Positions 1-64,000 of a stretch of DNA of 64,000 bases are shown one piece after another. How positions within the stretch are numbered: position 1 is the first letter of the stretch; every line of letters begins with the position of its first letter. The notes beneath the pieces were generated by a model, which ran no database searches, was not told the DNA's origin, and saw nothing but the letters and a program-made list of their open reading frames with translations. Source of the DNA: Oscillospiraceae bacterium (GTDB lineage Bacteria; Bacillota; Clostridia; Oscillospirales; Ruminococcaceae); NCBI GenBank assembly GCA_018110825.1, contig JAGBCL010000059.1, positions 1-64,000 on the forward strand, given 5' to 3'. Made by a program: the position numbers and the translations under genes.

Positions 1-516
1 AGCCCTAAAAAGGTTCAGGCTGATTACAATGACGGCAGCACAGTTACTCTCCAGGTTGGTGCTCGTGCAAAGGACGCTGTAGAGTTCAACTTTGACTATT
101 CTTACCTTGAAACACTTGACGAAGACGTTGGAACTCTTGCAAATGCTGCTCATGGTGGCGCTCTTAACTGTTCTTCATTCGGTCTCGGTCTCGTTAATAA
201 GGACGGCAAAGCACTCGTTGACCTTTCTACTCAGGAAACAGCTAACAAGGCTATCGACCAGATTGACGTTGCTCTTAACAAGGTTAACATGGTTCGTGCA
301 TCCTTCGGTGCTCTCCAGAACAGACTTGAACACAAGATCGATAACATGAACACAACAGTTGAAAACCTCACATCTGCTGAATCCAGAATCCGTGATACAG
401 ATATGGCTACAGAGATGATGAACTTTACAAAGCAGAACATCCTTACACAGGCTTCTCAGTCTATGCTTGCTCAGGCAAACCAGCTCCCACAGAGCGTTCT
501 CTCACTTCTCCAGTAA
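1..516 (+). CDS. fliC: Flagellin, C-terminal part (5' end outside window)
   Basis: The frame is open from the first base and ends in a TAA, giving the last 171 residues of a flagellin, the subunit of the flagellar filament exported through the flagellar type III apparatus. The final 75 residues are the conserved D0/D1 helix: RASFGALQNRLEH, then NLTSAESRIRDTDMATEMM, then a tail ending in LPQSVLSLLQ. The upstream part is a variable-domain fragment. A strong terminator follows at once, so this is the last gene of its transcript. The start, promoter and full length cannot be judged. The family call is very secure and implies a motile cell. Confidence 0.97.
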   Translation, partial: SPKKVQADYNDGSTVTLQVGARAKDAVEFNFDYSYLETLDEDVGTLANAAHGGALNCSSFGLGLVNKDGKALVDLSTQETANKAIDQIDVALNKVNMVRASFGALQNRLEHKIDNMNTTVENLTSAESRIRDTDMATEMMNFTKQNILTQASQSMLAQANQLPQSVLSLLQ

Positions 517-567
517 GAGTTGCCTTGAACAAATTAAGCGTTCAGCTTGACAGTTCTAAACACAATG

Positions 568-596
568 AAGACCACCCTTTAAGGGTGGTCTTTTTT
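568..596 (+). terminator. Rho-independent terminator of flagellin
   Basis: GACCACCCTT pairs with AAGGGTGGTC and is followed by six T residues, about 50 bp after the flagellin stop. Confidence 0.93.
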
Positions 597-612
597 GCAT
601 GTATGCAAATTA

Positions 613-643
613 AAACGGACGGTACATAGTGTATCGTCCGTTT
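613..643 (-). terminator. Terminator downstream of nadE
   Basis: AAACGGACG and CGTCCGTTT form a 9-bp stem just past the nadE stop on the minus strand, followed there by TTTTAATTT. Confidence 0.75.
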
Positions 644-647
644 ACTT

Positions 648-2564
648 TTATTTTTCCAAATCCTCAAGCCATAAGCGAACGCAAGCGTCGGAAGGCATGT
701 TCCAGTCCCCTCTCGGTGACAGGGAAACTGTGCCAACCTTTGGTCCGTCAGGTAAGCAAGAACGCTTGAACTGCTGAGTGAAGAATCGGCGCACGAAAAT
801 TGTGAGCCATTTTTTTATTGTTGCACTGTCGTAAATGCCATCAAAGGTTTTTTCGGCAATGCGGAAAATCTTGCTTGGCGCAAAGCCACAGCGTACCAGG
901 TAGTAAAGGAAGAAATCGTGCAGCTCGTAAGGTCCGACGATATCCTCGGTTTTCTGAGAAATCTCGCCCTCTTTAGGGGGAAGAAGTTCAGGGGAAACAG
1001 GTGTGTCAAGAATGTCACGGAGCACCTCGGAAAGCTTTGTATCCTCGGTGTTGTTGCTCTCAAATGCAACAAGATGACGCACCAGCGTTTTCGGAACAGA
1101 ACCATTTACACCGTACATCGACATATGGTCGCCATTGTAGGTTGCCCAACCGAGAGCAAGCTCGGAAAGGTCACCCGTACCGATAACAAGTCCGTTCATC
1201 ATATTTGCAATGTCCATAAGCACCTGTGTGCGCTCGCGTGCCTGTGAATTTTCGTAGGTTACATCAAGATTGCTTTCGTCCTGTCCAATGTCTGCAAAAT
1301 GCTGACGTACAGCGGCGGCGATGTTGATTTCCTTCAACGTTACACCGTAAGCCTCAGCAAGATAATACGCATTATTTTTGGTACGACTCGTCGTGCCGAA
1401 GCAAGGCATTGTTACAGTAACAATCCCCTTGCGGTCAAGTCCAAGCATATCGAAAGCGTGAACGGTTACGATGAGAGCAAGAGTGCTGTCAAGACCGCCC
1501 GAAAGCCCCACAACAGCCGTCTTGCAGTTAATGTGGCGCAGACGTGTAGCAAGTCCCGTTGCCTGCATTGTGAGGATTTCCTCACAGCGATTGCGGAGTT
1601 CATCCTTGACCTCGGGTACAAACGGATTGAGGGGAAAATGACGCTGTAAATTTAGATATTTCAAATTTAATGAAAATGGGAAAGTATCATATTTCATTTC
1701 AAAATTGCGTTTTCGGGTATCAACAGCAAATGTATTTACCTTTCTTCTTTCTGCGGCAATTCTGAAAAGGTCGATTTCCGTGTAAGTTATGCCTGTTGTA
1801 AACTTCTTGCTTTCGGCAATAACCTTTCCGTTTTCGGCGACAAGGTTATAACCGCTGAAAACAAGGTCACGGGTTGACTCTCCCATACCTGCGTTTGCAC
1901 GGATATATCCGCAGTGAAGTTCGGCAGATTTTACCTCGGCAAGCTTTTTCACAGCACTGCTTCTGCCCACGATTTCAGGTGAAGCGGAAAGGTTGCAGAT
2001 AACGGTTGCACCTTCTGCCGCAAGTTCAGATGCGTTACCATTATCACCAATTTCAACTCCGACAACAAGTTCGTGAAAATCTGTGCATTTAAACAATCTG
2101 TCACCTATATAGACGGTAAAGAAGGGTGCTGTCAATTCTGAATATACATCATCAAATCCACCATTCCATTCAGCAAAATAACGCGCCTCACAAAACTCAC
2201 CATAGTTTAAAACGACCTTTTTAGGAACAATTCCAACGACTTTACCATTTGTTATGACAGCAGCACAGTTGTAAAGCTTATTGTATATTTCAAATGGAAA
2301 ACCGACTATAATAAGAGCATTGCAATCGGCTGTTTCATCTGCGACACGCTTAACAGCTTTTTTTGCCCCGTCAAGCAAAGTTTTTTGCAGGAACAAATCC
2401 CCGCAGGTGCTTCCCGTGATGCAAAGCTCAGGGAATACTATTACAGAAGCGTCATTGCGTGCCGCTTCCTTTGCATACTTAATTATTTCATCGGCATTGT
2501 GGTCGCAGTCGGCAACCTTTATATCGGGTGTTACCGCCGCAACACGGAGAAATCCGTCTTTCAT
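648..2564 (-). CDS. nadE: NAD+ synthetase, glutamine-dependent architecture, nucleophile Cys absent
   Basis: This is a two-domain NAD+ synthetase that amidates nicotinate adenine dinucleotide in the cytosol. Residues 1-270 are a nitrilase-like glutaminase and about 320-638 the ATP-PPase, with the P-loop GLSGGLDSTLA and the conserved tail QFKRSCLPDGPKVGTVSLSP. In the glutaminase, Glu46 (FPEL) and Lys115 (VPKK) of the Glu-Lys-Cys triad are present. The cysteine motif, normally GVEICEDLW, reads GVEIGDNGN, putting Gly173 where the nucleophile belongs. The synthetase half looks intact, so the enzyme may depend on free ammonia (inference). ATG 2564 is preferred over an in-frame TTG nine bases upstream, because GAAAGG abuts that TTG. 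The gene has its own promoter and terminator. Confidence 0.93.
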   Translation of the reverse strand: MKDGFLRVAAVTPDIKVADCDHNADEIIKYAKEAARNDASVIVFPELCITGSTCGDLFLQKTLLDGAKKAVKRVADETADCNALIIVGFPFEIYNKLYNCAAVITNGKVVGIVPKKVVLNYGEFCEARYFAEWNGGFDDVYSELTAPFFTVYIGDRLFKCTDFHELVVGVEIGDNGNASELAAEGATVICNLSASPEIVGRSSAVKKLAEVKSAELHCGYIRANAGMGESTRDLVFSGYNLVAENGKVIAESKKFTTGITYTEIDLFRIAAERRKVNTFAVDTRKRNFEMKYDTFPFSLNLKYLNLQRHFPLNPFVPEVKDELRNRCEEILTMQATGLATRLRHINCKTAVVGLSGGLDSTLALIVTVHAFDMLGLDRKGIVTVTMPCFGTTSRTKNNAYYLAEAYGVTLKEINIAAAVRQHFADIGQDESNLDVTYENSQARERTQVLMDIANMMNGLVIGTGDLSELALGWATYNGDHMSMYGVNGSVPKTLVRHLVAFESNNTEDTKLSEVLRDILDTPVSPELLPPKEGEISQKTEDIVGPYELHDFFLYYLVRCGFAPSKIFRIAEKTFDGIYDSATIKKWLTIFVRRFFTQQFKRSCLPDGPKVGTVSLSPRGDWNMPSDACVRLWLEDLEK

Positions 2565-2596
2565 TTCAATCAACCTTTCGGATAGAGTATACCTAT

Positions 2597-2625
2597 ATTA
2601 TATAGCATTTTTTTCAGATTAGCAA
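2597..2625 (-). promoter_or_regulatory. Sigma-A promoter of nadE
   Basis: On the minus strand TTGCTA, a 17-bp spacer and TATAAT lie about 35 bp before the nadE start. Confidence 0.6.
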
Positions 2626-2654
2626 TATTTATTTTTACAAATGATAATTTATAG

Positions 2655-2683
2655 AAAAACTCCGCAGATTTTTCTGCGGAGTT
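2655..2683 (-). terminator. Terminator of the CNNM/CBS gene
   Basis: The perfect 11-bp stem AACTCCGCAGA/TCTGCGGAGTT runs into a T-run on the minus strand, directly after the upstream gene's stop. Confidence 0.9.
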
Positions 2684-2687
2684 CGAT

Positions 2688-3959
2688 TTATTCTTCATTG
2701 TTCTCCTTGGGCATATCAACCTTGATTCCGACTCTTGAAACGGACTGTTCGTCTGATTCAAGAATTGTTACAGTAAACATACCGCTTGTTTCGGTTGCTC
2801 CCTCCTCGGGAATACGTCCGAACAGTTCCATTACCCAGCCGCCAACGGTGTTGCTGTCTGTTTCAATGAGATTATCGGGAAGTTCAAGTTCCTCAAGCAT
2901 ATCGTTAATGCTTAAATCAGCCTGAACATCATACATATCCTTTGCAATTTCAACAACATTGTCAACTACTTCGTCAGTTTCGTCATAGATTTCACCGACA
3001 AGTTCTTCAATGATGTCCTCCATTGTTACAATACCGCTTGTGCCGCCGTACTGGTCTTTAACAATTGCCATATGGATTTTGGTACGCTGCATTTCGTACA
3101 GCACCTCGGAAATAAGCTTCATTTCCGAAACGTAGAGAGCCTTCTGAATAATGTCTTCAATGCTTATCGGCTTGCTGTCGGAACGGAATTTCAGAGCGAA
3201 AAAGTCCTTTTCGTTGATAAGACCAACAATGTTATCAATTGACTTGTCATAAACGGGAAGTCTTGTGTAGCGGTCACGGATAAAGATTTCCATAATCTCG
3301 TCAGGGTCATCATTACGCTCAACAGCCACAACCTTGACTCTCGGAACAAGTATCTGTTCAATGGTTGTTTCGTCAAACTCAAGAGCAGACTTTACAAGCT
3401 CACTTTCCTGCTCCTCAAGAACACCCTGGTCCTCGATTTCATTGATGATGTATTTCAGTTCATCTTCAGTAAAGTTAGGTGCATCACCTGCTTTGGAAAG
3501 CTTTGCCATAGCCTTTTGGAGTTGAGCAAAAATAGCAGAAATAGGTGTCAGAAGCCACATTATCGCACCGAGAAGTCCGGCAAAAGCAAGTGCACAGCTT
3601 TCAGCGTGCTGTTTTGCAAAGGACTTCGGCATAATCTCACCGAAGATGAGAACAAGAACGGTCATTGAAGCTGTTGAAATAGCCGCAGCGGTTGCTGTAC
3701 CGAACTTTTTTGCGAACAGGCTTGTACAGATGATAGTAGCAAGAGAAGAAGAAAGAATATTTACAATGTTGTTGCCCACGAGAATAGTGGTAAGAGCCTT
3801 GTCGAAGTTTTCGGCAATTTTCAGGGCACGCTCAGCCTTCTTGCTGCCATTTGCAGCCTGATGCTTCAGACGGATTTTGTTTACTGTGGAAAACGCCGTT
3901 TCCATTGATGAAAAGAGTGCGGACATTACGAGGAGACACGCTATCGCTATGTACTTCAC
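2688..3959 (-). CDS. CNNM/CBS-domain membrane protein (HlyC/CorC family)
   Basis: A 423-residue protein with the family's usual order. An N-terminal CNNM (DUF21) region of about four hydrophobic segments spans residues 1-150 and begins with FSSMETAFSTVNKIRLKHQA. A CBS pair follows at about 200-330 (VPRVKVVAVERND, RLPVYD, DQYGGTSGIVTMEDIIEELVGEI), then a CorC/HlyC C-terminal domain at about 345-420. Relatives are implicated in Mg2+/Co2+ homeostasis, and the older hemolysin name is misleading. Translation starts at GTG. It is transcribed alone, with a strong terminator, so the context adds nothing about the transported ion. Confidence 0.92.
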   Translation of the reverse strand: MKYIAIACLLVMSALFSSMETAFSTVNKIRLKHQAANGSKKAERALKIAENFDKALTTILVGNNIVNILSSSLATIICTSLFAKKFGTATAAAISTASMTVLVLIFGEIMPKSFAKQHAESCALAFAGLLGAIMWLLTPISAIFAQLQKAMAKLSKAGDAPNFTEDELKYIINEIEDQGVLEEQESELVKSALEFDETTIEQILVPRVKVVAVERNDDPDEIMEIFIRDRYTRLPVYDKSIDNIVGLINEKDFFALKFRSDSKPISIEDIIQKALYVSEMKLISEVLYEMQRTKIHMAIVKDQYGGTSGIVTMEDIIEELVGEIYDETDEVVDNVVEIAKDMYDVQADLSINDMLEELELPDNLIETDSNTVGGWVMELFGRIPEEGATETSGMFTVTILESDEQSVSRVGIKVDMPKENNEE

Positions 3960-4216
3960 GATAAAAAACCTGACCTTTCTTGTTTAGAAAAAATAATTAT
4001 TTTACCGTCAAGTCACTTTACCTGACGATAATAACATATATCATAGCATACATTTACATTTAATGCAAGCATTTTCAGTATAAATTCCATAATTTAGCCT
4101 AATCTTATATGGAAATATACAGCATATACAGAAATATTTTACATTAGTTAATGATTTTTTGGATAAGATATGGTATAATAACTTTGTATGTATAAATTTA
4201 CACGGAGGTTGACAAT

Positions 4217-4684
4217 TTGGACAAGCTGATACGAAAGATACTTTCGGTCTTTCCGAAATGGATACAGGATTTCTACGACAAGCACGAATCGGTGCTGTTA
4301 TATTTAATAGTAGGCGCGATGACAACCGTAATCTCAATCGGTACGCAGTACATCGCAAAATATTTTGGTCTGCCCACAGAGGTAAACACCACAATAAGCT
4401 GGATTTGCGCCGTGACCTTTGCCTTTTTCACCAACAAGGTGTGGGTGTTCAAGAATGAGTCCAAAACCAAAAAGGAATGGCTTTCACAGGCGGCGGCATT
4501 TTACAGTGCACGACTTGTGACCTACTTCCTTGAATTAGGGTTTATGAGCTTCACGGTAAGAGTGCTGGAGCAGAATGAGTACATTATGAAGCTGATTGCG
4601 CAGATTTTCATACTGGTGCTGAATTACCTTTTCAGCAAGCTGGTTATTTTCAGAAAAAAGGGGGATAAGGGCGGCGATGTTTAA
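4217..4684 (+). CDS. GtrA-like four-TM membrane protein
   Basis: A 155-residue protein with four hydrophobic segments and the GtrA hallmarks: YLIVGAMTTVISIGTQY in TM1, WICAVTFAFFTNKVWVF after TM2, and NYLFSKLVIFRKK at the C-terminus. Family members are thought to move lipid-linked sugars across the membrane for wall or teichoic-acid glycosylation. The start is TTG, chosen because CGGAGG lies 8 bases upstream. The end overlaps the next gene by 8 bases, so it is translationally coupled to the ABC exporter pair. Whether it works with them is unknown. A TATAAT lies about 40 bp upstream (4174-4179), with no good -35. Confidence 0.88.
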   Translation: MDKLIRKILSVFPKWIQDFYDKHESVLLYLIVGAMTTVISIGTQYIAKYFGLPTEVNTTISWICAVTFAFFTNKVWVFKNESKTKKEWLSQAAAFYSARLVTYFLELGFMSFTVRVLEQNEYIMKLIAQIFILVLNYLFSKLVIFRKKGDKGGDV

Positions 4685-6404
4685 GCTGGCAAAAAGATAT
4701 CTTGGCGGTTTCAAAAAGGAGCTTATCATAGGTCCTGCCGCAAAGCTGATTGAAGCGATTTTCGAGCTTATTGTTCCGTTGATTATGGCGGAAATCATCG
4801 ACAAGGGCATCAACGGCGGCGCAGGCAAGGAGTACATTTTCAGAATGGGCGGTCTGATGATTCTTATGGGAGTTTTCGGGCTCTGCTCAACCCTCGTCTG
4901 TCAGTATCTTGCATCCCGTGCTTCGCAGGGTGTGGGTACGATAATCAGAAACGATTTGTTCCGCCACATCGGAACTTTTTCCCACGCTGAGCTTGACAAG
5001 TTCGGTACGCCGTCACTTATCACACGTATCACAAACGACGTAAATCAGGTGCAGAGTGCAGTTGCAATGCTCATCAGACTTGTTGTCCGTGCACCGTTCC
5101 TCGTGGTTGGTGCGGCAGTAATGGCTATGACAATCGACGTGAAGCTGTCGCTGATATTCCTTGCGGTAATTCCGCTTGTTGCGGCTGTGCTTTACTTTAT
5201 TATGTCACGTTCGGTACCTTTCTACCGCGTGATACAGAAAAAGCTGGACAAAATCAGCCTTATCACCCGTGAAAGCCTTTCGGGTGCAAGGGTAATCCGT
5301 GCCTTTTCAAGACAGGAAAAGGAGCAGGAACGCTTCGACGAGGCAAATGACGACTACGCTGAAATTTCAATGCGTGTGGGACGTCTTTCTGCACTTCTCA
5401 ACCCCCTTACATACGCAATTATGAACCTTGCAATTGCGGCAATCGTCTGGTTCGGCGGCTTCCGTGTAGAAAGCGGTGCACTTACACAGGGTCAGGTTAT
5501 CGCTTTCGTAAACTATATGACACAGATTTCCGTTGCCCTTGTTGTTGTGGCAAATCTTGTTGTGCTGTTCACAAAGGCGGCGGCAAGCTCAACACGTATC
5601 AACGAGGTTTTTGAGGTTGAAACAACAATCGTTGACGGCGAGGGTGCTAAGGAAAATGAAAACGCGCCGAAAATTGAGTTCAGGGACGTGTCCTTTTCTT
5701 ACAGTGAAAATGGCGACAACGCTGTTGAAAATATCACATTTACGCTGAATAAGGGCGAAACTCTCGGTGTAATCGGCGGTACAGGTTCGGGTAAATCCAC
5801 CCTTGTGAACCTTATCCCCCGTTTCTATGATGCCGAACAGGGCGAGGTGCTTATTGACGGCGAGAACGTGAAAAACTATACTCTCGACGCACTCCGAAAC
5901 AAGATTGGTGTTGTTCCGCAGAAGGCTATGCTTTTCTCGGGAACAATTGCAGAAAATCTCCGCTGGGGCGACGCAAACGCAACCGATGCCGAACTTGTCA
6001 AAGCGGCTGAAATTGCTCAGGCAAAGGAATTCATCGACAAGATGCCAGACGGCTTTGATACTATTATAAATCAGGGCGGACGCAACCTTTCCGGTGGTCA
6101 GAAGCAAAGACTTACCATTGCCCGTGCGCTGGTTGGCAACCCCGAAATACTTATCCTTGACGACAGTGCCTCTGCACTTGACTTTGCAACGGATGCGGCA
6201 CTGAGAAAGGCTATCGCATCCCACACCGACAATATGACCGTTATCATCGTTTCACAGCGTGCAACCTCCATAAAGTATGCCGACAAAATCATCGTCCTCG
6301 ATGATGGCGAGGCTGTTGGACTCGGTACTCACGAACAGCTTATGGAAAGCTGTGAGGTTTACCGTGAAATTGTTATGTCACAAGAGGGAGGTGCAAAGGC
6401 ATGA
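4677..6404 (+). CDS. ABC exporter half-transporter, degenerate ATPase subunit
   Basis: This is a type IV ABC exporter subunit with a six-helix membrane domain (about 1-310) fused to a nucleotide-binding domain (about 340-575). Walker A is GGTGSGKST and the signature is NLSGGQKQR. The Walker B region reads ILILDDSASALD, with Asp replacing the catalytic Glu, and the switch His is Gln (IIVSQRATS). This pattern marks the non-catalytic partner of heterodimeric exporters such as BmrCD or TM287/288. It overlaps the GtrA gene upstream and the partner subunit downstream (4 bases). The substrate cannot be told; drugs, lipids or peptides are all possible. Confidence 0.93.
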   Translation: MFKLAKRYLGGFKKELIIGPAAKLIEAIFELIVPLIMAEIIDKGINGGAGKEYIFRMGGLMILMGVFGLCSTLVCQYLASRASQGVGTIIRNDLFRHIGTFSHAELDKFGTPSLITRITNDVNQVQSAVAMLIRLVVRAPFLVVGAAVMAMTIDVKLSLIFLAVIPLVAAVLYFIMSRSVPFYRVIQKKLDKISLITRESLSGARVIRAFSRQEKEQERFDEANDDYAEISMRVGRLSALLNPLTYAIMNLAIAAIVWFGGFRVESGALTQGQVIAFVNYMTQISVALVVVANLVVLFTKAAASSTRINEVFEVETTIVDGEGAKENENAPKIEFRDVSFSYSENGDNAVENITFTLNKGETLGVIGGTGSGKSTLVNLIPRFYDAEQGEVLIDGENVKNYTLDALRNKIGVVPQKAMLFSGTIAENLRWGDANATDAELVKAAEIAQAKEFIDKMPDGFDTIINQGGRNLSGGQKQRLTIARALVGNPEILILDDSASALDFATDAALRKAIASHTDNMTVIIVSQRATSIKYADKIIVLDDGEAVGLGTHEQLMESCEVYREIVMSQEGGAKA

Positions 6405-8146
6405 GCAAGAAACCTGTTGTAAAACGAATTTTAAGCTACACCAAGCCCTGCGCCGCACTTCTTGTTCCTGCGGTAATTGCGGCAATCGTAAGCGTCATGC
6501 TTTCCCTCTACACACCTATCCTCGTTGGTCGTGGTATTGACTACATCATCGGTGAGAATAATGTTGACTTCGACGGCGTCAAGCGCTACGTTCTCTACAT
6601 CGCAATAACCGTTGTTGTTTCGGCGCTTTTCAGCTGGGTGATGTCCTATTGCACGTATAAGATTACCTACCGTGCTGTAAGCGATATGCGCCGTGATTTA
6701 TACGCAAAGCTGGACAGAGTCCCGCTGAATTACATCGACAGCACCGCACGCGGCGACATCATCAGCCGTATGTCCGTTGACATCGAAACAATTTCCGACG
6801 GTATGCTGCAGAGCTTTTCACAGTTCCTGACGGGTATTGTAACAATCCTCGGCACGATTATCTTTATGCTCCGTATCAACGTGAAGATTGCCCTCGTGGT
6901 AATCTTCATTACACCGCTTTCCCTTTTTGTAGCGGCATTTATCACAAAGCTTTGCCACGATAAATTCCGTGAGCAGTCCTCAATCCGAGGGGAACTCAGC
7001 GGCTGTATCGAGGAGCTTGTTGGCGGACAGAAAATCGTCAAGGCCTTTGCCTACGAAGACAGAGCGCAGAACAGGTTCGAGGAAATCAACGGCAGACTCT
7101 ACACCTGCGGTGTAAGAGCACAGTTCTATTCCGCACTCACAAACCCCTGCACACGTTTTGTAAATAATATAGTATACGTGGCAACGGGTGTTTTTGGCGC
7201 AATTTCCGTTATCAGCGGCGCAGCTGGAGCAATGTCCGTCGGTCAGATTGCTACATTTTTAAGCTACGCAAACCAGTACACCAAGCCGTTCAACGAAATC
7301 ACGGGTGTTATCACCGAATTGCAGGCGGCATTTGCCTCCGCAAGACGTGTTTTCGCCGTGCTTGACGAAATTGAGGAAATTCCCGAAAAGGAACCGCCTG
7401 CACCTGCGGTTGCTGACGGCACACTCACAATTGAGGACGTGTCCTTCTCCTACAAGCCTGAACAGAAGCTGTTGGAGGACGTTAACCTTGACGTAAAGGC
7501 GGGTCAGAGAATTGCAATCGTAGGCCCCACAGGCTGCGGAAAAACAACGCTCATTAACCTGCTTATGCGTTTCTACGACGTGCGTGAGGGTGCAATAAAG
7601 GTGGGCGGAAATGATATCCGTGACATGAAGCGTGAGGAACTTCGTGCGCTGTTCGGAATGGTGCTTCAGGATACCTGGATTTTCACGGGAACAATCCGCG
7701 AGAATATCGCCTACGGCAAGCCCGACGCTACCGAGGATGAAATCGTTGCGGCGGCAAAGATGTCCCATTGCCACAGCTTCATAAGACGTCTGCCGAAGGG
7801 CTACGATACCGTTGTTTCCGAGGACGGTGGCACACTTTCACAGGGTCAGAAGCAGCTGCTTTGTATCTCACGAATTATGCTTACCAACCCGCCTATGCTC
7901 ATTCTTGACGAAGCGACTTCAAGCATTGATACACGTACAGAGCTGAAAATTCAGAGTGCCTTTGCAAAGCTGATGAAGGGCAAGACAAGCTTCATCATTG
8001 CCCATCGTCTGTCAACAATCCGTGATGCAGACGTAATCCTTGTTATGAAGGACGGCAACATCATCGAGCAGGGCAACCACGAAACGCTCCTCGACAAGGG
8101 CGGATTTTACGCTAATCTCTACAATTCGCAGTTCGAGCAAACTTAA
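6401..8146 (+). CDS. ABC exporter half-transporter, catalytic subunit
   Basis: This is the partner of the preceding half-transporter, with the same membrane-plus-ATPase layout in 581 residues. Walker A is GPTGCGKTT, Walker B is LILDEATSSID with the catalytic Glu present, and the H-loop is FIIAHRLSTI. The signature motif is altered to TLSQGQKQ. The two proteins are therefore complementary: one keeps the signature and the other keeps the catalytic Glu and His, as in asymmetric heterodimers with one competent ATP site. The start ATG overlaps the upstream stop, which supports 1:1 synthesis. The substrate is unknown. Confidence 0.94.
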   Translation: MSKKPVVKRILSYTKPCAALLVPAVIAAIVSVMLSLYTPILVGRGIDYIIGENNVDFDGVKRYVLYIAITVVVSALFSWVMSYCTYKITYRAVSDMRRDLYAKLDRVPLNYIDSTARGDIISRMSVDIETISDGMLQSFSQFLTGIVTILGTIIFMLRINVKIALVVIFITPLSLFVAAFITKLCHDKFREQSSIRGELSGCIEELVGGQKIVKAFAYEDRAQNRFEEINGRLYTCGVRAQFYSALTNPCTRFVNNIVYVATGVFGAISVISGAAGAMSVGQIATFLSYANQYTKPFNEITGVITELQAAFASARRVFAVLDEIEEIPEKEPPAPAVADGTLTIEDVSFSYKPEQKLLEDVNLDVKAGQRIAIVGPTGCGKTTLINLLMRFYDVREGAIKVGGNDIRDMKREELRALFGMVLQDTWIFTGTIRENIAYGKPDATEDEIVAAAKMSHCHSFIRRLPKGYDTVVSEDGGTLSQGQKQLLCISRIMLTNPPMLILDEATSSIDTRTELKIQSAFAKLMKGKTSFIIAHRLSTIRDADVILVMKDGNIIEQGNHETLLDKGGFYANLYNSQFEQT

Positions 8147-8154
8147 AAAAACAA

Positions 8155-8370
8155 ATATTAAAAAGTTCGTCAACCTTTCAAGGTTGCGGGGGTCTTGGGG
8201 GCAGAGCCCCTGAGTCGCCAAACCAATTCTTTGAATGGGTTACGCAGAAGGGCGAAATACTTTTGCCTCAGAGGCGCTCCGCAAAGGTGAATTTTTCGGC
8301 GGCAAGCCGAAAAAGAGGAACGCCCTGCAAGTGAGGGCGTTCCTAAAAGCAGCGAAGCTGCTTAGAAAAG
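8155..8370 (+). repeat. Intergenic block of consecutive hairpins
   Basis: The gap between the exporter and the glycosidase holds no gene but a run of palindromes. They are CAACCTT/AAGGTTG near 8171, a GGGGTCTTGGGGGCAGAGCCCC motif at 8189-8210, TTTTTCGGC/GCCGAAAAA (8292-8314), AGGAACGCCCT/AGGGCGTTCCT (8316-8344) and AAGCAGC/GCTGCTT (8347-8363). The last three are perfect and nearly contiguous. From memory, GGGTCTTGGGGGCAGAGCCCC-type motifs recur between genes in ruminococci, so a dispersed repeat is likely. It may also end the exporter transcript, though no clean T-run follows. Confidence 0.6.
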
Positions 8371-8402
8371 TAAAATCCATTTAACTGAAAGGACGGATTA
8401 CT

Positions 8403-9365
8403 ATGTTTATAAAAGGTTTCACATACGGCTTTGACGGCAGACGCGGCGCTTACCGCACAGAGGAAGCGGCTGTTTCCATGGAAAGACTTGCAGGGCTGGG
8501 CGGCGACTGGGCGGCACTTGCTTTCGTAGTTCATCAGGACAGCTTCAGCTCAACGATTATCCGCCCCGACTACCGCTACACAGTTACCGACAAGGACGTT
8601 GCAGCCGCCGCTGACAAGCTTCACGCACTCGGTTTAAAGGTTTGTATGAAGCCAATCGTCAACAGTGCTGACGGTGTGTGGCGTGCAAATATCTACTTCC
8701 CCGAAAGAGAATGGGGCGACAAGGATTACTGGAAGGAATGGTTTGACTGCTACACGGCTTTTCTTTGCCACTATGCTGAAATTGCCGAGGAAACTGGCTG
8801 TGAAATGTTCTGCGTGGGCTGTGAAATGCTTGGCACGGAGCATAAGGTTGACTATTGGCGCAAGGCTATCGAGGAAGTACGTAAGATTTACCACGGTCCT
8901 ATCGTGTATAACACCAACCACGGCAAGGAATTCGGTGTAAAGTGGTGGGACGCTTGTGACTATATCGGTACTTCCGCTTATTACGGTGTCGGAAAAGTTC
9001 CTGGGGACAGCATGGAGAATATGAAGGCTGAATGGGACAAGCAGAAGGAACGTCTTGCTGAGCTTTCCCGTGCAAACGGCGGCAAGCAGATTATCTTTAT
9101 GGAAATCGGCTGCCGAAGTGCAAAGGGCTGTGCAATGATGCCTTACGATTTCAGCCACAAGGAGTTCCCTTATGACGAGGACGAGCAAGCTAACTTCTAC
9201 GAATCCTGCTTCCGTTCAATGTGGGACGAGCCTTGGTTTGCAGGCTATTTCTGGTGGGACTGGTACACAAAAATCCCACAGCGTGACCCTGAAATGGGAT
9301 TTTCCATTGTGGGTAAGAAGGCTGAGGCCGTTGTGAAGGAATGGTACGCTAAAATTAGAAATTAG
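8403..9365 (+). CDS. GH113-like glycoside hydrolase (probable beta-mannanase)
   Basis: A 320-residue single TIM-barrel enzyme without signal peptide, so intracellular. The sequence matches my recollection of GH113, which cleaves beta-1,4-mannosidic bonds. The features are MFIKGFTYGF at strand 1, a KPIVN strand-4-like motif, the acid/base Glu141 in VGCEM, and the nucleophile Glu234 in IIFMEIGCRS. A tryptophan-rich segment (AGYFWWDWYTKIP) precedes the end. Being cytosolic, it would act on imported manno-oligosaccharides rather than polymer (inference). An AAAGGA ribosome site precedes the ATG. It is not visibly co-transcribed with other mannan genes here. Another clan-A family remains possible. 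Confidence 0.8.
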   Translation: MFIKGFTYGFDGRRGAYRTEEAAVSMERLAGLGGDWAALAFVVHQDSFSSTIIRPDYRYTVTDKDVAAAADKLHALGLKVCMKPIVNSADGVWRANIYFPEREWGDKDYWKEWFDCYTAFLCHYAEIAEETGCEMFCVGCEMLGTEHKVDYWRKAIEEVRKIYHGPIVYNTNHGKEFGVKWWDACDYIGTSAYYGVGKVPGDSMENMKAEWDKQKERLAELSRANGGKQIIFMEIGCRSAKGCAMMPYDFSHKEFPYDEDEQANFYESCFRSMWDEPWFAGYFWWDWYTKIPQRDPEMGFSIVGKKAEAVVKEWYAKIRN

Positions 9366-9368
9366 GAA

Positions 9369-9383
9369 AGTGGAATGAGGAAT
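9369..9383 (+). repeat. Left GGAAT-rich inverted repeat
   Basis: AGTGGAATGAGGAAT lies before a small gene. Its inverted counterpart beyond that gene differs at three of 15 positions. Confidence 0.5.
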
Positions 9384-9388
9384 TATAT

Positions 9389-9706
9389 ATGGGTGACAGA
9401 TTATTTGCTGACTTTGAGAAATGGATTTGCGATAGGGAAAAAGTCTGGGAAAGTATCGGATTGAAAATTGCAAATCGGAATTATACAGAAACTCATCGCC
9501 ACAGCTATACTGTAACACTTGCTGATTCCTGCGGCGGAACAGCTGAAATTACCTTGTATGAGTCAAATTCGCTTTACTGGGTTGATTTTGAATGTTGGAA
9601 CGGTGTTTCACAAGAGCTGTTTGTACGTGTTGATATACAATATGCTGACAGCAGTAGTCTTTCAGATGTTGAAAAAGAGTTTGAAAAGTATATGTATTTA
9701 AAATGA
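9389..9706 (+). CDS. Hypothetical 105-aa protein, possibly immunity-like
   Basis: A small acidic soluble protein with no signal or membrane segment. An N-terminal helix (LFADFEKWICDREKVWESIGL) is followed by beta-rich sequence (YTVTLADSCGGTAEITLYESN, YWVDFECWNG) and a C-terminal helix. The layout loosely recalls small immunity proteins of polymorphic-toxin systems such as the TriTu type, but this rests on pattern memory only. GAGG lies 8 bases before the ATG. GGAAT-rich inverted repeats lie on both sides, and the codon use is more A/T-rich than in the neighbours, hinting at an inserted cassette. No toxin gene is next to it. Confidence 0.6.
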   Translation: MGDRLFADFEKWICDREKVWESIGLKIANRNYTETHRHSYTVTLADSCGGTAEITLYESNSLYWVDFECWNGVSQELFVRVDIQYADSSSLSDVEKEFEKYMYLK

Positions 9707-9760
9707 ACAAGGTTTTTGCAAAGAATAGCATTGTACATCAAAAATAATTTCACTTTCCAC

Positions 9761-9775
9761 ATTCCAAATTCCACA
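9761..9775 (-). repeat. Right GGAAT-rich inverted repeat
   Basis: The minus strand reads TGTGGAATTTGGAAT, matching the left repeat at 12 of 15 positions in inverted orientation. Confidence 0.5.
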
Positions 9776-9793
9776 TTATTTTCAGAATATCTA

Positions 9794-9822
9794 TTGACTT
9801 TTTCACCATTTTATCGTATTAT
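9794..9822 (+). promoter_or_regulatory. Sigma-A promoter of the polyamine operon
   Basis: TTGACT, a 17-bp spacer and TATTAT lie about 55 bp before the speD start. It is the only good promoter before this tightly packed operon. Confidence 0.75.
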
Positions 9823-9876
9823 TTCAATGAGTATATTCTCATTTAAAGTTAAAAAGAAAGGAACGTGAGGATAGGG

Positions 9877-10680
9877 TTGAACGACAAGCTCAAGCTTTAC
9901 GGGTTTAATAACCTGACTAAAACTCTCAGCTTCAATATTTACGATATTTGCTACGCTAAAAGTGCCAGAGAGCAGCAGGATTATATAAAATACATTGACG
10001 AACAGTACAACTCCGACCGTCTGACAAAAATTCTTTGCGACGTTACGGAGATGATAGGGGCAAATGTACTGAACATTTCCAAGCAGGACTACGAGCCGCA
10101 GGGTGCTTCGGTTACGCTGCTGGTTTCCGAGGACCATCGTGATTATGATGAAATCGATGAGTCCTGTAATATGAGAATGGTTTCCTCTCCCGAAAAGCAG
10201 AGCATTGCGGGACATCTTGACAAGAGCCATCTTACGGTGCATACTTATCCCGAGTTTCACCCCGAAAACGAAATTACCACGTTCAGGGTTGATATCGACG
10301 TTTCTACCTGCGGAACAATTACCCCGCTGAAGTCGCTGGATTACCTCATCGGTAGCTTCGATTCGGATATTATCACAATTGACTATCGTGTAAGAGGCTT
10401 TACCCGTGACGAAAAGGGCAAGAAGTTGTTTATCGACCACGATATCACGTCAATTCAGGACTATATCGCAAAGGATACCCTTGAGCGTTACGACGCTGTT
10501 GACGTGAACGTTTATCAGTCAAATATTTTCCACACTAAGATGATGATTAAGGAGATTTTCCTCCAGAATTATCTTTTCAATACCGATACCTACGAGCTTG
10601 CGCCTAAGAAGCGTCTTGAAATCAATGACTCTCTCAGACGTGAGATGATTGAAATTTTCAGCGGTATGAACATCTATTGA
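9877..10680 (+). CDS. speD: S-adenosylmethionine decarboxylase proenzyme (E. coli-type)
   Basis: Makes decarboxylated AdoMet, the aminopropyl donor for spermidine. The protein is close to the long E. coli-type enzyme rather than the short Bacillus type: [63 protein letters not shown]. Self-cleavage at the Lys-Ser bond in [14 protein letters not shown] would create the pyruvoyl group. The TTG at 9877 (MNDKLKL) fits the family N-terminus and follows GTGAGG at 6 bases. The in-frame GTG at 9865 is the alternative. It is the first gene of the arginine-to-spermidine operon. Confidence 0.96.
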
Positions 10681-10697
10681 GAAAGAGGTGAAAGCGT

Positions 10698-11042
10698 ATG
10701 AAAAACATAGCAAAGGTGATTGCTGCGACGGTAATGCTGATGGTTGTGCTGTGCCTTGCAGGTTGCGGTGAGAAGCCGTCCTCCGAGATTTCGGTCAATT
10801 CCGCAAAAACCAAAATGGTCAATTACCTCAAGGGAAAGGGCTACGACACCGAAACGGACTTCCTTTCAGAAGAAAATGTTATGCTCATTGATGGTGTGAA
10901 GGTCTATGTTTATTCATGGCGCACACCTGCGGGAGAAAATGCAGACAGACTTTTCGGTATGTATGCAATTTCTGTCGACGGCAAGGACTACTATGAGTAC
11001 CAGTCGGGACGTGACGAGTGGATTCTCGACGTTGACGGCTGA
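10698..11042 (+). CDS. Small lipoprotein in the polyamine operon
   Basis: A 114-residue protein with a lipoprotein signal peptide (AAVIAA-type hydrophobic stretch, lipobox LAGC at about residues 20-23), so membrane-anchored outside the cell. The mature part is a short alpha/beta domain: AKTKMVNYLKGKGYDTETDF, then strands VKVYVYSWRT, FGMYAISVDG and YYEYQSG. I do not recognise the family. It lies 17 bases after speD and 26 before speA with a good GAAAGAGG site, so it is co-expressed with the polyamine enzymes. A polyamine-binding or envelope role would be a guess. Confidence 0.85.
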   Translation: MKNIAKVIAATVMLMVVLCLAGCGEKPSSEISVNSAKTKMVNYLKGKGYDTETDFLSEENVMLIDGVKVYVYSWRTPAGENADRLFGMYAISVDGKDYYEYQSGRDEWILDVDG

Positions 11043-11068
11043 TAACACGCTGAAAAGGAATGATGAAA

Positions 11069-12526
11069 ATGCTTGACCAGCACAGAGCGCCGATTTATGA
11101 CGCGCTTTTGAGATACCGTGACGCAAGGGTAGTGCCCTTTGACGTACCGGGACACAAGCACGGAAAGGGTAATCCCGAGCTGACTGAGTTTCTCGGGAAA
11201 ACCTGTCTTTCCGTTGATGTAAATTCTATGAAGCCGCTGGATAATCTCTGCCACCCAACTTCCGTTATCAAGGAAGCTGAGGAGCTTGCGGCAGAGGCAT
11301 TCGGAGCGGCTTACTGCTTTTTTATGGTGGGGGGAACAACCTCCTCGGTGCAGTCAATGGTGCTCTCCGTCTGTAAGGCTGGGGAGAAAATCATTATGCC
11401 CCGAAACGTGCACAGAAGCGCAATCAACGCGCTTATTTTAAGTGGTGCAATTCCCGTTTACGTCAACCCCGGTGTAAACGAAAAGCTGGGTATCCCTTTG
11501 GGAATGAGCGTCAAGGACGTGGAAAAGGCTATCCTTGAAAACCCCGACGCAAAGGCGGTTTTCGTGAACAACCCCACCTACTACGGAATTTGCTCAGATC
11601 TGAAGAGAATTACCGACCTTGCCCATTCTCACGGAATGGCTGTTATTGTTGACGAGGCTCACGGCACACATCTTTACTTCGGGGAAAATCTCCCGATTTC
11701 AGCTATGGCGGCAGGTGCCGATATGGCGGCGGTTTCAATGCACAAGTCGGGCGGCTCGCTTACACAGAGCAGCTTTCTGCTTATCGGCAAGGGTGCTGAA
11801 AAATTCGGTGTAACCGAGGGCAGAGTCCGTGCCGTAATAAATCTTACACAGACAACAAGCGGTTCATATCTGCTTATGTCATCGCTGGATATTTCCAGAC
11901 GCAACCTTGCTCTGCACGGCAAGGAAATCGTGGAGAAGGCTGTGAACAACGCCGCTTATGCAAGAGTGGAAATCTCCAAAATCGGCGGCTACTACGCATT
12001 TGCCGACGAGCTTATCAACGGCGATGATATATACGATTTTGACCGCACCAAGCTTTCGGTGCATACACGTGATATAGGTCTTGCGGGTATCGAGGTTTAC
12101 GACTATCTCCGTGACAACTACGATATCCAGATTGAATTCGGCGATATAGGAAATATTCTTGCATACATTTCCGCAGGTGATATGTGGAAGGATATCGAAA
12201 GACTGGTTTCCGCACTTGCCGAGATAAAGCGCCGTTTTGCCAAGGATAAGACGGGTATGCTTGACCACGAATATATCAACCCGCAGGTTGTGCTTTCACC
12301 TCAGGCGGCTTTCTACGGTGAGCAGGTTTCTATGCCGATTGAAAAAAGCGCAGGGAAAATCAGCGGTGAGTTTGTAATGTGCTATCCGCCTGGTATTCCG
12401 ATACTTGCCCCAGGGGAGAGGATTACGGAGGAAATTCTTGCGTATATCCGATACTCTAAGGAGCGTGGCTGTATGATGACGGGTACGGAGGATATGGAGA
12501 TAGAAAACATCAAGGTTATTGTCTGA
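11069..12526 (+). CDS. speA: Arginine decarboxylase (Orn/Lys/Arg decarboxylase fold I)
   Basis: A PLP enzyme of the B. subtilis SpeA type that converts arginine to agmatine. Landmarks are VPFDVPGHKHGKG near the N-terminus, MVGGTTSSVQSM for phosphate binding, VIVDEAHGTHLYF with the PLP-contacting Asp and His, and the Schiff-base lysine in SMHKSGGS (about residue 225). It is full length for the family, about 486 residues. Three in-frame ATGs cluster at the start; the third sits 9 bases after AAAAGGA. The presence of speB downstream favours arginine over lysine or ornithine as substrate. Confidence 0.93.
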   Translation: MLDQHRAPIYDALLRYRDARVVPFDVPGHKHGKGNPELTEFLGKTCLSVDVNSMKPLDNLCHPTSVIKEAEELAAEAFGAAYCFFMVGGTTSSVQSMVLSVCKAGEKIIMPRNVHRSAINALILSGAIPVYVNPGVNEKLGIPLGMSVKDVEKAILENPDAKAVFVNNPTYYGICSDLKRITDLAHSHGMAVIVDEAHGTHLYFGENLPISAMAAGADMAAVSMHKSGGSLTQSSFLLIGKGAEKFGVTEGRVRAVINLTQTTSGSYLLMSSLDISRRNLALHGKEIVEKAVNNAAYARVEISKIGGYYAFADELINGDDIYDFDRTKLSVHTRDIGLAGIEVYDYLRDNYDIQIEFGDIGNILAYISAGDMWKDIERLVSALAEIKRRFAKDKTGMLDHEYINPQVVLSPQAAFYGEQVSMPIEKSAGKISGEFVMCYPPGIPILAPGERITEEILAYIRYSKERGCMMTGTEDMEIENIKVIV

Positions 12527-12540
12527 CGGGAGGAATTGCT

Positions 12541-12825
12541 GTGAAAAATTATTATGACAGAAATTATAGGGTTGCAAAAAGCCAGTCCTATCTGTATTCG
12601 GGACTTGTTATGTCTGCGCTGGTGCTTATAATGATAGTGGTTTCGGTGCTGTCGATTGTAAACGGCTCCGATATGGTCCTTATCGTTACAGGCTTTGCGG
12701 CAGCTGTATTTTGGCTGATTGCATCGGTGATATGTCTTCGTGTTTATTACAAGGATAATCACGTTGAGATAAAGGAAAAGGCAAGGGTTATTGCAGAAAC
12801 GGTTGAAAATGCTGTGAGAAAGTAA
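12541..12825 (+). CDS. Small two-TM membrane protein
   Basis: A 94-residue protein with two membrane segments (about 20-43 and 48-70) and charged ends, the C-terminal one being an amphipathic helix (HVEIKEKARVIAETVENAVRK). It starts at GTG with GGGAGG nearby, 14 bases after speA and 22 before speE, so it belongs to the operon. The family is not recognised. It is too small to be a transporter alone. Confidence 0.82.
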   Translation: MKNYYDRNYRVAKSQSYLYSGLVMSALVLIMIVVSVLSIVNGSDMVLIVTGFAAAVFWLIASVICLRVYYKDNHVEIKEKARVIAETVENAVRK

Positions 12826-12847
12826 TTTTGAGAAAGGATTTTAAGCT

Positions 12848-13696
12848 ATGGATTTATGGTTCAGTGAGCCGCATACACCCGACGTGAAGATGTCAATCCG
12901 TGTTGACAGACAGCTTCACAGCGAGCAGAGCGAGTTTCAGAGAATTGATATTTTTGAAAGCAAGGAGTTCGGGCGTTTTCTCACTCTTGACGGACTTATG
13001 ATGCTCACCGAAAAGGACGAGTTCATATATCACGAAATGATTACTCACGTTGCTATGGCTTCTAATCCCGAAATAAGAAATGTTCTCGTTATCGGCGCAG
13101 GCGACGGAGGAACTGTCCGTGAGCTTGCAAGGTACGACACGATTGAGCATATAGATATGGTTGAAATTGACAAGCGTGTTGTGGAGGTCAGCAAGGAGTT
13201 CTTACAGCAGACAGCTTGCAGTCTTGATGACCAGAGAGTCAATATTGTGTATGATGACGGTCTGCGTTTTGTGCGCAGGAAGGAAAACTGCTACGATTTG
13301 ATTATTGTGGACAGCACTGACCCGTTTGGTCCGGGTGAGGGACTGTTCACAAGTGAGTTCTACGGAAACTGCTTTAATGCGTTGACCGAAAAGGGTATCC
13401 TTGTAAATCAGCACGAAAGTCCCTATTACGCTGACGATGCAAAGGCTATGCAGAGGGCACACAAGCGTATCAAGGAATTTTTTGACGTGTGCAGGGTTTA
13501 TCAGGCACACATTCCTACTTATCCGTCGGGACACTGGCTTTTCGGTTTCGCTTCAAAGGCAATTGACCCGCTGACTGCGGATATTGAGAAGTGGAACAGC
13601 CTTGGTCTGAAAACACGTTACTACAACACCGATTTACACAGGGGTTGTTTTGCGATACCAAACTACGTAAAGGAACTTTTGGAAAACGCAAATTAA
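12848..13696 (+). CDS. speE: Spermidine synthase
   Basis: Aminopropyl transferase joining putrescine and decarboxylated AdoMet. The sequence has the family's landmarks: a short N-terminal beta domain, DEFIYHEMITHV for putrescine binding, VLVIGAGDGGTVRE (glycine loop), MVEIDKRVVEVSKEF, and YDLIIVDSTDPFGPGEGLF with the catalytic Asp. At 282 residues it has the usual length. With speD, speA and speB in the same operon, every step from arginine to spermidine is encoded within 5 kb. Confidence 0.96.
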   Translation: MDLWFSEPHTPDVKMSIRVDRQLHSEQSEFQRIDIFESKEFGRFLTLDGLMMLTEKDEFIYHEMITHVAMASNPEIRNVLVIGAGDGGTVRELARYDTIEHIDMVEIDKRVVEVSKEFLQQTACSLDDQRVNIVYDDGLRFVRRKENCYDLIIVDSTDPFGPGEGLFTSEFYGNCFNALTEKGILVNQHESPYYADDAKAMQRAHKRIKEFFDVCRVYQAHIPTYPSGHWLFGFASKAIDPLTADIEKWNSLGLKTRYYNTDLHRGCFAIPNYVKELLENAN

Positions 13697-13717
13697 TTTA
13701 TACAAAGAGGAACAACT

Positions 13718-14566
13718 ATGCAAATTGAAAGAAATGCTTTTATCGGCTGTGACTGCGAATACGAGGCGGCGAAAACGGTTATTTTCGGTGCACCATTCGA
13801 CAGCACAACCTCATACCGTCCCGGCACCCGCTTCGGAAGCAAGGCTATCCGCAGCGAAAGCTTCGGCATAGAAACCTACTCGCCATATCAGGACAAGGAT
13901 TTGCTTGACTACAGCATTTTTGACGCTGGCGACCCTGAACTTTGCATCGGTAACGTTGATACTGCCCTTGCACAGATTGAGGAGCTTACGTCGGAAATTC
14001 TCGCCGACGGCAAGCGTCCGTTTATGCTTGGCGGCGAGCACTCGGTAACACTGGGTGCGGTTACGGCGGTTTATAACAAATACAAGGATTTGTATATCAT
14101 ACAGTTTGACGCGCACGCTGATTTGCGTGACGATTACCTTGGGGTGAAGAAATCCCACGCTTGTGTAATGCGTCGCTGTCATGAAATGGTTGGCGACGGT
14201 CACATCTACCAGTTTGGCATAAGAAGCGGCGAGCGTAAGGAATTTAAGTTTGCGGCTGAACATACGAAGATGAATAAATTTAACCTTGACGGCATCGAAA
14301 AGGCTGTTGAGGAATTAAAGGGCAAAAACGTGTACCTGACAATTGATATGGACGTTATGGACCCGTCAATTTTCCCTGGCACGGGTACTCCCGAAGCAGG
14401 GGGCGTGCAGTTTATGGAGTTGCTTGAAGCGGTGCTGAAGCTGAAGGGGCTGAATATCGTGGGCGCTGACATTAACGAGCTGTCACCACAGTACGACCCA
14501 AGCGGTGTGTCAACAGCGGTTGCCTGCAAGCTTCTGCGTGAACTGCTGTTGATGTTGGAAGATTAA
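13718..14566 (+). CDS. speB: Agmatinase (ureohydrolase)
   Basis: Binuclear Mn enzyme hydrolysing agmatine to putrescine and urea. The metal motifs are GGEHSVTLG, QFDAHADLRDDY and TIDMDVMDPSIFPGTGTPE, all intact with their His and Asp ligands. The length of 282 residues is normal. It follows speE by 21 bases. Arginase or another ureohydrolase could share these motifs, but the position after arginine decarboxylase and spermidine synthase makes agmatinase the sensible reading. Confidence 0.95.
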   Translation: MQIERNAFIGCDCEYEAAKTVIFGAPFDSTTSYRPGTRFGSKAIRSESFGIETYSPYQDKDLLDYSIFDAGDPELCIGNVDTALAQIEELTSEILADGKRPFMLGGEHSVTLGAVTAVYNKYKDLYIIQFDAHADLRDDYLGVKKSHACVMRRCHEMVGDGHIYQFGIRSGERKEFKFAAEHTKMNKFNLDGIEKAVEELKGKNVYLTIDMDVMDPSIFPGTGTPEAGGVQFMELLEAVLKLKGLNIVGADINELSPQYDPSGVSTAVACKLLRELLLMLED

Positions 14567-14584
14567 GGAATAGGGGAAATATGA

Positions 14585-15892
14585 ATGTCGAAAAAGCTTC
14601 CGTATGAGGACGGAATGAAATTCGAAACGGTGGCGCATAACTATACTGCGCTGATAAAGGCCTTTGTGAAGTGGCTGTTGATTGCGACGCTTGTAGGTCT
14701 GATTGTGGGACTGGTTGGTGTGGGTTTTCATCACGCACTCAGCTTTGCAACGGAATTTCGCACAGAAAACAGGGCAATAATATTCACGATGCCTGTTGCG
14801 GGTGTGCTTATCGTGGCAATATACAAGCTGCTGGGAATGTCCAATGACCCTGGTACAAATTGCATCATCAAGGGTGCACGGGGTGAGGAAAAGGTTTCGC
14901 TGAAGCTTGCTCCGCTGATTTTTGCGGCAACCTTCCTGACCCATTTTTCAGGAGGCTCGGCAGGCCGTGAGGGTGCGGCGCTTCAGATGGGCGGAAGTCT
15001 TGCTTCTCCAGTTGGGAAAATTCTCAAGCTTGACAAGGAGGACACCGCTACACTGATTATGTGCGGTATGGCAGCGGGCTTCTCGGCGTTGTTCGGTACA
15101 CCGATAGCGGCGGCGGTTTTCGCTGTTGAGGTTGTAATCGTTGCGTCGGCACAGTACGCGGCACTTGTTCCCTGTATGATTTCGGGAATTGCGGCAAGCG
15201 TTGTGGCAAGAATTTTTGCTGTAAAGCCTGAAAGCTTCATCGTTCAGGGCATACCTGCACTTGACGGAAATTCGGGACTTGACCTTGTACGTGTTGCAGC
15301 ACTGGGCATAGGCTGTGCGGCGGTAAGCGTGCTGTTCTGTGTGGTTATCAAGGCGGCAAAAAAGACTTTTGAAAAATATTTCAAAAATGATTATTTACAG
15401 ATTTTAACAGGCTCGGCAATCGTAATTCTGCTGACCGTGCTTCTCGGAACAACTGACTACAACGGTGCAGGAATGGACGTTATCGAGCGTGCATTCGAGG
15501 GCGAGGCTTCGCCTGTTGCGTTCCTGCTGAAAATCGGCTTCACGGCACTGACCCTGGGTGCAGGCTTCAAGGGCGGTGAAATTGTGCCAAGCTTCTTTAC
15601 GGGAGCAACCTTTGGCTGCGTGGTTGGCGGTCTGTTGGGACTTGACCCAAGCTTCGGTGCGGCGGTTGGTCTGCTGGCGGTTTTCTGCGGCGTGACGAAC
15701 TGTCCTTTTGCAACAATTATTTTAGGCATAGAACTTTTCGGTGCAGGCGGTCTTGCCTACTACGCACTGGCAATCGCAATCAGTTATATGCTTTCGGGCT
15801 ACTGGGGACTCTACAGTGCACAGCGCTTTGGACAGTCCAAGCTCAAGCCTGTGGGCTACGCTGAAAACGTGAAGAAAGAGAAAGAAAAATGA
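14585..15892 (+). CDS. ClC-family anion channel/antiporter, possibly fluoride-type
   Basis: A 435-residue integral membrane protein with ClC landmarks: GGSAGREGAALQMGG (the GREG motif with the gating Glu), ALFGTPIAAAVFAVEV, and GGEIVPSFFTGATFG (the GxFxP-like motif). The first selectivity motif, usually GSGIP, reads GTNCI. A replaced GSGIP motif with Asn resembles the fluoride-exporting CLC-F branch as I recall it, so F-/H+ exchange is possible but unproven. It begins 18 bases after speB and may be read through from the polyamine operon. I saw no fluoride riboswitch upstream. Chloride remains the alternative. Confidence 0.88.
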   Translation: MSKKLPYEDGMKFETVAHNYTALIKAFVKWLLIATLVGLIVGLVGVGFHHALSFATEFRTENRAIIFTMPVAGVLIVAIYKLLGMSNDPGTNCIIKGARGEEKVSLKLAPLIFAATFLTHFSGGSAGREGAALQMGGSLASPVGKILKLDKEDTATLIMCGMAAGFSALFGTPIAAAVFAVEVVIVASAQYAALVPCMISGIAASVVARIFAVKPESFIVQGIPALDGNSGLDLVRVAALGIGCAAVSVLFCVVIKAAKKTFEKYFKNDYLQILTGSAIVILLTVLLGTTDYNGAGMDVIERAFEGEASPVAFLLKIGFTALTLGAGFKGGEIVPSFFTGATFGCVVGGLLGLDPSFGAAVGLLAVFCGVTNCPFATIILGIELFGAGGLAYYALAIAISYMLSGYWGLYSAQRFGQSKLKPVGYAENVKKEKEK

Positions 15893-15910
15893 TGCTTTGT
15901 ACAACAAAAA

Positions 15911-15928
15911 GGAAGGGTTAAGATGTAA
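15911..15928 (+). promoter_or_regulatory. Possible start-stop minimal ORF before prfB
   Basis: GGAAGGG is followed six bases later by ATG directly adjoining TAA, some 60 bp upstream of prfB. Such AUG-UAA elements can stall ribosomes. Whether this one is transcribed with prfB is unknown. Confidence 0.2.
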
Positions 15929-15988
15929 ACCGAATAAAGCGATTAATAAAACGATACAATAAATTTATCATATACAGGAGGAAACACA

Positions 15989-17113
15989 ATGTTATTACTT
16001 GACGAACTCAGAGTTGAGCTTGAAGGATACAGAAAGGATATGAAGGAGCTTTACACAATCCTGAATATCGACAAGGCTAAGGAAGAAAATGCACAGCTTC
16101 AGGAGGAGTCCGCAAAGGAAGGCTTCTGGAACGACATTGAAAATTCCAACAAGGTTATGCAGACTATCAAGCACAACGAAAATACAATTGCAAGCTATGA
16201 CAAGCTCAACGAAAAGCTTGAGGACTGCCTCACAATGATTGAGCTTACTATGGAGGAGGAAGAGGACGAGGAAGCTGCTCTCGAAATCAAGCGTGATGCT
16301 GACCAGTTCGTAAAGGAACTTGAAGCAATGAAGCTTACAACTCTTCTCACAGGCGAGTATGACAGCAAGAACGCTATCATCACCTTCCACGCTGGCGCAG
16401 GCGGTACAGAGGCTCAGGACTGGGCACAGATGCTTTTCCGTATGTACAATATGTGGGCTGAAAGCCACGGCTACAAGGTTACAACTCTTGACTATCTGGA
16501 CGGCGACGAAGCAGGTCTGAAATCCGCTTCCATCCTTATCGAAGGCCTTAACGCTTATGGCTTTATGAAGTCCGAAACAGGCGTACACCGTCTTGTCCGT
16601 ATCTCCCCATTTGACTCATCAGGACGTCGTCAGACTTCCTTTGCTTCTCTCGAAGTAATGCCTGAAATGGACGATGCTGACCTGAATATCGAAATCCGTC
16701 CAGAAGACCTGGAAATCGACTTCTACCGTGCATCAGGTGCAGGCGGACAGAAGGTTAACAAGACTTCCTCTGCGGTACGTCTTACACACATTCCTACAGG
16801 TATCGTTGTATCCTGTCAGACACAGCGAAGCCAGTATCAGAACAAGGACTACGCTATGAAGATGCTTGTTTCCAAGCTGGTTGAAATCAAGGAACGTGAG
16901 CACCTTGAAAAGATTGAGGACATCAAGGGCGTGCAGAAGGAAATCGCTTGGGGCGCACAGATTCGTTCCTACGTATTTATGCCTTACACCCTCGCTAAGG
17001 ACCACCGTACAGGCCACGAAAACGGCAACATCAGCGCTGTTATGGACGGCGACCTTGACGGCTTCATCAACGCTTACCTCACAGCACTTTCCCACGGCAC
17101 ACTTCAGAAATAA
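15989..17113 (+). CDS. prfB: Peptide chain release factor 2, without programmed frameshift
   Basis: Recognises UAA/UGA and releases the finished peptide. The SPF codon-recognition motif is in RISPFDSSGRRQTSF, and the catalytic GGQ is in RASGAGGQKVNKTSS. The 374-residue frame runs from an ATG with AGGAGG eight bases upstream. The region that aligns with the CTT-TGA-C frameshift site of E. coli and B. subtilis (around residues 20-30) contains no stop, so the usual +1 frameshift autoregulation is absent. A separate transcript seems likely. The TtcA-like gene follows at 23 bases. Confidence 0.96.
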   Translation: MLLLDELRVELEGYRKDMKELYTILNIDKAKEENAQLQEESAKEGFWNDIENSNKVMQTIKHNENTIASYDKLNEKLEDCLTMIELTMEEEEDEEAALEIKRDADQFVKELEAMKLTTLLTGEYDSKNAIITFHAGAGGTEAQDWAQMLFRMYNMWAESHGYKVTTLDYLDGDEAGLKSASILIEGLNAYGFMKSETGVHRLVRISPFDSSGRRQTSFASLEVMPEMDDADLNIEIRPEDLEIDFYRASGAGGQKVNKTSSAVRLTHIPTGIVVSCQTQRSQYQNKDYAMKMLVSKLVEIKEREHLEKIEDIKGVQKEIAWGAQIRSYVFMPYTLAKDHRTGHENGNISAVMDGDLDGFINAYLTALSHGTLQK

Positions 17114-17136
17114 TTTCGGAAGTAAGGGTATAATAT

Positions 17137-17862
17137 ATGCAGAAAATTTTAGGCTATATGCGTAAGGCAATTCAGGAGTTCGACCTTATTCAGGACGGCG
17201 ACAGAATTGCCGTGGGCGTTTCGGGGGGCAAGGACAGCCTTGTGCTTCTCCGCGGACTGTTTTTGCTGAAACGCTTTATCGGTATTGAGTACGACATTGT
17301 TGCAATAACCCTTGACCCACGCTTCGGCGGCACGGACGGGGACTATTCCGCCGTGGACGAAATGTGCAGGGAAATGGGTATCGAGTATAGGCTACTCCGT
17401 ACCCACATCGGCGAGATTGTTTTCGATGTGCGTCAGGAAAGCAACCCTTGCAGTCTTTGTGCACGAATGAGACGCGGTGCACTTCACGATGCGGCAAAGG
17501 AAGCAGGCTGCAATAAAATCGCCCTCGGACATAACTACGAGGACGTGGTTGAAACTTTTGTGATGAACCTTTTCAACGAGGGCAGACTTGGTTGTTTTGC
17601 ACCGAAAAGCTATCTTTCGAGGAAGGATATCACTATGATACGTCCACTGGTGCTTGCACCTGAAAAGGATATCCGCAATGCCGCAAACCGCAACAACCTG
17701 CAGGTTGTGAAATCAAAATGTCCTGCAGACGGACACACCTCCCGTGAGGCGACGAAGCAGTTTCTTGCTGAGCGTGATAAGCTTGACAAGGGATTCTCCG
17801 ACCGCATTTTCGGGGCAATGCGCCGCGCAGGACTTGACGGCTGGGGCTACAAGGAAAGTTAA
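17137..17862 (+). CDS. TtcA-like tRNA sulfur-transfer enzyme (PP-loop ATPase)
   Basis: A PP-loop ATPase of the TtcA/TtuA group that thiolates tRNA bases. The ATP site is VGVSGGKDSL (about residues 27-36). The Fe-S cysteines of TtcA are present as a CxxC in NPCSLCARMRRG and a later one in KSKCPADG. ALGHNYEDVVETF is also characteristic. It has 241 residues, a little shorter than E. coli TtcA. The base modified (C32 in E. coli) cannot be inferred. It follows prfB closely, so both are translation-related and probably co-transcribed. Confidence 0.88.
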   Translation: MQKILGYMRKAIQEFDLIQDGDRIAVGVSGGKDSLVLLRGLFLLKRFIGIEYDIVAITLDPRFGGTDGDYSAVDEMCREMGIEYRLLRTHIGEIVFDVRQESNPCSLCARMRRGALHDAAKEAGCNKIALGHNYEDVVETFVMNLFNEGRLGCFAPKSYLSRKDITMIRPLVLAPEKDIRNAANRNNLQVVKSKCPADGHTSREATKQFLAERDKLDKGFSDRIFGAMRRAGLDGWGYKES

Positions 17863-17937
17863 TTAGGAATGAGGAATGATGAATTATGATGTCCGCTTAG
17901 GCGGGCACATTTCACTTTTCACCTTCCTAATTCCACT
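17861..17937 (+). repeat. MITE-like palindromic element
   Basis: AATTAGGAATGAGGAATGA at the left has an inverted imperfect counterpart (CACCTTCCTAATTCC) at the right. Between them lies a GTCCGC-TTAG-GCGGGC hairpin. The A/T-G purine repeats resemble those around the small gene at 9.4-9.7 kb. It sits between convergent genes and may also terminate transcription. Confidence 0.5.
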
Positions 17938-17939
17938 TT

Positions 17940-18131
17940 TTATTTTCCATCGTTTTCAATGAACTCTTTAAGGCTTCTCAGCTCGTTGGAAAGAGCGGTG
18001 TTGAGCAGCTTCGACTCAGCGGCAAGCATTTCGCCGTAGGGATTATTTTCCGTGTCTTTTTTGTCATGATAATGATTTCCGAGTTTTTCAAGTCGGCTGT
18101 CGATTTCTTGTATAATTTTACGGCTGTTCAT
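17940..18131 (-). CDS. Small hypothetical helical protein (63 aa)
   Basis: A 63-residue charged, helical protein (MNSRKIIQEIDSRLEKLG at the start, NTALSNELRSLKEFIEN at the end), cytosolic, with no recognisable family. It is accepted as real because AAAGGAG lies at good distance before the ATG and a TTGAAC-N17-TTTAAT promoter lies upstream. That promoter carries an operator-like dyad almost identical to the one at the cellobiose phosphorylase promoter, suggesting shared control (inference). Confidence 0.65.
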   Translation of the reverse strand: MNSRKIIQEIDSRLEKLGNHYHDKKDTENNPYGEMLAAESKLLNTALSNELRSLKEFIENDGK

Positions 18132-18177
18132 AAATTTGCTCCTTTGTTTTTATTCAGAAATAGCATTACCCATAGGT

Positions 18178-18206
18178 ATTAAATTATTCATTTATTAAAC
18201 GTTCAA
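18178..18206 (-). promoter_or_regulatory. Promoter of the 63-aa protein gene
   Basis: On the minus strand TTGAAC, a 17-bp spacer and TTTAAT precede the gene. The -35 overlaps the LacI-type dyad. The rest of the 306-bp gap to the next gene is AT-rich and holds no other open gene. Confidence 0.5.
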
Positions 18207-18207
18207 T
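18194..18207. promoter_or_regulatory. LacI-type operator-like dyad
   Basis: ATTAAACGTTCAAT matches the core of the cellobiose phosphorylase operator (ATTAAACGTTTAAT) at 13 of 14 positions. A second related dyad, ATGTAAACGGTTTAACAT, lies at 18236-18253. Confidence 0.5.
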
Positions 18208-18328
18208 TGTTACCGAAAAAATTGTAACAAATTAAATGTAAACGGTTTAACATTGTTGTCAATTTAACAAAGTGCACTTGATGTGTAACGGCTGAATTTG
18301 TGTCAAGTGTTGAAAATTCTGAATGTGG

Positions 18329-18357
18329 TTGACATTGAGGAGCAAAAGGAGTAAAAT
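18329..18357 (+). promoter_or_regulatory. Sigma-A promoter of the surface protein gene
   Basis: TTGACA, a 17-bp spacer and TAAAAT, followed by a leader of about 75 bp to the ATG. Confidence 0.75.
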
Positions 18358-18437
18358 TAGTATGTATCTATAATATGTGTAAAATATGCTGTGCTAAAGA
18401 AATAACGCATAGTTTAATTAAGAGAAGGAGAACAGTT

Positions 18438-19142
18438 ATGAAGAAAATAATAAAAACCGTTTTATCCGCAGCTGTTGCATGTATTGCTGCTTTGGCAATG
18501 TCAATATGTGTTTCTGCAGAAGTTAAGGATATTGAGCTTTCCACAACAAGGGCTACAATGTGCCCTGCATGGGGTCAGTCTGTTACATATACTGTTTCTG
18601 ATTTTAACATTGCTAACTTTACAGAGAACACAGAAGTTATCATAGAGTATGAAACAGAAGGCGGTGCAATGCCTGATAACGGCTATAACCCTGCTGAACT
18701 GATTTTTCAGAATTATTCAATAGAGCCACAGATCTGGTGTCAGGTTACTCCTTATGAGTATGATGAAACTTCCGCAAAGTTTGCATATGCTGATATGGTT
18801 AAAGCATACGTAGATCTGGGCGGTAAGGAAGATCTCAGCGATGTAAATAATGTATGTATCGGTGCAACATTTGTTGGTGTAAAGGCAACTAAGGTCACTA
18901 TTACAAATGTTGATGTTCCTGAGGTTACAACTACTACAACTGCTGCAACTGAGGCTGTAACAGAAGCAGCAACAGAAGCTGCAACTGAAGCAAAAACTAC
19001 AGCTGCTACAACAGCTGCACCTTCCGCTGAAGAAGAAAGCGGCGGAGTTCCTATCGTTCTTATTGTTGTTATTACAGTAGTTGTTGCTGTAGCTGTTGTT
19101 GTTACACTTATTGTTCTCAAGAACAGAAAGCGTTTCTATTAA
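18438..19142 (+). CDS. Secreted, membrane-anchored protein with Thr/Ala/Glu-rich stalk
   Basis: A 234-residue protein: signal peptide (KKIIKTVLSAAVACIAALAMS, cleaved near VSA), then a beta-rich domain of about 130 residues containing WCQVTPYEYDETSAKFAYAD. A low-complexity Thr/Ala/Glu linker of about 40 residues follows, then one C-terminal membrane helix with a KNRKRFY cytoplasmic tail. The ectodomain recalls carbohydrate-binding beta-sandwiches of ruminococci, but I cannot assign a family. The start is the ATG after AGAAGGAG; an upstream in-frame ATG would put charged residues before the signal peptide. It is transcribed alone. Confidence 0.82.
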   Translation: MKKIIKTVLSAAVACIAALAMSICVSAEVKDIELSTTRATMCPAWGQSVTYTVSDFNIANFTENTEVIIEYETEGGAMPDNGYNPAELIFQNYSIEPQIWCQVTPYEYDETSAKFAYADMVKAYVDLGGKEDLSDVNNVCIGATFVGVKATKVTITNVDVPEVTTTTTAATEAVTEAATEAATEAKTTAATTAAPSAEEESGGVPIVLIVVITVVVAVAVVVTLIVLKNRKRFY

Positions 19143-19148
19143 TATAAT

Positions 19149-19682
19149 TTATAAAGTCAATGGGTTGTCGGCGCAAATGCTGACAACCCATTTTTTAGCT
19201 ATAATTTTCTGCACGAAGAATTTTTCGGGGTGCGTCGTACATTTCGGACGTTCGCCGTCAAGGTGGAAAACAGCCTCCGAAAGAGAGGAGAAAAGTCCCG
19301 TGCCGAGATTTTTTCCAAGCGCTTCTTTCAGCGTCCAGATGCGGAAAAAGGTTTCATCGGGACAGTTGCTGTCTGCGACTTGTTGCATTTCGCAGCTGGA
19401 AAAAATTCGCTTAGCTGCCTTGCCGTTGTATGGGCGTACAAGCTCCGCGTCAACACCTATTTCGCCATCGGAAAAGCCGCACACAATCAACCCCTTGCAA
19501 TGGCTCAAATTGAAATGAATATGCGGATAGTCGGGGAGATACGGTTTGCCGTGTTCTTTTTTTTCAAGGCGGTATTGTTCAATGCCATAATGTTTTTTCA
19601 GGAGTTCTGAAAGAAAATTATGTGCCATTTCATGCAAGTTTTTTGCCGAAGCCGTTTCATCAGTTAATCTGTAGTAAATCAT
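19149..19682 (-). CDS. 4'-phosphopantetheinyl transferase, Sfp type
   Basis: Transfers phosphopantetheine from CoA to carrier proteins. The two family motifs are present: IGVDAELVRPY (GVD-E magnesium ligands) and FFRIWTLKEALGKNLGTG (WxxKEA). HFNLSHCKGLIV supplies the substrate-binding His. With 177 residues it is a short Sfp/AcpT-like protein. No polyketide or peptide synthetase lies nearby, so it may serve fatty-acid or other carrier proteins. Its last ten codons lie inside the hairpin that terminates the facing gene. Confidence 0.92.
   Translation of the reverse strand: MIYYRLTDETASAKNLHEMAHNFLSELLKKHYGIEQYRLEKKEHGKPYLPDYPHIHFNLSHCKGLIVCGFSDGEIGVDAELVRPYNGKAAKRIFSSCEMQQVADSNCPDETFFRIWTLKEALGKNLGTGLFSSLSEAVFHLDGERPKCTTHPEKFFVQKIIAKKWVVSICADNPLTL
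19161..19196 (+). terminator. Terminator of the surface protein gene, inside the facing gene
   Basis: TGGGTTGTC and GACAACCCA form a 9-bp stem followed by six T residues. The hairpin overlaps the 3' coding end of the convergent phosphopantetheinyl transferase gene. Confidence 0.9.
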
Positions 19683-19691
19683 ATCTGCTCC

Positions 19692-19728
19692 TAAAAAAAC
19701 GGGTACCGAGTTTATGGCTCGGTACCCT
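19692..19728 (-). terminator. Terminator of the SCP2-like protein gene
   Basis: GGGTACCGAG/CTCGGTACCC is a perfect 10-bp stem. On the minus strand it is followed by GTTTTTTT. Confidence 0.92.
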
Positions 19729-19740
19729 TAATTTTAAAGT

Positions 19741-19820
19741 GTAATCAAAGCGCTGCATTGAAAATCAAAGCGCTGCATTGAAAATCAAAGCGCTGCATTG
19801 AAAATCAAAGCGCTGCATTG
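19741..19820 (-). repeat. Four 20-bp tandem repeats covering a gene's last codons and stop
   Basis: Four head-to-tail copies of a 20-bp unit (AAAATCAAAGCGCTGCATTG; the first copy begins GT). The copy nearest the gene encodes its last residues NAAL and stop, so each further copy repeats those codons and the stop. The run lies between the stop and the terminator. Confidence 0.95.
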
Positions 19821-20362
19821 ATTAAAAGGATAGCTTTCTTAACGTTGCCGCTTACCTTAACAAGGCCATCAGCAAGTACGTCATAGATGTTCTTCTTGCC
19901 GTTCATTACAGCCATAAATGCGTCAGCATCAGCACGGAATTCAACATCATAGTCGTTATACTTGTATGGTTCAACGGAAATGTTGTTAGCTTCATCAATA
20001 TAGATGTAGAAAATACCTTCAGCAGCACCGTTCAGTTCAACGTTTGCAGCGATAGGGTACTTGATTCTTGTGAGGTCAGCAGCAGCCATCTTCTTCTTAG
20101 CGGCTTCAACAACATCCTCATAAGTAAGCCCCTTTTTCTTAGTGGTTTTCTTAGCTGTTTCCTTCTTAGGAGCAGCTTCCTTTTTAGCAGGTGCTTTCTT
20201 TTCAGCAGCCTTTGTTGTTTTCTTTGCAGCAGGCTTCTTAGCAGTTTCCTTCTTAGCGGGAGCCTTCTTTTCAGCAGCCTTAGGAGCCTCTGTCTTTACT
20301 TCTTCAACAGCCTTTGTTTCAACAGCAGTATTTTCAGCAGGGGTAGTCTTCTTTGTAGCCAT
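19805..20362 (-). CDS. Lys/Ala/Pro-rich (histone H1-like) protein with SCP2-like C-terminal domain
   Basis: A 185-residue protein in two parts. The first 80 residues are low-complexity Lys-Ala-Pro-Glu repeats (KKAPAKKETAKKPAAKKTT and variants), like histone H1-type bacterial tails that bind nucleic acid. The C-terminal 100 residues (GLTYEDVVEAAKKKM, IKYPIAANVELNG, GIFYIYIDEANN, AFMAVMNGKKN) resemble an SCP2 sterol-carrier-like fold. ATG 20362 is chosen because GAGGAGG lies nine bases before it. A role in nucleoid organisation is inference from composition alone. The 3' end is tandemly duplicated. Confidence 0.8.
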   Translation of the reverse strand: MATKKTTPAENTAVETKAVEEVKTEAPKAAEKKAPAKKETAKKPAAKKTTKAAEKKAPAKKEAAPKKETAKKTTKKKGLTYEDVVEAAKKKMAAADLTRIKYPIAANVELNGAAEGIFYIYIDEANNISVEPYKYNDYDVEFRADADAFMAVMNGKKNIYDVLADGLVKVSGNVKKAILLINAAL

Positions 20363-20525
20363 AACCAAAATCCTCCTCATTAATAAAAAAATGCGTAGAA
20401 AAATCTAAAGCGACTTTATGCTTTATTTGAATTAATTATAACTTTTTTAAAAACAATTGTCAATGATTAATTTCATTTTTCTTTACAAATTACGAAAAAA
20501 AGCATAACAAAGGCTGACTTTTGTA

Positions 20526-21011
20526 TCATTTGTGGTATTTTCCACCATTGTTTATCTGAAAAGCACGGTAAATCTGTTCCAGAATCATTACTCTTGCAAG
20601 CTGATGTGGGAACGTCATTTCTGACATTGACAGACGAAAATGGCACATTGATTTTATTTCATCTGCAATTCCGCAGGAGCTTCCGATAATTATGTTCAAG
20701 GTGCTTTTTCCGTCAACGGAAATTCTTGAAATTTTCTCTGCAAGTTTTTCAGATGAGAGTTGTTTTCCTTCAATGCACATTGCGATGTTGAAACAGTCCT
20801 TGCCGTTCAGATAACTGAGCATGTTTTTCCCCTCAGAGGAAAGTGCGTTTGCAATTTCTTTGTCGGAAGGATTATCATTCAGGCGGCTTTCATTCAGCTC
20901 AACAATATTCAGTTTGCAGAAAGCACTGAGACGTTTTGCATATTCCGCACAAGCGTCACGAAGGTAGCTTTCTTTCAGTTTTCCTACAGTAATAAGATTT
21001 ACATTAAGCAT
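20526..21011 (-). CDS. rlmH: 23S rRNA (pseudouridine-1915-N3)-methyltransferase
   Basis: A SPOUT methyltransferase acting on helix 69 of 23S rRNA in assembled 70S ribosomes. At 161 residues it is standard length, with the SAM knot motifs LNIIIGSSCGI and the C-terminal block LSMSEMTFPHQLARVMILEQIYRAFQINNGGKYHK-type ending. It lies 11 bases after the YycJ-like hydrolase gene, a common neighbour in Firmicutes, and is likely co-transcribed with it. Confidence 0.97.
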   Translation of the reverse strand: MLNVNLITVGKLKESYLRDACAEYAKRLSAFCKLNIVELNESRLNDNPSDKEIANALSSEGKNMLSYLNGKDCFNIAMCIEGKQLSSEKLAEKISRISVDGKSTLNIIIGSSCGIADEIKSMCHFRLSMSEMTFPHQLARVMILEQIYRAFQINNGGKYHK

Positions 21012-21022
21012 AAAGCTGCTCC

Positions 21023-21799
21023 TTAAAAAGTGATGTAACCGCCGCTTGTTTCAACAGGTGCAACGGAAAGAGTATAATCGATGTTACGGACAAAACCGTG
21101 CAGACAGTTTGCAACAGTTGCCTCAGCAATTTGTGGGGTATTGTTTTCCTGAGACAAGTGTCCGAGGATAAGACGGGTAGTTCCGCTTTTTACAAGCCGT
21201 GCCGCAAAAGCACCGCTATCAACATTGGAAAGGTGTCCGTTTTTACTGAAAATACGGGTTTTCAGGTAATAGGGATAAATACTGTTGCGCAGCATTTCTA
21301 TATCATAATTTGCTTCAAGGAGCACGCAGTCTGTGCCGAGGAGATTTTGCTCAACAGTTTCTGTAACGTGGCCCAGGTCGGTGCATACAGCAGCAGTTTT
21401 GCCGTCAGGAAGTTCAATTTTATATCCGCAGGATTCTCGGGTATCATGAGGTGTGTTGAAGCACCGCACATTCATGCCGCAGATTTCCTCGCCTTCTTTG
21501 AGTTCAAAACACTCACCGTTAATAAGTCCACTGCCGCACAGATATTCCAAAGTAAGGCTCTGTGCAAAGACAGGCGCCTTGATTTTTTTTGTAAGTACAG
21601 CAAGTCCTTTTGTATGGTCACTGTGTTCGTGTGTAATAAAAATTGCTTTAATGGCATCAAGAGTAATGTCATTGATACTCAGTGCCGTTTTCAGTTTAGC
21701 GAAGGATATTCCATCATCAATCAGAATTCCTTCGGATTTGGTGCCTATGTAAGTGCAGTTGCCTTTACTTGAGGAAAAAAGCGGATATATTCGTGCCAA
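21023..21799 (-). CDS. MBL-fold metallohydrolase, YycJ/WalJ type
   Basis: A metallo-beta-lactamase-fold hydrolase with the metal motif ITHEHSDHTKGL, further ligands in FNTPHDTRESCGY, AVCTDLGHVT and LILGHLSQENNT, and the family start YPLFSSSKGNCTYIG. YycJ proteins sit in the walKR region of many Firmicutes and are implicated in DNA double-strand processing linked to cell-wall control. No walK or walR is here. Length is 258 residues. It is first in a two-gene unit with rlmH. Confidence 0.9.
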   Translation of the reverse strand: MARIYPLFSSSKGNCTYIGTKSEGILIDDGISFAKLKTALSINDITLDAIKAIFITHEHSDHTKGLAVLTKKIKAPVFAQSLTLEYLCGSGLINGECFELKEGEEICGMNVRCFNTPHDTRESCGYKIELPDGKTAAVCTDLGHVTETVEQNLLGTDCVLLEANYDIEMLRNSIYPYYLKTRIFSKNGHLSNVDSGAFAARLVKSGTTRLILGHLSQENNTPQIAEATVANCLHGFVRNIDYTLSVAPVETSGGYITF

Positions 21800-21900
21800 T
21801 ATTATGCTCCTTTGCGGTTTGATTCATAATAACATTTTACTTCCAAAACGCAGATATGTCAAGTAATGACGGCTCAGAATATGCAGTTATCCAGCAGTGT

Positions 21901-21929
21901 AAAAAAGCCGCCCCTGTTTTCGGGGCGGC
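21901..21929 (-). terminator. Terminator of the hydrogenase-like chemoreceptor gene
   Basis: GCCGCCCC/GGGGCGGC stem, followed on the minus strand by TTTTTT. Confidence 0.93.
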
Positions 21930-21935
21930 AAAATA

Positions 21936-23804
21936 TTACTGTTCAACAAGGTCAGCGGCAATTGCGTTAAGTTCTTCAATAACAGCGGTAATATCAGCAA
22001 TACTGCTGCTGATAAGCTGTGAACTGTTATTGAGAATTTCAACAGCCTTGTCAGTATTGTCAACATTGTGTTTTGTTTCTGTAACCTCACCGATAATTGC
22101 ATCTGAGGAGGACTTGATTTTTGTAACGCTTTCGAGAATTGTATTTGTGTGTGCTTCAGCCTCAGTAAGAGTTTCGGCGGACTTGATTGCAAGAGTTCTT
22201 ACTTCATCTGCAACAACTGCAAAGCCCTTACCGTGCTGACCTGCTCTGGCTGCTTCAATAGAAGCGTTAATAGCAAGAATATTGGTCTGACCTGCAATTG
22301 CAGAAATCTTTTCAAGGATTTTTGTGTATTCCTCAATGCCTGTGCTGATGCTGTCAACAGCTGTTGCAATTCCGTCTGCACGGTTGGAAACACTGGAAAT
22401 GTCTCTGCTGATAACGCCCATATCCTTCTTGATACTTTCGTTCTGAGCTGTGTTTTCAGCTGTGTTTTCAGCAATCGGCTGGATTTTGCCTGTAAGAATT
22501 TCAAGGGAACTGTGAATCTGAGCAACAGCATCCTGAAGACTTGCGTGACGTTTTTCAAGATTTTCCTTTAGTTCGGCAGTTTTCTTCTTTTCATACATAA
22601 TGCAGTTAGCAGGAGTGTTGTTGCCTGCGTAGATTGTCATAGCCATATGCTTACAACTCTTGTAGCCGCATGCATGGCAGTCGATATGGCGGTCAGCATC
22701 AGTATATTTTTCCATACTGTTGAATATGCTGTCAAGCTGAGCCATGGTAGGAATAGCTTCAGTGCTTCTGTTTGTGTAACTGCGGAGGAAGTCCTCAAGT
22801 TTGAGACTCTTGAACAGTTTTGTATGGAAACGCTCATTCTTATTACGCTTGCTTGCGAAGCCCTTTACCTTCATCATGATGTCATAGGAATTGAACATAT
22901 CAAACTTTTCTGCTGCGCCTGCACCGGAGTTGCAGCCGAACTCGCAAGAAAGCACGTCATAAACTGTAGGAACCTTTGAAGGGTCAGTTTCGAGATACGT
23001 TTCAAAGTCCTCGTAAACCTTCTGGACACCTTCGGATGTTGCAACAGAAAGGTCAGGTGCAAACACTTTAAGACATTCCTTCAGACCGCCAGGGATAGGG
23101 TAGAATGCACCGTCAAAGCCTCTTGCCTTGGTGAATTCGAACGGGCTGTGGCCTGTACCGAGAGGAATGTTGTTCTTTTCAATGTATTCGGAAAGACGGC
23201 GGAATGTAACATTGCCGCTTACAATACCGGTATTGCGGAACTCATCGCCCTTTGCGATACAAGGAGTAAGACCGATAATTATATCATTGTTGCCGAGGTA
23301 CTTGCGGACGTAAATAGCTGTACACATAAGTGGGGACTGAACAGGGGAAAGCTTAGGGAGAAGTTCAGGCTTATGTTTTTCGGCATAGTTTACGATTGCA
23401 GCACAAGGCTGGGAAATGATTTTTGCACCAGGATTCTTCTTCACGTATTCAAGGTGGAGATATGTACAGATATCGGCACCGAAAGATGCATCATAAATTT
23501 CATGAACGCCCATATCCTTAAGCCACTGGAGGACGTGACGCCACTTGCCGTCCATAGCGGTTTTGATTGCAGGGGCAACAACGAGAGAAACCTTAGTTGT
23601 CTTGATAAGTTCAAGCAGCTGTTCAAGGTCATCAGTGTAATAACGTGCGCCGTGCTGACAATTCTTTACGCACTCACCGCATCGGATACATTGTTCATTA
23701 TTGACATGAACAACGTTGCCGTCATAACGGTTAGCATTTGGCACGGGACAGACTCTTATACAGGCGTTACAGCCGATACATTTATTGGCGATTACGTTAA
23801 TCAT
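21936..23804 (-). CDS. Soluble [FeFe]-hydrogenase-like / methyl-accepting chemotaxis fusion protein
   Basis: A 622-residue cytosolic fusion with no membrane segment. Residues 1-55 are two [4Fe-4S] ferredoxin motifs (Cys9-12-15-19 and Cys39-42-45-49). Residues 70-340 are an [FeFe]-hydrogenase large-subunit-like domain, with H-cluster Cys candidates 134 (SQPCAAI), 182 (LTPCIAK), 287 and 291 (SCEFGCNSG). The proton-transfer Cys of catalytic enzymes (TSCCP) is missing. A further Fe-S motif, [10 protein letters not shown], comes next. From about 430 to the end is a chemoreceptor signalling hairpin with the tip [19 protein letters not shown]. It probably reports hydrogen or redox state to CheA through CheW (inference). 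A sigma-28-like promoter lies upstream. Confidence 0.93.
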
Positions 23805-23829
23805 AAAAAGAATCCTTTCATTTTTTATA

Positions 23830-23856
23830 TTATCGCAGGAATGATTGTTAAATTTA
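23830..23856 (-). promoter_or_regulatory. Sigma-28 (FliA/SigD)-like promoter of the chemoreceptor gene
   Basis: On the minus strand TAAA, 15 bp and TGCGATAA resemble the motility-sigma consensus TAAA-N15-GCCGATAA. The predicted start would give a leader of roughly 18 nt carrying an AAAGGA ribosome site. Confidence 0.55.
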
Positions 23857-23875
23857 TAACTATCTAACTGCCATA

Positions 23876-23905
23876 ATTATACCATATTTATTATATATAT
23901 GTCAA
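23876..23905 (-). promoter_or_regulatory. Sigma-A promoter upstream of the chemoreceptor gene
   Basis: On the minus strand TTGACA, an 18-bp spacer and TATAAT form a near-consensus promoter in tandem with the sigma-28-like site. Confidence 0.7.
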
Positions 23906-23970
23906 TAATGTTGTTGTTTCAACATCCAAAATTGTAAAACCTATACAAATAATTACTTGCTGAATATATA

Positions 23971-24007
23971 AAAACAGCAGGTACACATAGCTAACTGTGT
24001 ACCTGCT
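23971..24007 (-). terminator. Terminator of the cotH cluster
   Basis: AGCAGGTACACA/TGTGTACCTGCT is a perfect 12-bp stem followed by GTTTT on the minus strand. Confidence 0.92.
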
Positions 24008-24012
24008 ATAGA

Positions 24013-26019
24013 TTAATTAAGAACTTTTTCACAGAATTCAATCATAGGTTGAATGTGATTGCTGCGTCCATCAATAAAATCAAGGATACATTGTGCGCTT
24101 GCATAGCCGCCGCCAAGTGCATCTTCAGTGTCGCCGGTGCCAGGGTAACGGTTAAAGAATTGTTCGTAAAGCGGGGAGTAGATGTCCACAAATTCCATCA
24201 GTCTTGCAGTTGCCGCTTCCTTTTCAAAGTAACCATCGGAAAGACCTGTCAGGCGGTCATAAAATTCTGTGCGGAAGCCTTCGTTTGTCATAAGATATGC
24301 AAAGCAGAGAACAGCAGGATTGTTTGTATCCATATCAAGCAGACCATTAGGCTTGTAGTTATCCTCCTTGATAGTGTTTGTACGCACGTCACCGCCGCCG
24401 CTTACACCGCCGAATTCCATATCATAGAACATAAAGCGCCATCTGCCGTCAGCGTAAGGATTGCTTTCGTCAACATTTATCGTTTTCCACATAGACCAGT
24501 TTTTGCCCGGCCAGTCCCACTTATTGTTAATCCAGCATTGCACCGCAAAATAATCCATCACGGAGTAAGGGTCAACAAGCTGTACGAATTCGTCATAGTC
24601 CTCCTGAGATTTCAGGTCAGAGTGATTTCCAAAGAAATCGTACAATTCCTTGTAATAGTAGCTTTCCTTTTCACCTGCAGGAATTTCACCTTCGTCAAGT
24701 GCATAACCTCTGCCGTATTTTTCAGCATCGCCCTTGTAAACAACAACGTCGTCCTTGTTTACACCATGTACGTCCTCAAAGAAGTCATCGCTGTAGTCCT
24801 CTTCAAGAACGTAAAGTCCCCAGTATTCGCCATTGAGATAAACCACGCATGGACGGGACTGCTTTGTTTCGCAGGCACTGTCGTGAAGAAGCGACTGCCA
24901 ATAGGTATCATTGAACTTGGATGTAAAGGCACAGTTTCCTCCTGCACGGAGAACAAGATGCTTGAATTTGTCCATAACCTCACCGCTGTCATTGAGGTAA
25001 TCCTCACCGAAAACAGTGTATTCAAAGTTATTGTTTCCGTATTCTTTTCTTGCATAAAGGCGGAAGCCCTTCTGATAGTCGGAGCGGGAATAGTTGCCCT
25101 GAATACGAATACCGCAGTTCTGGTTAAGAACGGTTTCCGCACCTTCAGCAGTAACTTCAAGCATTGTAATTGAAGCGTTTCTTTCCCAGTCCCTGCCTCT
25201 TTGCTTGTAGTTTGCGTCAAGGGAGCGTGCGTCCTCAGTATCTTTGAGTCGGTTGCCCTCAGCAAGATGTTGTTCCAGTGCCTTGTCAAAAATATCACCC
25301 TTGACGTAAATGCCATTTTCGCTGTCAAAAAGGTCATCATAATTCACGTTTATGCTGATTACCGCAAGTGGAGTTCCTGCCGCGTCACAGCTTTCAGCAA
25401 TGCCCTGAATATGTTCTTCAGGTGTGCCGATAAAATACGCTGCAGAATTGTCTGTTCCGAAAGTTCCGTCCGATTTTTTTACAGCAGCACGTATTACAGT
25501 GCACTTGTCCACATCCTCATTTGCCGGCAATTCCATATCCCATTCGAACCCGTCACGGCTGCCGTTTACCTTGTTGTAATTGCCCGAAAACAGCACAGGG
25601 TCAACAGCTGAAACTACGTTTTCACGTCCTTCTGCGGAAACAATTTTCACAGGCTCGGTGTAAGCAATTGCAGTTTCACTTGTGGCAGGATTACTTCCGT
25701 CAAGAGTGTAAAAAATCTCGCCTTCGTCAGAGGAAGTTATTGTAAGGCCAAATTCCTCAGCATAAAATCCGCTTTCCGCAGAAAAAGAGATTGTTGTTGG
25801 GTCGGGTATAACTACATCTTCTTTTTTTTCGTCAGCAGCCGGTGAAGTTGTTTCAGAAGATTCTGTCTGAATATTATCAGCCGATTCAGCTGTTACTGAG
25901 GTTACTGCAGCAGTTGTATCAGTCGGAGCAGTATCCTCAGCAGGTTGTTCCGTGCAAGCGGTCAGAAGCACTGAAGCTGAAATTAGGAGTGCTGTAATTG
26001 AAGCGATTTTTCTTTTCAT
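24013..26019 (-). CDS. CotH kinase family lipoprotein with chitobiase-like N-terminal domain
   Basis: A 668-residue lipoprotein: signal peptide with LTAC lipobox, a Thr/Ser/Glu-rich linker (about 25-70), and a chitobiase/HEX-C-like beta domain (SAESGFYAEEFGLTITSSDEGEIFYTLDGSNP). The atypical CotH kinase domain follows (about 210-660), with GIRIQGNYSRSDYQKGFRLYARKEYG, LRAGGNCAFTSKFND, YLNGEYWGLYVLEE and the metal-binding DMEFGG. CotH proteins phosphorylate proteins in spore coats, and relatives occur on surfaces and cellulosomes of ruminococci. It is the last gene of a three-gene unit after DUF4956 and VTC proteins. Confidence 0.92.
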   Translation of the reverse strand: MKRKIASITALLISASVLLTACTEQPAEDTAPTDTTAAVTSVTAESADNIQTESSETTSPAADEKKEDVVIPDPTTISFSAESGFYAEEFGLTITSSDEGEIFYTLDGSNPATSETAIAYTEPVKIVSAEGRENVVSAVDPVLFSGNYNKVNGSRDGFEWDMELPANEDVDKCTVIRAAVKKSDGTFGTDNSAAYFIGTPEEHIQGIAESCDAAGTPLAVISINVNYDDLFDSENGIYVKGDIFDKALEQHLAEGNRLKDTEDARSLDANYKQRGRDWERNASITMLEVTAEGAETVLNQNCGIRIQGNYSRSDYQKGFRLYARKEYGNNNFEYTVFGEDYLNDSGEVMDKFKHLVLRAGGNCAFTSKFNDTYWQSLLHDSACETKQSRPCVVYLNGEYWGLYVLEEDYSDDFFEDVHGVNKDDVVVYKGDAEKYGRGYALDEGEIPAGEKESYYYKELYDFFGNHSDLKSQEDYDEFVQLVDPYSVMDYFAVQCWINNKWDWPGKNWSMWKTINVDESNPYADGRWRFMFYDMEFGGVSGGGDVRTNTIKEDNYKPNGLLDMDTNNPAVLCFAYLMTNEGFRTEFYDRLTGLSDGYFEKEAATARLMEFVDIYSPLYEQFFNRYPGTGDTEDALGGGYASAQCILDFIDGRSNHIQPMIEFCEKVLN

Positions 26020-26033
26020 AGCAAGCCCCCTGA

Positions 26034-26702
26034 TTAAAGTTCTTCTTTACTGTCAGGAACAATTCCGCAGCTTACGGTAAGATTACCGTTGCGGCAGCGG
26101 ATTTTATCCAGCATTTCCTTTTCGGATTTTCCTGCCTTGCAGGTTATTATGTAAACAAGCTCATACATTGTACCCATACGGATTGTACGTACATAGTCAA
26201 GTCGGCAGGAGTTGGTATACTCCTTGAAAATTTCATCGAATGTACCGCTGTAGTCCATATCCTCAGGTATAACAATTTTCAGCTGACGCATTGCTGCACG
26301 GTTTGGAGGAACAAGCTTTTCTGCAATAACGATTACAACAGCAATAATTGCTGTGAATATAAGTGCATACCACATGAATCCCATGCCGCATACAAGTCCT
26401 GAAGCCATTGCCAGGAACAGCATACAGATGTCACGGGAGCTGCCTGGGATTGAACGGAAACGTACAAGGCTGAATGCACCTGCTGCAGCAACACCTGCAC
26501 CGATATTTCCGTTAACCATCATAATAATCACCTGAACAATTGCCGGAACGATAAGTGTTGAAACAATCATAAATTTTGAAGGGCGGTTTGTTCCGAAGCG
26601 ATACACAACGGCAACTATTATTCCGCAGATTAAAGAGATAATCAATCCAATACCTGCGTTTGTGAGGGAAGCAAGCATATTTACCTGTGATAGAATGTTC
26701 AT
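26034..26702 (-). CDS. DUF4956 membrane protein
   Basis: A 222-residue protein with about four membrane segments in the first 140 residues, including VIIMMVNGNIGAGVAAAGAF and FRSIPGSSRDICMLFLAMASG. A cytosolic ACT-like C-terminal part follows (VRTIRMGTMYELVYIITCKAG). The GAGVAAAGAFSLVRFRS segment is the DUF4956 signature as I know it. The start overlaps the VTC gene's end by 4 bases and cotH follows 14 bases later. The trio VTC-DUF4956-CotH recurs in bacteria, so a joint role is likely though undefined. Confidence 0.87.
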   Translation of the reverse strand: MNILSQVNMLASLTNAGIGLIISLICGIIVAVVYRFGTNRPSKFMIVSTLIVPAIVQVIIMMVNGNIGAGVAAAGAFSLVRFRSIPGSSRDICMLFLAMASGLVCGMGFMWYALIFTAIIAVVIVIAEKLVPPNRAAMRQLKIVIPEDMDYSGTFDEIFKEYTNSCRLDYVRTIRMGTMYELVYIITCKAGKSEKEMLDKIRCRNGNLTVSCGIVPDSKEEL

Positions 26703-27442
26703 ATGGATAATTCCTTTCTGGTTGAAGTTTTTTTGTTTTGTACATATGAAGTATAAATTTTTCCGTACTTTGAAAAGGATACGGGATATATTTTCAAACG
26801 TGAAAGAATTTCGGTCAGTTCAAGCGGAATAGCCCGTCCGGACTTTATTTCCATAAGCCTGTAGTTTTCAGTGCCCGTATCAAGAAGTTCCGTATCGTCA
26901 TCTGAAGTAAGGGTTATATTGTCCCAACGGCTTCTGATGTTTTTATCAAATGTAATACGTACTTCGGGGTGTTCGGTAAGAAAATACGCCTCACGGTCAT
27001 AAGCAAGATAGATTTTCGGTTCAGGATTGTATTTCTTCATGAGATAGTCAATTTCCTCAAAAATCTGATTCGGAACGAAGCCTTCAAGACTCGCAGGACG
27101 AATTCCTTTATGCACATAGTCAGCTGCTTCGCCGAATGGAATAACTATTCTTCTTTTGTAAACTACACCCTTTGCCTTTTTCTTGATTTCAAAAAATATT
27201 TTTGTGTCATTGTCAGCATTTCCGTAGCTTCTTATACGCAATTTTTCCTTATATGCAGGACGGTCAAGGGAATGTTCTATAAAGTAAAAATCATCCGTGT
27301 CGAGATACAGATTGCAGATTTTGTATTCGCCGTATTTGTCCCGTGAAAGCAATTCACTGGTTTCACTGAGAAAAGCATCCGCTTGTTGGGCAGTAAGCAG
27401 GAATTTGGTTTCCCGGCGGTTAAAGCTTTGTATGTAACTCAT
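26699..27442 (-). CDS. VTC-domain polyphosphate polymerase-like protein
   Basis: A 247-residue CYTH/VTC tunnel-fold protein. The start is FNRRETKFLLTAQQADAF. Lys/Arg-rich strands (KLRIRSYGN, FFEIKKKAKGVVYKRRIVIPF) line the tunnel, an acidic strand set (IYLAYDREAYF, RITFDKNIRSR) follows, and LMEIKSG closes it. Family members make polyphosphate from ATP at membranes. It is the first gene of the unit, and the membrane protein downstream could anchor it or export product. Its own phosphate substrate specificity is inferred from the family. Confidence 0.88.
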   Translation of the reverse strand: MSYIQSFNRRETKFLLTAQQADAFLSETSELLSRDKYGEYKICNLYLDTDDFYFIEHSLDRPAYKEKLRIRSYGNADNDTKIFFEIKKKAKGVVYKRRIVIPFGEAADYVHKGIRPASLEGFVPNQIFEEIDYLMKKYNPEPKIYLAYDREAYFLTEHPEVRITFDKNIRSRWDNITLTSDDDTELLDTGTENYRLMEIKSGRAIPLELTEILSRLKIYPVSFSKYGKIYTSYVQNKKTSTRKELSI

Positions 27443-27590
27443 TTTTCTCCCTTCCGTTAATAAAAATCAACAAAAAATCACATATACTCACATTAAAGTA
27501 TATCATTGTTGAACAATATTAAATACGGAAAAATGCTAAAAATTTGTAAATATATTAATAATTATAAGGAAAATTAAGGTAAAATATTTG

Positions 27591-27619
27591 TTGACAATAA
27601 AATTTAGGTATGATAAAAT
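27591..27619 (+). promoter_or_regulatory. Sigma-A promoter of the CE2-like lipoprotein gene
   Basis: TTGACA, a 17-bp spacer ending in TG-A (extended -10) and TAAAAT lie 30 bp before the ATG. Confidence 0.82.
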
Positions 27620-27649
27620 TAATTTATCTTTTTAGAACCCGGAGGATAT

Positions 27650-29119
27650 ATGCGAGCAGGATTGATAATTCTTCTGTGCAGTATAGCAATTATGCTGTGC
27701 GGATGTACGGATATTGATGAGGAAATGCCGGTTGCTTCTTCTGTATATACATATATAGAACCGATGGAGAAGCTATATGTTCCCGAAACAAGTACAATAT
27801 CTGAAGCGATTACGATTGCTGAAACCGAAACAGCAACCGTATCGACTACAGTTACAACTACGGAAACAAGCGCTGAATCAAGCACTGTTAAGGAGACAGA
27901 AACTACAACCGAAACTACTACTGAAATTACTACCGAAACCACCACGGAAGTTGTTACTACAGTTTCTGAAACAGAAACAACTGTTGAAGTTACTACGATT
28001 ACCGAACCTGAAACAATCACAGAAACAGTAGTTGTTTCTGAAACGGAAACGGTTTCCGAAAGCATTGCCGAGATTACCACGGGCCAGCTTTATGAGTCGG
28101 ATTTCCGTGCAGATGAGGATTACGTCAAAATCTGCGGCAGAACTTACACCAACAGCAGCGGAACGGTTATTCTCTCAAATACATATTCTTCTGTTGAATT
28201 TGCTTTCTGCGGTACGCTCGCGGAGGTTACCCTCACAAGCGACTGCAAAAATTCAAAGGCAAGAGTTGGAATTTTCGTTAACGGAGAACGTGCAATAGAT
28301 ACAATGCTTACCGAAAAGACAACCACATTGAAGGTGTTTGAAAGCGACGTGCCTGAAAAGTGTGTTGTTTCGATTGTCAAGCTTTCCGAACAATCCCATT
28401 CCTATGTGGGCGTAAAAAATATTCACGCTGTTACGGAGTACGGAATAATTCCGACACCTGAGCGTGAACGCAAAATTGAGTTTATCGGCGACAGCATAAC
28501 CTGCGGTTACGGAGTTGACGCACCAAACGAGCATTACGATTTTTCGACCGAGACCGAGGATGGTTCAAAGACATATGCGGCACTTATCGGCAAGGCTCTT
28601 GATGCTGATGTTAATATTGTTGCATGGAGCGGTATCGGTGCATATTCCTGCTACACAAGCGGCGATGAGCCAAGTCAGTGGAAGCTTGTTTCGGGAATTT
28701 ACGGTAACACCGACACGATGCACACAAGTCAAAAATGGGACTTTTCGACCTGGCAGCCTGACGTTGTGGTAATCAACATCGGTACCAACGATAACAGCTG
28801 GACAAAGGGAATTGACTCGCGGGTTGATACCTTCGGAAACGCTTACTACGATTTGATTTGTCAGGTGCGTGAGAAAAACCCCGACGCATATATAATCTGT
28901 TCCCTCGGCGCAATGGGCAGCAATCTTCTTCCCAAAATCAAGGAGCAGGTTGCGGCTTATTCCGCAGATACAGGTGACTACCGTGTTACAACTTTTGAAT
29001 TTGCAAATCAGAACGGCTACAAGGACGGATACGGCGCTGACTACCACCCAAGCGCAAAGACTCACAAGAAAATGGCTGACAAGCTTGCACCGTTTATTGC
29101 CGAACTTATGAACTGGTAA
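27650..29119 (+). CDS. Surface lipoprotein, CE2-like SGNH carbohydrate esterase
   Basis: A 489-residue protein: lipoprotein signal (LCGC lipobox at about 20-23), then a long Thr/Glu-rich stalk of about 90 residues made of TETTTE-type repeats. A beta jelly-roll of about 110 residues (VKICGRTYTNSSGTVILSN) follows, then an SGNH hydrolase domain. The catalytic Ser is in IEFIGDSITCGYG, with block motifs VVINIGTNDN and DYHPSAKTH (catalytic His). Jelly-roll plus SGNH is the CE2 layout, whose members deacetylate xylo- or manno-oligosaccharides. It sits on the outer face of the membrane. Promoter, GGAGG site and terminator make it monocistronic. Confidence 0.9.
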   Translation: MRAGLIILLCSIAIMLCGCTDIDEEMPVASSVYTYIEPMEKLYVPETSTISEAITIAETETATVSTTVTTTETSAESSTVKETETTTETTTEITTETTTEVVTTVSETETTVEVTTITEPETITETVVVSETETVSESIAEITTGQLYESDFRADEDYVKICGRTYTNSSGTVILSNTYSSVEFAFCGTLAEVTLTSDCKNSKARVGIFVNGERAIDTMLTEKTTTLKVFESDVPEKCVVSIVKLSEQSHSYVGVKNIHAVTEYGIIPTPERERKIEFIGDSITCGYGVDAPNEHYDFSTETEDGSKTYAALIGKALDADVNIVAWSGIGAYSCYTSGDEPSQWKLVSGIYGNTDTMHTSQKWDFSTWQPDVVVINIGTNDNSWTKGIDSRVDTFGNAYYDLICQVREKNPDAYIICSLGAMGSNLLPKIKEQVAAYSADTGDYRVTTFEFANQNGYKDGYGADYHPSAKTHKKMADKLAPFIAELMNW

Positions 29120-29125
29120 ACAGAA

Positions 29126-29160
29126 ACCGCCTTGAGATTATTCCCAAGGCGGTAATTTTT
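29126..29160 (+). terminator. Terminator of the CE2-like gene (bidirectional potential)
   Basis: ACCGCCTTG/CAAGGCGGT stem followed by AATTTTTATTT. It lies between convergent genes. Confidence 0.82.
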
Positions 29161-30169
29161 ATTTATTCTTGTTCTTTTTCTTTTCGTGAAGGTGTGCAAA
29201 TACAATATAGTAAATCGGGATTGTTACAAAAAGCATCCACATTGTGCCCCACCACATACCGCCAAGCCATGCCCATATATCACTCAAAATAATTCCTACG
29301 CCGACATAAACGATAACGCAGAAAACAGGGTAGCAGAAAATCAGCGGGTCACGTTTTTTGATTGCTTCCTTTGTTGTGTAGTACATAGGAATGAACAGGA
29401 ATGCAATCCATCCGATATGAGCAAGTCCCACAGGAATTGACAGACAGAATACTATTGCCATAAGCAGCGGGAAAAGCTTGTCAAGGAGAGTTGCAGGTTC
29501 CTTTTGCTTTTTGTGCATCTCATTGCTAAAGTCAGAGCCCTCGCCGAATTTGCGTTCCATTTTCTCGCCGAACTGTTCCATCTTCTCACCGAACTTTTCC
29601 ATGCCACGTTCAAGCTTGACTTCCCAGTCCTCAGTTTTGCCGTCCGCCTTTTCCGCATTTTTTACAGCTTCATTGATTTTCTGACCTGCGGAGTTAAGTA
29701 CGTCACCGATTGCACGTCCTGCCTTTTCAAGATTTTTTACAAGGTCATCTTGCTGAGGGGCAGCACCTGTTGATTTCTTTTCTTCCTCATCGATGTCCGC
29801 ACCGAATGGTGCACCCTGAGGAATTGAGCTCTCGCTGTTAAAATTGGTGTTAGGGAAAATCTCCTCTTCGGTGTAATTATCAGGACGCTTTTCTCGGATA
29901 GGGTCATCGGTGTAACCGTAATCGTCCTTTTTAAGGGAAATACCTGCGCTCACAGTTTCGGGAGAGGCACCCGTATTCAGCAATTCATCAATTGTTACCC
30001 CGTAAAGCTTTGCAAGTAAAATAAGGTTTTCCATATCAGGTGCGGACTCGGCACGCTCCCACTTTGAAACGGCCTGACGTGTAACTCCCATTTTTGCTGC
30101 AAGTTCTTCCTGAGAGAGGTTGTTCTTTTTACGCATCTGCTGAAGCTTGTTTGCAATCTCAATATTCAT
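29159..30169 (-). CDS. XRE-family regulator with C-terminal membrane domain
   Basis: A 336-residue protein. Residues 5-62 are an XRE helix-turn-helix (LSQEELAAKMGVTRQAVSKWERAE). A long charged linker contains a heptad-like repeat (MEKFGEKMEQFGEKMERKFGEG). Three or four membrane helices occupy about 225-325, and a KKKNKNK tail ends it. It is a membrane-tethered one-component regulator, probably acting on nearby or its own promoter. Two copies of TTGCATTATAA, 39 bp apart, lie in its upstream region. The signal sensed is unknown. Confidence 0.9.
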   Translation of the reverse strand: MNIEIANKLQQMRKKNNLSQEELAAKMGVTRQAVSKWERAESAPDMENLILLAKLYGVTIDELLNTGASPETVSAGISLKKDDYGYTDDPIREKRPDNYTEEEIFPNTNFNSESSIPQGAPFGADIDEEEKKSTGAAPQQDDLVKNLEKAGRAIGDVLNSAGQKINEAVKNAEKADGKTEDWEVKLERGMEKFGEKMEQFGEKMERKFGEGSDFSNEMHKKQKEPATLLDKLFPLLMAIVFCLSIPVGLAHIGWIAFLFIPMYYTTKEAIKKRDPLIFCYPVFCVIVYVGVGIILSDIWAWLGGMWWGTMWMLFVTIPIYYIVFAHLHEKKKNKNK

Positions 30170-30232
30170 ATATCATTTTCCTTTCGCATAGGTTGTGTTT
30201 TCAAGTTTAATAATATTATATCACATATATTA

Positions 30233-30282
30233 TTATAATGCAAGCATTTTTTAGTTGCTTTTTAAAAATATTTATAATGCAA
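30233..30282 (-). promoter_or_regulatory. Direct repeats upstream of the XRE gene
   Basis: TTGCATTATAA occurs twice, with starts 39 bp apart, 60-110 bp before the regulator's start. This is a plausible autoregulatory site. Confidence 0.4.
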
Positions 30283-30310
30283 CCTACAGTTGCGGAAAAT
30301 GCTGTCAAAA

Positions 30311-30339
30311 AAGAAAAGGCTCCGATATTTCGGAGCCTT
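30311..30339 (-). terminator. Terminator of the cellobiose phosphorylase gene
   Basis: AAGGCTCCGA and TCGGAGCCTT form a perfect 10-bp stem, followed on the minus strand by TTCTTTTTT. Confidence 0.92.
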
Positions 30340-30354
30340 CAATTTGTATAGGAA

Positions 30355-32829
30355 TTAGCCCATTACTGCAACAACTTCGTGAACGCCGCCGTCAAAGTTA
30401 GGAAGGATATTGCCTTCGATAGCCTTGCCGTCAACTGTGATGGACTTGATACCCTTGGAAACGTGGTCAGGGTTTTCAATCTTGATGTTGTATGTAGCAC
30501 CGCGGTAGTAACGGGAAACTGTGTAGCCGTCCCAAGCCTTTGGAATGGATGGGTCAATCTTCAGACCGTCATAGTCAGGAATGATACCGAGGATGTACTG
30601 GGAAATTGCAACGAAGTTCCAGGAAGCTGTACCTGTGAGCCAGCTGTTCTTAGCTTCGCCGAAACGCTTAGCGTCCTTACCTGCAACCATCTGTGCGTAA
30701 ACGTATGGTTCAGTTCTGTGAAGTTTTTCGTCTTCCTGATAAGCAGGAGCAATTCTTGTATAGTAATCGAACGCAACATCACCCATACCAGCGTAAGCAG
30801 CAGCACACATAATCCAAGCGTTGTTGTGGCAGAAGATACCGGCATTTTCCTTGTAACCGCCCGGGTATGTGGAAATCTCGCCGTATTCTACAACGTACTT
30901 TGTAAATGCAGGGTTGTTGAGAACAAGACCGTGCTTTGTACCGAGATATTTGTCAATGCTTGCTATAGTCTTTTCTGTGAATTCCTTACCGCCGATATCG
31001 GACATGATACAGAAGCCCTGTGGTTCGATGAAGATTTTACCTTCTTCATTTTCCTTGGAGCCAACCTTTCTTCCGTATGCGTCATAAGCACGGAGGAACC
31101 ATTCGCCGTCCCAGCCGTAGTCGATAATAGCCTGCTTCATCTTGTCGATTTCAGCCTGTGCCTTATCAGCTTCAGCGTTGTCGCCCATCTTGCGGCAGAG
31201 TGCAACGTATTCTGGTCCGATGTATGTGAACATACCGGCAATCATAACGGATTCAGCTGTTTCCTCGTTAAGTGGAGCACCTGTTTCAGGGTGAACTTCC
31301 TTAGCAATGTTGGAAGCTGTGTTCTGGAAGCTTTCGCCAGGAACACGGGAGAAGCAGTTGAGGTTGAGACAGTCATTCCAGTCAGCACGTCCGATAAGTG
31401 GGAGGCCGTGAGGGCCCTTATTGTCAACAACGTGATAGAAGCTTCTCTTGAGGTGGTCGAGGAGTGGCTGAGCAAGAGCAGGATCGTTCTTGTAGTCAAC
31501 CATTTCCTTGAGGATATCGTAGTCGCCTGTTTCCTTGATGTAGGAAGCAGTGGAGAGAATCATCCACAGTGGGTCATCGTTGAAGTTTGTACCAGCAGCG
31601 TCGTTACCCTTCTTGGTAAGTGGCTGGTACTGGTGGTAGTTACCGCCGTCCTCAAGCTGTGTAGCAGCGATATCGAGAATTCTTTCTCTTGCTCTTTCAG
31701 GAATCTGGTGAACAAAGCCGAGGATATCCTGGTTGGAGTCACGGAAGCCCATACCACGTCCGATACCGCTTTCAAAGTAAGAAGCGGAACGGGACATATT
31801 AAATGTAACCATACACTGGTACTGGTTCCAGATGTTAACCTGTCTGTTGAGCTTTTCATCAGGGCAAGTAAGAGTATACTTGTCGAGGAGAGCATCCCAG
31901 GTCTGCTTGAGTTCTTCGAATGCAGCGTCAACCTTTTCAGCTGTATCGTACTTAGCCATCATCTCGTAAGCCTTGGACTTGTTCATTGTGCCGTCAGCGT
32001 TGAACTTTTCAGGATATGGATTTTCAACGTAGCCGAGCATGAATACGAGAGTCTTTTCTTCACCTGCTGCAAGAGTGATTTCCTTGTAGTGGGAAGCAAT
32101 TGGGGACCAACCGTCAGCAACGGAGTTTTCAGGCTTGCCGTTGAATACTGTTACAGGGTCCTGGAAGTCGTGGTAGATATCGCCCATGAATGTTTCACGG
32201 TCAGTATCGTAGCCGTCAACTGTATCATTTACTGCATAGAAAGCAAAGTGGTTTCTTCTTTCCTTGTATTCAGTCTTGTGGTAGATAACAGCGCCGTTCT
32301 TTTCAAGTTCAACTTCACCTGTGTTGAAGTTTCTCTGGAAGTTAGCGGAGTCATCCTGAGCATCCCAGAGACACCATTCGATGAAGGAGAAGAGCTTGAA
32401 GGACTTAGCTTCGCCGCTTTCGTTCTTGAGAACAACCTTCTGGATTTCGCCTGTGAAATTCTGTGGTACAAAGAAAGTAACCTCAGCGGAAAGACCGTTC
32501 TTCTTACCGTTGATGATTGTGTAACCCATACCGTGACGGCACTTGTATTCGTCAAGGTCAGTCTTGACAGGAGACCAGCCAGGGTTCCATACTGTACCGT
32601 TGTCGTTTATGTAGAAGTAACGTCCGCCAGCATCAGCAGGAACGTTGTTGTAACGATAGCGAGTGATACGAGCGAGACGAGCGTCCTTATAGAAGTGGTA
32701 GCCGCCTGCTGTGTTGGAGATAAGTCCGAAGAAATCCTGTGTACCGAGGTAGTTGATCCAAGGGTAAGGAGTTTTCGGTGAGGTAATGACGTATTCCTTA
32801 TTAGCGTCATCATAGAAACCGAATTTCAT
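30355..32829 (-). CDS. cbp: Cellobiose phosphorylase (GH94)
   Basis: Cytosolic enzyme that splits cellobiose with phosphate into glucose-1-phosphate and glucose, saving ATP in cellulose fermenters. The 824-residue sequence is close to clostridial cellobiose phosphorylases throughout: [50 protein letters not shown], and the general-acid Asp in [16 protein letters not shown]. The C-terminal barrel ends [20 protein letters not shown]. It has its own promoter with a LacI-type dyad exactly in the spacer, so it should be induced by a sugar signal. Codon use is strongly biased, consistent with high expression. Confidence 0.96.
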
Positions 32830-32919
32830 GTGTAAAATCTTCCTTTCTGTTATCTGCCTGAGCAGAATTTCTCATTATTGCGCAACAATATAGCTTTGAC
32901 AGCTACACTATTCAAAGAC

Positions 32920-32948
32920 ATTATACCATATTAAACGTTTAATATCAA
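32920..32948 (-). promoter_or_regulatory. Sigma-A promoter of cellobiose phosphorylase
   Basis: On the minus strand TTGATA, exactly 17 bp, then TATAAT. The spacer is filled by a perfect palindrome. Confidence 0.85.
32928..32945. promoter_or_regulatory. LacI-family operator in the cbp promoter
   Basis: ATATTAAACGTTTAATAT is a perfect 18-bp palindrome with the central CG typical of LacI-family operators, lying between -35 and -10. A bound repressor would block RNA polymerase. Confidence 0.8.
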
Positions 32949-33026
32949 GAGCACTTTTGTATTTTCCGACAATTTTTATGACGAAAAATTTTCAGCATTT
33001 TTGTGCATTTCAGTGTAGCATTTTAC

Positions 33027-33076
33027 AAAAAATAAAAGCTTCGGACAAGCCATACAATATGGTATGCGTCCGAAGC
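33027..33076 (-). terminator. Terminator of folC
   Basis: GCTTCGGAC/GTCCGAAGC outer stem with an inner CCATAC/GTATGG stem, followed by TTTTATTTTTTG on the minus strand. Confidence 0.88.
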
Positions 33077-33084
33077 GGTATTTA

Positions 33085-34341
33085 TTACAATTTATTATAA
33101 TCGTGAATTGCAGAAGCGAGGTACAACGACCCTGCAACAATAACCATTCCATCTGGTCCTGCAAGTTTTATCGCTTTTGAAACTGCATTTTCAATATCCG
33201 AAGTTATTCCGTCATCAAATATTGTTGCTAGTTTTTCAGCTGTTACGGTTTTAGGGGCAAATCCTTCAACGCAGACAGCTTTGTTGATATACTTGGCAAT
33301 GTGATTTACAGCCGTGTGCCAGTCTTTGTCCTCCATCATGCCGCAGACAAGAATTTTAGGCGACTTCGGTACGGTTTTAATAAATTCAGCAAGTGCCCTC
33401 ATTCCGTCAGGGTTATGAGCACCGTCAATCATTACCAGCGGCTTGTCCTTCCGGATTATCTGACAGCGGCTTGGCACTTGTGCTGACTTTATTCCATCGT
33501 AAACGTGAACATAGGTAAGCTTGTCAAAGCCGTTCTTTTTCAGTATATTCAGCGTTTCAACCGCAGTAAGCGCATTGTCAATCTGATGTCTGCCCACCAT
33601 AGTTGTAGCGTACGTCATATCCTTGTAAACGAAACGGTTGCCGCTGTAGTCACATTGTTCGATTCTGAGTCTTTCAATGTTTGGTGTAACAAAGGACGAG
33701 CCAAGCTCCATTGCCTTTTCATACACCACATCGTAAGATTCACGCTGTTGCGATGCAGCAAGTATTACGGGGCATTCAGCCTTTATTATGCCTGCTTTCT
33801 GCTGTGCAATTTCGGCAACCGTGTTACCCAGAATTGCAGTATGGTCAAGAGAAATCGAAGTTATGACAGAAGCACAGCACTCGTCAATTACATTAGTGCA
33901 GTCAAGCAGACCGCCCAGTCCCGCTTCAAGCACAACAATATCGCATTTTTTCGCCGCAAAGTAAAGGAATGCAATTGCCGTTGTAATCTCAAACTGTGAG
34001 CACTCCGTGTCAAGTCCGTCGATAATCGGTTTCATCAGCGTTACAATTTCAGTAAGTTCGCTGTCGGAAATGTTTACCCCGTCAATGCGTATTCTGTCGT
34101 TGTAGACGTAAATGTAAGGTGAGGTGAACTCACCGGTTTTGTAACCTGCCTTTGTCAGCGCACCTGCAATCATACGCACGGTTGAGCCTTTTCCGTTTGT
34201 GCCTGCCACATGGACGAATTTCAGCTTTTCCTGCGGATTGCCAAGCGCACGCATTATCTTTGCAAATCTGAGCAGATTTTTCACGGGCTTGCCAAGCTTT
34301 GAAAAGCTGTTCAGATAGTTCATTGTTTCTTTTATATCCAT
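33085..34341 (-). CDS. folC: Folylpolyglutamate / dihydrofolate synthase
   Basis: A Mur-ligase-family enzyme that adds glutamate to folates and often also makes dihydrofolate. The P-loop is HVAGTNGKGSTVRM, the nucleotide region YAFLYFAAKKCDIVVLEAGLGG-like, and GAHNPDGMRAL is the C-terminal domain hallmark. At 418 residues it is normal length. It follows a GNAT acetyltransferase gene by 3 bases and ends in a strong terminator, so the two form a small operon with one promoter carrying a palindrome. Confidence 0.96.
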   Translation of the reverse strand: MDIKETMNYLNSFSKLGKPVKNLLRFAKIMRALGNPQEKLKFVHVAGTNGKGSTVRMIAGALTKAGYKTGEFTSPYIYVYNDRIRIDGVNISDSELTEIVTLMKPIIDGLDTECSQFEITTAIAFLYFAAKKCDIVVLEAGLGGLLDCTNVIDECCASVITSISLDHTAILGNTVAEIAQQKAGIIKAECPVILAASQQRESYDVVYEKAMELGSSFVTPNIERLRIEQCDYSGNRFVYKDMTYATTMVGRHQIDNALTAVETLNILKKNGFDKLTYVHVYDGIKSAQVPSRCQIIRKDKPLVMIDGAHNPDGMRALAEFIKTVPKSPKILVCGMMEDKDWHTAVNHIAKYINKAVCVEGFAPKTVTAEKLATIFDDGITSDIENAVSKAIKLAGPDGMVIVAGSLYLASAIHDYNKL

Positions 34342-34344
34342 ATT

Positions 34345-34830
34345 TTATTCCAATCTTTCAAATTTATATATCATCGGTGTGTAATGGCTTTCCTTGTCAT
34401 TGAAGCCGATTTTCTTGTACAAAGGTGCACCGTCAGCTGTTGCCTGAAGTTCCACGAACTCTGCACCAAGCTGCTTTGCCTTTTCAAGCGCCATTTTCAC
34501 AAGCTTGCCTGCGATACCTTTTCTGCGGTATTCGGGAAGGGTCACCACGCTTAAAAGCGTACCCGTTCTCCCTGAGGGAGTTGTAACAAAGGCGGGCTTA
34601 TCCATAATGTAGAGGATAACCATTGAAACAGCCTTTTCGCCGTCAAAACATAGAAAGCTGAATATGTCCTTGCCAAGATGTGCAGGGAAATATTCATTCA
34701 GCTGTGCACGGAGAGTCGATTCCGTTTCAGCATCAATATCGCCGTAATCGGCTTTGACGTATTCAAAACGAAGCTGTACAAGATTGTCGATATCATCAGT
34801 TCCGGCCTGACGGAATATTAATTTTTCCAT
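34345..34830 (-). CDS. GNAT-family N-acetyltransferase
   Basis: A 161-residue GNAT protein. The acetyl-CoA loop is YRRKGIAGKLVKMALEKAKQLG (Q/R-x-x-G-x-A motif), preceded by strand LLSVVTLPE and followed by FVELQATADGAPLYKKIGF. It begins FRQAGTDDIDNLVQLRFEYVKADYG, typical of small-molecule or antibiotic-type acetyltransferases. The substrate is unknown. It is the first gene of the operon with folC. A palindrome at the predicted transcription start suggests regulation by a dimeric repressor. Confidence 0.88.
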   Translation of the reverse strand: MEKLIFRQAGTDDIDNLVQLRFEYVKADYGDIDAETESTLRAQLNEYFPAHLGKDIFSFLCFDGEKAVSMVILYIMDKPAFVTTPSGRTGTLLSVVTLPEYRRKGIAGKLVKMALEKAKQLGAEFVELQATADGAPLYKKIGFNDKESHYTPMIYKFERLE

Positions 34831-34858
34831 TTTGATTGCACCCTTTCAGTTCTACAGA

Positions 34859-34908
34859 GTACTGTCGACAGTACATATTATTATATCATATGCAGAGAAT
34901 TACTTCAA
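34859..34908 (-). promoter_or_regulatory. Promoter with palindromic operator before the GNAT-folC operon
   Basis: On the minus strand TTGAAG, 17 bp and TATAAT (34880-34885). The perfect 16-bp palindrome GTACTGTCGACAGTAC (34859-34874) begins where transcription should start. Confidence 0.65.
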
Positions 34909-34982
34909 TGGAATACTTTGAAAATATATTTTTTCTTGACGTATATATCAAAAAACATTTGTATAAATTGTCAAATTCTTCA

Positions 34983-35011
34983 TTGAAAAGCATGATAAAA
35001 TGTGTTATAAT
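34983..35011 (+). promoter_or_regulatory. Sigma-A promoter of the CheW-CZB gene
   Basis: TTGAAA, 17 bp and TATAAT end 35 bp before the ATG. No convincing motility-sigma site was seen here. Confidence 0.72.
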
Positions 35012-35046
35012 GATAAATGATAATTATTTTCTACAGGGGGATTATT

Positions 35047-35901
35047 ATGGCTGATTTATATAATAATGAAAATATCAACGTTGCCGAGGATTTGCCCTGG
35101 CTTATATTTACTCTTGATGACAAGGCTTATGCGGTAAACAGCAAGTTCGTCAACGGAATTGAAATGAAACCTAAGGTTGTTACTCCTATTCCTGAGGCAC
35201 CTGAAGCATATTGCGGTGTTGTTCAGCGTCGTGGCGAGGTTTACCCGCTTCTTGATATGAGAAAGGTTTTCCATTTTGATACACTTGATGAGGAAGCGGC
35301 AGCTTTTCGTGCAATGATGGAACAGCGTAAGGCTGACCACGTTAAATGGGTTGAAACTCTTGAACACTGTGCAGAAACAGGTGAAGCATTTACTCTTGCA
35401 ACCGACAGCCACAAGTGTGCACTTGGACTTTGGTATGACGAGTTTACAAAAAATCATCCGTCTGCCGCTGTGCTGCTGAAAAAGATTGAGGAACCGCACA
35501 GAAAGCTCCACGGTGCAGCACATGATGTTCTTGCTGCGGCTGACAAGGGTGATAAGGAGACTGTTGCAAAGCTTATAAAGCGTGTACGCACAGATTATAT
35601 GCCTAAGGTTATTGCGGCAATTGATGATGCTGAAAATGCATACAAGACAACCTTCAAGGAAACGGTTGTTGTACTTACAGAGGAAGACCAGATGCTTGGT
35701 CTGTTGGTTGACAAGGTGCTTGCGGTTGATAAGATTTCCTTCATCAACGGCGGTGGAAGCATGAATCTTCTTCTCCAGTCAAAGTATTTCTGCAACGTTG
35801 CACGCTGTGCAAGATTTGATATGGAAATACTTGTTATCGACGAGCGTGAGTTGTTGACTCTTTCTGATGTTGATACAAGCGGAGTTGAACTTCCACAATA
35901 A
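35047..35901 (+). CDS. CheW-like coupling protein with embedded CZB zinc-binding domain
   Basis: A 284-residue cytosolic protein. Residues 15-75 are the first half of a CheW fold (LIFTLDDKAYAVNSKFV, GVVQRRGEVYPLLDMRKVF). A CZB domain is inserted at about 95-160, and the CheW fold resumes at about 205-275 (DQMLGLLVDKVLAV). CZB ligands are visible: His98, Cys124 in CALGLWYDEF, and His151 and His155 in PHRKLHGAAH. CZB domains bind zinc with a reactive Cys that responds to oxidants such as HOCl in studied chemoreceptors. The protein could couple receptors to CheA in a zinc- or redox-dependent way (inference). ATG 35047 follows CAGGGGGA; monocistronic. Confidence 0.92.
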   Translation: MADLYNNENINVAEDLPWLIFTLDDKAYAVNSKFVNGIEMKPKVVTPIPEAPEAYCGVVQRRGEVYPLLDMRKVFHFDTLDEEAAAFRAMMEQRKADHVKWVETLEHCAETGEAFTLATDSHKCALGLWYDEFTKNHPSAAVLLKKIEEPHRKLHGAAHDVLAAADKGDKETVAKLIKRVRTDYMPKVIAAIDDAENAYKTTFKETVVVLTEEDQMLGLLVDKVLAVDKISFINGGGSMNLLLQSKYFCNVARCARFDMEILVIDERELLTLSDVDTSGVELPQ

Positions 35902-35908
35902 GATTTGC

Positions 35909-35934
35909 AAGAGGTGCTTCGGCACCTCTTTTTT
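35909..35934 (+). terminator. Terminator of the CheW-CZB gene
   Basis: AAGAGGTGC, a TTCG tetraloop and GCACCTCTT are followed by a T-run. Confidence 0.95.
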
Positions 35935-35950
35935 ATATTGCTAAACAAAC

Positions 35951-35982
35951 AAAAAAGGTATCGGAAAAACCGATACCTTTTT
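35951..35982 (-). terminator. Terminator of the repeat-rich secreted protein gene
   Basis: AAAGGTATCGG/CCGATACCTTT stem with an A-rich loop, flanked by A and T runs, so it could work in both directions. Confidence 0.88.
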
Positions 35983-35998
35983 AATACTTATCAGGTTA

Positions 35999-37795
35999 TC
36001 AATTACCCTTAGGTGCAGCCGTGCTTACTGTTGCCCAGAGAAGGTCATGTTCAGCAGTGCCCTGTGGATATGTGCAGAGAACGTAAATGTACTGTGTACC
36101 ATACTGTGATTTTACAACATATTCGTTCTTTGAAGTGTCAGGTGTTGGAGATGTGGAATACATAATATATGGTTCGTATATGCCTGTATCATTCTTGATT
36201 GCGTCATTTCTTTTGAGAATATCAGGATTTGTTGCAGGAACAACCATATATCTGTATGTACCATTCTTTGTATACATTACAACAGTTTCCTTTGTTGTGT
36301 CAATCTTTGGATATGTGGAGTAAACCTTGTAGTGGCTGTATACATTGTTGGAATTCATGTCATTATCCTTGATCTGGTCAATTTTTGCCTGATCCCATTC
36401 AGAGTAAGGAACAAGCATGTATCTTGTTACTCTGTTTCCTGAAGAATCGTAAACTGTCCATGTTTCAACATAATCTGTCCAGCTGCTTGATGTAGGAGGT
36501 GAAACGTTGTAGATTGTCCAGTATGCATATGTATTGTTATACTGTGCAACTGCTGTGTTGAACTTAACTACATCATAATCCTTAGGAAGAAGGATATATC
36601 TCTTTGTGCCGACATTGTAGTTGTAATACTGGCTTGTGGAATAGTTAGGATTTACATAGCTGTTATTTGTGTTTGTGAATTCCTTATACTGGTCGCCGTT
36701 TGCAACTCTTGATGGAAGCTGGTCATAGATAGTATAGTAGGAATACTGATTGAACTTCTTGGCAACGAGTGTATTTGTGTATGCAGGGTCATAGTTGGAT
36801 GGAACAAGCATATAGTAATTCTTGTTGCCTGCCTGAACTGTGAGTACCTTATCGCCGGAAGCGAGAACAGTACCAGGTCTTGATTCACTGATTTCATAAT
36901 AGCCTGCCTGGCCTACAATAACCTTTACGTCAACATACTTCTTGACATTGTTCTTATCATAGAAGCGTAAGATTGTTTCGCCTGCCTTGACACCCTTGAT
37001 AGTAAAGTCCTTATATCTGCCGGAAGTTGCACCCGGTGTTACAGTTGCAATTGTTGAATCTGAGAACTGATAGCTGAGTCTGTTGTGGTCTGTGCAGAAC
37101 ATTTTAAGAACATAGGAAGCGTCTGTAGCCATATTTACAGTATTTGTGTAAGGGAGAATGGAAAGTGTAGTTTCTGTTGTTTCCTCTTCCATATCTTCTT
37201 CAAATACAGTAGGGTCGCCTACTTCTACATTGATGTACTTATAGCAAGTGGAAGGGTAATTTTTAAGGTAAACCTTAATCTTAGCTTCACCCTCGCCCTT
37301 AGCTGTAATCTTGAGCTGGATTTTGTTGCCGTCCCACTCTACAGGCTTAACCCATGAAGCAGTAGCAACCTTCTTGTTTGTGGAGCCTACAGTAAGACCG
37401 CTGTGGGAGCCCTTTACTGTCATTGTAACTATTTTTGTATCGCCCTTTTCATCAAGAGTAACATTAGATGAACTTGCAGTAATCTTTGCAGCTACAACCT
37501 TTACCTTACACTTGAGAGTTGTGTTGCTTACCTTAGCGTAGATATATGTTGTACCTACACCCTTACCTACAACCTTACCGCTTGAAGAAACGGTAGCAAC
37601 GGACTTGTCTCCGGTTGACCACTTAACAGTACTTGAAGTACCATTTACTTTGAGGGTAGTCTGATAACCCTTTGTAACTGTAACCGATGATTTGCTGAGA
37701 GAAATCTTTGCAGCGCTTGAAGGGATAACCATCAGCGAGCAAACCATAAGAACTGCCAGGAAAACGCTGAGCAGCGACTTCATTGTTTTTGCCAT
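35999..37795 (-). CDS. Secreted protein with Ig-like (BIG2) domain and five C-terminal repeats
   Basis: A 598-residue secreted protein. It has a signal peptide (SLLSVFLAVLMVCSLMVIPSSA), then a BIG2 Ig-like domain (about 30-105, KVNGTSSTVKWSTGDKSVATVSS). Two further beta domains span about 105-300 with a Glu/Thr hinge. The last 290 residues hold about five tandem units of 55-70 residues built as YxMLVP...YxxYxxxP, with conserved anchors RYILLPKDYD, RYMLVPYSEWD and RYMVVPATNPD. There is no sorting signal or membrane anchor. I do not recognise the repeat. A role in surface binding or matrix is likely but inferred. It has a strong promoter and its own terminator. Confidence 0.88.
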   Translation of the reverse strand: MAKTMKSLLSVFLAVLMVCSLMVIPSSAAKISLSKSSVTVTKGYQTTLKVNGTSSTVKWSTGDKSVATVSSSGKVVGKGVGTTYIYAKVSNTTLKCKVKVVAAKITASSSNVTLDEKGDTKIVTMTVKGSHSGLTVGSTNKKVATASWVKPVEWDGNKIQLKITAKGEGEAKIKVYLKNYPSTCYKYINVEVGDPTVFEEDMEEETTETTLSILPYTNTVNMATDASYVLKMFCTDHNRLSYQFSDSTIATVTPGATSGRYKDFTIKGVKAGETILRFYDKNNVKKYVDVKVIVGQAGYYEISESRPGTVLASGDKVLTVQAGNKNYYMLVPSNYDPAYTNTLVAKKFNQYSYYTIYDQLPSRVANGDQYKEFTNTNNSYVNPNYSTSQYYNYNVGTKRYILLPKDYDVVKFNTAVAQYNNTYAYWTIYNVSPPTSSSWTDYVETWTVYDSSGNRVTRYMLVPYSEWDQAKIDQIKDNDMNSNNVYSHYKVYSTYPKIDTTKETVVMYTKNGTYRYMVVPATNPDILKRNDAIKNDTGIYEPYIMYSTSPTPDTSKNEYVVKSQYGTQYIYVLCTYPQGTAEHDLLWATVSTAAPKGN

Positions 37796-37854
37796 AAAAA
37801 CTCCTCCATTTCTTTTGAACTAAATCCTTACGGATATTTTTATTCCGTATACAC

Positions 37855-37883
37855 ATTTTAACATTAAATCAATGTAAAGTCAA
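37855..37883 (-). promoter_or_regulatory. Sigma-A promoter of the repeat-rich secreted protein gene
   Basis: On the minus strand TTGACT, 17 bp and TAAAAT. The leader contains a small ACGGA/TCCGT hairpin before GGAGGAG. Confidence 0.75.
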
Positions 37884-37938
37884 TTAAATATCGAGAACAA
37901 TACAGTGACAAATGGTGACAATTCAGTTACAAAATGCC

Positions 37939-38487
37939 TTATTTTATACTGTATGACATCTCATCCGTGCCGTTTTCCAGCGATTTTACAGTAAATATGC
38001 CGTCCTCGTAGACCATATAGCTTTTCTGCTTGTTCTCCTTAGGAATCGAAACAGACCCCGGGTTCATATAGACGTAACCGTTGCTGTCGTCGAAAATCTG
38101 AACGTGGGTATGGCCGTGGAGAAGCACATCCCCCTTCTGAAGTGCAGGAGGATTTGCGGTGTTGAACTTATGTCCGTGGGTTACGAACACCTGTCTGCCG
38201 TCAAGGTAGAGCAGGGCGTACTCCGCAAGAATCGGAAACTCAAGTACCATCTGGTCAACCTCAGTGTCGCAGTTGCCCCTTACGCAAAGCAGATCAGCCT
38301 TGCGCTCGTTGAGCATTGCGATAACCTTTTTCGGAGCATAACCCTCGGGCAAATCATTTCTCGGACCGTGATAGAGAATATCTCCAAGCAGGAACAGCTT
38401 TTCAGCCTTTTCCTCGTCAAATCGCTTCAGCATAAGCTCGCAGCTTGGCGCGCAGCCGTGGATATCGGACGCAAACATTAATTTCAT
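37939..38487 (-). CDS. yfcE: YfcE-type phosphodiesterase
   Basis: A calcineurin-like metallophosphoesterase with all metal motifs: FASDIHGCAPS, LLGDILYHGPRN, VRGNCDTEVD, FVTHGHKFN and LLHGHTHVQIF. YfcE hydrolyses phosphodiesters in vitro, and its natural substrate is not settled. It has 182 residues, as in E. coli. It follows the aldose epimerase gene by 12 bases and is probably co-transcribed. Confidence 0.94.
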   Translation of the reverse strand: MKLMFASDIHGCAPSCELMLKRFDEEKAEKLFLLGDILYHGPRNDLPEGYAPKKVIAMLNERKADLLCVRGNCDTEVDQMVLEFPILAEYALLYLDGRQVFVTHGHKFNTANPPALQKGDVLLHGHTHVQIFDDSNGYVYMNPGSVSIPKENKQKSYMVYEDGIFTVKSLENGTDEMSYSIK

Positions 38488-38499
38488 AGCCGTACCGCC

Positions 38500-39516
38500 T
38501 TACTTTGTGAAGAATCTCTGGGAAACGGTATATGTCTGCTTCGGAGCAACCTCCTCGTAGCCGCTCTTTTCTCTCGGCATATCAAGGTTAGGAGCGTTTA
38601 CCTGTGCAGTCATTGGTTCCGGACAGAAGTAGTTCATGAAGCCCTCGTGGTTCCATACAATCCAGAACTTGTACTTGTCATCAACCTCGTAGCAGATTTT
38701 CTTGCCGCTTTCGGTGTCGGTCATTACGCAGCCGTAGAAGTCCTCGCCGTCAAGCTTTACTGTACCTGCAGTGTACATATCGTTGCAGATATCTTTGAGT
38801 ACAGGGCACATAGTACCGTTTACATATTCCATATCGTAATCGGTAAGGTTAAGCTGTCTGCCGTTAGGAAGCCATCTCTTCTTGTTGAACTGGAGTTTCT
38901 TCACAGCAGGAACCTGAAGGGTAATGTTCTCCTGCTTGCCACCGTCAACGAACGGAGCGTTGATTGTTGTATGTGTTGCAACGGAAATCGGAAGCATCTT
39001 CTTTGACTTGTTTGTGATTGAGAAAGTATGCTTCAGACCGTCCTTGGAAAGCTCAATTGTGATATCAACTGTAAATTTCAGCGGGAAACAGTTGAAGAAA
39101 AAGCTGCTTTCATCGTGTGTATATGTAGTTGTAACGTAAGCTCTGCCTGTCTTGTCAGCTGCGAGCGCCTTGATTTTGTGTGCAGCCTTGTGAAGAAAAC
39201 CATGGAGATGGTTACCGAAACGTGTTTCGTTAACAGGGAAATGATATTCAGCGTCAGAGGTTTTCAGCACGCCGTTGTCAAGACGGTTAGGAAGATAAAG
39301 TGTAGGCAGACCCCATATCTCAGGTGAGTTCATAAACTCGCTGATTGTCAGGTCGTCGCTGCAACGGAAAATCTCCATACCCTTTTCGTTGTCACGGAAA
39401 CGGAGTACGTTACTTCCGAGAGACGGTGCCACGATTGCGTAGTAACCCTCAGCGGCAAGCTCAACAGCCTCAATTCCCTTGTGCATAGTTTTTCTTGCGT
39501 AAAATTCCTTTGCCAT
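38500..39516 (-). CDS. Aldose 1-epimerase family protein
   Basis: A 338-residue galactose-mutarotase-fold protein. GNHLHGFLHKAAHKI carries the HGF/H motif with a catalytic His, and VATHTTINAPF and FWIVWNHEGFMNYFCPEPMT contain the expected ligand-binding segments. It interconverts sugar anomers or acts on a related hexose or hexose phosphate. It is cytosolic, with AAGGAG at the start. Proximity to sugar-use genes fits, but the substrate is not defined by sequence. Confidence 0.9.
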   Translation of the reverse strand: MAKEFYARKTMHKGIEAVELAAEGYYAIVAPSLGSNVLRFRDNEKGMEIFRCSDDLTISEFMNSPEIWGLPTLYLPNRLDNGVLKTSDAEYHFPVNETRFGNHLHGFLHKAAHKIKALAADKTGRAYVTTTYTHDESSFFFNCFPLKFTVDITIELSKDGLKHTFSITNKSKKMLPISVATHTTINAPFVDGGKQENITLQVPAVKKLQFNKKRWLPNGRQLNLTDYDMEYVNGTMCPVLKDICNDMYTAGTVKLDGEDFYGCVMTDTESGKKICYEVDDKYKFWIVWNHEGFMNYFCPEPMTAQVNAPNLDMPREKSGYEEVAPKQTYTVSQRFFTK

Positions 39517-39556
39517 TTTTCTTCTCCTTAATATATAAAAATCTTAATAAGCATAA

Positions 39557-40156
39557 TCAACTGTCGTATGGGCGAACCCTGAGTTCAATCCCCAGTGACA
39601 TCGCCAGTGCCTTACACTTGCTGATATCCTCAGGTGAAATAACGTCTACAACCGTGAACATTACCTTCGGCACATACTTCTTGCAGTCCGCCGCAAATGA
39701 AATCATAGCGTCAAAGCCGTCCGCCCATTTCGGACGGGTCACGGCATTGTATTTTTCCTTATCGCACTGGTTAAGGGAGATTGAAACGATATCAACCGCA
39801 CCCTCCAGCATTTCAGCAACAGGCTTGCCGTTAATCTTATCACCAAGTCCGTTGGTGTTCAGACGTACGGGCAGATTGAGATTTTCCTTGACATAGCGAC
39901 CAATGAAGGCAACGTCCTCAGCACGCTCCATAGGCTCGCCGTAGCCGCAGAATACAACCTCGGTGTACTTGCTGATGTCGTACTTGCCGAACTCGGCAAT
40001 CACCTCATCAACAGTAGGCTCACGCTCCAGCCATAAGCTGTCAGAGCCGTAAGCACCGTCGCCGTTCTGACGTATACAGAACGTACACGCACAGGGACAG
40101 CGGTTTGTAAGGTTGACATAAATCTTATTGCCAACCGTGTAAAGCATTGTAAGCAT
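39557..40156 (-). CDS. TatD-associated-type radical SAM protein
   Basis: A 199-residue radical SAM protein. The cluster motif is NRCPCACTFCIRQNGDGAYGSDSLW-like (CxxxCxxC), then FCGYGEP and LPVRLNTNGLGD for SAM binding, ending IELRVRPYDS. It closely fits the small radical SAM family (TIGR04038 type as I recall) usually linked to TatD nuclease genes. No tatD is next to it here. It begins 11 bases after the FkbM gene, with GAGG seven bases before the ATG. The reaction is unknown for the family. Confidence 0.88.
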   Translation of the reverse strand: MLTMLYTVGNKIYVNLTNRCPCACTFCIRQNGDGAYGSDSLWLEREPTVDEVIAEFGKYDISKYTEVVFCGYGEPMERAEDVAFIGRYVKENLNLPVRLNTNGLGDKINGKPVAEMLEGAVDIVSISLNQCDKEKYNAVTRPKWADGFDAMISFAADCKKYVPKVMFTVVDVISPEDISKCKALAMSLGIELRVRPYDS

Positions 40157-40166
40157 TTTAAAACCT

Positions 40167-41225
40167 CTATATACAATATAAATTTGTTTCCCACGCAGGA
40201 ATGTAAAGCTGGTGGCGGATGTAGAATTTCAGATTCGGGTTGATTTCCTTTATCAACAGCGGCAGGTCAAACATATCCTCGTTGCGGTGATACAGCGAGC
40301 AGAGGATTTTCGTGCCGCCTGCGATGTGACGTCTTGCGCCGAGAATTGCTTCACGCTCAGCACCCTCAACGTCCAGCTTTAGCACCGTAGTCTGCTCCTC
40401 AACAGCCTCATCGATTGCGTAGGTCGGTATCTCAACCTTTTTCCCCGCACCGTTTGCACGGGACATTCTTCCCTCGTTTGCGGAAAACTCAATAGTGCCG
40501 CACCTGCTCCACGCCGCACCGTTGAAAAGCGTGATACGCTCATCTTCGGGGAGATTCTTCGTCATCTTGCGGTAATTCTTCGGATTTGGCTCGAAAGCGT
40601 AGACGTGGCGGAAATCGCCTCCGCAAGCATCAATAAATTCCTGCGCCGTGTCGCCGTTGTACGCACCTAAATCCACGAAAACCTCGGCATTGCTCAGTTT
40701 TATGATTTCGGAGTAAATCTCTTCCTTGGGAGTGGTGCAGTTGTTGAGGTAATCAATCTTACCGCTGATTTTGAAGTTTATCACGTCGGCATAGACCTGC
40801 TTTGATTTTTCGTCGGCAAGCATATCGTACACCGCCTGAAATTTCTCAGCGTTTTCCACGCAATAGCTGTATGTAAACAGTCCCTCTCCCGCAACGGGCA
40901 CGTCGGGTGCAAGCAGAATGTGCTTCTTTGCAATCTCGTTTATTCTGTCGTACAGGCTCTGATAGCCCGCCGCAAAGGCAAGCACCACCACAAATTCGTC
41001 GATAAGTGCTTCAATCTGTGAAAGTGTGTGAACAAGATGTCCTTCAAATGTATGCCCACGTACAAACTCATCGCTGGCAAAAAAGCCTGCGAGAGGAATT
41101 TTGTACTGCTCAAAAACACGCATAATTTTCAGTGCACCGTCACCCATACCGTAAATGAATATCGGCAGGTCTGTTTCCCTAAGGTAGTCCCAGCAATCCT
41201 GTTTTTCCTTTATAAACTCCAGCAT
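40167..41225 (-). CDS. FkbM-family SAM methyltransferase with N-terminal Rossmann-like domain
   Basis: A 352-residue protein from the chosen start. The N-terminal half has a nucleotide-type motif (DLPIFIYGMGDGALKIM) like those of sugar-modifying proteins. The C-terminal half is an FkbM methyltransferase with motif I EVFVDLGAYNGDTAQEF, then YAFEPNPKNY and TVLKLDVEGAEREAI. Such enzymes often methylate surface glycans. ATG 41225 is one base past the upstream stop, so it is coupled; an upstream alternative start exists. No good ribosome site is visible. Confidence 0.86.
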   Translation of the reverse strand: MLEFIKEKQDCWDYLRETDLPIFIYGMGDGALKIMRVFEQYKIPLAGFFASDEFVRGHTFEGHLVHTLSQIEALIDEFVVVLAFAAGYQSLYDRINEIAKKHILLAPDVPVAGEGLFTYSYCVENAEKFQAVYDMLADEKSKQVYADVINFKISGKIDYLNNCTTPKEEIYSEIIKLSNAEVFVDLGAYNGDTAQEFIDACGGDFRHVYAFEPNPKNYRKMTKNLPEDERITLFNGAAWSRCGTIEFSANEGRMSRANGAGKKVEIPTYAIDEAVEEQTTVLKLDVEGAEREAILGARRHIAGGTKILCSLYHRNEDMFDLPLLIKEINPNLKFYIRHQLYIPAWETNLYCI

Positions 41226-41226
41226 A

Positions 41227-41625
41227 TTATTCGTGGTCACAGTCGCAGTCATCGCCATCAAGGTCAGCACCAATCATATCTCTGCCTCTTGTGCGGTACT
41301 TGTCACGCTGTTTGTCGACGTGTTCTTCAAGGATATTCATAAAGCCACGTGGGTCCTTTACGGAAATAACTTCCTTAACGGGAGTATCCGTGTCACGGCA
41401 GTTGATGTGGATTGTTCCGCAGCCGAAAATTCTCTGACCGAGTGGCTGTTTAAGGCTCTTGTCAATAACACGGTAAAGTTCGATTTCGTCCTCGGAAATG
41501 TTGAGAAAACCTTTTCGTGTAATAAGCTTTTTTTCTGTAAGAATATAACGTGTAAAGGAAATAGGAAGTCCGAAAAGAGTACGTTTCTTGTCAGTCCATA
41601 CATATGGGTAATCAATTTTTGCCAT
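41227..41625 (-). CDS. PH-like (bPH2) domain protein with acidic Cys/His tail
   Basis: A 132-residue cytosolic protein. Its core (about 20-100) looks like a bacterial PH domain: FTRYILTEKKLITRKGFLNISEDEIELYRVIDKSLKQPL-like strands, then GCGTIHINCRDTDTPVKEVISVKDP. The C-terminal GDDCDCDHE tail is unusual and could bind metal (inference). It is first in the run with the FkbM and radical SAM genes, with GAAAGGA before the ATG. Confidence 0.82.
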   Translation of the reverse strand: MAKIDYPYVWTDKKRTLFGLPISFTRYILTEKKLITRKGFLNISEDEIELYRVIDKSLKQPLGQRIFGCGTIHINCRDTDTPVKEVISVKDPRGFMNILEEHVDKQRDKYRTRGRDMIGADLDGDDCDCDHE

Positions 41626-41740
41626 AACACCAATCCTTTCTGAAAAAACGAAAATATTTAATTAGTATAATTATACTATATTTACTGTAAAAAATCAACC
41701 GTTAATTAGTGTGATATTGCAATAAGTGATAATTATACCA

Positions 41741-41774
41741 TAAAAAATCACCCTTGACCGGAATCAAGGGTGAT
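41741..41774 (-). terminator. Terminator of the oxoacid oxidoreductase operon
   Basis: ATCACCCTTGA/TCAAGGGTGAT is a perfect 11-bp stem followed by TTTTTTA on the minus strand. Confidence 0.93.
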
Positions 41775-41784
41775 AATTATTTAA

Positions 41785-42321
41785 TTAACCGTTGTAGTCC
41801 ATACCAATCTGTACAGCCTTGAGGTTGTTTGCAGCAAGTGCAGCCTTCTTTGCAGGTACAACCTTTTCGATTGCCTTCTTGAAGGTTTCTGCGGAAACGA
41901 TACCTGTTTCCTTGAACACCTTGCCAAGGAGGATAATGTTTGCACCGCCTGGAAGGTCGTTGTCAGTTGCAAGCTGTGTTGCAGGGATGTAGTATGTGTT
42001 TACATCTGTACGCTCAACAGTTGCGTCAACCATTGTGCTGTCAACAACGATTGTTCCACCTGGCTTAACGCTGTTCACGAACTTCTCAAGGGAAGGTGTG
42101 TTCATTGCGATAAGAATTTCAGGCTCGTTTACGAGCGGGGAAGCAACTTCATTGTCGGAAATACATACGGAGCAGTTACATGTACCGCCGCGCATTTCAG
42201 GGCCGTAGGAAGGGAGCCAGGAAACTTCCTTGTTATCCATAAGACCTGAGTAAGCGAGGATTTTACCAGCGAAAAGGATACCCTGTCCGCCGAAGCCTGC
42301 GAGGAGAATATCATGTGTCAT
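41785..42321 (-). CDS. 2-oxoacid:ferredoxin oxidoreductase, gamma subunit
   Basis: A 178-residue catalytic-domain gamma subunit (DILLAGFGGQGILFAGKILAYSGL at the start, WLPSYGPEMRGGTCNCSVCISD following). It is the smallest catalytic subunit of a four-subunit enzyme that oxidatively decarboxylates a 2-oxoacid to an acyl-CoA and reduces ferredoxin. It follows the beta subunit by 2 bases and ends the operon. Whether the substrate is 2-oxoisovalerate or 2-oxoglutarate is not fixed by sequence. Confidence 0.94.
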   Translation of the reverse strand: MTHDILLAGFGGQGILFAGKILAYSGLMDNKEVSWLPSYGPEMRGGTCNCSVCISDNEVASPLVNEPEILIAMNTPSLEKFVNSVKPGGTIVVDSTMVDATVERTDVNTYYIPATQLATDNDLPGGANIILLGKVFKETGIVSAETFKKAIEKVVPAKKAALAANNLKAVQIGMDYNG

Positions 42322-42323
42322 AA

Positions 42324-43085
42324 TTATTCACCCTCCTTTTCTGGGAAAGCGTTGCCGTCCTTGTATACGCCGAGTGGGTAGTAAGGAATCATCTCGTCGT
42401 TGAGGCGCTTGAGAGCGTCAACAGGAGAAAGTCCCCAGTTTGTTGGGCAAGTGGAAAGAACTTCAACGATAGAGAAGCCCTTCTTGTCACGCTGATTTTC
42501 AAATGCCTTGCGGATTGCCTTCTTAGCTTCTCTGATGTGAGGAACTGTATCAACCGCAACTCTCTGTGCAAGAGCTGTACCTGTCAGTGTTGCAAGCATT
42601 TCACAAACTCTTACAGGGTAACCCATAAGCTTAGGGTCACGTCCGAAAGGAGTTGTCTGTGTAACCTGACCAGGGAGTGTTGTAGGAGCCATCTGACCGC
42701 CTGTCATACCGTATGTAGTGTTGTTAACGAAGATAACAACGATGTTTTCGCCTCTTGTTGCAGCGTGAACTGTTTCAGCAGTACCGATAGCAGCAAGGTC
42801 GCCGTCGCCCTGATATGTAAATACGAACTTGTCAGGGTTTGTTCTCTTAACACCTGTTGCAACTGCAGGAGCACGTCCGTGAGCAGCTTCAATCATATCA
42901 CAGGTGAAGTAGTCGTAAGCCATAACGGAGCATCCAACAGGACAAACGCCGATTGTATCGCCCTCGATGCCCATTTCATCAATTACCTCGCACACAAGAC
43001 GGTGAATGATACCGTGTGTACAGCCAGGGCAGTAATGCAGAGGAATATCTGCAAATGACTTTGGTCTTTCAAATACAACTGCCAT
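42324..43085 (-). CDS. 2-oxoacid:ferredoxin oxidoreductase, TPP-binding beta subunit
   Basis: A 253-residue subunit binding thiamine pyrophosphate: YCPGCTHGIIHRL, TYQGDGDLAAIGTAETVHAA (the GDG...N TPP-Mg motif, with NNTTYGMTGGQMAPTT) and SIVEVLSTCPTNWGL. It forms the active site with the alpha subunit. The start overlaps the alpha stop by 1 base. Confidence 0.95.
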   Translation of the reverse strand: MAVVFERPKSFADIPLHYCPGCTHGIIHRLVCEVIDEMGIEGDTIGVCPVGCSVMAYDYFTCDMIEAAHGRAPAVATGVKRTNPDKFVFTYQGDGDLAAIGTAETVHAATRGENIVVIFVNNTTYGMTGGQMAPTTLPGQVTQTTPFGRDPKLMGYPVRVCEMLATLTGTALAQRVAVDTVPHIREAKKAIRKAFENQRDKKGFSIVEVLSTCPTNWGLSPVDALKRLNDEMIPYYPLGVYKDGNAFPEKEGE

Positions 43086-44155
43086 TACTGATTACCTCCT
43101 TTTGCATACTTCTTGATTTCGTCAAGAATTTCGGAAGGCTTAGGAATTACGCCGCCTGTTCTTCCGAAGAACTCAACTGGCTTGGAGCAGTTAACAGCAA
43201 GCTTGATATCGTCAACCATCTGTCCCATTGACATTTCAGCACAGATGATAGTGTGAGCGTTCTTTGCACCCTCGTTAATCTGCTTAACAGGAAATGGCCA
43301 GAGTGTGATAGGACGGATAAGACCAGCCTTGATGCCCTGTTCACGAGCCATATTTACAGCAGCCTTAGCAACACGAGCTGTTGCACCGTAAGCTGTAACA
43401 ACAACCTCTGCGTCCTCTGTCATATAGAGTTCAGCGTCGGAGTGCTTTTCCTTGATTTCAGCGTAACGCTCAAATCTGTCCTTAACGGACTTTTCGAGAA
43501 CGTCAGGCTGGAGGAAGAGGGAGTTGATGATGTTGTGTTCACGCTTGTTGCCGTGACCGTTTGCAGCCCAAGGCTTTTCGATTTCCTTAGCTGTAACTTC
43601 AGGGAATGTAACTGGTTCCATCATCTGACCGAGAAGACCGTCAGCGAGAATCATTGCAGGCATACGGTATTCGTCAGCGAGGTCGAATGCCTTTGTAACT
43701 GTATCAACCATTTCCTGAACGGAGTTTGGTGCAAATACGATAAGGTGGAAGTCACCGTGACCGAGAGCCTTTGTAGCCTGCCAGTAGTCAGCCTGGGATG
43801 GCTGGATACCGCCGAGACCAGGGCCGCCTCTCTGTACGTTGATGATAACGCAAGGAAGGTCAGAACCTGCTATGTAGGAGATACCTTCGGACTTCAGGGA
43901 AATTCCGGGAGAAGATGAAGAAGTCATCGCACGCACGCCTGTGGAAGCTGCGCCGAGAACCATATTGATAGCTGCGATTTCAGATTCAGCCTGAAGGAAT
44001 ACGCCGCCAGCCTGCTTGAAGCGCTTAGCGAGGTATGCGGAAATTTCAGTCTGAGGTGTGATTGGGTAACCGAAGAAGCACTTACAGCCTGCACGGATAG
44101 CGGCTTCAGCGAGAGCTTCGTTGCCCTTCATAAGATTACGTTCCAAAATACTCAC
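43085..44155 (-). CDS. vorB: 2-oxoacid:ferredoxin oxidoreductase, alpha subunit (VorB-like)
   Basis: A 356-residue alpha subunit with GNEALAEAAIRAGCKCFFGYPITPQTEI, TSSSSPGISLKSEGISYIAGSDLP and NVQRGGPGLGGIQPSQADY. The wording matches proteins usually annotated as VorB (branched-chain 2-oxoacid) more than pyruvate enzymes, but a 2-oxoglutarate role is possible. In gut and rumen anaerobes such enzymes often run in reverse to make amino-acid precursors from acyl-CoA. It follows a ferredoxin gene. Confidence 0.93.
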   Translation of the reverse strand: MSILERNLMKGNEALAEAAIRAGCKCFFGYPITPQTEISAYLAKRFKQAGGVFLQAESEIAAINMVLGAASTGVRAMTSSSSPGISLKSEGISYIAGSDLPCVIINVQRGGPGLGGIQPSQADYWQATKALGHGDFHLIVFAPNSVQEMVDTVTKAFDLADEYRMPAMILADGLLGQMMEPVTFPEVTAKEIEKPWAANGHGNKREHNIINSLFLQPDVLEKSVKDRFERYAEIKEKHSDAELYMTEDAEVVVTAYGATARVAKAAVNMAREQGIKAGLIRPITLWPFPVKQINEGAKNAHTIICAEMSMGQMVDDIKLAVNCSKPVEFFGRTGGVIPKPSEILDEIKKYAKGGNQ

Positions 44156-44178
44156 TCCTTACAAAATTTTGAGTTAAA

Positions 44179-44385
44179 TTACTTTTCAACAACGATTGCG
44201 CAGTCAGGGCACATCATTGCACACATTGCACAGCCTATGCACTGTGAGTCGTCAATACATACAGCGGTGAAGTAGCCCTTGCGGTTACGTTTTTCCTTCT
44301 GGAGTTCGACGATTTTCTTCGGACAAGCTGTTGTACAGAGAGCACAGCCCTTGCACTTTTCAAAATTGACCGTAATTTTTGCCAT
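44179..44385 (-). CDS. 4Fe-4S ferredoxin-type delta subunit
   Basis: A 68-residue two-cluster ferredoxin: CKGCALCTTACPKKI and CIGCAMCAMMCPDCAI, eight cluster cysteines in all. It passes electrons from the active site of the oxoacid enzyme to free ferredoxin. AAAGGAG precedes the ATG. It is first of the four subunit genes and follows a membrane protein gene at 58 bases. Confidence 0.94.
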   Translation of the reverse strand: MAKITVNFEKCKGCALCTTACPKKIVELQKEKRNRKGYFTAVCIDDSQCIGCAMCAMMCPDCAIVVEK

Positions 44386-44443
44386 ATTAAAGCTCCTTTC
44401 GGTTTAGAATAATTTATACAAGCTGCAATTAACAGTTGTTGGT

Positions 44444-45202
44444 TTATTTAAGCTCTGCCGAAATTCTTTTCAGACAGATTATGCCGTATATAATGTTGAA
44501 CACGGGGATAAAGGAAAGAACTATAAACAATGCTTTCATCGGCTTGGTTTTGTCCGAACGTACAATACATCTTATGCAGCCATTTGTTACAAGCATATTC
44601 GGTAAAAGAAACATTATTGTCATCATACCCAGCATTAACAGCTCTGCACCAAAGAACACAAAAATCAAAGCTACAAAAATATTAACAAGAGGCACGAGCA
44701 TCGAAAGCAGCCAAAAAATCACTGCTTGAAAAATTGAAACAATATCACTGCCGAAAAAACTTACAAATACTGAACTAAGCCAGCTTGATTGAACAATCAA
44801 AAGTATACCGTATACGGCAGAAATTGCACTGCCTGTAACAATAAGCCTTTTTGCCGCATAATAGCTGACATTTCCATCGTGCTTTGTGATTACAGCAGAT
44901 TTATTCACGGGAACAATGTGCCCCCTGATATAAATTACAGCCGCAAGCACCAGAAGCAGAATTCCTAAAACAAAATACAGAATTGTTTCCAAAAAAGTTT
45001 TTTCAACCAATGCGAAAACAGGTGTTGCAACAGCAACAAGAAATGCAAGGGGAACAACCAGCATTGTTATTGCATACACAATCGGATTTGAAAGCAGGTG
45101 CCTTTTGAAAAGGTCAGCAACAAGCAGAACAGCCAGAAAAGCAATCAGAAAAATCATAGTGCCGATGTTGCAGAACATTAAACCCAAAAACATTACATAC
45201 AC
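44444..45202 (-). CDS. Hypothetical polytopic membrane protein
   Basis: A 252-residue protein with about six or seven hydrophobic segments. Two short polar loops (around 95-120 and 215-230) include VRSDKTKPMKAL. I recognise no family and no catalytic motif. It sits 17 bases after a MinD/ParA-like gene and 58 before the ferredoxin subunit. It may be co-transcribed, but the A/T-rich spacing before the ferredoxin leaves room for a separate promoter. Codon use is less biased than in the enzyme genes. Confidence 0.78.
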   Translation of the reverse strand: MYVMFLGLMFCNIGTMIFLIAFLAVLLVADLFKRHLLSNPIVYAITMLVVPLAFLVAVATPVFALVEKTFLETILYFVLGILLLVLAAVIYIRGHIVPVNKSAVITKHDGNVSYYAAKRLIVTGSAISAVYGILLIVQSSWLSSVFVSFFGSDIVSIFQAVIFWLLSMLVPLVNIFVALIFVFFGAELLMLGMMTIMFLLPNMLVTNGCIRCIVRSDKTKPMKALFIVLSFIPVFNIIYGIICLKRISAELK

Positions 45203-45219
45203 CCCTTATGTCAGAATTA

Positions 45220-45873
45220 TTATGTTTCCCAGATTTTCTTCACATAAATCTCCACAGGCAGCGGCTTCGGCACGTCAGCGTCCAGCTTCAGCGGAACGCA
45301 GGTGAAAGCAAGCGGCAATCCCGCCTTTTCGGCGATTTCCTCCGCAAATCCTACCGAATCCTCAAGCACTTTCTTGGTGGTTTCGTAAAGAAGATTTGTG
45401 TTGTTTACGATTGCGGTGTGTTTCATATTTGCCGCCATTTCGATTTCGCCCATCAGCACAAGTGCCTCGTCAGCTGTCTGTGTAAGAAATCTGCGACAGT
45501 TTACAACATAGTACATCTCGATTTTATCGGCAAATTTCTTGAAAGCCTCAGCATAACGTCCGAGAGCAAGTGCACCTGCGTCATCGCCGCCCACGTCAAC
45601 TATAAGGTAGCCGTCATCGGTTGCGATACGTTCAAGGTCGAAGGAAATTGCGGGAATATCGAGGTTTGAGTTTGCGTACATCGGAGCAACAAGCTCGATG
45701 TTCTTTTCGTCGAACAGCTCACCGAAGTCAGCTGAACGGAAGTAAGGATTTACGATATCAAGGTCAACAACTGTGACCTTTTCTCCGCCCTTTGCAAGGG
45801 ACACGGCGAGGTTGGCGGAAAAATTGGTCTTACCGCTGCCGTAATGCCCCGTAACAATGTTAATTTTTTTCAT
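45220..45873 (-). CDS. MinD/ParA-like ATPase
   Basis: A 217-residue P-loop protein. The Walker A is VTGHYGSGKTNFSANLA, which lacks the deviant-Walker signature lysine (KGG) of true ParA, and VVDLDIVNPYFRSADF and YLIVDVGGDDAGALAL are the other nucleotide motifs. It is of the CobQ/CobB/MinD superfamily. Genes of this kind stand before oxoacid:ferredoxin oxidoreductase genes in clostridia, where a maturation role is plausible but untested. Confidence 0.86.
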   Translation of the reverse strand: MKKINIVTGHYGSGKTNFSANLAVSLAKGGEKVTVVDLDIVNPYFRSADFGELFDEKNIELVAPMYANSNLDIPAISFDLERIATDDGYLIVDVGGDDAGALALGRYAEAFKKFADKIEMYYVVNCRRFLTQTADEALVLMGEIEMAANMKHTAIVNNTNLLYETTKKVLEDSVGFAEEIAEKAGLPLAFTCVPLKLDADVPKPLPVEIYVKKIWET

Positions 45874-45923
45874 ATTTCAATTACTTTCTGTATAATCAAT
45901 ACAAATTTATACTATTAGTGTGC

Positions 45924-47567
45924 TTATTCCACAGAAATAATATAGTAATAAACTGGCTGACCGCCGTCAACAAGCATAACTTCGGCATTCGGGAACTTGT
46001 TCTGAACAAGCTGGTGAACAGCTTCAGCGTCCTTGCTGTCAACGTCTGTACCGTAGATGAGGGTAATGAAAGCAGAGTTGCCGTCAGCAAGCTTCTTTGT
46101 AAGCTTGTATGCAGCCTTTGTAACATCTCTTTCTGTGAAAGAGAGCTTGCCGTTGTCGAGGGCGAGGATATCGCCTTCCTTGATGTTGTGGCCCTCGTAA
46201 TCGCTGTCACGGGCAGCAAATGTAAGCTGACCTGTGGAAACAGTGTCAAGGCTTCTGCTCATATTGAGACGGTTTGTATCAAAATCAGCGTCAGGGTCAA
46301 AGTTCATCATTGCTGTGATACCCTGCGGAATAGTTCTGGACTGGAGCACGCATACACGTCTGTCGGCAAGCTTTACAGCCTGTTCAGCCGCCATGATGAT
46401 GTTCTTGTTGTTAGGAAGAACAAACACGGTTTCAGCAGGTGTAGCCATAATTGCCTGAAGGATATCGTCTGTGGACGGGTTCATAGTCTGACCGCCGCGA
46501 ACAATGCAGTCAACGCCCAAGTCACGGAAAAGTTCTTCGATACCGTCACCGCTTGCAACAGAAACAAAGCCGAATGGTTTTTCAGGTGCAGCAGGAGTAA
46601 ACTTCTGCTTCTTTACAACAGCAGCTTCCTTAGCCTTGTTTTCGTGCTGATATTTCATATTCTCGATTTTCATATTGATGAGCGAGCCGAAAAGCAGACC
46701 TTCTTCGATAGCCTGACCCGGGTGCTCGGTGTGGACGTGAACCTTGATGATTTCGTCGTCCTCAACTACAACAACGCAGTCACCGATTGTTTCGAGGAAT
46801 GCACGGAGAAGTGCGGAATCCTTTGTATCAGGGTTCTTGCGAGCAATAAATTCTGTGCAGTAGGTGTGAGTGATATCGTCGTCGAACTCGCCTACAACCG
46901 TGCTGAAATTGTCAACAACAGCTTCAACTTTAGGTGAATCAACAGGCTTCACAGGCTCGCCGCCCTTGAACACGTCAAGCATAGCGTTCCAGATAAGGAG
47001 CAGACCCATACCGCCTGCGTCAACAACACCTGCTTTTTTCAGTACAGGAAGAAGATTCGGTGTATCGTCAAGAGCTTCCTTTGCAGCAATACAAACGTCG
47101 CTCCAGAGTGCAACTTCGTCATTTGTGGAGTTTACTGAAACCTTTGCCTTTTCGGAAGCAAGGCGGGAAACTGTAAGAATAGTACCCTCAGTAGGAGTCA
47201 TAACAGCCTTGTAAGCGCCTGCTACGCCAAGCTCGAGAGCCTTTACGATATCGTCGCAGTCAGCAGTAATCTTACCCTTGAAGCCCTTTGCAAATCCTCT
47301 GAAAAGAAGGGAGAGAATTACGCCCGAGTTGCCTCGTGCACCTCTGAGAAGTGCGGAAGCGGTTGTGTCTGCAACCTGAGAAACGGTTACTGTATCGTCC
47401 ATAACTTCAAGTTCACGAAGCGCATTGTTCATTGTCATAGACATGTTTGTACCCGTATCTCCGTCAGGAACAGGGTATACGTTGAGCTGGTCAACCTCAC
47501 GCTTTTTATTTGCGATTGTTACCGCACCCGAAATGAATGCGTCTCTGAGAATTTTACCGGTTATCAC
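45924..47567 (-). CDS. fakA: DAK2-domain protein, FakA/YloV type
   Basis: A 547-residue fatty-acid kinase-like protein. The N-terminal DhaL/DAK2 nucleotide domain has NVYPVPDGDTGTNMSMTM and ALLRGARGNSGVILS. Middle and C-terminal FakA domains follow (KVHVHTEHPGQAIEEGLLFGSL, NNKNIIMAAEQAVKLA). FakA phosphorylates exogenous fatty acids held by FakB/DegV proteins for membrane lipid synthesis. No FakB is in the window. It follows the Asp23-like gene by 15 bases, the usual yloU-yloV pair. Confidence 0.93.
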   Translation of the reverse strand: MITGKILRDAFISGAVTIANKKREVDQLNVYPVPDGDTGTNMSMTMNNALRELEVMDDTVTVSQVADTTASALLRGARGNSGVILSLLFRGFAKGFKGKITADCDDIVKALELGVAGAYKAVMTPTEGTILTVSRLASEKAKVSVNSTNDEVALWSDVCIAAKEALDDTPNLLPVLKKAGVVDAGGMGLLLIWNAMLDVFKGGEPVKPVDSPKVEAVVDNFSTVVGEFDDDITHTYCTEFIARKNPDTKDSALLRAFLETIGDCVVVVEDDEIIKVHVHTEHPGQAIEEGLLFGSLINMKIENMKYQHENKAKEAAVVKKQKFTPAAPEKPFGFVSVASGDGIEELFRDLGVDCIVRGGQTMNPSTDDILQAIMATPAETVFVLPNNKNIIMAAEQAVKLADRRVCVLQSRTIPQGITAMMNFDPDADFDTNRLNMSRSLDTVSTGQLTFAARDSDYEGHNIKEGDILALDNGKLSFTERDVTKAAYKLTKKLADGNSAFITLIYGTDVDSKDAEAVHQLVQNKFPNAEVMLVDGGQPVYYYIISVE

Positions 47568-47582
47568 TGTTTATTACCCCCA

Positions 47583-47936
47583 TTAAGCCTTCATACCGTC
47601 GACATAAACTGTAACCTTGCCGACTTCAAGACCTGTTTTTTCTTCAACTGTATATCTGATTTTGTGTACTACACTGTCCACAATTGCGGAAATGTTGGTA
47701 CCGAAAACAACTGTGATATGAAGGGCAACAGCCAGTTTACCGTCTCTGACAGTAAGTTTCACGCATTCTTTTTTGCCCATATCAGCTTTTTTGAAAATAG
47801 CCGCAAGAAGCGACTTGCTGTCTGCACTGTTAAGGTCAGCTACACCAAAGCAGGTTGAGGCAGTGTGAGCAATCAGTGAGGTAAGATATTCTTTTGAAAT
47901 ACTGATAGTTCCGAGATGATTTTCAATATTCAGCAT
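47583..47936 (-). CDS. Asp23/Gls24 family protein (YloU-like)
   Basis: A 117-residue Asp23-domain protein: ENHLGTISISKEYLTSLIAHTAS at the start, LKLTVRDGKLAVALHITVVFGTNISAIVDSV-like core, and TGLEVGKVTVYVDGMK at the end. The family includes alkaline-shock and envelope-stress proteins and is the regular partner of YloV/FakA. It is the first gene of the pair and has its own promoter. Confidence 0.92.
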   Translation of the reverse strand: MLNIENHLGTISISKEYLTSLIAHTASTCFGVADLNSADSKSLLAAIFKKADMGKKECVKLTVRDGKLAVALHITVVFGTNISAIVDSVVHKIRYTVEEKTGLEVGKVTVYVDGMKA

Positions 47937-48018
47937 ACCGCTCAGCTCCTTATTGATATTTCAGGAAATTATTTACATATATTTACATTTATGCATTTTA
48001 ACAATACATATACAAATT

Positions 48019-48047
48019 AGTATATCATATTTTTTTCTTCTTTTCAA
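48019..48047 (-). promoter_or_regulatory. Sigma-A promoter of the asp23-fakA pair
   Basis: On the minus strand TTGAAA, 17 bp and TATACT, about 80 bp before the start codon. Confidence 0.6.
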
Positions 48048-48092
48048 TACGAAACTGAAAAAAACCTTTAAAATCGGCATTTTTGTACAATA

Positions 48093-48126
48093 AACCCCGA
48101 AAAGCCTTTTAAGACTTTCCGGGGTT
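48093..48126 (-). terminator. Probable terminator of recA-recX
   Basis: AACCCCG-AAAG/CTTTCCGGGGTT stem with one mismatch, followed by TTTATT on the minus strand. The T-run is weak. Confidence 0.6.
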
Positions 48127-48163
48127 ATATATTTTTCATGAGTTTTTCAGCATTGGAGCTTTA

Positions 48164-48781
48164 TCAATCAAATTCCAAGTCATACAAGTCCAGCACTCTG
48201 TTGATTTCATCGTAGCGATATCCTTGACGCAGAAGTGCAGATTTGACTTTGTTCACACCTTTTTCGCTTGTAAGGTAACGCTCATATTTCTTTTCAACAA
48301 GTTGTTCCAGACGAGCAAAGGCTTCATCTTCATCTGTGTACGGTTCGATTACCTCTGCAATAATTTCATCGGATATACCTCTGCGGCGGAGTTCCATTTT
48401 AGCCTTGAACATTCCCACGCGCTTTATTTCAAAAAGCTCCCTTGCACGCAGTTCTGCATAACGTCTGTCATCAACAAGCCGCATTTCCGCAAGATATTTG
48501 CATACCCTTATACAGATGTCTTCGGAGTAATTGACTTCCAGCTTTTCGTAAAGCTCCTTGAAGCTGTAATCACGTCCGTCAAGCAAATAAAGAGCACGCT
48601 CCCTTGCCTTACGGTACTCGTTAGCCTCAGTAATTTCCTCAACAGCCTCCTCAGGCACATTCATACCCTCTTTGAGGTTGAACTGTGAAAGTATGGAGCT
48701 GTGTATGTAAATCCTTGAATTGTTATCAAATACAACACACATTGTGCTGCCCTTGAATTTGGATATTTCAGTAATCAGCAT
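48164..48781 (-). CDS. recX: Regulatory protein RecX
   Basis: A 205-residue RecX with three helical repeats: YRKARERALYLLDGRDYSFKELYEKL, then VDDRRYAELRARELFEIKRVGMFKAKMELRRRGI-like, then VNKVKSALLRQGYRYDEI. It binds and limits RecA filaments. A beta-rich extension of about 50 residues precedes the repeats. It begins 2 bases after the recA stop, so the two are coupled. Confidence 0.94.
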   Translation of the reverse strand: MLITEISKFKGSTMCVVFDNNSRIYIHSSILSQFNLKEGMNVPEEAVEEITEANEYRKARERALYLLDGRDYSFKELYEKLEVNYSEDICIRVCKYLAEMRLVDDRRYAELRARELFEIKRVGMFKAKMELRRRGISDEIIAEVIEPYTDEDEAFARLEQLVEKKYERYLTSEKGVNKVKSALLRQGYRYDEINRVLDLYDLEFD

Positions 48782-48783
48782 AA

Positions 48784-50025
48784 TTATTTAACAGGTGTGA
48801 ATTCTTCGAAATCATCATCAGCGTCAATGATTACGTTGACAGGCGGCTTTTTCGGAACAGCCTTTGGAGCAGATGCCTTTGCTTCTGTAATGACCTCTGC
48901 ACCCGCAGCTGCTGTTTCAGCAGCATCAGCTGCAGCAGACTGAACAGCGGCATCCTTTTTATTCTTCTTGGAAGCCATGATAATCTCTTCGGTTTTCTGC
49001 TTGATTTTCTCTTCGATTTCCTTTGCCTTGTCAGGATTATTTTTGAGCCATTCCTTGGTATTTTCACGTCCCTGACCGATTTTATCGCCCTCATACGAGA
49101 ACCATGCACCACTCTTATGGATGATGTCAAGCTCAACCGCAAGGTCAACAACTTCGCCCTCACGGGAGATACCCTTGCCGAAGAAAAGGTCAAATTCGCA
49201 CTCCTTGAACGGAGGTGAAACCTTGTTCTTTACAACCTTGCATTTTGTGCGGTTACCGATAACCTCAGCACCGTTCTTGATAGCTTCGCCCTTACGTACT
49301 TCGATACGTACTGAACTGTAGAATTTCAGTGCACGTCCGCCTGGGGTTGTTTCAGGGTTACCATAGATAACACCGATTTTTTCACGTACCTGATTTATGA
49401 AGATTGCAACACAGTTGGATTTTGAAATTACGGAAGTAAGCTTTCTCATTGCCTGAGACATAAGACGTGCAAGCTGGCCCACGTGTGTGTCGCCCATTTC
49501 GCCGTCAATTTCAGCCTTTGTAACCATAGCTGCAACCGAGTCAAGAACGATAACGTCCAGCGCACCCGAACGAACGAGAGCCTCAGCAATTTCGAGAGCC
49601 TGTTCACCGCTGTCAGGCTGGGAAACAAGCATATTGTCAATGTCAACGCCCAGTGCCTTTGCGTAAACAGGGTCAAGAGCATGTTCAACGTCAACGAAAG
49701 CGACTTCACCGCCAAGCTTCTGAGCTTCTGCAACAATCTGGAGAGCAACGGTAGTTTTACCTGAGCTTTCAGGACCGTAGATTTCAACGATACGCCCTCT
49801 CGGAACACCGCCGATACCCAGTGCCATATCAAGAGTCATAGAACCTGTAGGAATGGCATCAACATTGTAGTCAGCTGCTTGTCCCAGCTTCATTACAGCA
49901 CCCTTGCCGTACTGTTTTTCGATATGCTGAATGGCTGCTTCAAGAGCTCTTTTCTTTTCTTCCGAACTTGTAAGCTTAACAACAGATTCCTTGGCACCAG
50001 CGGCCTTTTTCTTTGCGTCTGCCAT
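48784..50025 (-). CDS. recA: Recombinase RecA
   Basis: A strand-exchange ATPase for recombination and SOS induction. Walker A is GPESSGKTT; also [11 protein letters not shown]-like, [22 protein letters not shown] and [26 protein letters not shown]. The core ends near residue 345. The tail is an unusually long, Ala/Lys/Glu-rich extension of about 60 residues ending [11 protein letters not shown], giving 413 residues. It is co-transcribed with recX. No full LexA box was found. Confidence 0.98.
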
Positions 50026-50063
50026 AATTTACCTCCAAATATAAAAATCGAACATTTTTTCTT

Positions 50064-50092
50064 ATTTTAGCATTTTTTCCGAAATCCGTCAA
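50064..50092 (-). promoter_or_regulatory. Sigma-A promoter of recA
   Basis: On the minus strand TTGACG, 17 bp and TAAAAT, about 40 bp before the start. Confidence 0.72.
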
Positions 50093-50199
50093 TAGTTTTT
50101 TGTGAAATTTTTTGTACACCTATTTACTTTACTGCATAAAAACAGCTTTTTCTGTTTTGTTATGATTAAAATATGCAGGTGAAATGTTCAAAATCAAAC

Positions 50200-50236
50200 A
50201 AAAGGCGTTTCCATGCATATAGCGGAAACGCCTTTT
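50200..50236 (-). terminator. Terminator of the sensor-GGDEF gene
   Basis: AAAGGCGTTTCC/GGAAACGCCTTT is a perfect 12-bp stem with a moderate T-run. Confidence 0.88.
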
Positions 50237-50238
50237 CA

Positions 50239-52173
50239 TTACATTCTTCCTCGGCTGTAGCCGTGGTGTTTGCGGTGGGTTGCCTTTTCATAATACATAA
50301 GTTCGTCAGCAGATTTGATAAACTCATCAAGGCTTGTATCCAAAGGCGGAACAAGCGAATAAATGCCGCGGCTTGCACTGACCGTATACGGCTTGCCGGA
50401 AGCAGCGTTGTAGTTATCAATGAATTCCTGAAACTTTTTCATAAAGTCAGCGGAGTAATTTTCACAGGGACAAGCACCTGCAGCGATATATTCATCACCC
50501 CCGAAACGGGCAATGATTATTTCTTCGCCGTCGGATACAGAAAGCAGAGCGTCGGCAATCGTGGTGATTGCAGCATCACCCTCGCTGTGCCCATAGGTGT
50601 CATTGATTCCCTTGAGATTATCAAGGTCAACGGAAAGCACCATAAATCTTGTCTGGTTGCTGCGGCATCGATTGTAAATCTTCGGCACAAGCTGGTAAAA
50701 ACCTCTGCGGTTGTAAAGCGAGGTCATAGAGTCATGAATATACATATCCTCAAGCCTGTTGACAACGGATTTGAGTTCCGATTGGATTCTTGCATTTTCA
50801 AGAACACGGCTGATATTATGTAACAGTGAACGGAGTATATGATAGTTACGCATTGTGCGTGTAAATTCAAGTGCAAAATAACCTATTGTTCTGTCACGGA
50901 AATTAATCGGCAGGAACATTATATTATTATACTTCTCCATAACCTTTTTGAAATTCGGAACAAGTTCAGATGATTCAAAAGGTTCGAGAGTGTCAAATTC
51001 GCAGTCATTGAGACCACGGATGACGTGCTTCATAATTTTTGTATAACCGAAACGCTGATAGTTCTGTGATGAATTTGAAATATCTTCTATTCTGGTTACA
51101 TCTGTAATAAAGTTATCACATATACAAAGCCAGCATTCCTTGGTCCATGCAGATGAAAGGAAAGGCTTGATATTTTCCAGTGTTTCTTCAAATGAACTGC
51201 TGTTTGTGACAGCTTCCGACATTGTAATCAGACTATCTGAAAAACCGTTCCATAAATCGATGCGTCCGTAAAGGTCATGCTTCAATTCGTTGTCGTCGGA
51301 AGAAAGTCTTGCAGGTTCACATCCGCAGGACTCACGGTAGAGGATTGTACCTTCTACTTTTTCACTTCCTTCAACAGCTATATCGCCGTTGAGAATCTGC
51401 ATCACACGGTTTGCAGCGGTGGTTCCGGCTGAATTGATATCCAGCATAAGAGTTGTAATGGATGGGAAATAAGTATTGCCCTCTGGAATTCCATCGATAC
51501 CTGTAACGATTACATCATCTGGAACATTGAATCCGAGTTCATTGAGTTTGCCGCAGACACCAACGGCCATGGAATCGTTTGCACAAACAAAAGCATCAGG
51601 CATTGAGCCGAACTTGTCATAGTGTCTCTGTACAGCATCTGCAGCGGCAGACCACCAGAAATAACCATAGTCTACGTTATCATCGGTAACTTCAAGATTA
51701 TATTCGGCCATAACTTTTCTGAATATATTTTCTCTTGCATCCGATTCTTCGTTGCCTTTGCTTCCGCCGAGAAATTTGATATTTTTAGCACCATGTTTTG
51801 TAATGACATGGCGGACCATTTCTTCCAGAGCATCAACGTATCCAAGAGAAATATTGTATGCGCCTGCGATGTAGCCGTCGATGGAGATTATTGGAATGTT
51901 ATGTTCGCCTGCTTTTTTTATAACAGAATCCTTAACATCTGAAAGCAGAACGGTAAGTGATAGAATAACAACTGCATCAATAATTTCATAATTAATCAGA
52001 TTGAATATGTTTAATTCGCCCTTATTATGTGCAGTATCATCGGAGTTGCTGGAAAGGGATTGAAACCATAGTACACGGCAATCATTTTCTGCACATTTTT
52101 CTATAAAACTCTGTACAAGAGGGCTGTGATAGGAATCATCAGTGCCGCATGAAATCAATGCGATAATCTTCAT
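50239..52173 (-). CDS. LacI-type periplasmic-binding-fold sensor fused to GGDEF diguanylate cyclase
   Basis: A 644-residue cytosolic protein without a DNA-binding domain. Residues 1-290 are a LacI/PBP-type ligand domain (AFVCANDSMAVGVCGKLNELG, VTGIDGIPEG, PSITTLMLD). About 300-480 is GAF-like, ending in a coiled helix. The last 165 residues are a GGDEF domain with SLYNRRGFYQLV and RFGGDEYIAAG, so cyclic-di-GMP synthesis is expected. No RxxD inhibitory site is evident. A sugar would be the natural ligand (inference). ATG 52173 follows AAAGGAGA. Nothing obvious is co-transcribed. Confidence 0.9.
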   Translation of the reverse strand: MKIIALISCGTDDSYHSPLVQSFIEKCAENDCRVLWFQSLSSNSDDTAHNKGELNIFNLINYEIIDAVVILSLTVLLSDVKDSVIKKAGEHNIPIISIDGYIAGAYNISLGYVDALEEMVRHVITKHGAKNIKFLGGSKGNEESDARENIFRKVMAEYNLEVTDDNVDYGYFWWSAAADAVQRHYDKFGSMPDAFVCANDSMAVGVCGKLNELGFNVPDDVIVTGIDGIPEGNTYFPSITTLMLDINSAGTTAANRVMQILNGDIAVEGSEKVEGTILYRESCGCEPARLSSDDNELKHDLYGRIDLWNGFSDSLITMSEAVTNSSSFEETLENIKPFLSSAWTKECWLCICDNFITDVTRIEDISNSSQNYQRFGYTKIMKHVIRGLNDCEFDTLEPFESSELVPNFKKVMEKYNNIMFLPINFRDRTIGYFALEFTRTMRNYHILRSLLHNISRVLENARIQSELKSVVNRLEDMYIHDSMTSLYNRRGFYQLVPKIYNRCRSNQTRFMVLSVDLDNLKGINDTYGHSEGDAAITTIADALLSVSDGEEIIIARFGGDEYIAAGACPCENYSADFMKKFQEFIDNYNAASGKPYTVSASRGIYSLVPPLDTSLDEFIKSADELMYYEKATHRKHHGYSRGRM

Positions 52174-52290
52174 GGTTCGTTCTCCTTTCATCAGTATATA
52201 CACATATATAATATCATAAACCTACACTTTAAATAATTGTGAGAATATTTCCTATATGTTAATAAACAATTAATTTGTTGACGTTATAAA

Positions 52291-52327
52291 ACAAAAAGCA
52301 CAGTAATTAATAAAAATTACTGTGCTT
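52291..52327 (-). terminator. Terminator of the 93-aa hypothetical gene
   Basis: AAGCACAGTAATT/AATTACTGTGCTT is a perfect 13-bp stem, followed on the minus strand by TTTGTTTT. Confidence 0.93.
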
Positions 52328-52354
52328 AATGACAAAACAATTAATCAAAAAAGA

Positions 52355-52636
52355 TTACTTTCTTGAAAGCCACGCATAAGCGATATCCAGTGCCTCGTAA
52401 AGACTTGTTTTTTCACTTTGCTTTACAACACGTTCAATAGGATTGAGTGTTTCATCTGTTGCCATTTTATAGAGTTTAACCTTGCTGGCTACATCCATAT
52501 CGCCGACTTTGGTCTTTTCAGTAATCTGCATCCAGACTACGTACTGGTCGCTCATATTTCCGTAGTAGATTTCATCTTTTTTTCTCACAAGAGGGTAACC
52601 CTTATAGCGGAGAAATCCGTTTGTATTTTCTGCCAT
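52355..52636 (-). CDS. Hypothetical small protein (93 aa)
   Basis: A soluble protein of 93 residues with two features: a beta-hairpin core (FLRYKGYPLVRKKDEIYYGNMSDQYVVWMQI) and a C-terminal helix (TSLYEALDIAYAWLSRK). The residue pattern suggests a compact alpha/beta fold. I recognise no family. AGAAGGAGG seven bases before the ATG and a perfect terminator show it is a genuine, monocistronic gene. An earlier in-frame ATG is less likely because it lacks a ribosome site. Confidence 0.82.
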   Translation of the reverse strand: MAENTNGFLRYKGYPLVRKKDEIYYGNMSDQYVVWMQITEKTKVGDMDVASKVKLYKMATDETLNPIERVVKQSEKTSLYEALDIAYAWLSRK

Positions 52637-52794
52637 TTCAAATCCTCCTTCTAAGTTGCTGAAATTGTTCATTAATATTATAGCATAGATTATTCACAAA
52701 ATCAAGCGAAATTATTAAAAATGAACATAATATTTTCATTTGCGGTCAGCAGTCTTATTATTTTAGCATATAAGACCTGTGAAATTTGTCGCAA

Positions 52795-54240
52795 TTACCA
52801 GTTCGTAACGATATCATCACCGTTTTTGTACAGCTCAAGATTTGAAATAAATCTGTCAACGTAAGCAGAAGCACATTTATATGTTACCTTGCCGTTGAGG
52901 CGGATAATTGATTGTCTGTTGTCAGATGGGATAAATTCAATCAAATCGTTTCCGTCAGCAGTTCTGATATCAATTGTAAGTACCGGTTCAACGGTTGTTT
53001 CTTCGAAATAAACATCACTGCTTGGAGCACGGAGAATGAACTGATACAAATTCTTGAATGCATCCGGGTCAGCAGTCTGACCGTCAAGTGTTACAGCAAA
53101 GTCATCTGCATTGCTTCCGGTTATTTCAAAATCAAGCTTTGAATCTGCTGTTGTGATATCCACAGAGGTGACATCGTAAATATAGTTGCTGGTAAACATT
53201 GTTGTTGTGATTTCCAGAGGTTTGACAGTAAGCCATGGGAGAAGAGATTTCTTAAAAACATAGATTATGTCAATTCCCTCGACGTAGACAAAGCGTCCGT
53301 TATTGCCAAGCTCGTCAACAATTTCATTACCAATTGTAAGCTTTAGATTGCCGATGTCTGACTCAACCGTAAGAACAGCACTTGGTTCAGTAATTCCGCA
53401 GGTAACCATATCATTTTCGTCAGGATTTACAATACCGAGTTCTGTAGCTGTAAGTCCGAATACACCGTTTGTTACAGGGTCACTGGTATCAGGATTGAGC
53501 TCACGGAAAACAGGGCTGGTGATAACGTACAATGAAGAGTTCGTAACCATATTATTCTCATCGTCAAGACGTTTATCATACTCAATCACGATATCATAAT
53601 CAATATCGGGACGGCTGATTGTCATCTTGTTAATTACAGCTTCGCTGGCTGCAGCGGGATAAACTGTTTTTACAACAGCAGCCCACTTATCATTGAGATA
53701 ATAGCTCATTTCGCCAACGTTTACAGTATAAACTGCAGGATCGCCCTCCATCATAAAATAGTAAGCTGTACCCTTTGGAGTCTTGTTGCCGACATAAAGC
53801 TTTCTGACAGTGTTATCGCTGTTTGAGAATTGTGCAGTAACCGTAGCTAGTGGAGCATCAAAACCATAAATGGAAATATCTTCAGGATTTTCAGCAACAG
53901 TCTGCTGAGCAGTAACGGAGATTGCATTTTCAATAAGACCGGTGATAATGCTGTTGCTGAGAGGGAGATTGGAAAGCTCCATTATTGTCCAGACATTCTG
54001 ACCGTCTGCAGTAACTCGCTCAACCTCATAGGTGCCATGCTCATTTTCAATTGTAAGAAGAGCAAGGTCATCAAGTTTGTTGCTGTAAAGAAGAGATGTT
54101 GTTACTTCTGTTTCAGCGGTATCAGCTGTCGGCGTTTCAGCGGTTGTGTCATTTTTGCTGATGCTGAGAAAAACCAGCAATCCGGCAAGAACAGCAACAA
54201 CAACAGCACATATAATGATAAGTCTGATATTTTTTTTCAT
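52795..54240 (-). CDS. DUF4340-type extracytoplasmic protein of a Gld-like ABC system
   Basis: A 481-residue protein with one N-terminal membrane anchor (IRLIIICAVVVAVLAGLLVFLSI). A large beta-rich extracytoplasmic part follows, built of repeated modules (LLTIENEHGTYEVERV, VTAQFSNSDNTVRKLYVGNKTPKGTAYYF-like). This matches DUF4340 proteins that accompany GldG-type ABC operons. It is the last gene of four, 17 bases after the GldG-like gene. The cargo is unknown. Confidence 0.87.
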   Translation of the reverse strand: MKKNIRLIIICAVVVAVLAGLLVFLSISKNDTTAETPTADTAETEVTTSLLYSNKLDDLALLTIENEHGTYEVERVTADGQNVWTIMELSNLPLSNSIITGLIENAISVTAQQTVAENPEDISIYGFDAPLATVTAQFSNSDNTVRKLYVGNKTPKGTAYYFMMEGDPAVYTVNVGEMSYYLNDKWAAVVKTVYPAAASEAVINKMTISRPDIDYDIVIEYDKRLDDENNMVTNSSLYVITSPVFRELNPDTSDPVTNGVFGLTATELGIVNPDENDMVTCGITEPSAVLTVESDIGNLKLTIGNEIVDELGNNGRFVYVEGIDIIYVFKKSLLPWLTVKPLEITTTMFTSNYIYDVTSVDITTADSKLDFEITGSNADDFAVTLDGQTADPDAFKNLYQFILRAPSSDVYFEETTVEPVLTIDIRTADGNDLIEFIPSDNRQSIIRLNGKVTYKCASAYVDRFISNLELYKNGDDIVTNW

Positions 54241-54257
54241 TTTCAAGTTCCTTCCTG

Positions 54258-55748
54258 TTACTTATGACGTCTTCTGAGCCATACAACAATACCTGTTATT
54301 GCAACAGCAGCAGGGAGAATGAATACAAGGATATTTCTGAGAGTGTAGTACTGTGAAGCAGTAATTTGGAAAGTATCACCAGAGAGATCCTTTTCAACGA
54401 TGTAGATACCGTTTTCTTTTCCTGAAATCTTGTTCAGGATAGAAACAAAGTAGTCACCGTTGTTATAGTAGGTAGCAGATGTAATATCAGGACGGAGCAT
54501 CTGGTCTGAGCCGAATACAACAATGTTGGAAAGAACCTGTTCGTGTTCGGTGAAGGTATACTTGTAGGAAAGCACAATCATAGGAATGGGTTTTTCCTCA
54601 ATTGCAGGCATAACACCTGTTTCAGCATATTCCTGCTGTATTTCATTGGTAAAGGCAATACCTGTTTCAGAAGTATTGAGAAGGGAAGTAACGAATACAT
54701 TGTCTCTGAAATCGAAAAGAATTTCGATAGGACGTGCATAGTAGGAAACAACAGGAGCATCAATATTTTCTGGAGCAATACCTGATGTGTAGTCATTTTC
54801 TTCAATAAACGTACCAAAGCCATAGCCGTAATAGTTAGGGTCAAGATTTTGCTGATTGCTGTCGCTGACAAAACCACCATTTACAACAATGCCCCATTCT
54901 GCAAGGAATGCGTCGATGTTCGGGGTTTCGTTCTGCTCCATACTTGCAAGATAAATCATATTCTTGCCGTAATTACCGCCGTTTTCCATAAATGTATAAA
55001 GCTTGTTGATAACTTCAGGAGCAAGGTCATTCATAGGTGCGTTAAGCACGAGAAGGTCAGCATCAGCAGGAATTTCTTCTGTGAGCGGGTCAACCGTAAG
55101 AAGGTCAAATCCGTTTGAGCTGAGCATGGACTGAACATTTTCACCAACAGTGCTCTGTGTTGTAACATTGAGGTAGACAGCTGTCTTAGGCTCGGGGTCT
55201 GTGATATACATAATCGCAGATGTAAGAGTCTGCTCAGCTTTTGATGACACGATTTCCTGTGTGAAATAATAGTAGTTGATCTCAGTATTGAAAAGGTCAG
55301 CGGTGGAGAGAACTCTTATACGCTTTGTATCCTCATTGAAGATTACGATACTACTATCGCTGATTGTTCCGTCGTAGTATTTCTTGTACTTTTCAACATA
55401 GGTAGGGTTGGTAGTCATATCAACAAAATTTACAGTAATTTTATCACTGTTGTACTCATATTTTTTCAACACTTCGTAAGCCTGACGGAAATAAAGGTTC
55501 TGATGATTCTTGAAAGTATATTCATCAACAGTTGTACAGATTTCAACATTTTCAGTCAGTGTAGCAAGGTAATCCTTGGTTTCCTGGCTGATTTCAAAGT
55601 CCTTGTTGGGAGTAAGGTCGAAGGACATGTTGTAGCTTTCGGAAAGAATAGAAAGCACAGCGTTAAGGAGAATAACCATTGCAACAACAACAGCTGTTAT
55701 CACCACAGCGGCTGTGCCGTATTTAAGTTTTTTCTTGTTAATCTTCAT
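54258..55748 (-). CDS. GldG-like ABC-transporter auxiliary protein
   Basis: A 496-residue protein. An N-terminal membrane helix (VVITAVVVAMVILLNAVLSIL) and a C-terminal one (ILVFILPAAVAITGIVVW) flank an extracytoplasmic ABC_transp_aux-type domain (LTSAIMYITDPEPKTAVYLNV, GGNYGKNMIYLAS). GldG is an ABC component needed for gliding in Bacteroidetes, and Firmicute versions have no known gliding role. It follows the permease gene by 18 bases. Confidence 0.88.
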   Translation of the reverse strand: MKINKKKLKYGTAAVVITAVVVAMVILLNAVLSILSESYNMSFDLTPNKDFEISQETKDYLATLTENVEICTTVDEYTFKNHQNLYFRQAYEVLKKYEYNSDKITVNFVDMTTNPTYVEKYKKYYDGTISDSSIVIFNEDTKRIRVLSTADLFNTEINYYYFTQEIVSSKAEQTLTSAIMYITDPEPKTAVYLNVTTQSTVGENVQSMLSSNGFDLLTVDPLTEEIPADADLLVLNAPMNDLAPEVINKLYTFMENGGNYGKNMIYLASMEQNETPNIDAFLAEWGIVVNGGFVSDSNQQNLDPNYYGYGFGTFIEENDYTSGIAPENIDAPVVSYYARPIEILFDFRDNVFVTSLLNTSETGIAFTNEIQQEYAETGVMPAIEEKPIPMIVLSYKYTFTEHEQVLSNIVVFGSDQMLRPDITSATYYNNGDYFVSILNKISGKENGIYIVEKDLSGDTFQITASQYYTLRNILVFILPAAVAITGIVVWLRRRHK

Positions 55749-55766
55749 AGCAGCAAACCTCCTTTA

Positions 55767-56474
55767 TTATGACCAGCGGCGCTTTTCAAGCACACGCATG
55801 GTAAGAAAGTTGAAGATGAAAATTGTGCTGATGAAGAACACAATGTTTGGAATTGAGAAAATCCCCTGAGAGAATTCAGCGTATCTTGAATAGAAACCGA
55901 GGGATGACATTACCTTTCTGAGCCATTCAATCTGAACATTCGCAGCAAGCATATCAATGAGGTAGAACAGCATAATGATGATGAAGCTGAGAATTGCGGA
56001 AACGACCTGGTTTTCAGTTGTTGCTGAGATGAATGTACCGATTGCAATGAAACTTGCGCCGAGAAGGAGAAGAGCAGCAAGATTACCGATAACGGTTGCC
56101 CACGCTACACCACCCGCAAGATAAACAAGCACAACGATGTACACGATGTAGATTGCCATTGCGCAAAGGAACACGCACACAGAAGCAAGGAACTTGCCTG
56201 CAACAATCGAAAACAGATTTACAGGTGCTGTCAGCAGACACTGGTCGGTACGCTGACGGAGTTCCTCTGTGAAAAGTCGCATCGTTAGAAGCGGCAACAA
56301 GAACATCAGGATCATGAATACGTTTGTGAAAACGGAGGACAGGTCTGTAAGTCCGTAGTAAAGGTTGTTGTTCACGAAAAACAGCGATGAGTAGATGTAG
56401 AACACCGCAATGAAAATATAAGCGATAGGTGAGGTGAAGTATGCCTTCAGCTCACGTCTGAAAATAGCGCCCAT
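55767..56474 (-). CDS. ABC-2 type permease (GldF-like)
   Basis: A 235-residue permease with six membrane segments. It begins GAIFRRELKAYFTSPIAYIF and carries LPLLTMRLFTEELRQRTDQCLLTAPV, typical of the GldF/CcmB-like ABC-2 group. It overlaps the ATPase gene by one base. With the ATPase it would form the transporter core for the GldG and DUF4340 proteins. Confidence 0.9.
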   Translation of the reverse strand: MGAIFRRELKAYFTSPIAYIFIAVFYIYSSLFFVNNNLYYGLTDLSSVFTNVFMILMFLLPLLTMRLFTEELRQRTDQCLLTAPVNLFSIVAGKFLASVCVFLCAMAIYIVYIVVLVYLAGGVAWATVIGNLAALLLLGASFIAIGTFISATTENQVVSAILSFIIIMLFYLIDMLAANVQIEWLRKVMSSLGFYSRYAEFSQGIFSIPNIVFFISTIFIFNFLTMRVLEKRRWS

Positions 56475-57547
56475 TATTCCTCACCTTCCTTTTCATCAAT
56501 AGCTTCAGCAGAAGCTTCATCTGCCTTTTTGGCAAGCTTGTCATATTCTTCAGCCTTAGCGTCAGCAGCTTCAGCTTTAGCTTCTGCATCATTTTTCTTA
56601 GTGTTGATAACAACATCATCGCCCATTGTAATCTTGAGGAAGATGTCTTCAAGAGTCATTTCAGTTGTCTTGAGTCCGAGAATTACCCAGTTTCTTGCAA
56701 CAACTCTCTTGAACAATTCACGGCGAAGGTCAACGCCTTCCTTAGCCTCTATTTCGTAATCAAAGATACCCTTTTCACGTTCCATATCCGCAACAACGGA
56801 TACAACACCCGGCATATTCTTTATCATCTTGAGAATCTCGTCCTTAGGACCTTCGATTCTTGCGATAAGCTTGTGGTCGGTGGAGATATTCTTTGTGAGG
56901 TTTTCAGTTGTATCGTCAGCGGCAATCTTACCGCCGTTGATGATGATGATTCTGTCACATACAGCCTGGATTTCAGGGAGAATGTGGGAAGAAAGAATTA
57001 CTGTGTGTTTCTTGCCAAGCTTCTTGATAAGGGAGCGGATTTCGATAATCTGCTTAGGGTCAAGACCAACAGTAGGCTCGTCAAGAATAAGGATAGGCGG
57101 GTTGCCGATAAGAGCCTGCGCAAGACCTACTCTCTGTTTGTAACCCTTTGAGAGGTTGCGGATAATTCTGTTGTATACGTCCTTAATCATAACCAGATTG
57201 CAAACGTCCTCAAGGTGAGCCTTACGTGGAAGCTTGCACTTTTTCAGGTCATAGATGAAGTTGAGGTAATCCTTGACTGTCATATCAAGGTAAAGAGGAG
57301 GAATTTCGGGGAGATAGCCGATATTCTTCTTTGCTTCGATAGGGTCGTCGAGAATATCAATGCCGTTGATGAGCGCCTTGCCCTCTGTGGAGGAAATGTA
57401 GCCCGTCAGCATATTCATAGTAGTGGACTTGCCTGCACCGTTAGGGCCCAGGAAGCCTAAGATTTCGCCGTCATTGACAGTGAATGAAAGATTGTCAACA
57501 GCCTTCTTAGTGCCGTACTGCTTTGTAAGGTTCTGTACTTCAATCAT
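56474..57547 (-). CDS. ABC transporter ATPase (GldA-like)
   Basis: A 357-residue ATPase. Walker A is LGPNGAGKSTTMNML, signature NLSKGYKQRVGLAQAL, Walker B ILILDEPTVGLDP, and H-loop ILSSHIL. A regulatory extension of about 130 residues ends with an Ala/Glu/Lys-rich acidic coil. It is the first gene of the four-gene operon. ATG 57547 is preferred over a GTG at 57559 because the AAAGG site directly adjoins the GTG. Confidence 0.93.
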   Translation of the reverse strand: MIEVQNLTKQYGTKKAVDNLSFTVNDGEILGFLGPNGAGKSTTMNMLTGYISSTEGKALINGIDILDDPIEAKKNIGYLPEIPPLYLDMTVKDYLNFIYDLKKCKLPRKAHLEDVCNLVMIKDVYNRIIRNLSKGYKQRVGLAQALIGNPPILILDEPTVGLDPKQIIEIRSLIKKLGKKHTVILSSHILPEIQAVCDRIIIINGGKIAADDTTENLTKNISTDHKLIARIEGPKDEILKMIKNMPGVVSVVADMEREKGIFDYEIEAKEGVDLRRELFKRVVARNWVILGLKTTEMTLEDIFLKITMGDDVVINTKKNDAEAKAEAADAKAEEYDKLAKKADEASAEAIDEKEGEE

Positions 57548-57642
57548 TTCAGCAGCCACCTTTCAGTAGATTTTACATAATATAACTTGTAAATTATACA
57601 AGCGTAATGTGTTGATTAAGTGATAATGCTATAAAAGTCGGG

Positions 57643-59106
57643 TTAATTGCTTAAAAGCTCAATACCTTTTGCAATACGTGCAAGGCTTTCCTTCTTGCCG
57701 AGGATAGCCGCAAGCTCAACGCCGCCGCCAGGTGTGGACTGCTTGCCGGAGAGAGCCGCTCTGATAGGGAGGAGCATCCAGCCGTTCTTTACGCCGAGAG
57801 CTTCAATCTTAGCGAAAAGTGCGGAGTGGATATTTTCCTCTGTCCACGCATTATCATCAATACCCTCGAACACCTCAGCAGCAGCTTTAAGCGCTTCAAG
57901 GCTTGTTTCGGGAGTAGTCTTCATCTTCTTGTTGAAGTAAAGGTCGGTGCTGTATTCACGAAGCTCGTCAATGAAGTCAACCTTTTCAGGAATATCTGTG
58001 AAAAGCTCGGTACGTGGCTGAAGTGTCTTTACAAGAACATCAAGGTCAATGTCCTCGCTCTTGCAGGTCTGTCTGATATATGGCAGTGCAAGTGCCTTGA
58101 ACTCGTCAAGTGAAAGCTTCTTGATCCACTCGAAGTTGATAGCCTTCATTTTCACAGGGTCGAAGATAGCAGGGGACTTGGAAAGACCGCTGATGTCAAA
58201 TTCCTGTACAAGCTCTTCAAGAGTAAAGATTTCCTGTTCACCCTTAGGTGCCCAGCCGAGAAGTGCGATATAGTTGAGGATAGCAGGGATGTAGAAGCCC
58301 TTTTCCACGAAGTCGCCAAAGTAAGCGTCGCCGTCACGCTTTGAAAGCTTGTGGGTAGCGTCACGCATGATGTGTTCAACGTGAATATAGGTAGGAACTT
58401 CCCAGCCGAATGCCTCGTAGAGCAGGTTGTACTTTGGTGCGGAGGAAAGATACTCGTTACCGCGTACAACGTGAGTGATGCCCATAAGGTGGTCGTCAAC
58501 AACATTAGCGAAGTTGTAGGTCGGCATACCGTCAGCCTTGAGCAAAATCTGGTCGTCAAGGTCAGCGTTTGGTACGGTAATGTCGCCGTAAAGCTCATCG
58601 TGGAAAGTTGTTGTGCCGTCGAGAGGAACTTTCTGACGGATTACGTAAGGTACACCCTCTGCAAGAAGCTTGTCCACTTCTTCCTGAGGAAGTTCACGGC
58701 AGTGTCTGTCATAAGTCGGAGTGATACCCTTTGCACGCTGTTCCTCGTGAACCTGTTCCATACGCTCCTTTGTGCAGAAGCAGTAGTAAGCGTGACCAGA
58801 CTTAACAAGCTGTTCAGCGTATTCCTTGAAAAGCCCCATACGCTCGGACTGGATGTACGGACCAACTGGACCGCCGATGTCAGGACCTTCGTCCCATTCA
58901 AGACCGCACTTGCGGAGTGTGTCATAGATTACTTCTGTAGCACCCTCAACAAATCTGCCCTGGTCGGTGTCTTCGATACGGAGGATAAATTTTCCGCCGT
59001 ATTTTCTTGCGATAATATAAGTGTAAAGTGCAGTACGAAGATTACCGATATGCATATAGCCTGTAGGGCTTGGCGCAAATCGTGTTCTTACATTTGCTGT
59101 ATTCAT
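57643..59106 (-). CDS. gltX: Glutamyl-tRNA synthetase
   Basis: A class I synthetase charging tRNA-Glu (and tRNA-Gln where GatCAB is used). The HIGH motif is in APSPTGYMHIGNLRTALY and the KMSKR counterpart in THKLSKRDGDAYF. At 487 residues it is normal. ATG 59106 has AAAGGA at good distance; a TTG three codons upstream is the alternative and would overlap the ribF stop. It follows ribF. Confidence 0.97.
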   Translation of the reverse strand: MNTANVRTRFAPSPTGYMHIGNLRTALYTYIIARKYGGKFILRIEDTDQGRFVEGATEVIYDTLRKCGLEWDEGPDIGGPVGPYIQSERMGLFKEYAEQLVKSGHAYYCFCTKERMEQVHEEQRAKGITPTYDRHCRELPQEEVDKLLAEGVPYVIRQKVPLDGTTTFHDELYGDITVPNADLDDQILLKADGMPTYNFANVVDDHLMGITHVVRGNEYLSSAPKYNLLYEAFGWEVPTYIHVEHIMRDATHKLSKRDGDAYFGDFVEKGFYIPAILNYIALLGWAPKGEQEIFTLEELVQEFDISGLSKSPAIFDPVKMKAINFEWIKKLSLDEFKALALPYIRQTCKSEDIDLDVLVKTLQPRTELFTDIPEKVDFIDELREYSTDLYFNKKMKTTPETSLEALKAAAEVFEGIDDNAWTEENIHSALFAKIEALGVKNGWMLLPIRAALSGKQSTPGGGVELAAILGKKESLARIAKGIELLSN

Positions 59107-59111
59107 TTTTA

Positions 59112-60038
59112 TCAATCCTTTTTATTATAATTCGTTGCTGATTTTATATCCTCAGCAATCTGATTTTTCAGCTCGTCAATGCTGTCAAACTTCCTTTCCT
59201 CACGGATAAAGGAAATCAGCGAAACCTTTGCAACCTCGCCGTAAAGCTCGCCGCCCTCGAAGCCGATTATGTAGGTTTCCGCAAGGGGCACGTCGCTTCC
59301 CACGGTAGGCTTTACGCCCACGTTGGTAATGCTTCGGTAAATCCTGCCCCACACTTCTGTGCGGGAAACGTACACGCCGAATTTCGGGGTAACCTGGCGA
59401 TTGGAGAGGTACTGATTTATAGTCGGAAAATCAAGAGTGCGTCCAAGCTGTCTGCCGTAAGCGACGGGAAGCTTGAAGGTGAATTTTGAGTCAAGAAGCG
59501 AATTTGCGAGCTCAATCTGTCCGCTTCCGATAAGCTCCCTTATCATAGTTGAGGAGATACGCTGTCCGCCGTCTTCAAGGACGGGAGCAACCGTGCGTAC
59601 CTGAATACCACGTTTACGGCACATCTTGTCAAGTTCTGTAACACCGCATTCAGCACCTTTGCCAAAACGAAAATCCCGTCCGCAGATTACGAACTTTGCC
59701 GAAAGCTTGTCGCAGAGAACAAGTTCAACGAATTCCTCACCGCTTAAATTCTTGAAGTTGAGAAAATCGGGGGAGTAGATGTAGCGTACACCAAGTCTGT
59801 CAATAAGTTCAAATTTCATATCCCTTGAATGAATGTATTTTACACCGCCGTCGCCTTTTGATGTTACGGTAGCGGTGTCGAATGTGAACACGGCAGGGTC
59901 AATTCCGGGGAATTGCTCCGCAATATCGATAGCGGTACGGATAACCGTGCGGTGTCCGTGATGGATACCGTCAAAAAGTCCCATAGCAACAGCCGTGCTG
60001 TTTTTCGGTACGTCATTTGTACCTGTTAAATCGACCAT
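59112..60038 (-). CDS. ribF: Bifunctional riboflavin kinase / FAD synthetase
   Basis: Makes FMN and FAD. The N-terminal nucleotidyl-transferase has GLFDGIHHGHRTVI and ICGRDFRFGKGAECG. The C-terminal kinase has GRTLDFPTINQYL and GVYVSRTEVWG. It has 308 residues. It is the fifth gene of the infB-rbfA-nrnA-truB-ribF run, 18 bases after truB, an order seen in many bacteria. Confidence 0.96.
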   Translation of the reverse strand: MVDLTGTNDVPKNSTAVAMGLFDGIHHGHRTVIRTAIDIAEQFPGIDPAVFTFDTATVTSKGDGGVKYIHSRDMKFELIDRLGVRYIYSPDFLNFKNLSGEEFVELVLCDKLSAKFVICGRDFRFGKGAECGVTELDKMCRKRGIQVRTVAPVLEDGGQRISSTMIRELIGSGQIELANSLLDSKFTFKLPVAYGRQLGRTLDFPTINQYLSNRQVTPKFGVYVSRTEVWGRIYRSITNVGVKPTVGSDVPLAETYIIGFEGGELYGEVAKVSLISFIREERKFDSIDELKNQIAEDIKSATNYNKKD

Positions 60039-60056
60039 CCGTGTTCACTTCCTTTC

Positions 60057-60977
60057 TTAAAGGTAAAATGTCTTGTCAACTCTCAGAACACCATTCTCTC
60101 TGTCGGGGACAGCTGTTCCGATGAAGCCCTTTTCGCCGTAAACGCTGATACGCTCGGCTGTGATGTCAGTTCTTATTTTTGTCAGGTCAAGCTTGATACC
60201 GTTACGGTACATTCTTTCCTGTGCACCGTGAAGCATAAGTTTCGGCAGTTCTGCAAAAACATCCTCAACAGGTTTGAGATACTGTTCAAAATTGCGTTCA
60301 TTTTCAGCCTCACGCTGTAAATCTTCAATTGTAACGCAATCCTCAAGGGAGAAACCGCAGGCTGTTGTTCTGACAAGTGAAGTCATAATTCCGCCGCAGC
60401 CGAGAGCCTCACCGATGTCATTTATAAGCGTTCTGATATAAGTTCCCTTTGAGCAGGAAACCGTCAGCACGCCGCTTTTTTCAGCCTCGTCAAACTCCGC
60501 AAGCTCAAGTCTGTAAATCGTTACGGGACGAGCCTCACGTTCAACCTCGATACCCTGCCTTGCAAGGTCATAAAGACGTTTTCCGTTTACGGAAACTGCT
60601 GAGTACATCGGCGGAATCTGCATAATCTCACCACGGAATCTTTCCAGCGTGTCAAGCAGATTATTTTCCGTAACAGCCGACGGGTCACGCTCCTGCGTAA
60701 CCGTACCCGTACAATCCTGCGTGTCGGTTGTTAAACCAAGCTTAAAACCTGCACGGTAAATCTTGTCGTGGTCGGGAAGAATATCACACGCCTTTGTTGC
60801 ACGTCCCACAAAAACGGGAAGCACGCCCGTAGCCATCGGGTCAAGAGTACCTGCGTGACCGAGGCGCTTGATTTTCAGTATCCCACGCATTTTAGCGATA
60901 ACGTCAAAGCTTGTGAAGCCCTCAGGCTTGTTCACGCAGATTACTCCGCACATTTCTTCATTGTCTACGCCAGCCAT
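60057..60977 (-). CDS. truB: tRNA pseudouridine-55 synthase
   Basis: Isomerises U55 in the tRNA T-loop. CVNKPEGFTSFDV, then GHAGTLDPMATGVLPVFVGRATK with the catalytic Asp, then SCSKGTYIRTLINDIG. It has 306 residues including a C-terminal PUA-like part. It overlaps the nrnA end by 13 bases. Confidence 0.97.
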   Translation of the reverse strand: MAGVDNEEMCGVICVNKPEGFTSFDVIAKMRGILKIKRLGHAGTLDPMATGVLPVFVGRATKACDILPDHDKIYRAGFKLGLTTDTQDCTGTVTQERDPSAVTENNLLDTLERFRGEIMQIPPMYSAVSVNGKRLYDLARQGIEVEREARPVTIYRLELAEFDEAEKSGVLTVSCSKGTYIRTLINDIGEALGCGGIMTSLVRTTACGFSLEDCVTIEDLQREAENERNFEQYLKPVEDVFAELPKLMLHGAQERMYRNGIKLDLTKIRTDITAERISVYGEKGFIGTAVPDRENGVLRVDKTFYL

Positions 60978-61930
60978 AAGTCAATCCCCATAGCAGGTGC
61001 AATTCCCGAAAGCAGACGGAGTTTTACATCATCAAGATTGCCCTCAAGAGTGCAGCCTGCCGCTTTGATGTGACCGCCGCCTCCGAATTTCTGACAGATT
61101 GCGGAAACGTCAATATCCGAAGTGGAGCGCATGGAAACTTTGAATTTGTTCTTGTCCTTTTCTCTTATTACAACGCCAACCTGAACGCCCTCTGTCTGGA
61201 CACTCATACCTGCGATACCCTCAAATTCTTCAGGAGCAAGACCTGCTTTTTTCATTGTTTCAAGTGTAACTGCAACCATTGCACATTTGTCGTCAAGGTA
61301 GTATTCCATAGCGGAAATGATATGCTGTTCAACTTTCAGACGTGCTTTGCTCTTGGTGTCGAACATTTCACGGTTTATCTGTTCCATTCTTATACCGCAG
61401 TCCATAAGATGTGCAGTAATAATGTGGCAGAGCTGAGTTGTGTTGCCGTATTTGAAGCAGCCTGTATCTGTTGCAATACCTGTATAAAGGCACTCGGCAA
61501 TCTGACGTGTGAATTCGATACCCAATTCACCAAGCACCTGATAGATTACCTCACAAGCCGCCGCAGCGTCAGGATTTACAAGCAGACGTTCAGCATAGTG
61601 AAGATTTGAAACGTGATGGTCAATGCAGAGGTTTACATAGTCGCCGTATTGAATAAGCTTTGAACCAAGCAGTTTTTTGTCAGCAACGTCAACCGCAACG
61701 ATTGTTTCGGGAGAAAACTTCTGCGGTTCGTAACCCTCGTACATAAAATGATATCTTTTCGGGAACTCGTCGGAGCAGAGCACATTTGCTTTTTTGCCCA
61801 TCTGACGCAGCGCATAGCAAAGACCGAAGCCGCTGCCCATAGTGTCGCCGTCGGGACTCTGATGAGTGAGTATATAATAGTTATCATGATTTTTAAGGAA
61901 TTCAGCTGTTTCTGTCAGACTTATATTCAT
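60965..61930 (-). CDS. nrnA: DHH-family oligoribonuclease / pAp phosphatase
   Basis: Degrades short RNA oligomers and 3'-phosphoadenosine 5'-phosphate. THQSPDGDTMGSGFGL and AVDVADKK-type metal motifs, CIDHHVSNLHYAE with the DHH triad, and the DHHA1 motif FGGGGHIKAAGCT are intact. It has 321 residues. It lies between rbfA and truB, its usual place in Firmicutes. Confidence 0.95.
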   Translation of the reverse strand: MNISLTETAEFLKNHDNYYILTHQSPDGDTMGSGFGLCYALRQMGKKANVLCSDEFPKRYHFMYEGYEPQKFSPETIVAVDVADKKLLGSKLIQYGDYVNLCIDHHVSNLHYAERLLVNPDAAAACEVIYQVLGELGIEFTRQIAECLYTGIATDTGCFKYGNTTQLCHIITAHLMDCGIRMEQINREMFDTKSKARLKVEQHIISAMEYYLDDKCAMVAVTLETMKKAGLAPEEFEGIAGMSVQTEGVQVGVVIREKDKNKFKVSMRSTSDIDVSAICQKFGGGGHIKAAGCTLEGNLDDVKLRLLSGIAPAMGIDLWLA

Positions 61931-61954
61931 ATAGCGTCACCCCTTTCATAAATT

Positions 61955-62332
61955 TTAGTTTTCGTCATCTTCCTTCGTATCAATTGATTCAAGCATCTTT
62001 GCAATTTCTGCGGAATGCTCGATAGAGTTGTCTGCGATGAATTTCAGCTCAGGGCACTTTTTAAGGCGCAGCTTGTTGGAGATATGACGTCTTATCATAC
62101 CCGATGCGCTTTCCAGACCCTTTACAGCAGCCTTTGAAGCCTTGAAGCCTGTAAGGTCGGATACATAGACTTTACAATGGGAGCCGTCACCCGAAAGTTC
62201 TGTTCTTACAACAGAAACAAAGCCGCCGTTTACTCTCGGGTCCTTGATTTCCTCACGGATAAGAGCTGAAATTTCTCTCTTGATATCCTCGGACAAGCGT
62301 CCGTTTCTGAAATTAGGCATAGTTATATTCAT
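61955..62332 (-). CDS. rbfA: Ribosome-binding factor A
   Basis: A 30S maturation factor: RNGRLSEDIKREISALIREEIKDPRV, then CKVYVSDLTG, then SNKLRLKKCPELKFIADNSIEHS. The exact start is uncertain. ATG 62332 and ATG 62320 are both in frame. The strong GGAAAGGAG site lies 21 bases before ATG 62332, with a perfect hairpin in between. It follows infB. Confidence 0.93.
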   Translation of the reverse strand: MNITMPNFRNGRLSEDIKREISALIREEIKDPRVNGGFVSVVRTELSGDGSHCKVYVSDLTGFKASKAAVKGLESASGMIRRHISNKLRLKKCPELKFIADNSIEHSAEIAKMLESIDTKEDDEN

Positions 62333-62350
62333 TTTCCCGACAGGGAAAAT
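62331..62350 (-). promoter_or_regulatory. Hairpin between ribosome site and rbfA start
   Basis: ATTTTCCC and GGGAAAAT pair around a 4-base loop. The stem sits exactly between GGAAAGGAG and the first ATG, so folding would shorten the distance. Confidence 0.45.
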
Positions 62351-62470
62351 GCACTCCTTTCCGATGTTTTGTGGTTTTGCTTGCAAAATTTCGGACTTTA
62401 GTCCGAAAAACAAAACTCGGGTCTGAAATTTTATTTTCAGACTTAACTCCTTTTATATTATATGGTATAG

Positions 62471-62494
62471 GGTACCGCAGATTATTGCGGTACC
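62471..62494 (-). other. Hairpin after infB
   Basis: GGTACCGCA/TGCGGTACC perfect 9-bp stem, 14 bp after the infB stop, without a T-run. It could protect the mRNA 3' end or attenuate transcription. Two more hairpins, AGTCTGAAA/TTTCAGACC near 62430 and TTTCGGACT/AGTCCGAAA near 62398, follow before rbfA. Confidence 0.5.
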
Positions 62495-62507
62495 GTTATT
62501 ATTTGAA

Positions 62508-64000
62508 TTAGTCAGGACGGTATTCTTCCATGAAGTATGCTTCGAAGATATCGCCCTCACGGATATCGTGGAACTTTTCAAGTGTGATACCGCACTCGTA
62601 GCCTTCAGCAACTTCCTTTACGTCGTCCTTGAAACGCTTGAGGCTGGACATCTTGTCATCAGCGATGATGATACCGTCACGTACAACACGGATTTCAGCG
62701 TTTCTTGTAATCTTACCGCTGAGAACGTAGGAGCCGGAAACCGTACCAACGTTGGAAATCTTGTATACCTGACGAACCTCAACACGGCCGAGGTTGACTT
62801 CACGGTACTTAGGAGCAAGCATACCCTTCATAGCGGTTGTGATTTCTTCGATAGCGTCATAGATAATTCTGTAAAGACGGATATCTACGCCGTCACGTTC
62901 AGCACTGTCAGCAGCAACAGGGTCAGGACGAACGTTGAAGCCGACGATGATAGCGTTGGAAGCACTTGCGAGCATTACGTCACCCTCGGAAACAGCACCA
63001 ACTGCGCCGTGGATAACACGTACACGTACTTCGTTGTTGGACAGCTTTTCAAGGGACTGCTTAACCGCTTCAACGGAGCCCTGTACGTCAGCCTTGACGA
63101 TGATAGGAAGTTCCTTGATTTCGCCCTGTTCAATCTGGCTGAACAGGTTGTCGAGAGTAACCTTCTGGTATTGCTTGAACTGTTCCTGCTTAGCTTCGTG
63201 CTTACGCTGTTCAACCAGTTCTCTTGCAAGTCTTTCGTCCTCAACAGCATTGAATGTGTCACCTGCAGATGGAACTTCTGCAAGACCTGTGATTTCAACA
63301 GGGTAGGAAGGACCTGCTTCTTTAACAACCTTGCCCTTGTCGTTTGTCATAACACGTACACGGCCTACAGCTGTACCTGCGATGATGATATCGCCTGTGC
63401 GGAGTGTACCGTTCTGTACGAGGATAGTAGCGATAGGACCGCGGCCCTTGTCGAGTCTTGCCTCAACAACAGTACCCTTAGCAAGACGGTTAGGGTTAGC
63501 CTTGAGTTCAGCAACTTCTGCAACGAGAAGTACGTTTTCGAGGAGGTCGTCGATACCCATACCTGTCTTAGCGGAAACAGGTACACAGATGATGTCGCCG
63601 CCCCATTCTTCAATAACAAGACCGTGTTCTGTAAGCTGCTGCTTGATAACATCAGGGTTAGCAGCTTCCTTATCCATCTTGTTGATAGCAACGATAATGG
63701 AAACGCCTGCAGCCTTAGCGTGGTTGATAGCTTCAACAGTCTGAGGCATGATACCGTCGTCTGCAGCAACTACGAGGATAGCGATATCAGTGATTGACGC
63801 ACCTCTTGCACGCATGGAAGTGAACGCTTCGTGGCCCGGAGTATCGAGGAAAGTGATATCCTTGCCGTTGCATGTTACACGGTAAGCACCGATGTGCTGT
63901 GTGATACCGCCTGCTTCTGTGGAAGTAACGTTAGCATTTCTGATACGGTCGAGGAGGGAAGTCTTACCATGGTCAACGTGACCCATTACTACAACAACAG
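62508..64000 (-). CDS. infB: Translation initiation factor IF-2, 5' part outside window
   Basis: The frame is open to the window edge. The visible 497 residues are the GTPase and C-terminal domains: [19 protein letters not shown] (G1), [16 protein letters not shown] (G3), INKMDK (G4) and SAKTGMG (G5), ending MEEYRPD. IF-2 delivers initiator tRNA to the ribosome. The N-terminal region lies beyond the window. It is the first visible gene of the infB-rbfA-nrnA-truB-ribF run. Confidence 0.98.

Follow-up and report, generated by a model that had tools for sequence, protein, structure and literature searches.

A cytoplasmic chemoreceptor that uses a retired [FeFe]-hydrogenase as its input module is probably encoded in the genome of an Oscillospiraceae bacterium that is likely to come from the gut of an animal, and a cell carrying it may direct its swimming according to hydrogen or to its internal redox state. 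The gene lies in a 64,000-nucleotide stretch of contig JAGBCL010000059.1, referred to here as the window. A sequence-only reading of the window had proposed a cytosolic [FeFe]-hydrogenase-derived hydrogen or redox sensor wired to a chemotaxis output, and our analysis partly supports this proposal: sequence, predicted fold, maturase genes and CheA fit it, whereas HydG is absent from 10 of the 36 genomes with close orthologues.

Architecture and transcription unit

21936–23804, minus strand: fusion gene, encoding a soluble 622-residue Fer4-Fer4-H-domain-FeS-MCP protein (open reading frame, Pfam, hydropathy)
23658–23780, minus strand: two CxxCxxCxxxC ferredoxin motifs, Cys 9, 12, 15, 19 and Cys 39, 42, 45, 49 (Pfam Fer4)
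22923–23594, minus strand: H-domain, residues 71–294 (Pfam Fe_hyd_lg_C)
22602–22679, minus strand: C-terminal Fe-S motif C376-x2-C379-x4-C384-x16-C401 (Pfam PF04060, residues 374–402)
21942–22601, minus strand: chemoreceptor signalling domain, residues 402–621, two long helices (MCPsignal at 493–617; predicted helices)
22215–22313, minus strand: hairpin tip region of the CheA/CheW-binding type, residues 498–530 (sequence)
23876–23905, minus strand: promoter-like site of the vegetative type, TTGACA-18-TATAAT, 12 of 12 positions (consensus match only)
23974–24009, minus strand: terminator-like hairpin that separates the fusion from the CotH gene upstream of it (pattern match only)
21907–21929, minus strand: terminator-like hairpin just 3' of the fusion stop codon (pattern match only)

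The domain order and the lack of a membrane segment had been described correctly from the letters of the sequence. Fe_hyd_lg_C scored 82.4 bits against a curated Pfam cut-off of 22.1 and MCPsignal 97.4 bits against 34.6, no segment reached a Kyte-Doolittle mean of 1.6 over 19 residues, and the protein was predicted to adopt a hydrogenase fold. The modelled helices span residues 402–520 and 522–621, such that the last cysteine of the C-terminal motif, C401, directly abuts the signalling helix; neither a HAMP nor a PAS domain was found between the two.

The promoter-like site and the flanking terminator-like hairpins, all of them pattern matches, suggest that the fusion forms a single-gene transcription unit. 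A motility promoter was also considered, using the SigD/FliA consensus, and was rejected: no clear site was found in 34 upstream regions, the best scores being 9 of 11 positions in four regions and 7–8 in the other 30, and a score of 9 was reached by 8–16% of shuffled sequences. The genes upstream of the fusion (window 24013–27442, minus strand) encode CotH, DUF4956 and VTC proteins, a set that is kept in L023 and L024.

Conserved cysteines and the active-site pocket

A scan of genome collections for the fusion returned 36 loci, 33 with full-length and 3 with partial copies, and the window protein was aligned with the 33 full-length orthologues (34 rows, 56–93% identity). All 19 cysteines of the fusion are invariant in 34/34 rows; they comprise eight ferredoxin cysteines, four of the C-terminal Fe-S motif, four of the presumed H-cluster site, and C113, C161 and C244. 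The H-cluster set, C134, C182, C287 and C291, is the one named by the sequence-only reading, and these residues are in register with C300, C355, C499 and C503 of CpI; from this alignment we propose them as the ligands. C161 also occurs in nearly all distant relatives (Gln in L072) and is absent from the catalytic types aligned; by position it matches what we take, in CpI numbering, to be I327. In most module relatives of the fusion, the L1 motif reads S/T-Q-P-C.

That the proton-relay cysteine of catalytic enzymes is absent had been noticed before; its position, C299 in CpI, is taken by P133. T180 stands at the position of M353, L285 at that of M497 and K185 at that of K358, and the E279 position is not conserved. 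Both K185 and E188 are kept in 34/34 close homologues, and a few relatives have a residue other than lysine at position K358 (L069 and L083, Arg; L090, Thr; L092, Met).

Such a pocket might also belong to a pure Fe-S redox sensor, which would hold [4Fe-4S] clusters only and would inform CheA not of H2 but of damage by oxygen or of the redox state of ferredoxin or the cytosol. The hydrogenase-like Nar1/NARF proteins carry only [4Fe-4S] clusters in this domain, the conserved cysteines alone would serve such clusters equally well, and the changes at C299, M353 and M497 favour the same view. The retention of K185 and E188 argues against it, and together with the maturase evidence described below leads us to regard this alternative as unlikely.

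Hydrogenase maturation genes

The host genome (96% complete) contains five Fe_hyd_lg_C genes, including the fusion. Two of them (L001 and L002) score above the NCBIfam thresholds for groups A/A6 and B1; the group A/A6-type HydA gene adjoins one for an NADH-binding HydB-type subunit and lies approximately 5.6 kb from a Group-D-like gene (L004), and an HfsB-like gene (L003) is followed by a SpoIIE-type phosphatase gene. HydE, HydG and HydF are encoded in one gene run. Genomes lacking both hydEFG and cheA had been named as the case that would count against a hydrogenase-based receptor; the host genome has HydE, HydF, HydG and CheA.

HydE and HydF were sought in the host genome and in that of L074 (see below), and the wider comparison relies on HydG. 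Among the 36 genomes with close orthologues, a set of unstated completeness in which three loci are partial copies, HydG was found in 26. In our family survey, which covered 148 genomes of the GTDB family of the host, the sensor module was detected in 22 at E ≤ 4e-102, with the next best genome-level match at 4e-33. HydG occurs in 13 of these 22 and in 50 of the remaining 126 genomes, an excess that is not significant (p 0.11), and likewise in 8 of the 12 genomes with a receptor-type output (p 0.13), in 5 of the 10 others and in 63 of 148 overall. The two genome sets share at least three members (G077, G118 and G126, with identical HydG places). Because the excess is not significant, we do not take the joint occurrence with HydG to prove that the H-cluster is loaded.

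The gaps in HydG, 10/36 and 9/22, support the Fe-S-only alternative, and they include G122 (93% complete), in which two sensor-like homologues were found, with no catalytic type and no HydG. However, such gaps are not diagnostic: G113, G136, G090 and G035 (98–100% complete) contain both the module and a catalytic-type HydA, with no HydG match at E 1e-90, and a missing HydG is thus no proof of a missing H-cluster.

A key case, which argues against the Fe-S-only alternative, is genome G124 (98% complete, 1% contamination). There, a fusion with Fer4, Fe_hyd_lg_C, FeS and MCPsignal domains (L074) lies on one strand with a gene for a TM1266-type regulator and with hydE, hydG and hydF, all over their NCBIfam cut-offs. 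No Fe_hyd_lg_C match other than L074 was found in this genome at E 1e-12 or at E 1e-8, and its contig resembles the remainder of the bin in composition. This suggests that it is the chemoreceptor for which the maturases work. L074 is the sole Fe_hyd_lg_C match of G124 within the limit that 2% of this genome is missing, and its 34% identity to the window protein is a distance that we count against our explanation. Two other species of the same genus (99–100% complete) have no Fe_hyd_lg_C match at all, one of them, G002, being a member of the 148-genome set that lacks HydG; two less complete species (71% and 79%) carry catalytic types. A relative whose fusion is the only [FeFe]-hydrogenase match and stands in one gene run with the maturases amounts to a natural experiment.

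It had been suggested that the same fusion might be found beside cheA or hydrogenase genes. At the window gene and the 33 close orthologue loci this was not the case: when 388 open reading frames were compared with the Hyd and Che proteins of the host, none was recognized as cheA, cheW or a gene for a hydrogenase or maturase, at loci whose flanks are in many cases cut by contig ends. Among 27 stretches with more distant relatives, maturase genes were seen at L074 only. Little of the flanks is shared, the largest neighbour family being common to 5/34 loci. The flanks of L036 and L043 do contain a receptor-like gene; those of L032, L035 and L044 match CheB through a receiver domain, and in L037 a stretch of 52 residues matches a HydS-like protein.

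The signalling domain and chemotaxis genes

The hairpin tip is conserved: Q506, T507, L510, A511, N513, A514, E517 and A518 are invariant in 34/34 rows, and the QTNILAINA core begins at residue 505–507 in 33/34 homologues by regular expression, which missed L052. The host genome encodes CheA, CheW, CheR, CheB, CheC and CheD, 13 receptor matches including the fusion, and three flagellin matches. In the 148-genome survey, CheA was present in 12/12 genomes with a receptor-type output, in 3/10 with only other outputs and in 52/148 overall (Fisher p 1.4e-6 and 7e-4, in tests that ignore kinship). Three phylogenetically independent contrasts exist, and a phylogeny-aware test of tip against CheA, with three independent pairs, has too few for significance, which we count against our explanation.

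An output other than taxis, in which the hairpin recruits CheA/CheW-like partners for purposes other than swimming or acts as a scaffold, appears improbable to us. It would accommodate the short signalling domain, with 108 residues after the tip core compared with 134–136 in 7/10 and 146–182 in 3/10 of the other receptors of the host (L017 and L018, 2 of the 13, were missed by the tip expression and are left out of these counts). It would also accommodate the vegetative-type promoter-like site, the related modules with HD-type or tip-less outputs, and the lack of the strict methylation motif [ASTG]2-x2-[EQ]2-x2-[ASTG]2, which is present in 8/10 of the same receptors but in 0/34 of the fusion and its orthologues. 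Against it stand the conserved tip and the only CheA match of the host genome, which clusters with cheW, cheR and cheB less than 10 kb from flagellar genes. That the fusion is a working catalytic hydrogenase with a receptor-like tail is the least credible reading and highly improbable: the fold and ligands are of the hydrogenase type, but the proton relay is gone (P133 and the non-conserved E279 position), M353 and M497 are changed, and separate host enzymes exceed the group A/A6 and B1 NCBIfam cut-offs, of which the fusion falls far short (115.1 bits against 450 for B1; 81.5 against 405.95 for A).

Approximately 11 kb from the fusion, the window (35047–35901, plus strand) encodes a CheW protein with a CZB zinc-binding domain (98–162) inserted after residue 82. 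This protein is possibly a redox- or zinc-sensing coupling protein.

Proposed mechanism

We propose that the chemoreceptor with a hydrogenase-derived input would work as follows. HydE, HydF and HydG, which the host possesses, would equip C134, C182, C287 and C291 with a complete H-cluster. H2 or CO at this cluster, or ferredoxin electrons entering through the two N-terminal clusters, would determine how far the Fe-S chain is reduced; with proline in place of the C299 relay and no conservation at E279, turnover would be expected to be slow. The C376–C401 cluster would sit at the base of the continuous helix from residue 402, and since it abuts the helix with no HAMP or PAS domain found between them, a redox change could alter helix packing directly. 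The intact hairpin, whose tip is evident in the sequence, would then bind CheW and CheA and bias flagellar rotation. As the strict methylation motif is lacking, adaptation might come from neighbouring receptors or be absent.

A more specific version, which we offer tentatively as a possibility, is a dedicated H2-taxis receptor that traded the proton relay for a proline and gained a CheA-binding hairpin, with an Fe-S cluster feeding the signalling helix, and for which at least one lineage keeps HydE, HydG and HydF for the sensor alone. If this is true, a costly cofactor, the H-cluster, is made only for steering in at least one lineage. Points that we count against our explanation are the absence of flanking che or hyd genes from the loci compared, the absence of a motility-type promoter in the upstream regions scanned, the HydG gaps (9/22 module genomes and 4/12 of the receptor type) and the K358 position, which is not universal.

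Relatives and exchange of outputs

Among the 22 module genomes, 12 show an output of the receptor type, which is short in one case (L091); this output was recognized as MCPsignal by Pfam in 8/12 and by profile coverage and the tip motif in the other 4. Other outputs, assigned partly by Pfam and otherwise by eye, are a coiled coil without the tip (L077–L083, L087, L090, L092 and L093), a PAS domain (L086) and no further domain (L084 and L085). In L089 (2236–6276, minus strand; 1347 residues), the module is joined to PAS, histidine kinase, receiver and hemerythrin domains, and in L088 (4529–6547, minus strand) to an HD_5 (HD-GYP-like) domain, which might relay H2 or redox state through a second messenger. 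In the tree, receptor-type members surround the one with HD_5, which indicates that outputs have been swapped.

The hairpin-less sensors of L077–L081 directly adjoin a gene for a similar-looking coiled-coil protein, which by eye starts like M-ESRFIKTVTFGGYDK and may be their partner; its DivIVA match was below the cut-off in L080, and none was found in L078.

In the tree, a 100% branch splits the fusion family from group A, group B, HfsB-like and HydS-D-like rows. The fusion is separated by a 100% branch from the HfsB-like rows L003, L130 and L136, and it is separate from the Group-D-type rows L004, L123, L135 and L138; the A and B labels of L001 and L002 derive from NCBIfam, and the C and D labels from motifs and gene context in a tree that holds no named reference sequence. 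A viral origin of the fusion was rejected, as no relative was found among viral contigs.

Relation to known systems

The linkage of a hydrogenase to chemotaxis, which had seemed new, is already listed as a putative class in HydDB. Table 1 of HydDB (2016) lists [FeFe] Group C2 as 'Chemotactic (putative)', with its role undetermined (PMC5037454). Like the fusion, this group joins methyl-accepting chemotaxis proteins to what is putatively a sensor of the [FeFe]-hydrogenase type; the group description leaves unstated whether both parts form one polypeptide, as they do in the fusion (PMC5037454). Set beside it by this description, the fusion probably belongs to Group C2. According to the relevant sections, an acetogen survey dropped its own C2 sequences after validation, a known H-cluster motif being needed for [FeFe] types (PMC9431212), and a ruminant study assigned C2 genes to Clostridia and found one breed to have more of them in its rumen (PMC10811737).

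TamHydS (Group D, M2e), in the passages describing it, shares with the fusion the two ferredoxin motifs, the H-domain, the Cx2Cx4Cx16C motif, the lack of PAS, a hydroxyl residue at M353 (T180 here) and leucine at M497 (L285 here), but has alanine rather than proline at C299 and differs from the fusion in the MCP output of the latter (PMC8163306). TmHydS/HfsB (Group C), as portrayed in the sections consulted, shares the Fd-H-FeS-plus-output architecture, whereas in the fusion its PAS domain is replaced by MCP and the pocket residues differ (PMC10055695, PMC8163306). No PAS match was obtained for the fusion in Pfam at E 0.001, a criterion weakened by the HfsB-like L003, which also lacks a PAS match. 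The host's own L003 and L004 fall in separate clades, with 24% and 23% identity to the fusion, respectively, in the H region.

Soluble energy-taxis chemoreceptors such as TlpD and Aer have FAD-PAS or CZB inputs, unlike the hydrogenase/Fe-S input of the fusion. Helicobacter TlpD (PMC4820699) and Aer (PMC9668731) inform CheA of the energy or redox state within the cell, as we propose for the fusion. The open-access literature matches listed contain no description of the direct fusion, of its proline-containing pocket, of exchanged outputs or of a gene run with the maturases. In the relevant part of one account, the role of [FeFe]-hydrogenases as sensors is termed putative, with direct physiological evidence wanting (PMC8924675). 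A hydrogenase and a chemoreceptor in one polypeptide offer a direct readout, CheA kinase activity or swimming, by which H2 sensing becomes testable.

H2 gradients are important in ruminant guts, and 11/36 orthologue records bear ruminant names (roe deer, goat, sheep and water deer; colon, cecum or rectum); 2/36 are from 'Lapin' samples. The window also contains polyamine-type genes (11060–14566, plus strand) for an Orn/Lys/Arg decarboxylase, a spermidine synthase and a member of the arginase/agmatinase family, and in another genome a decarboxylase and an arginase-family gene (L088 518–3707, minus strand) lie close to the HD_5-type sensor.
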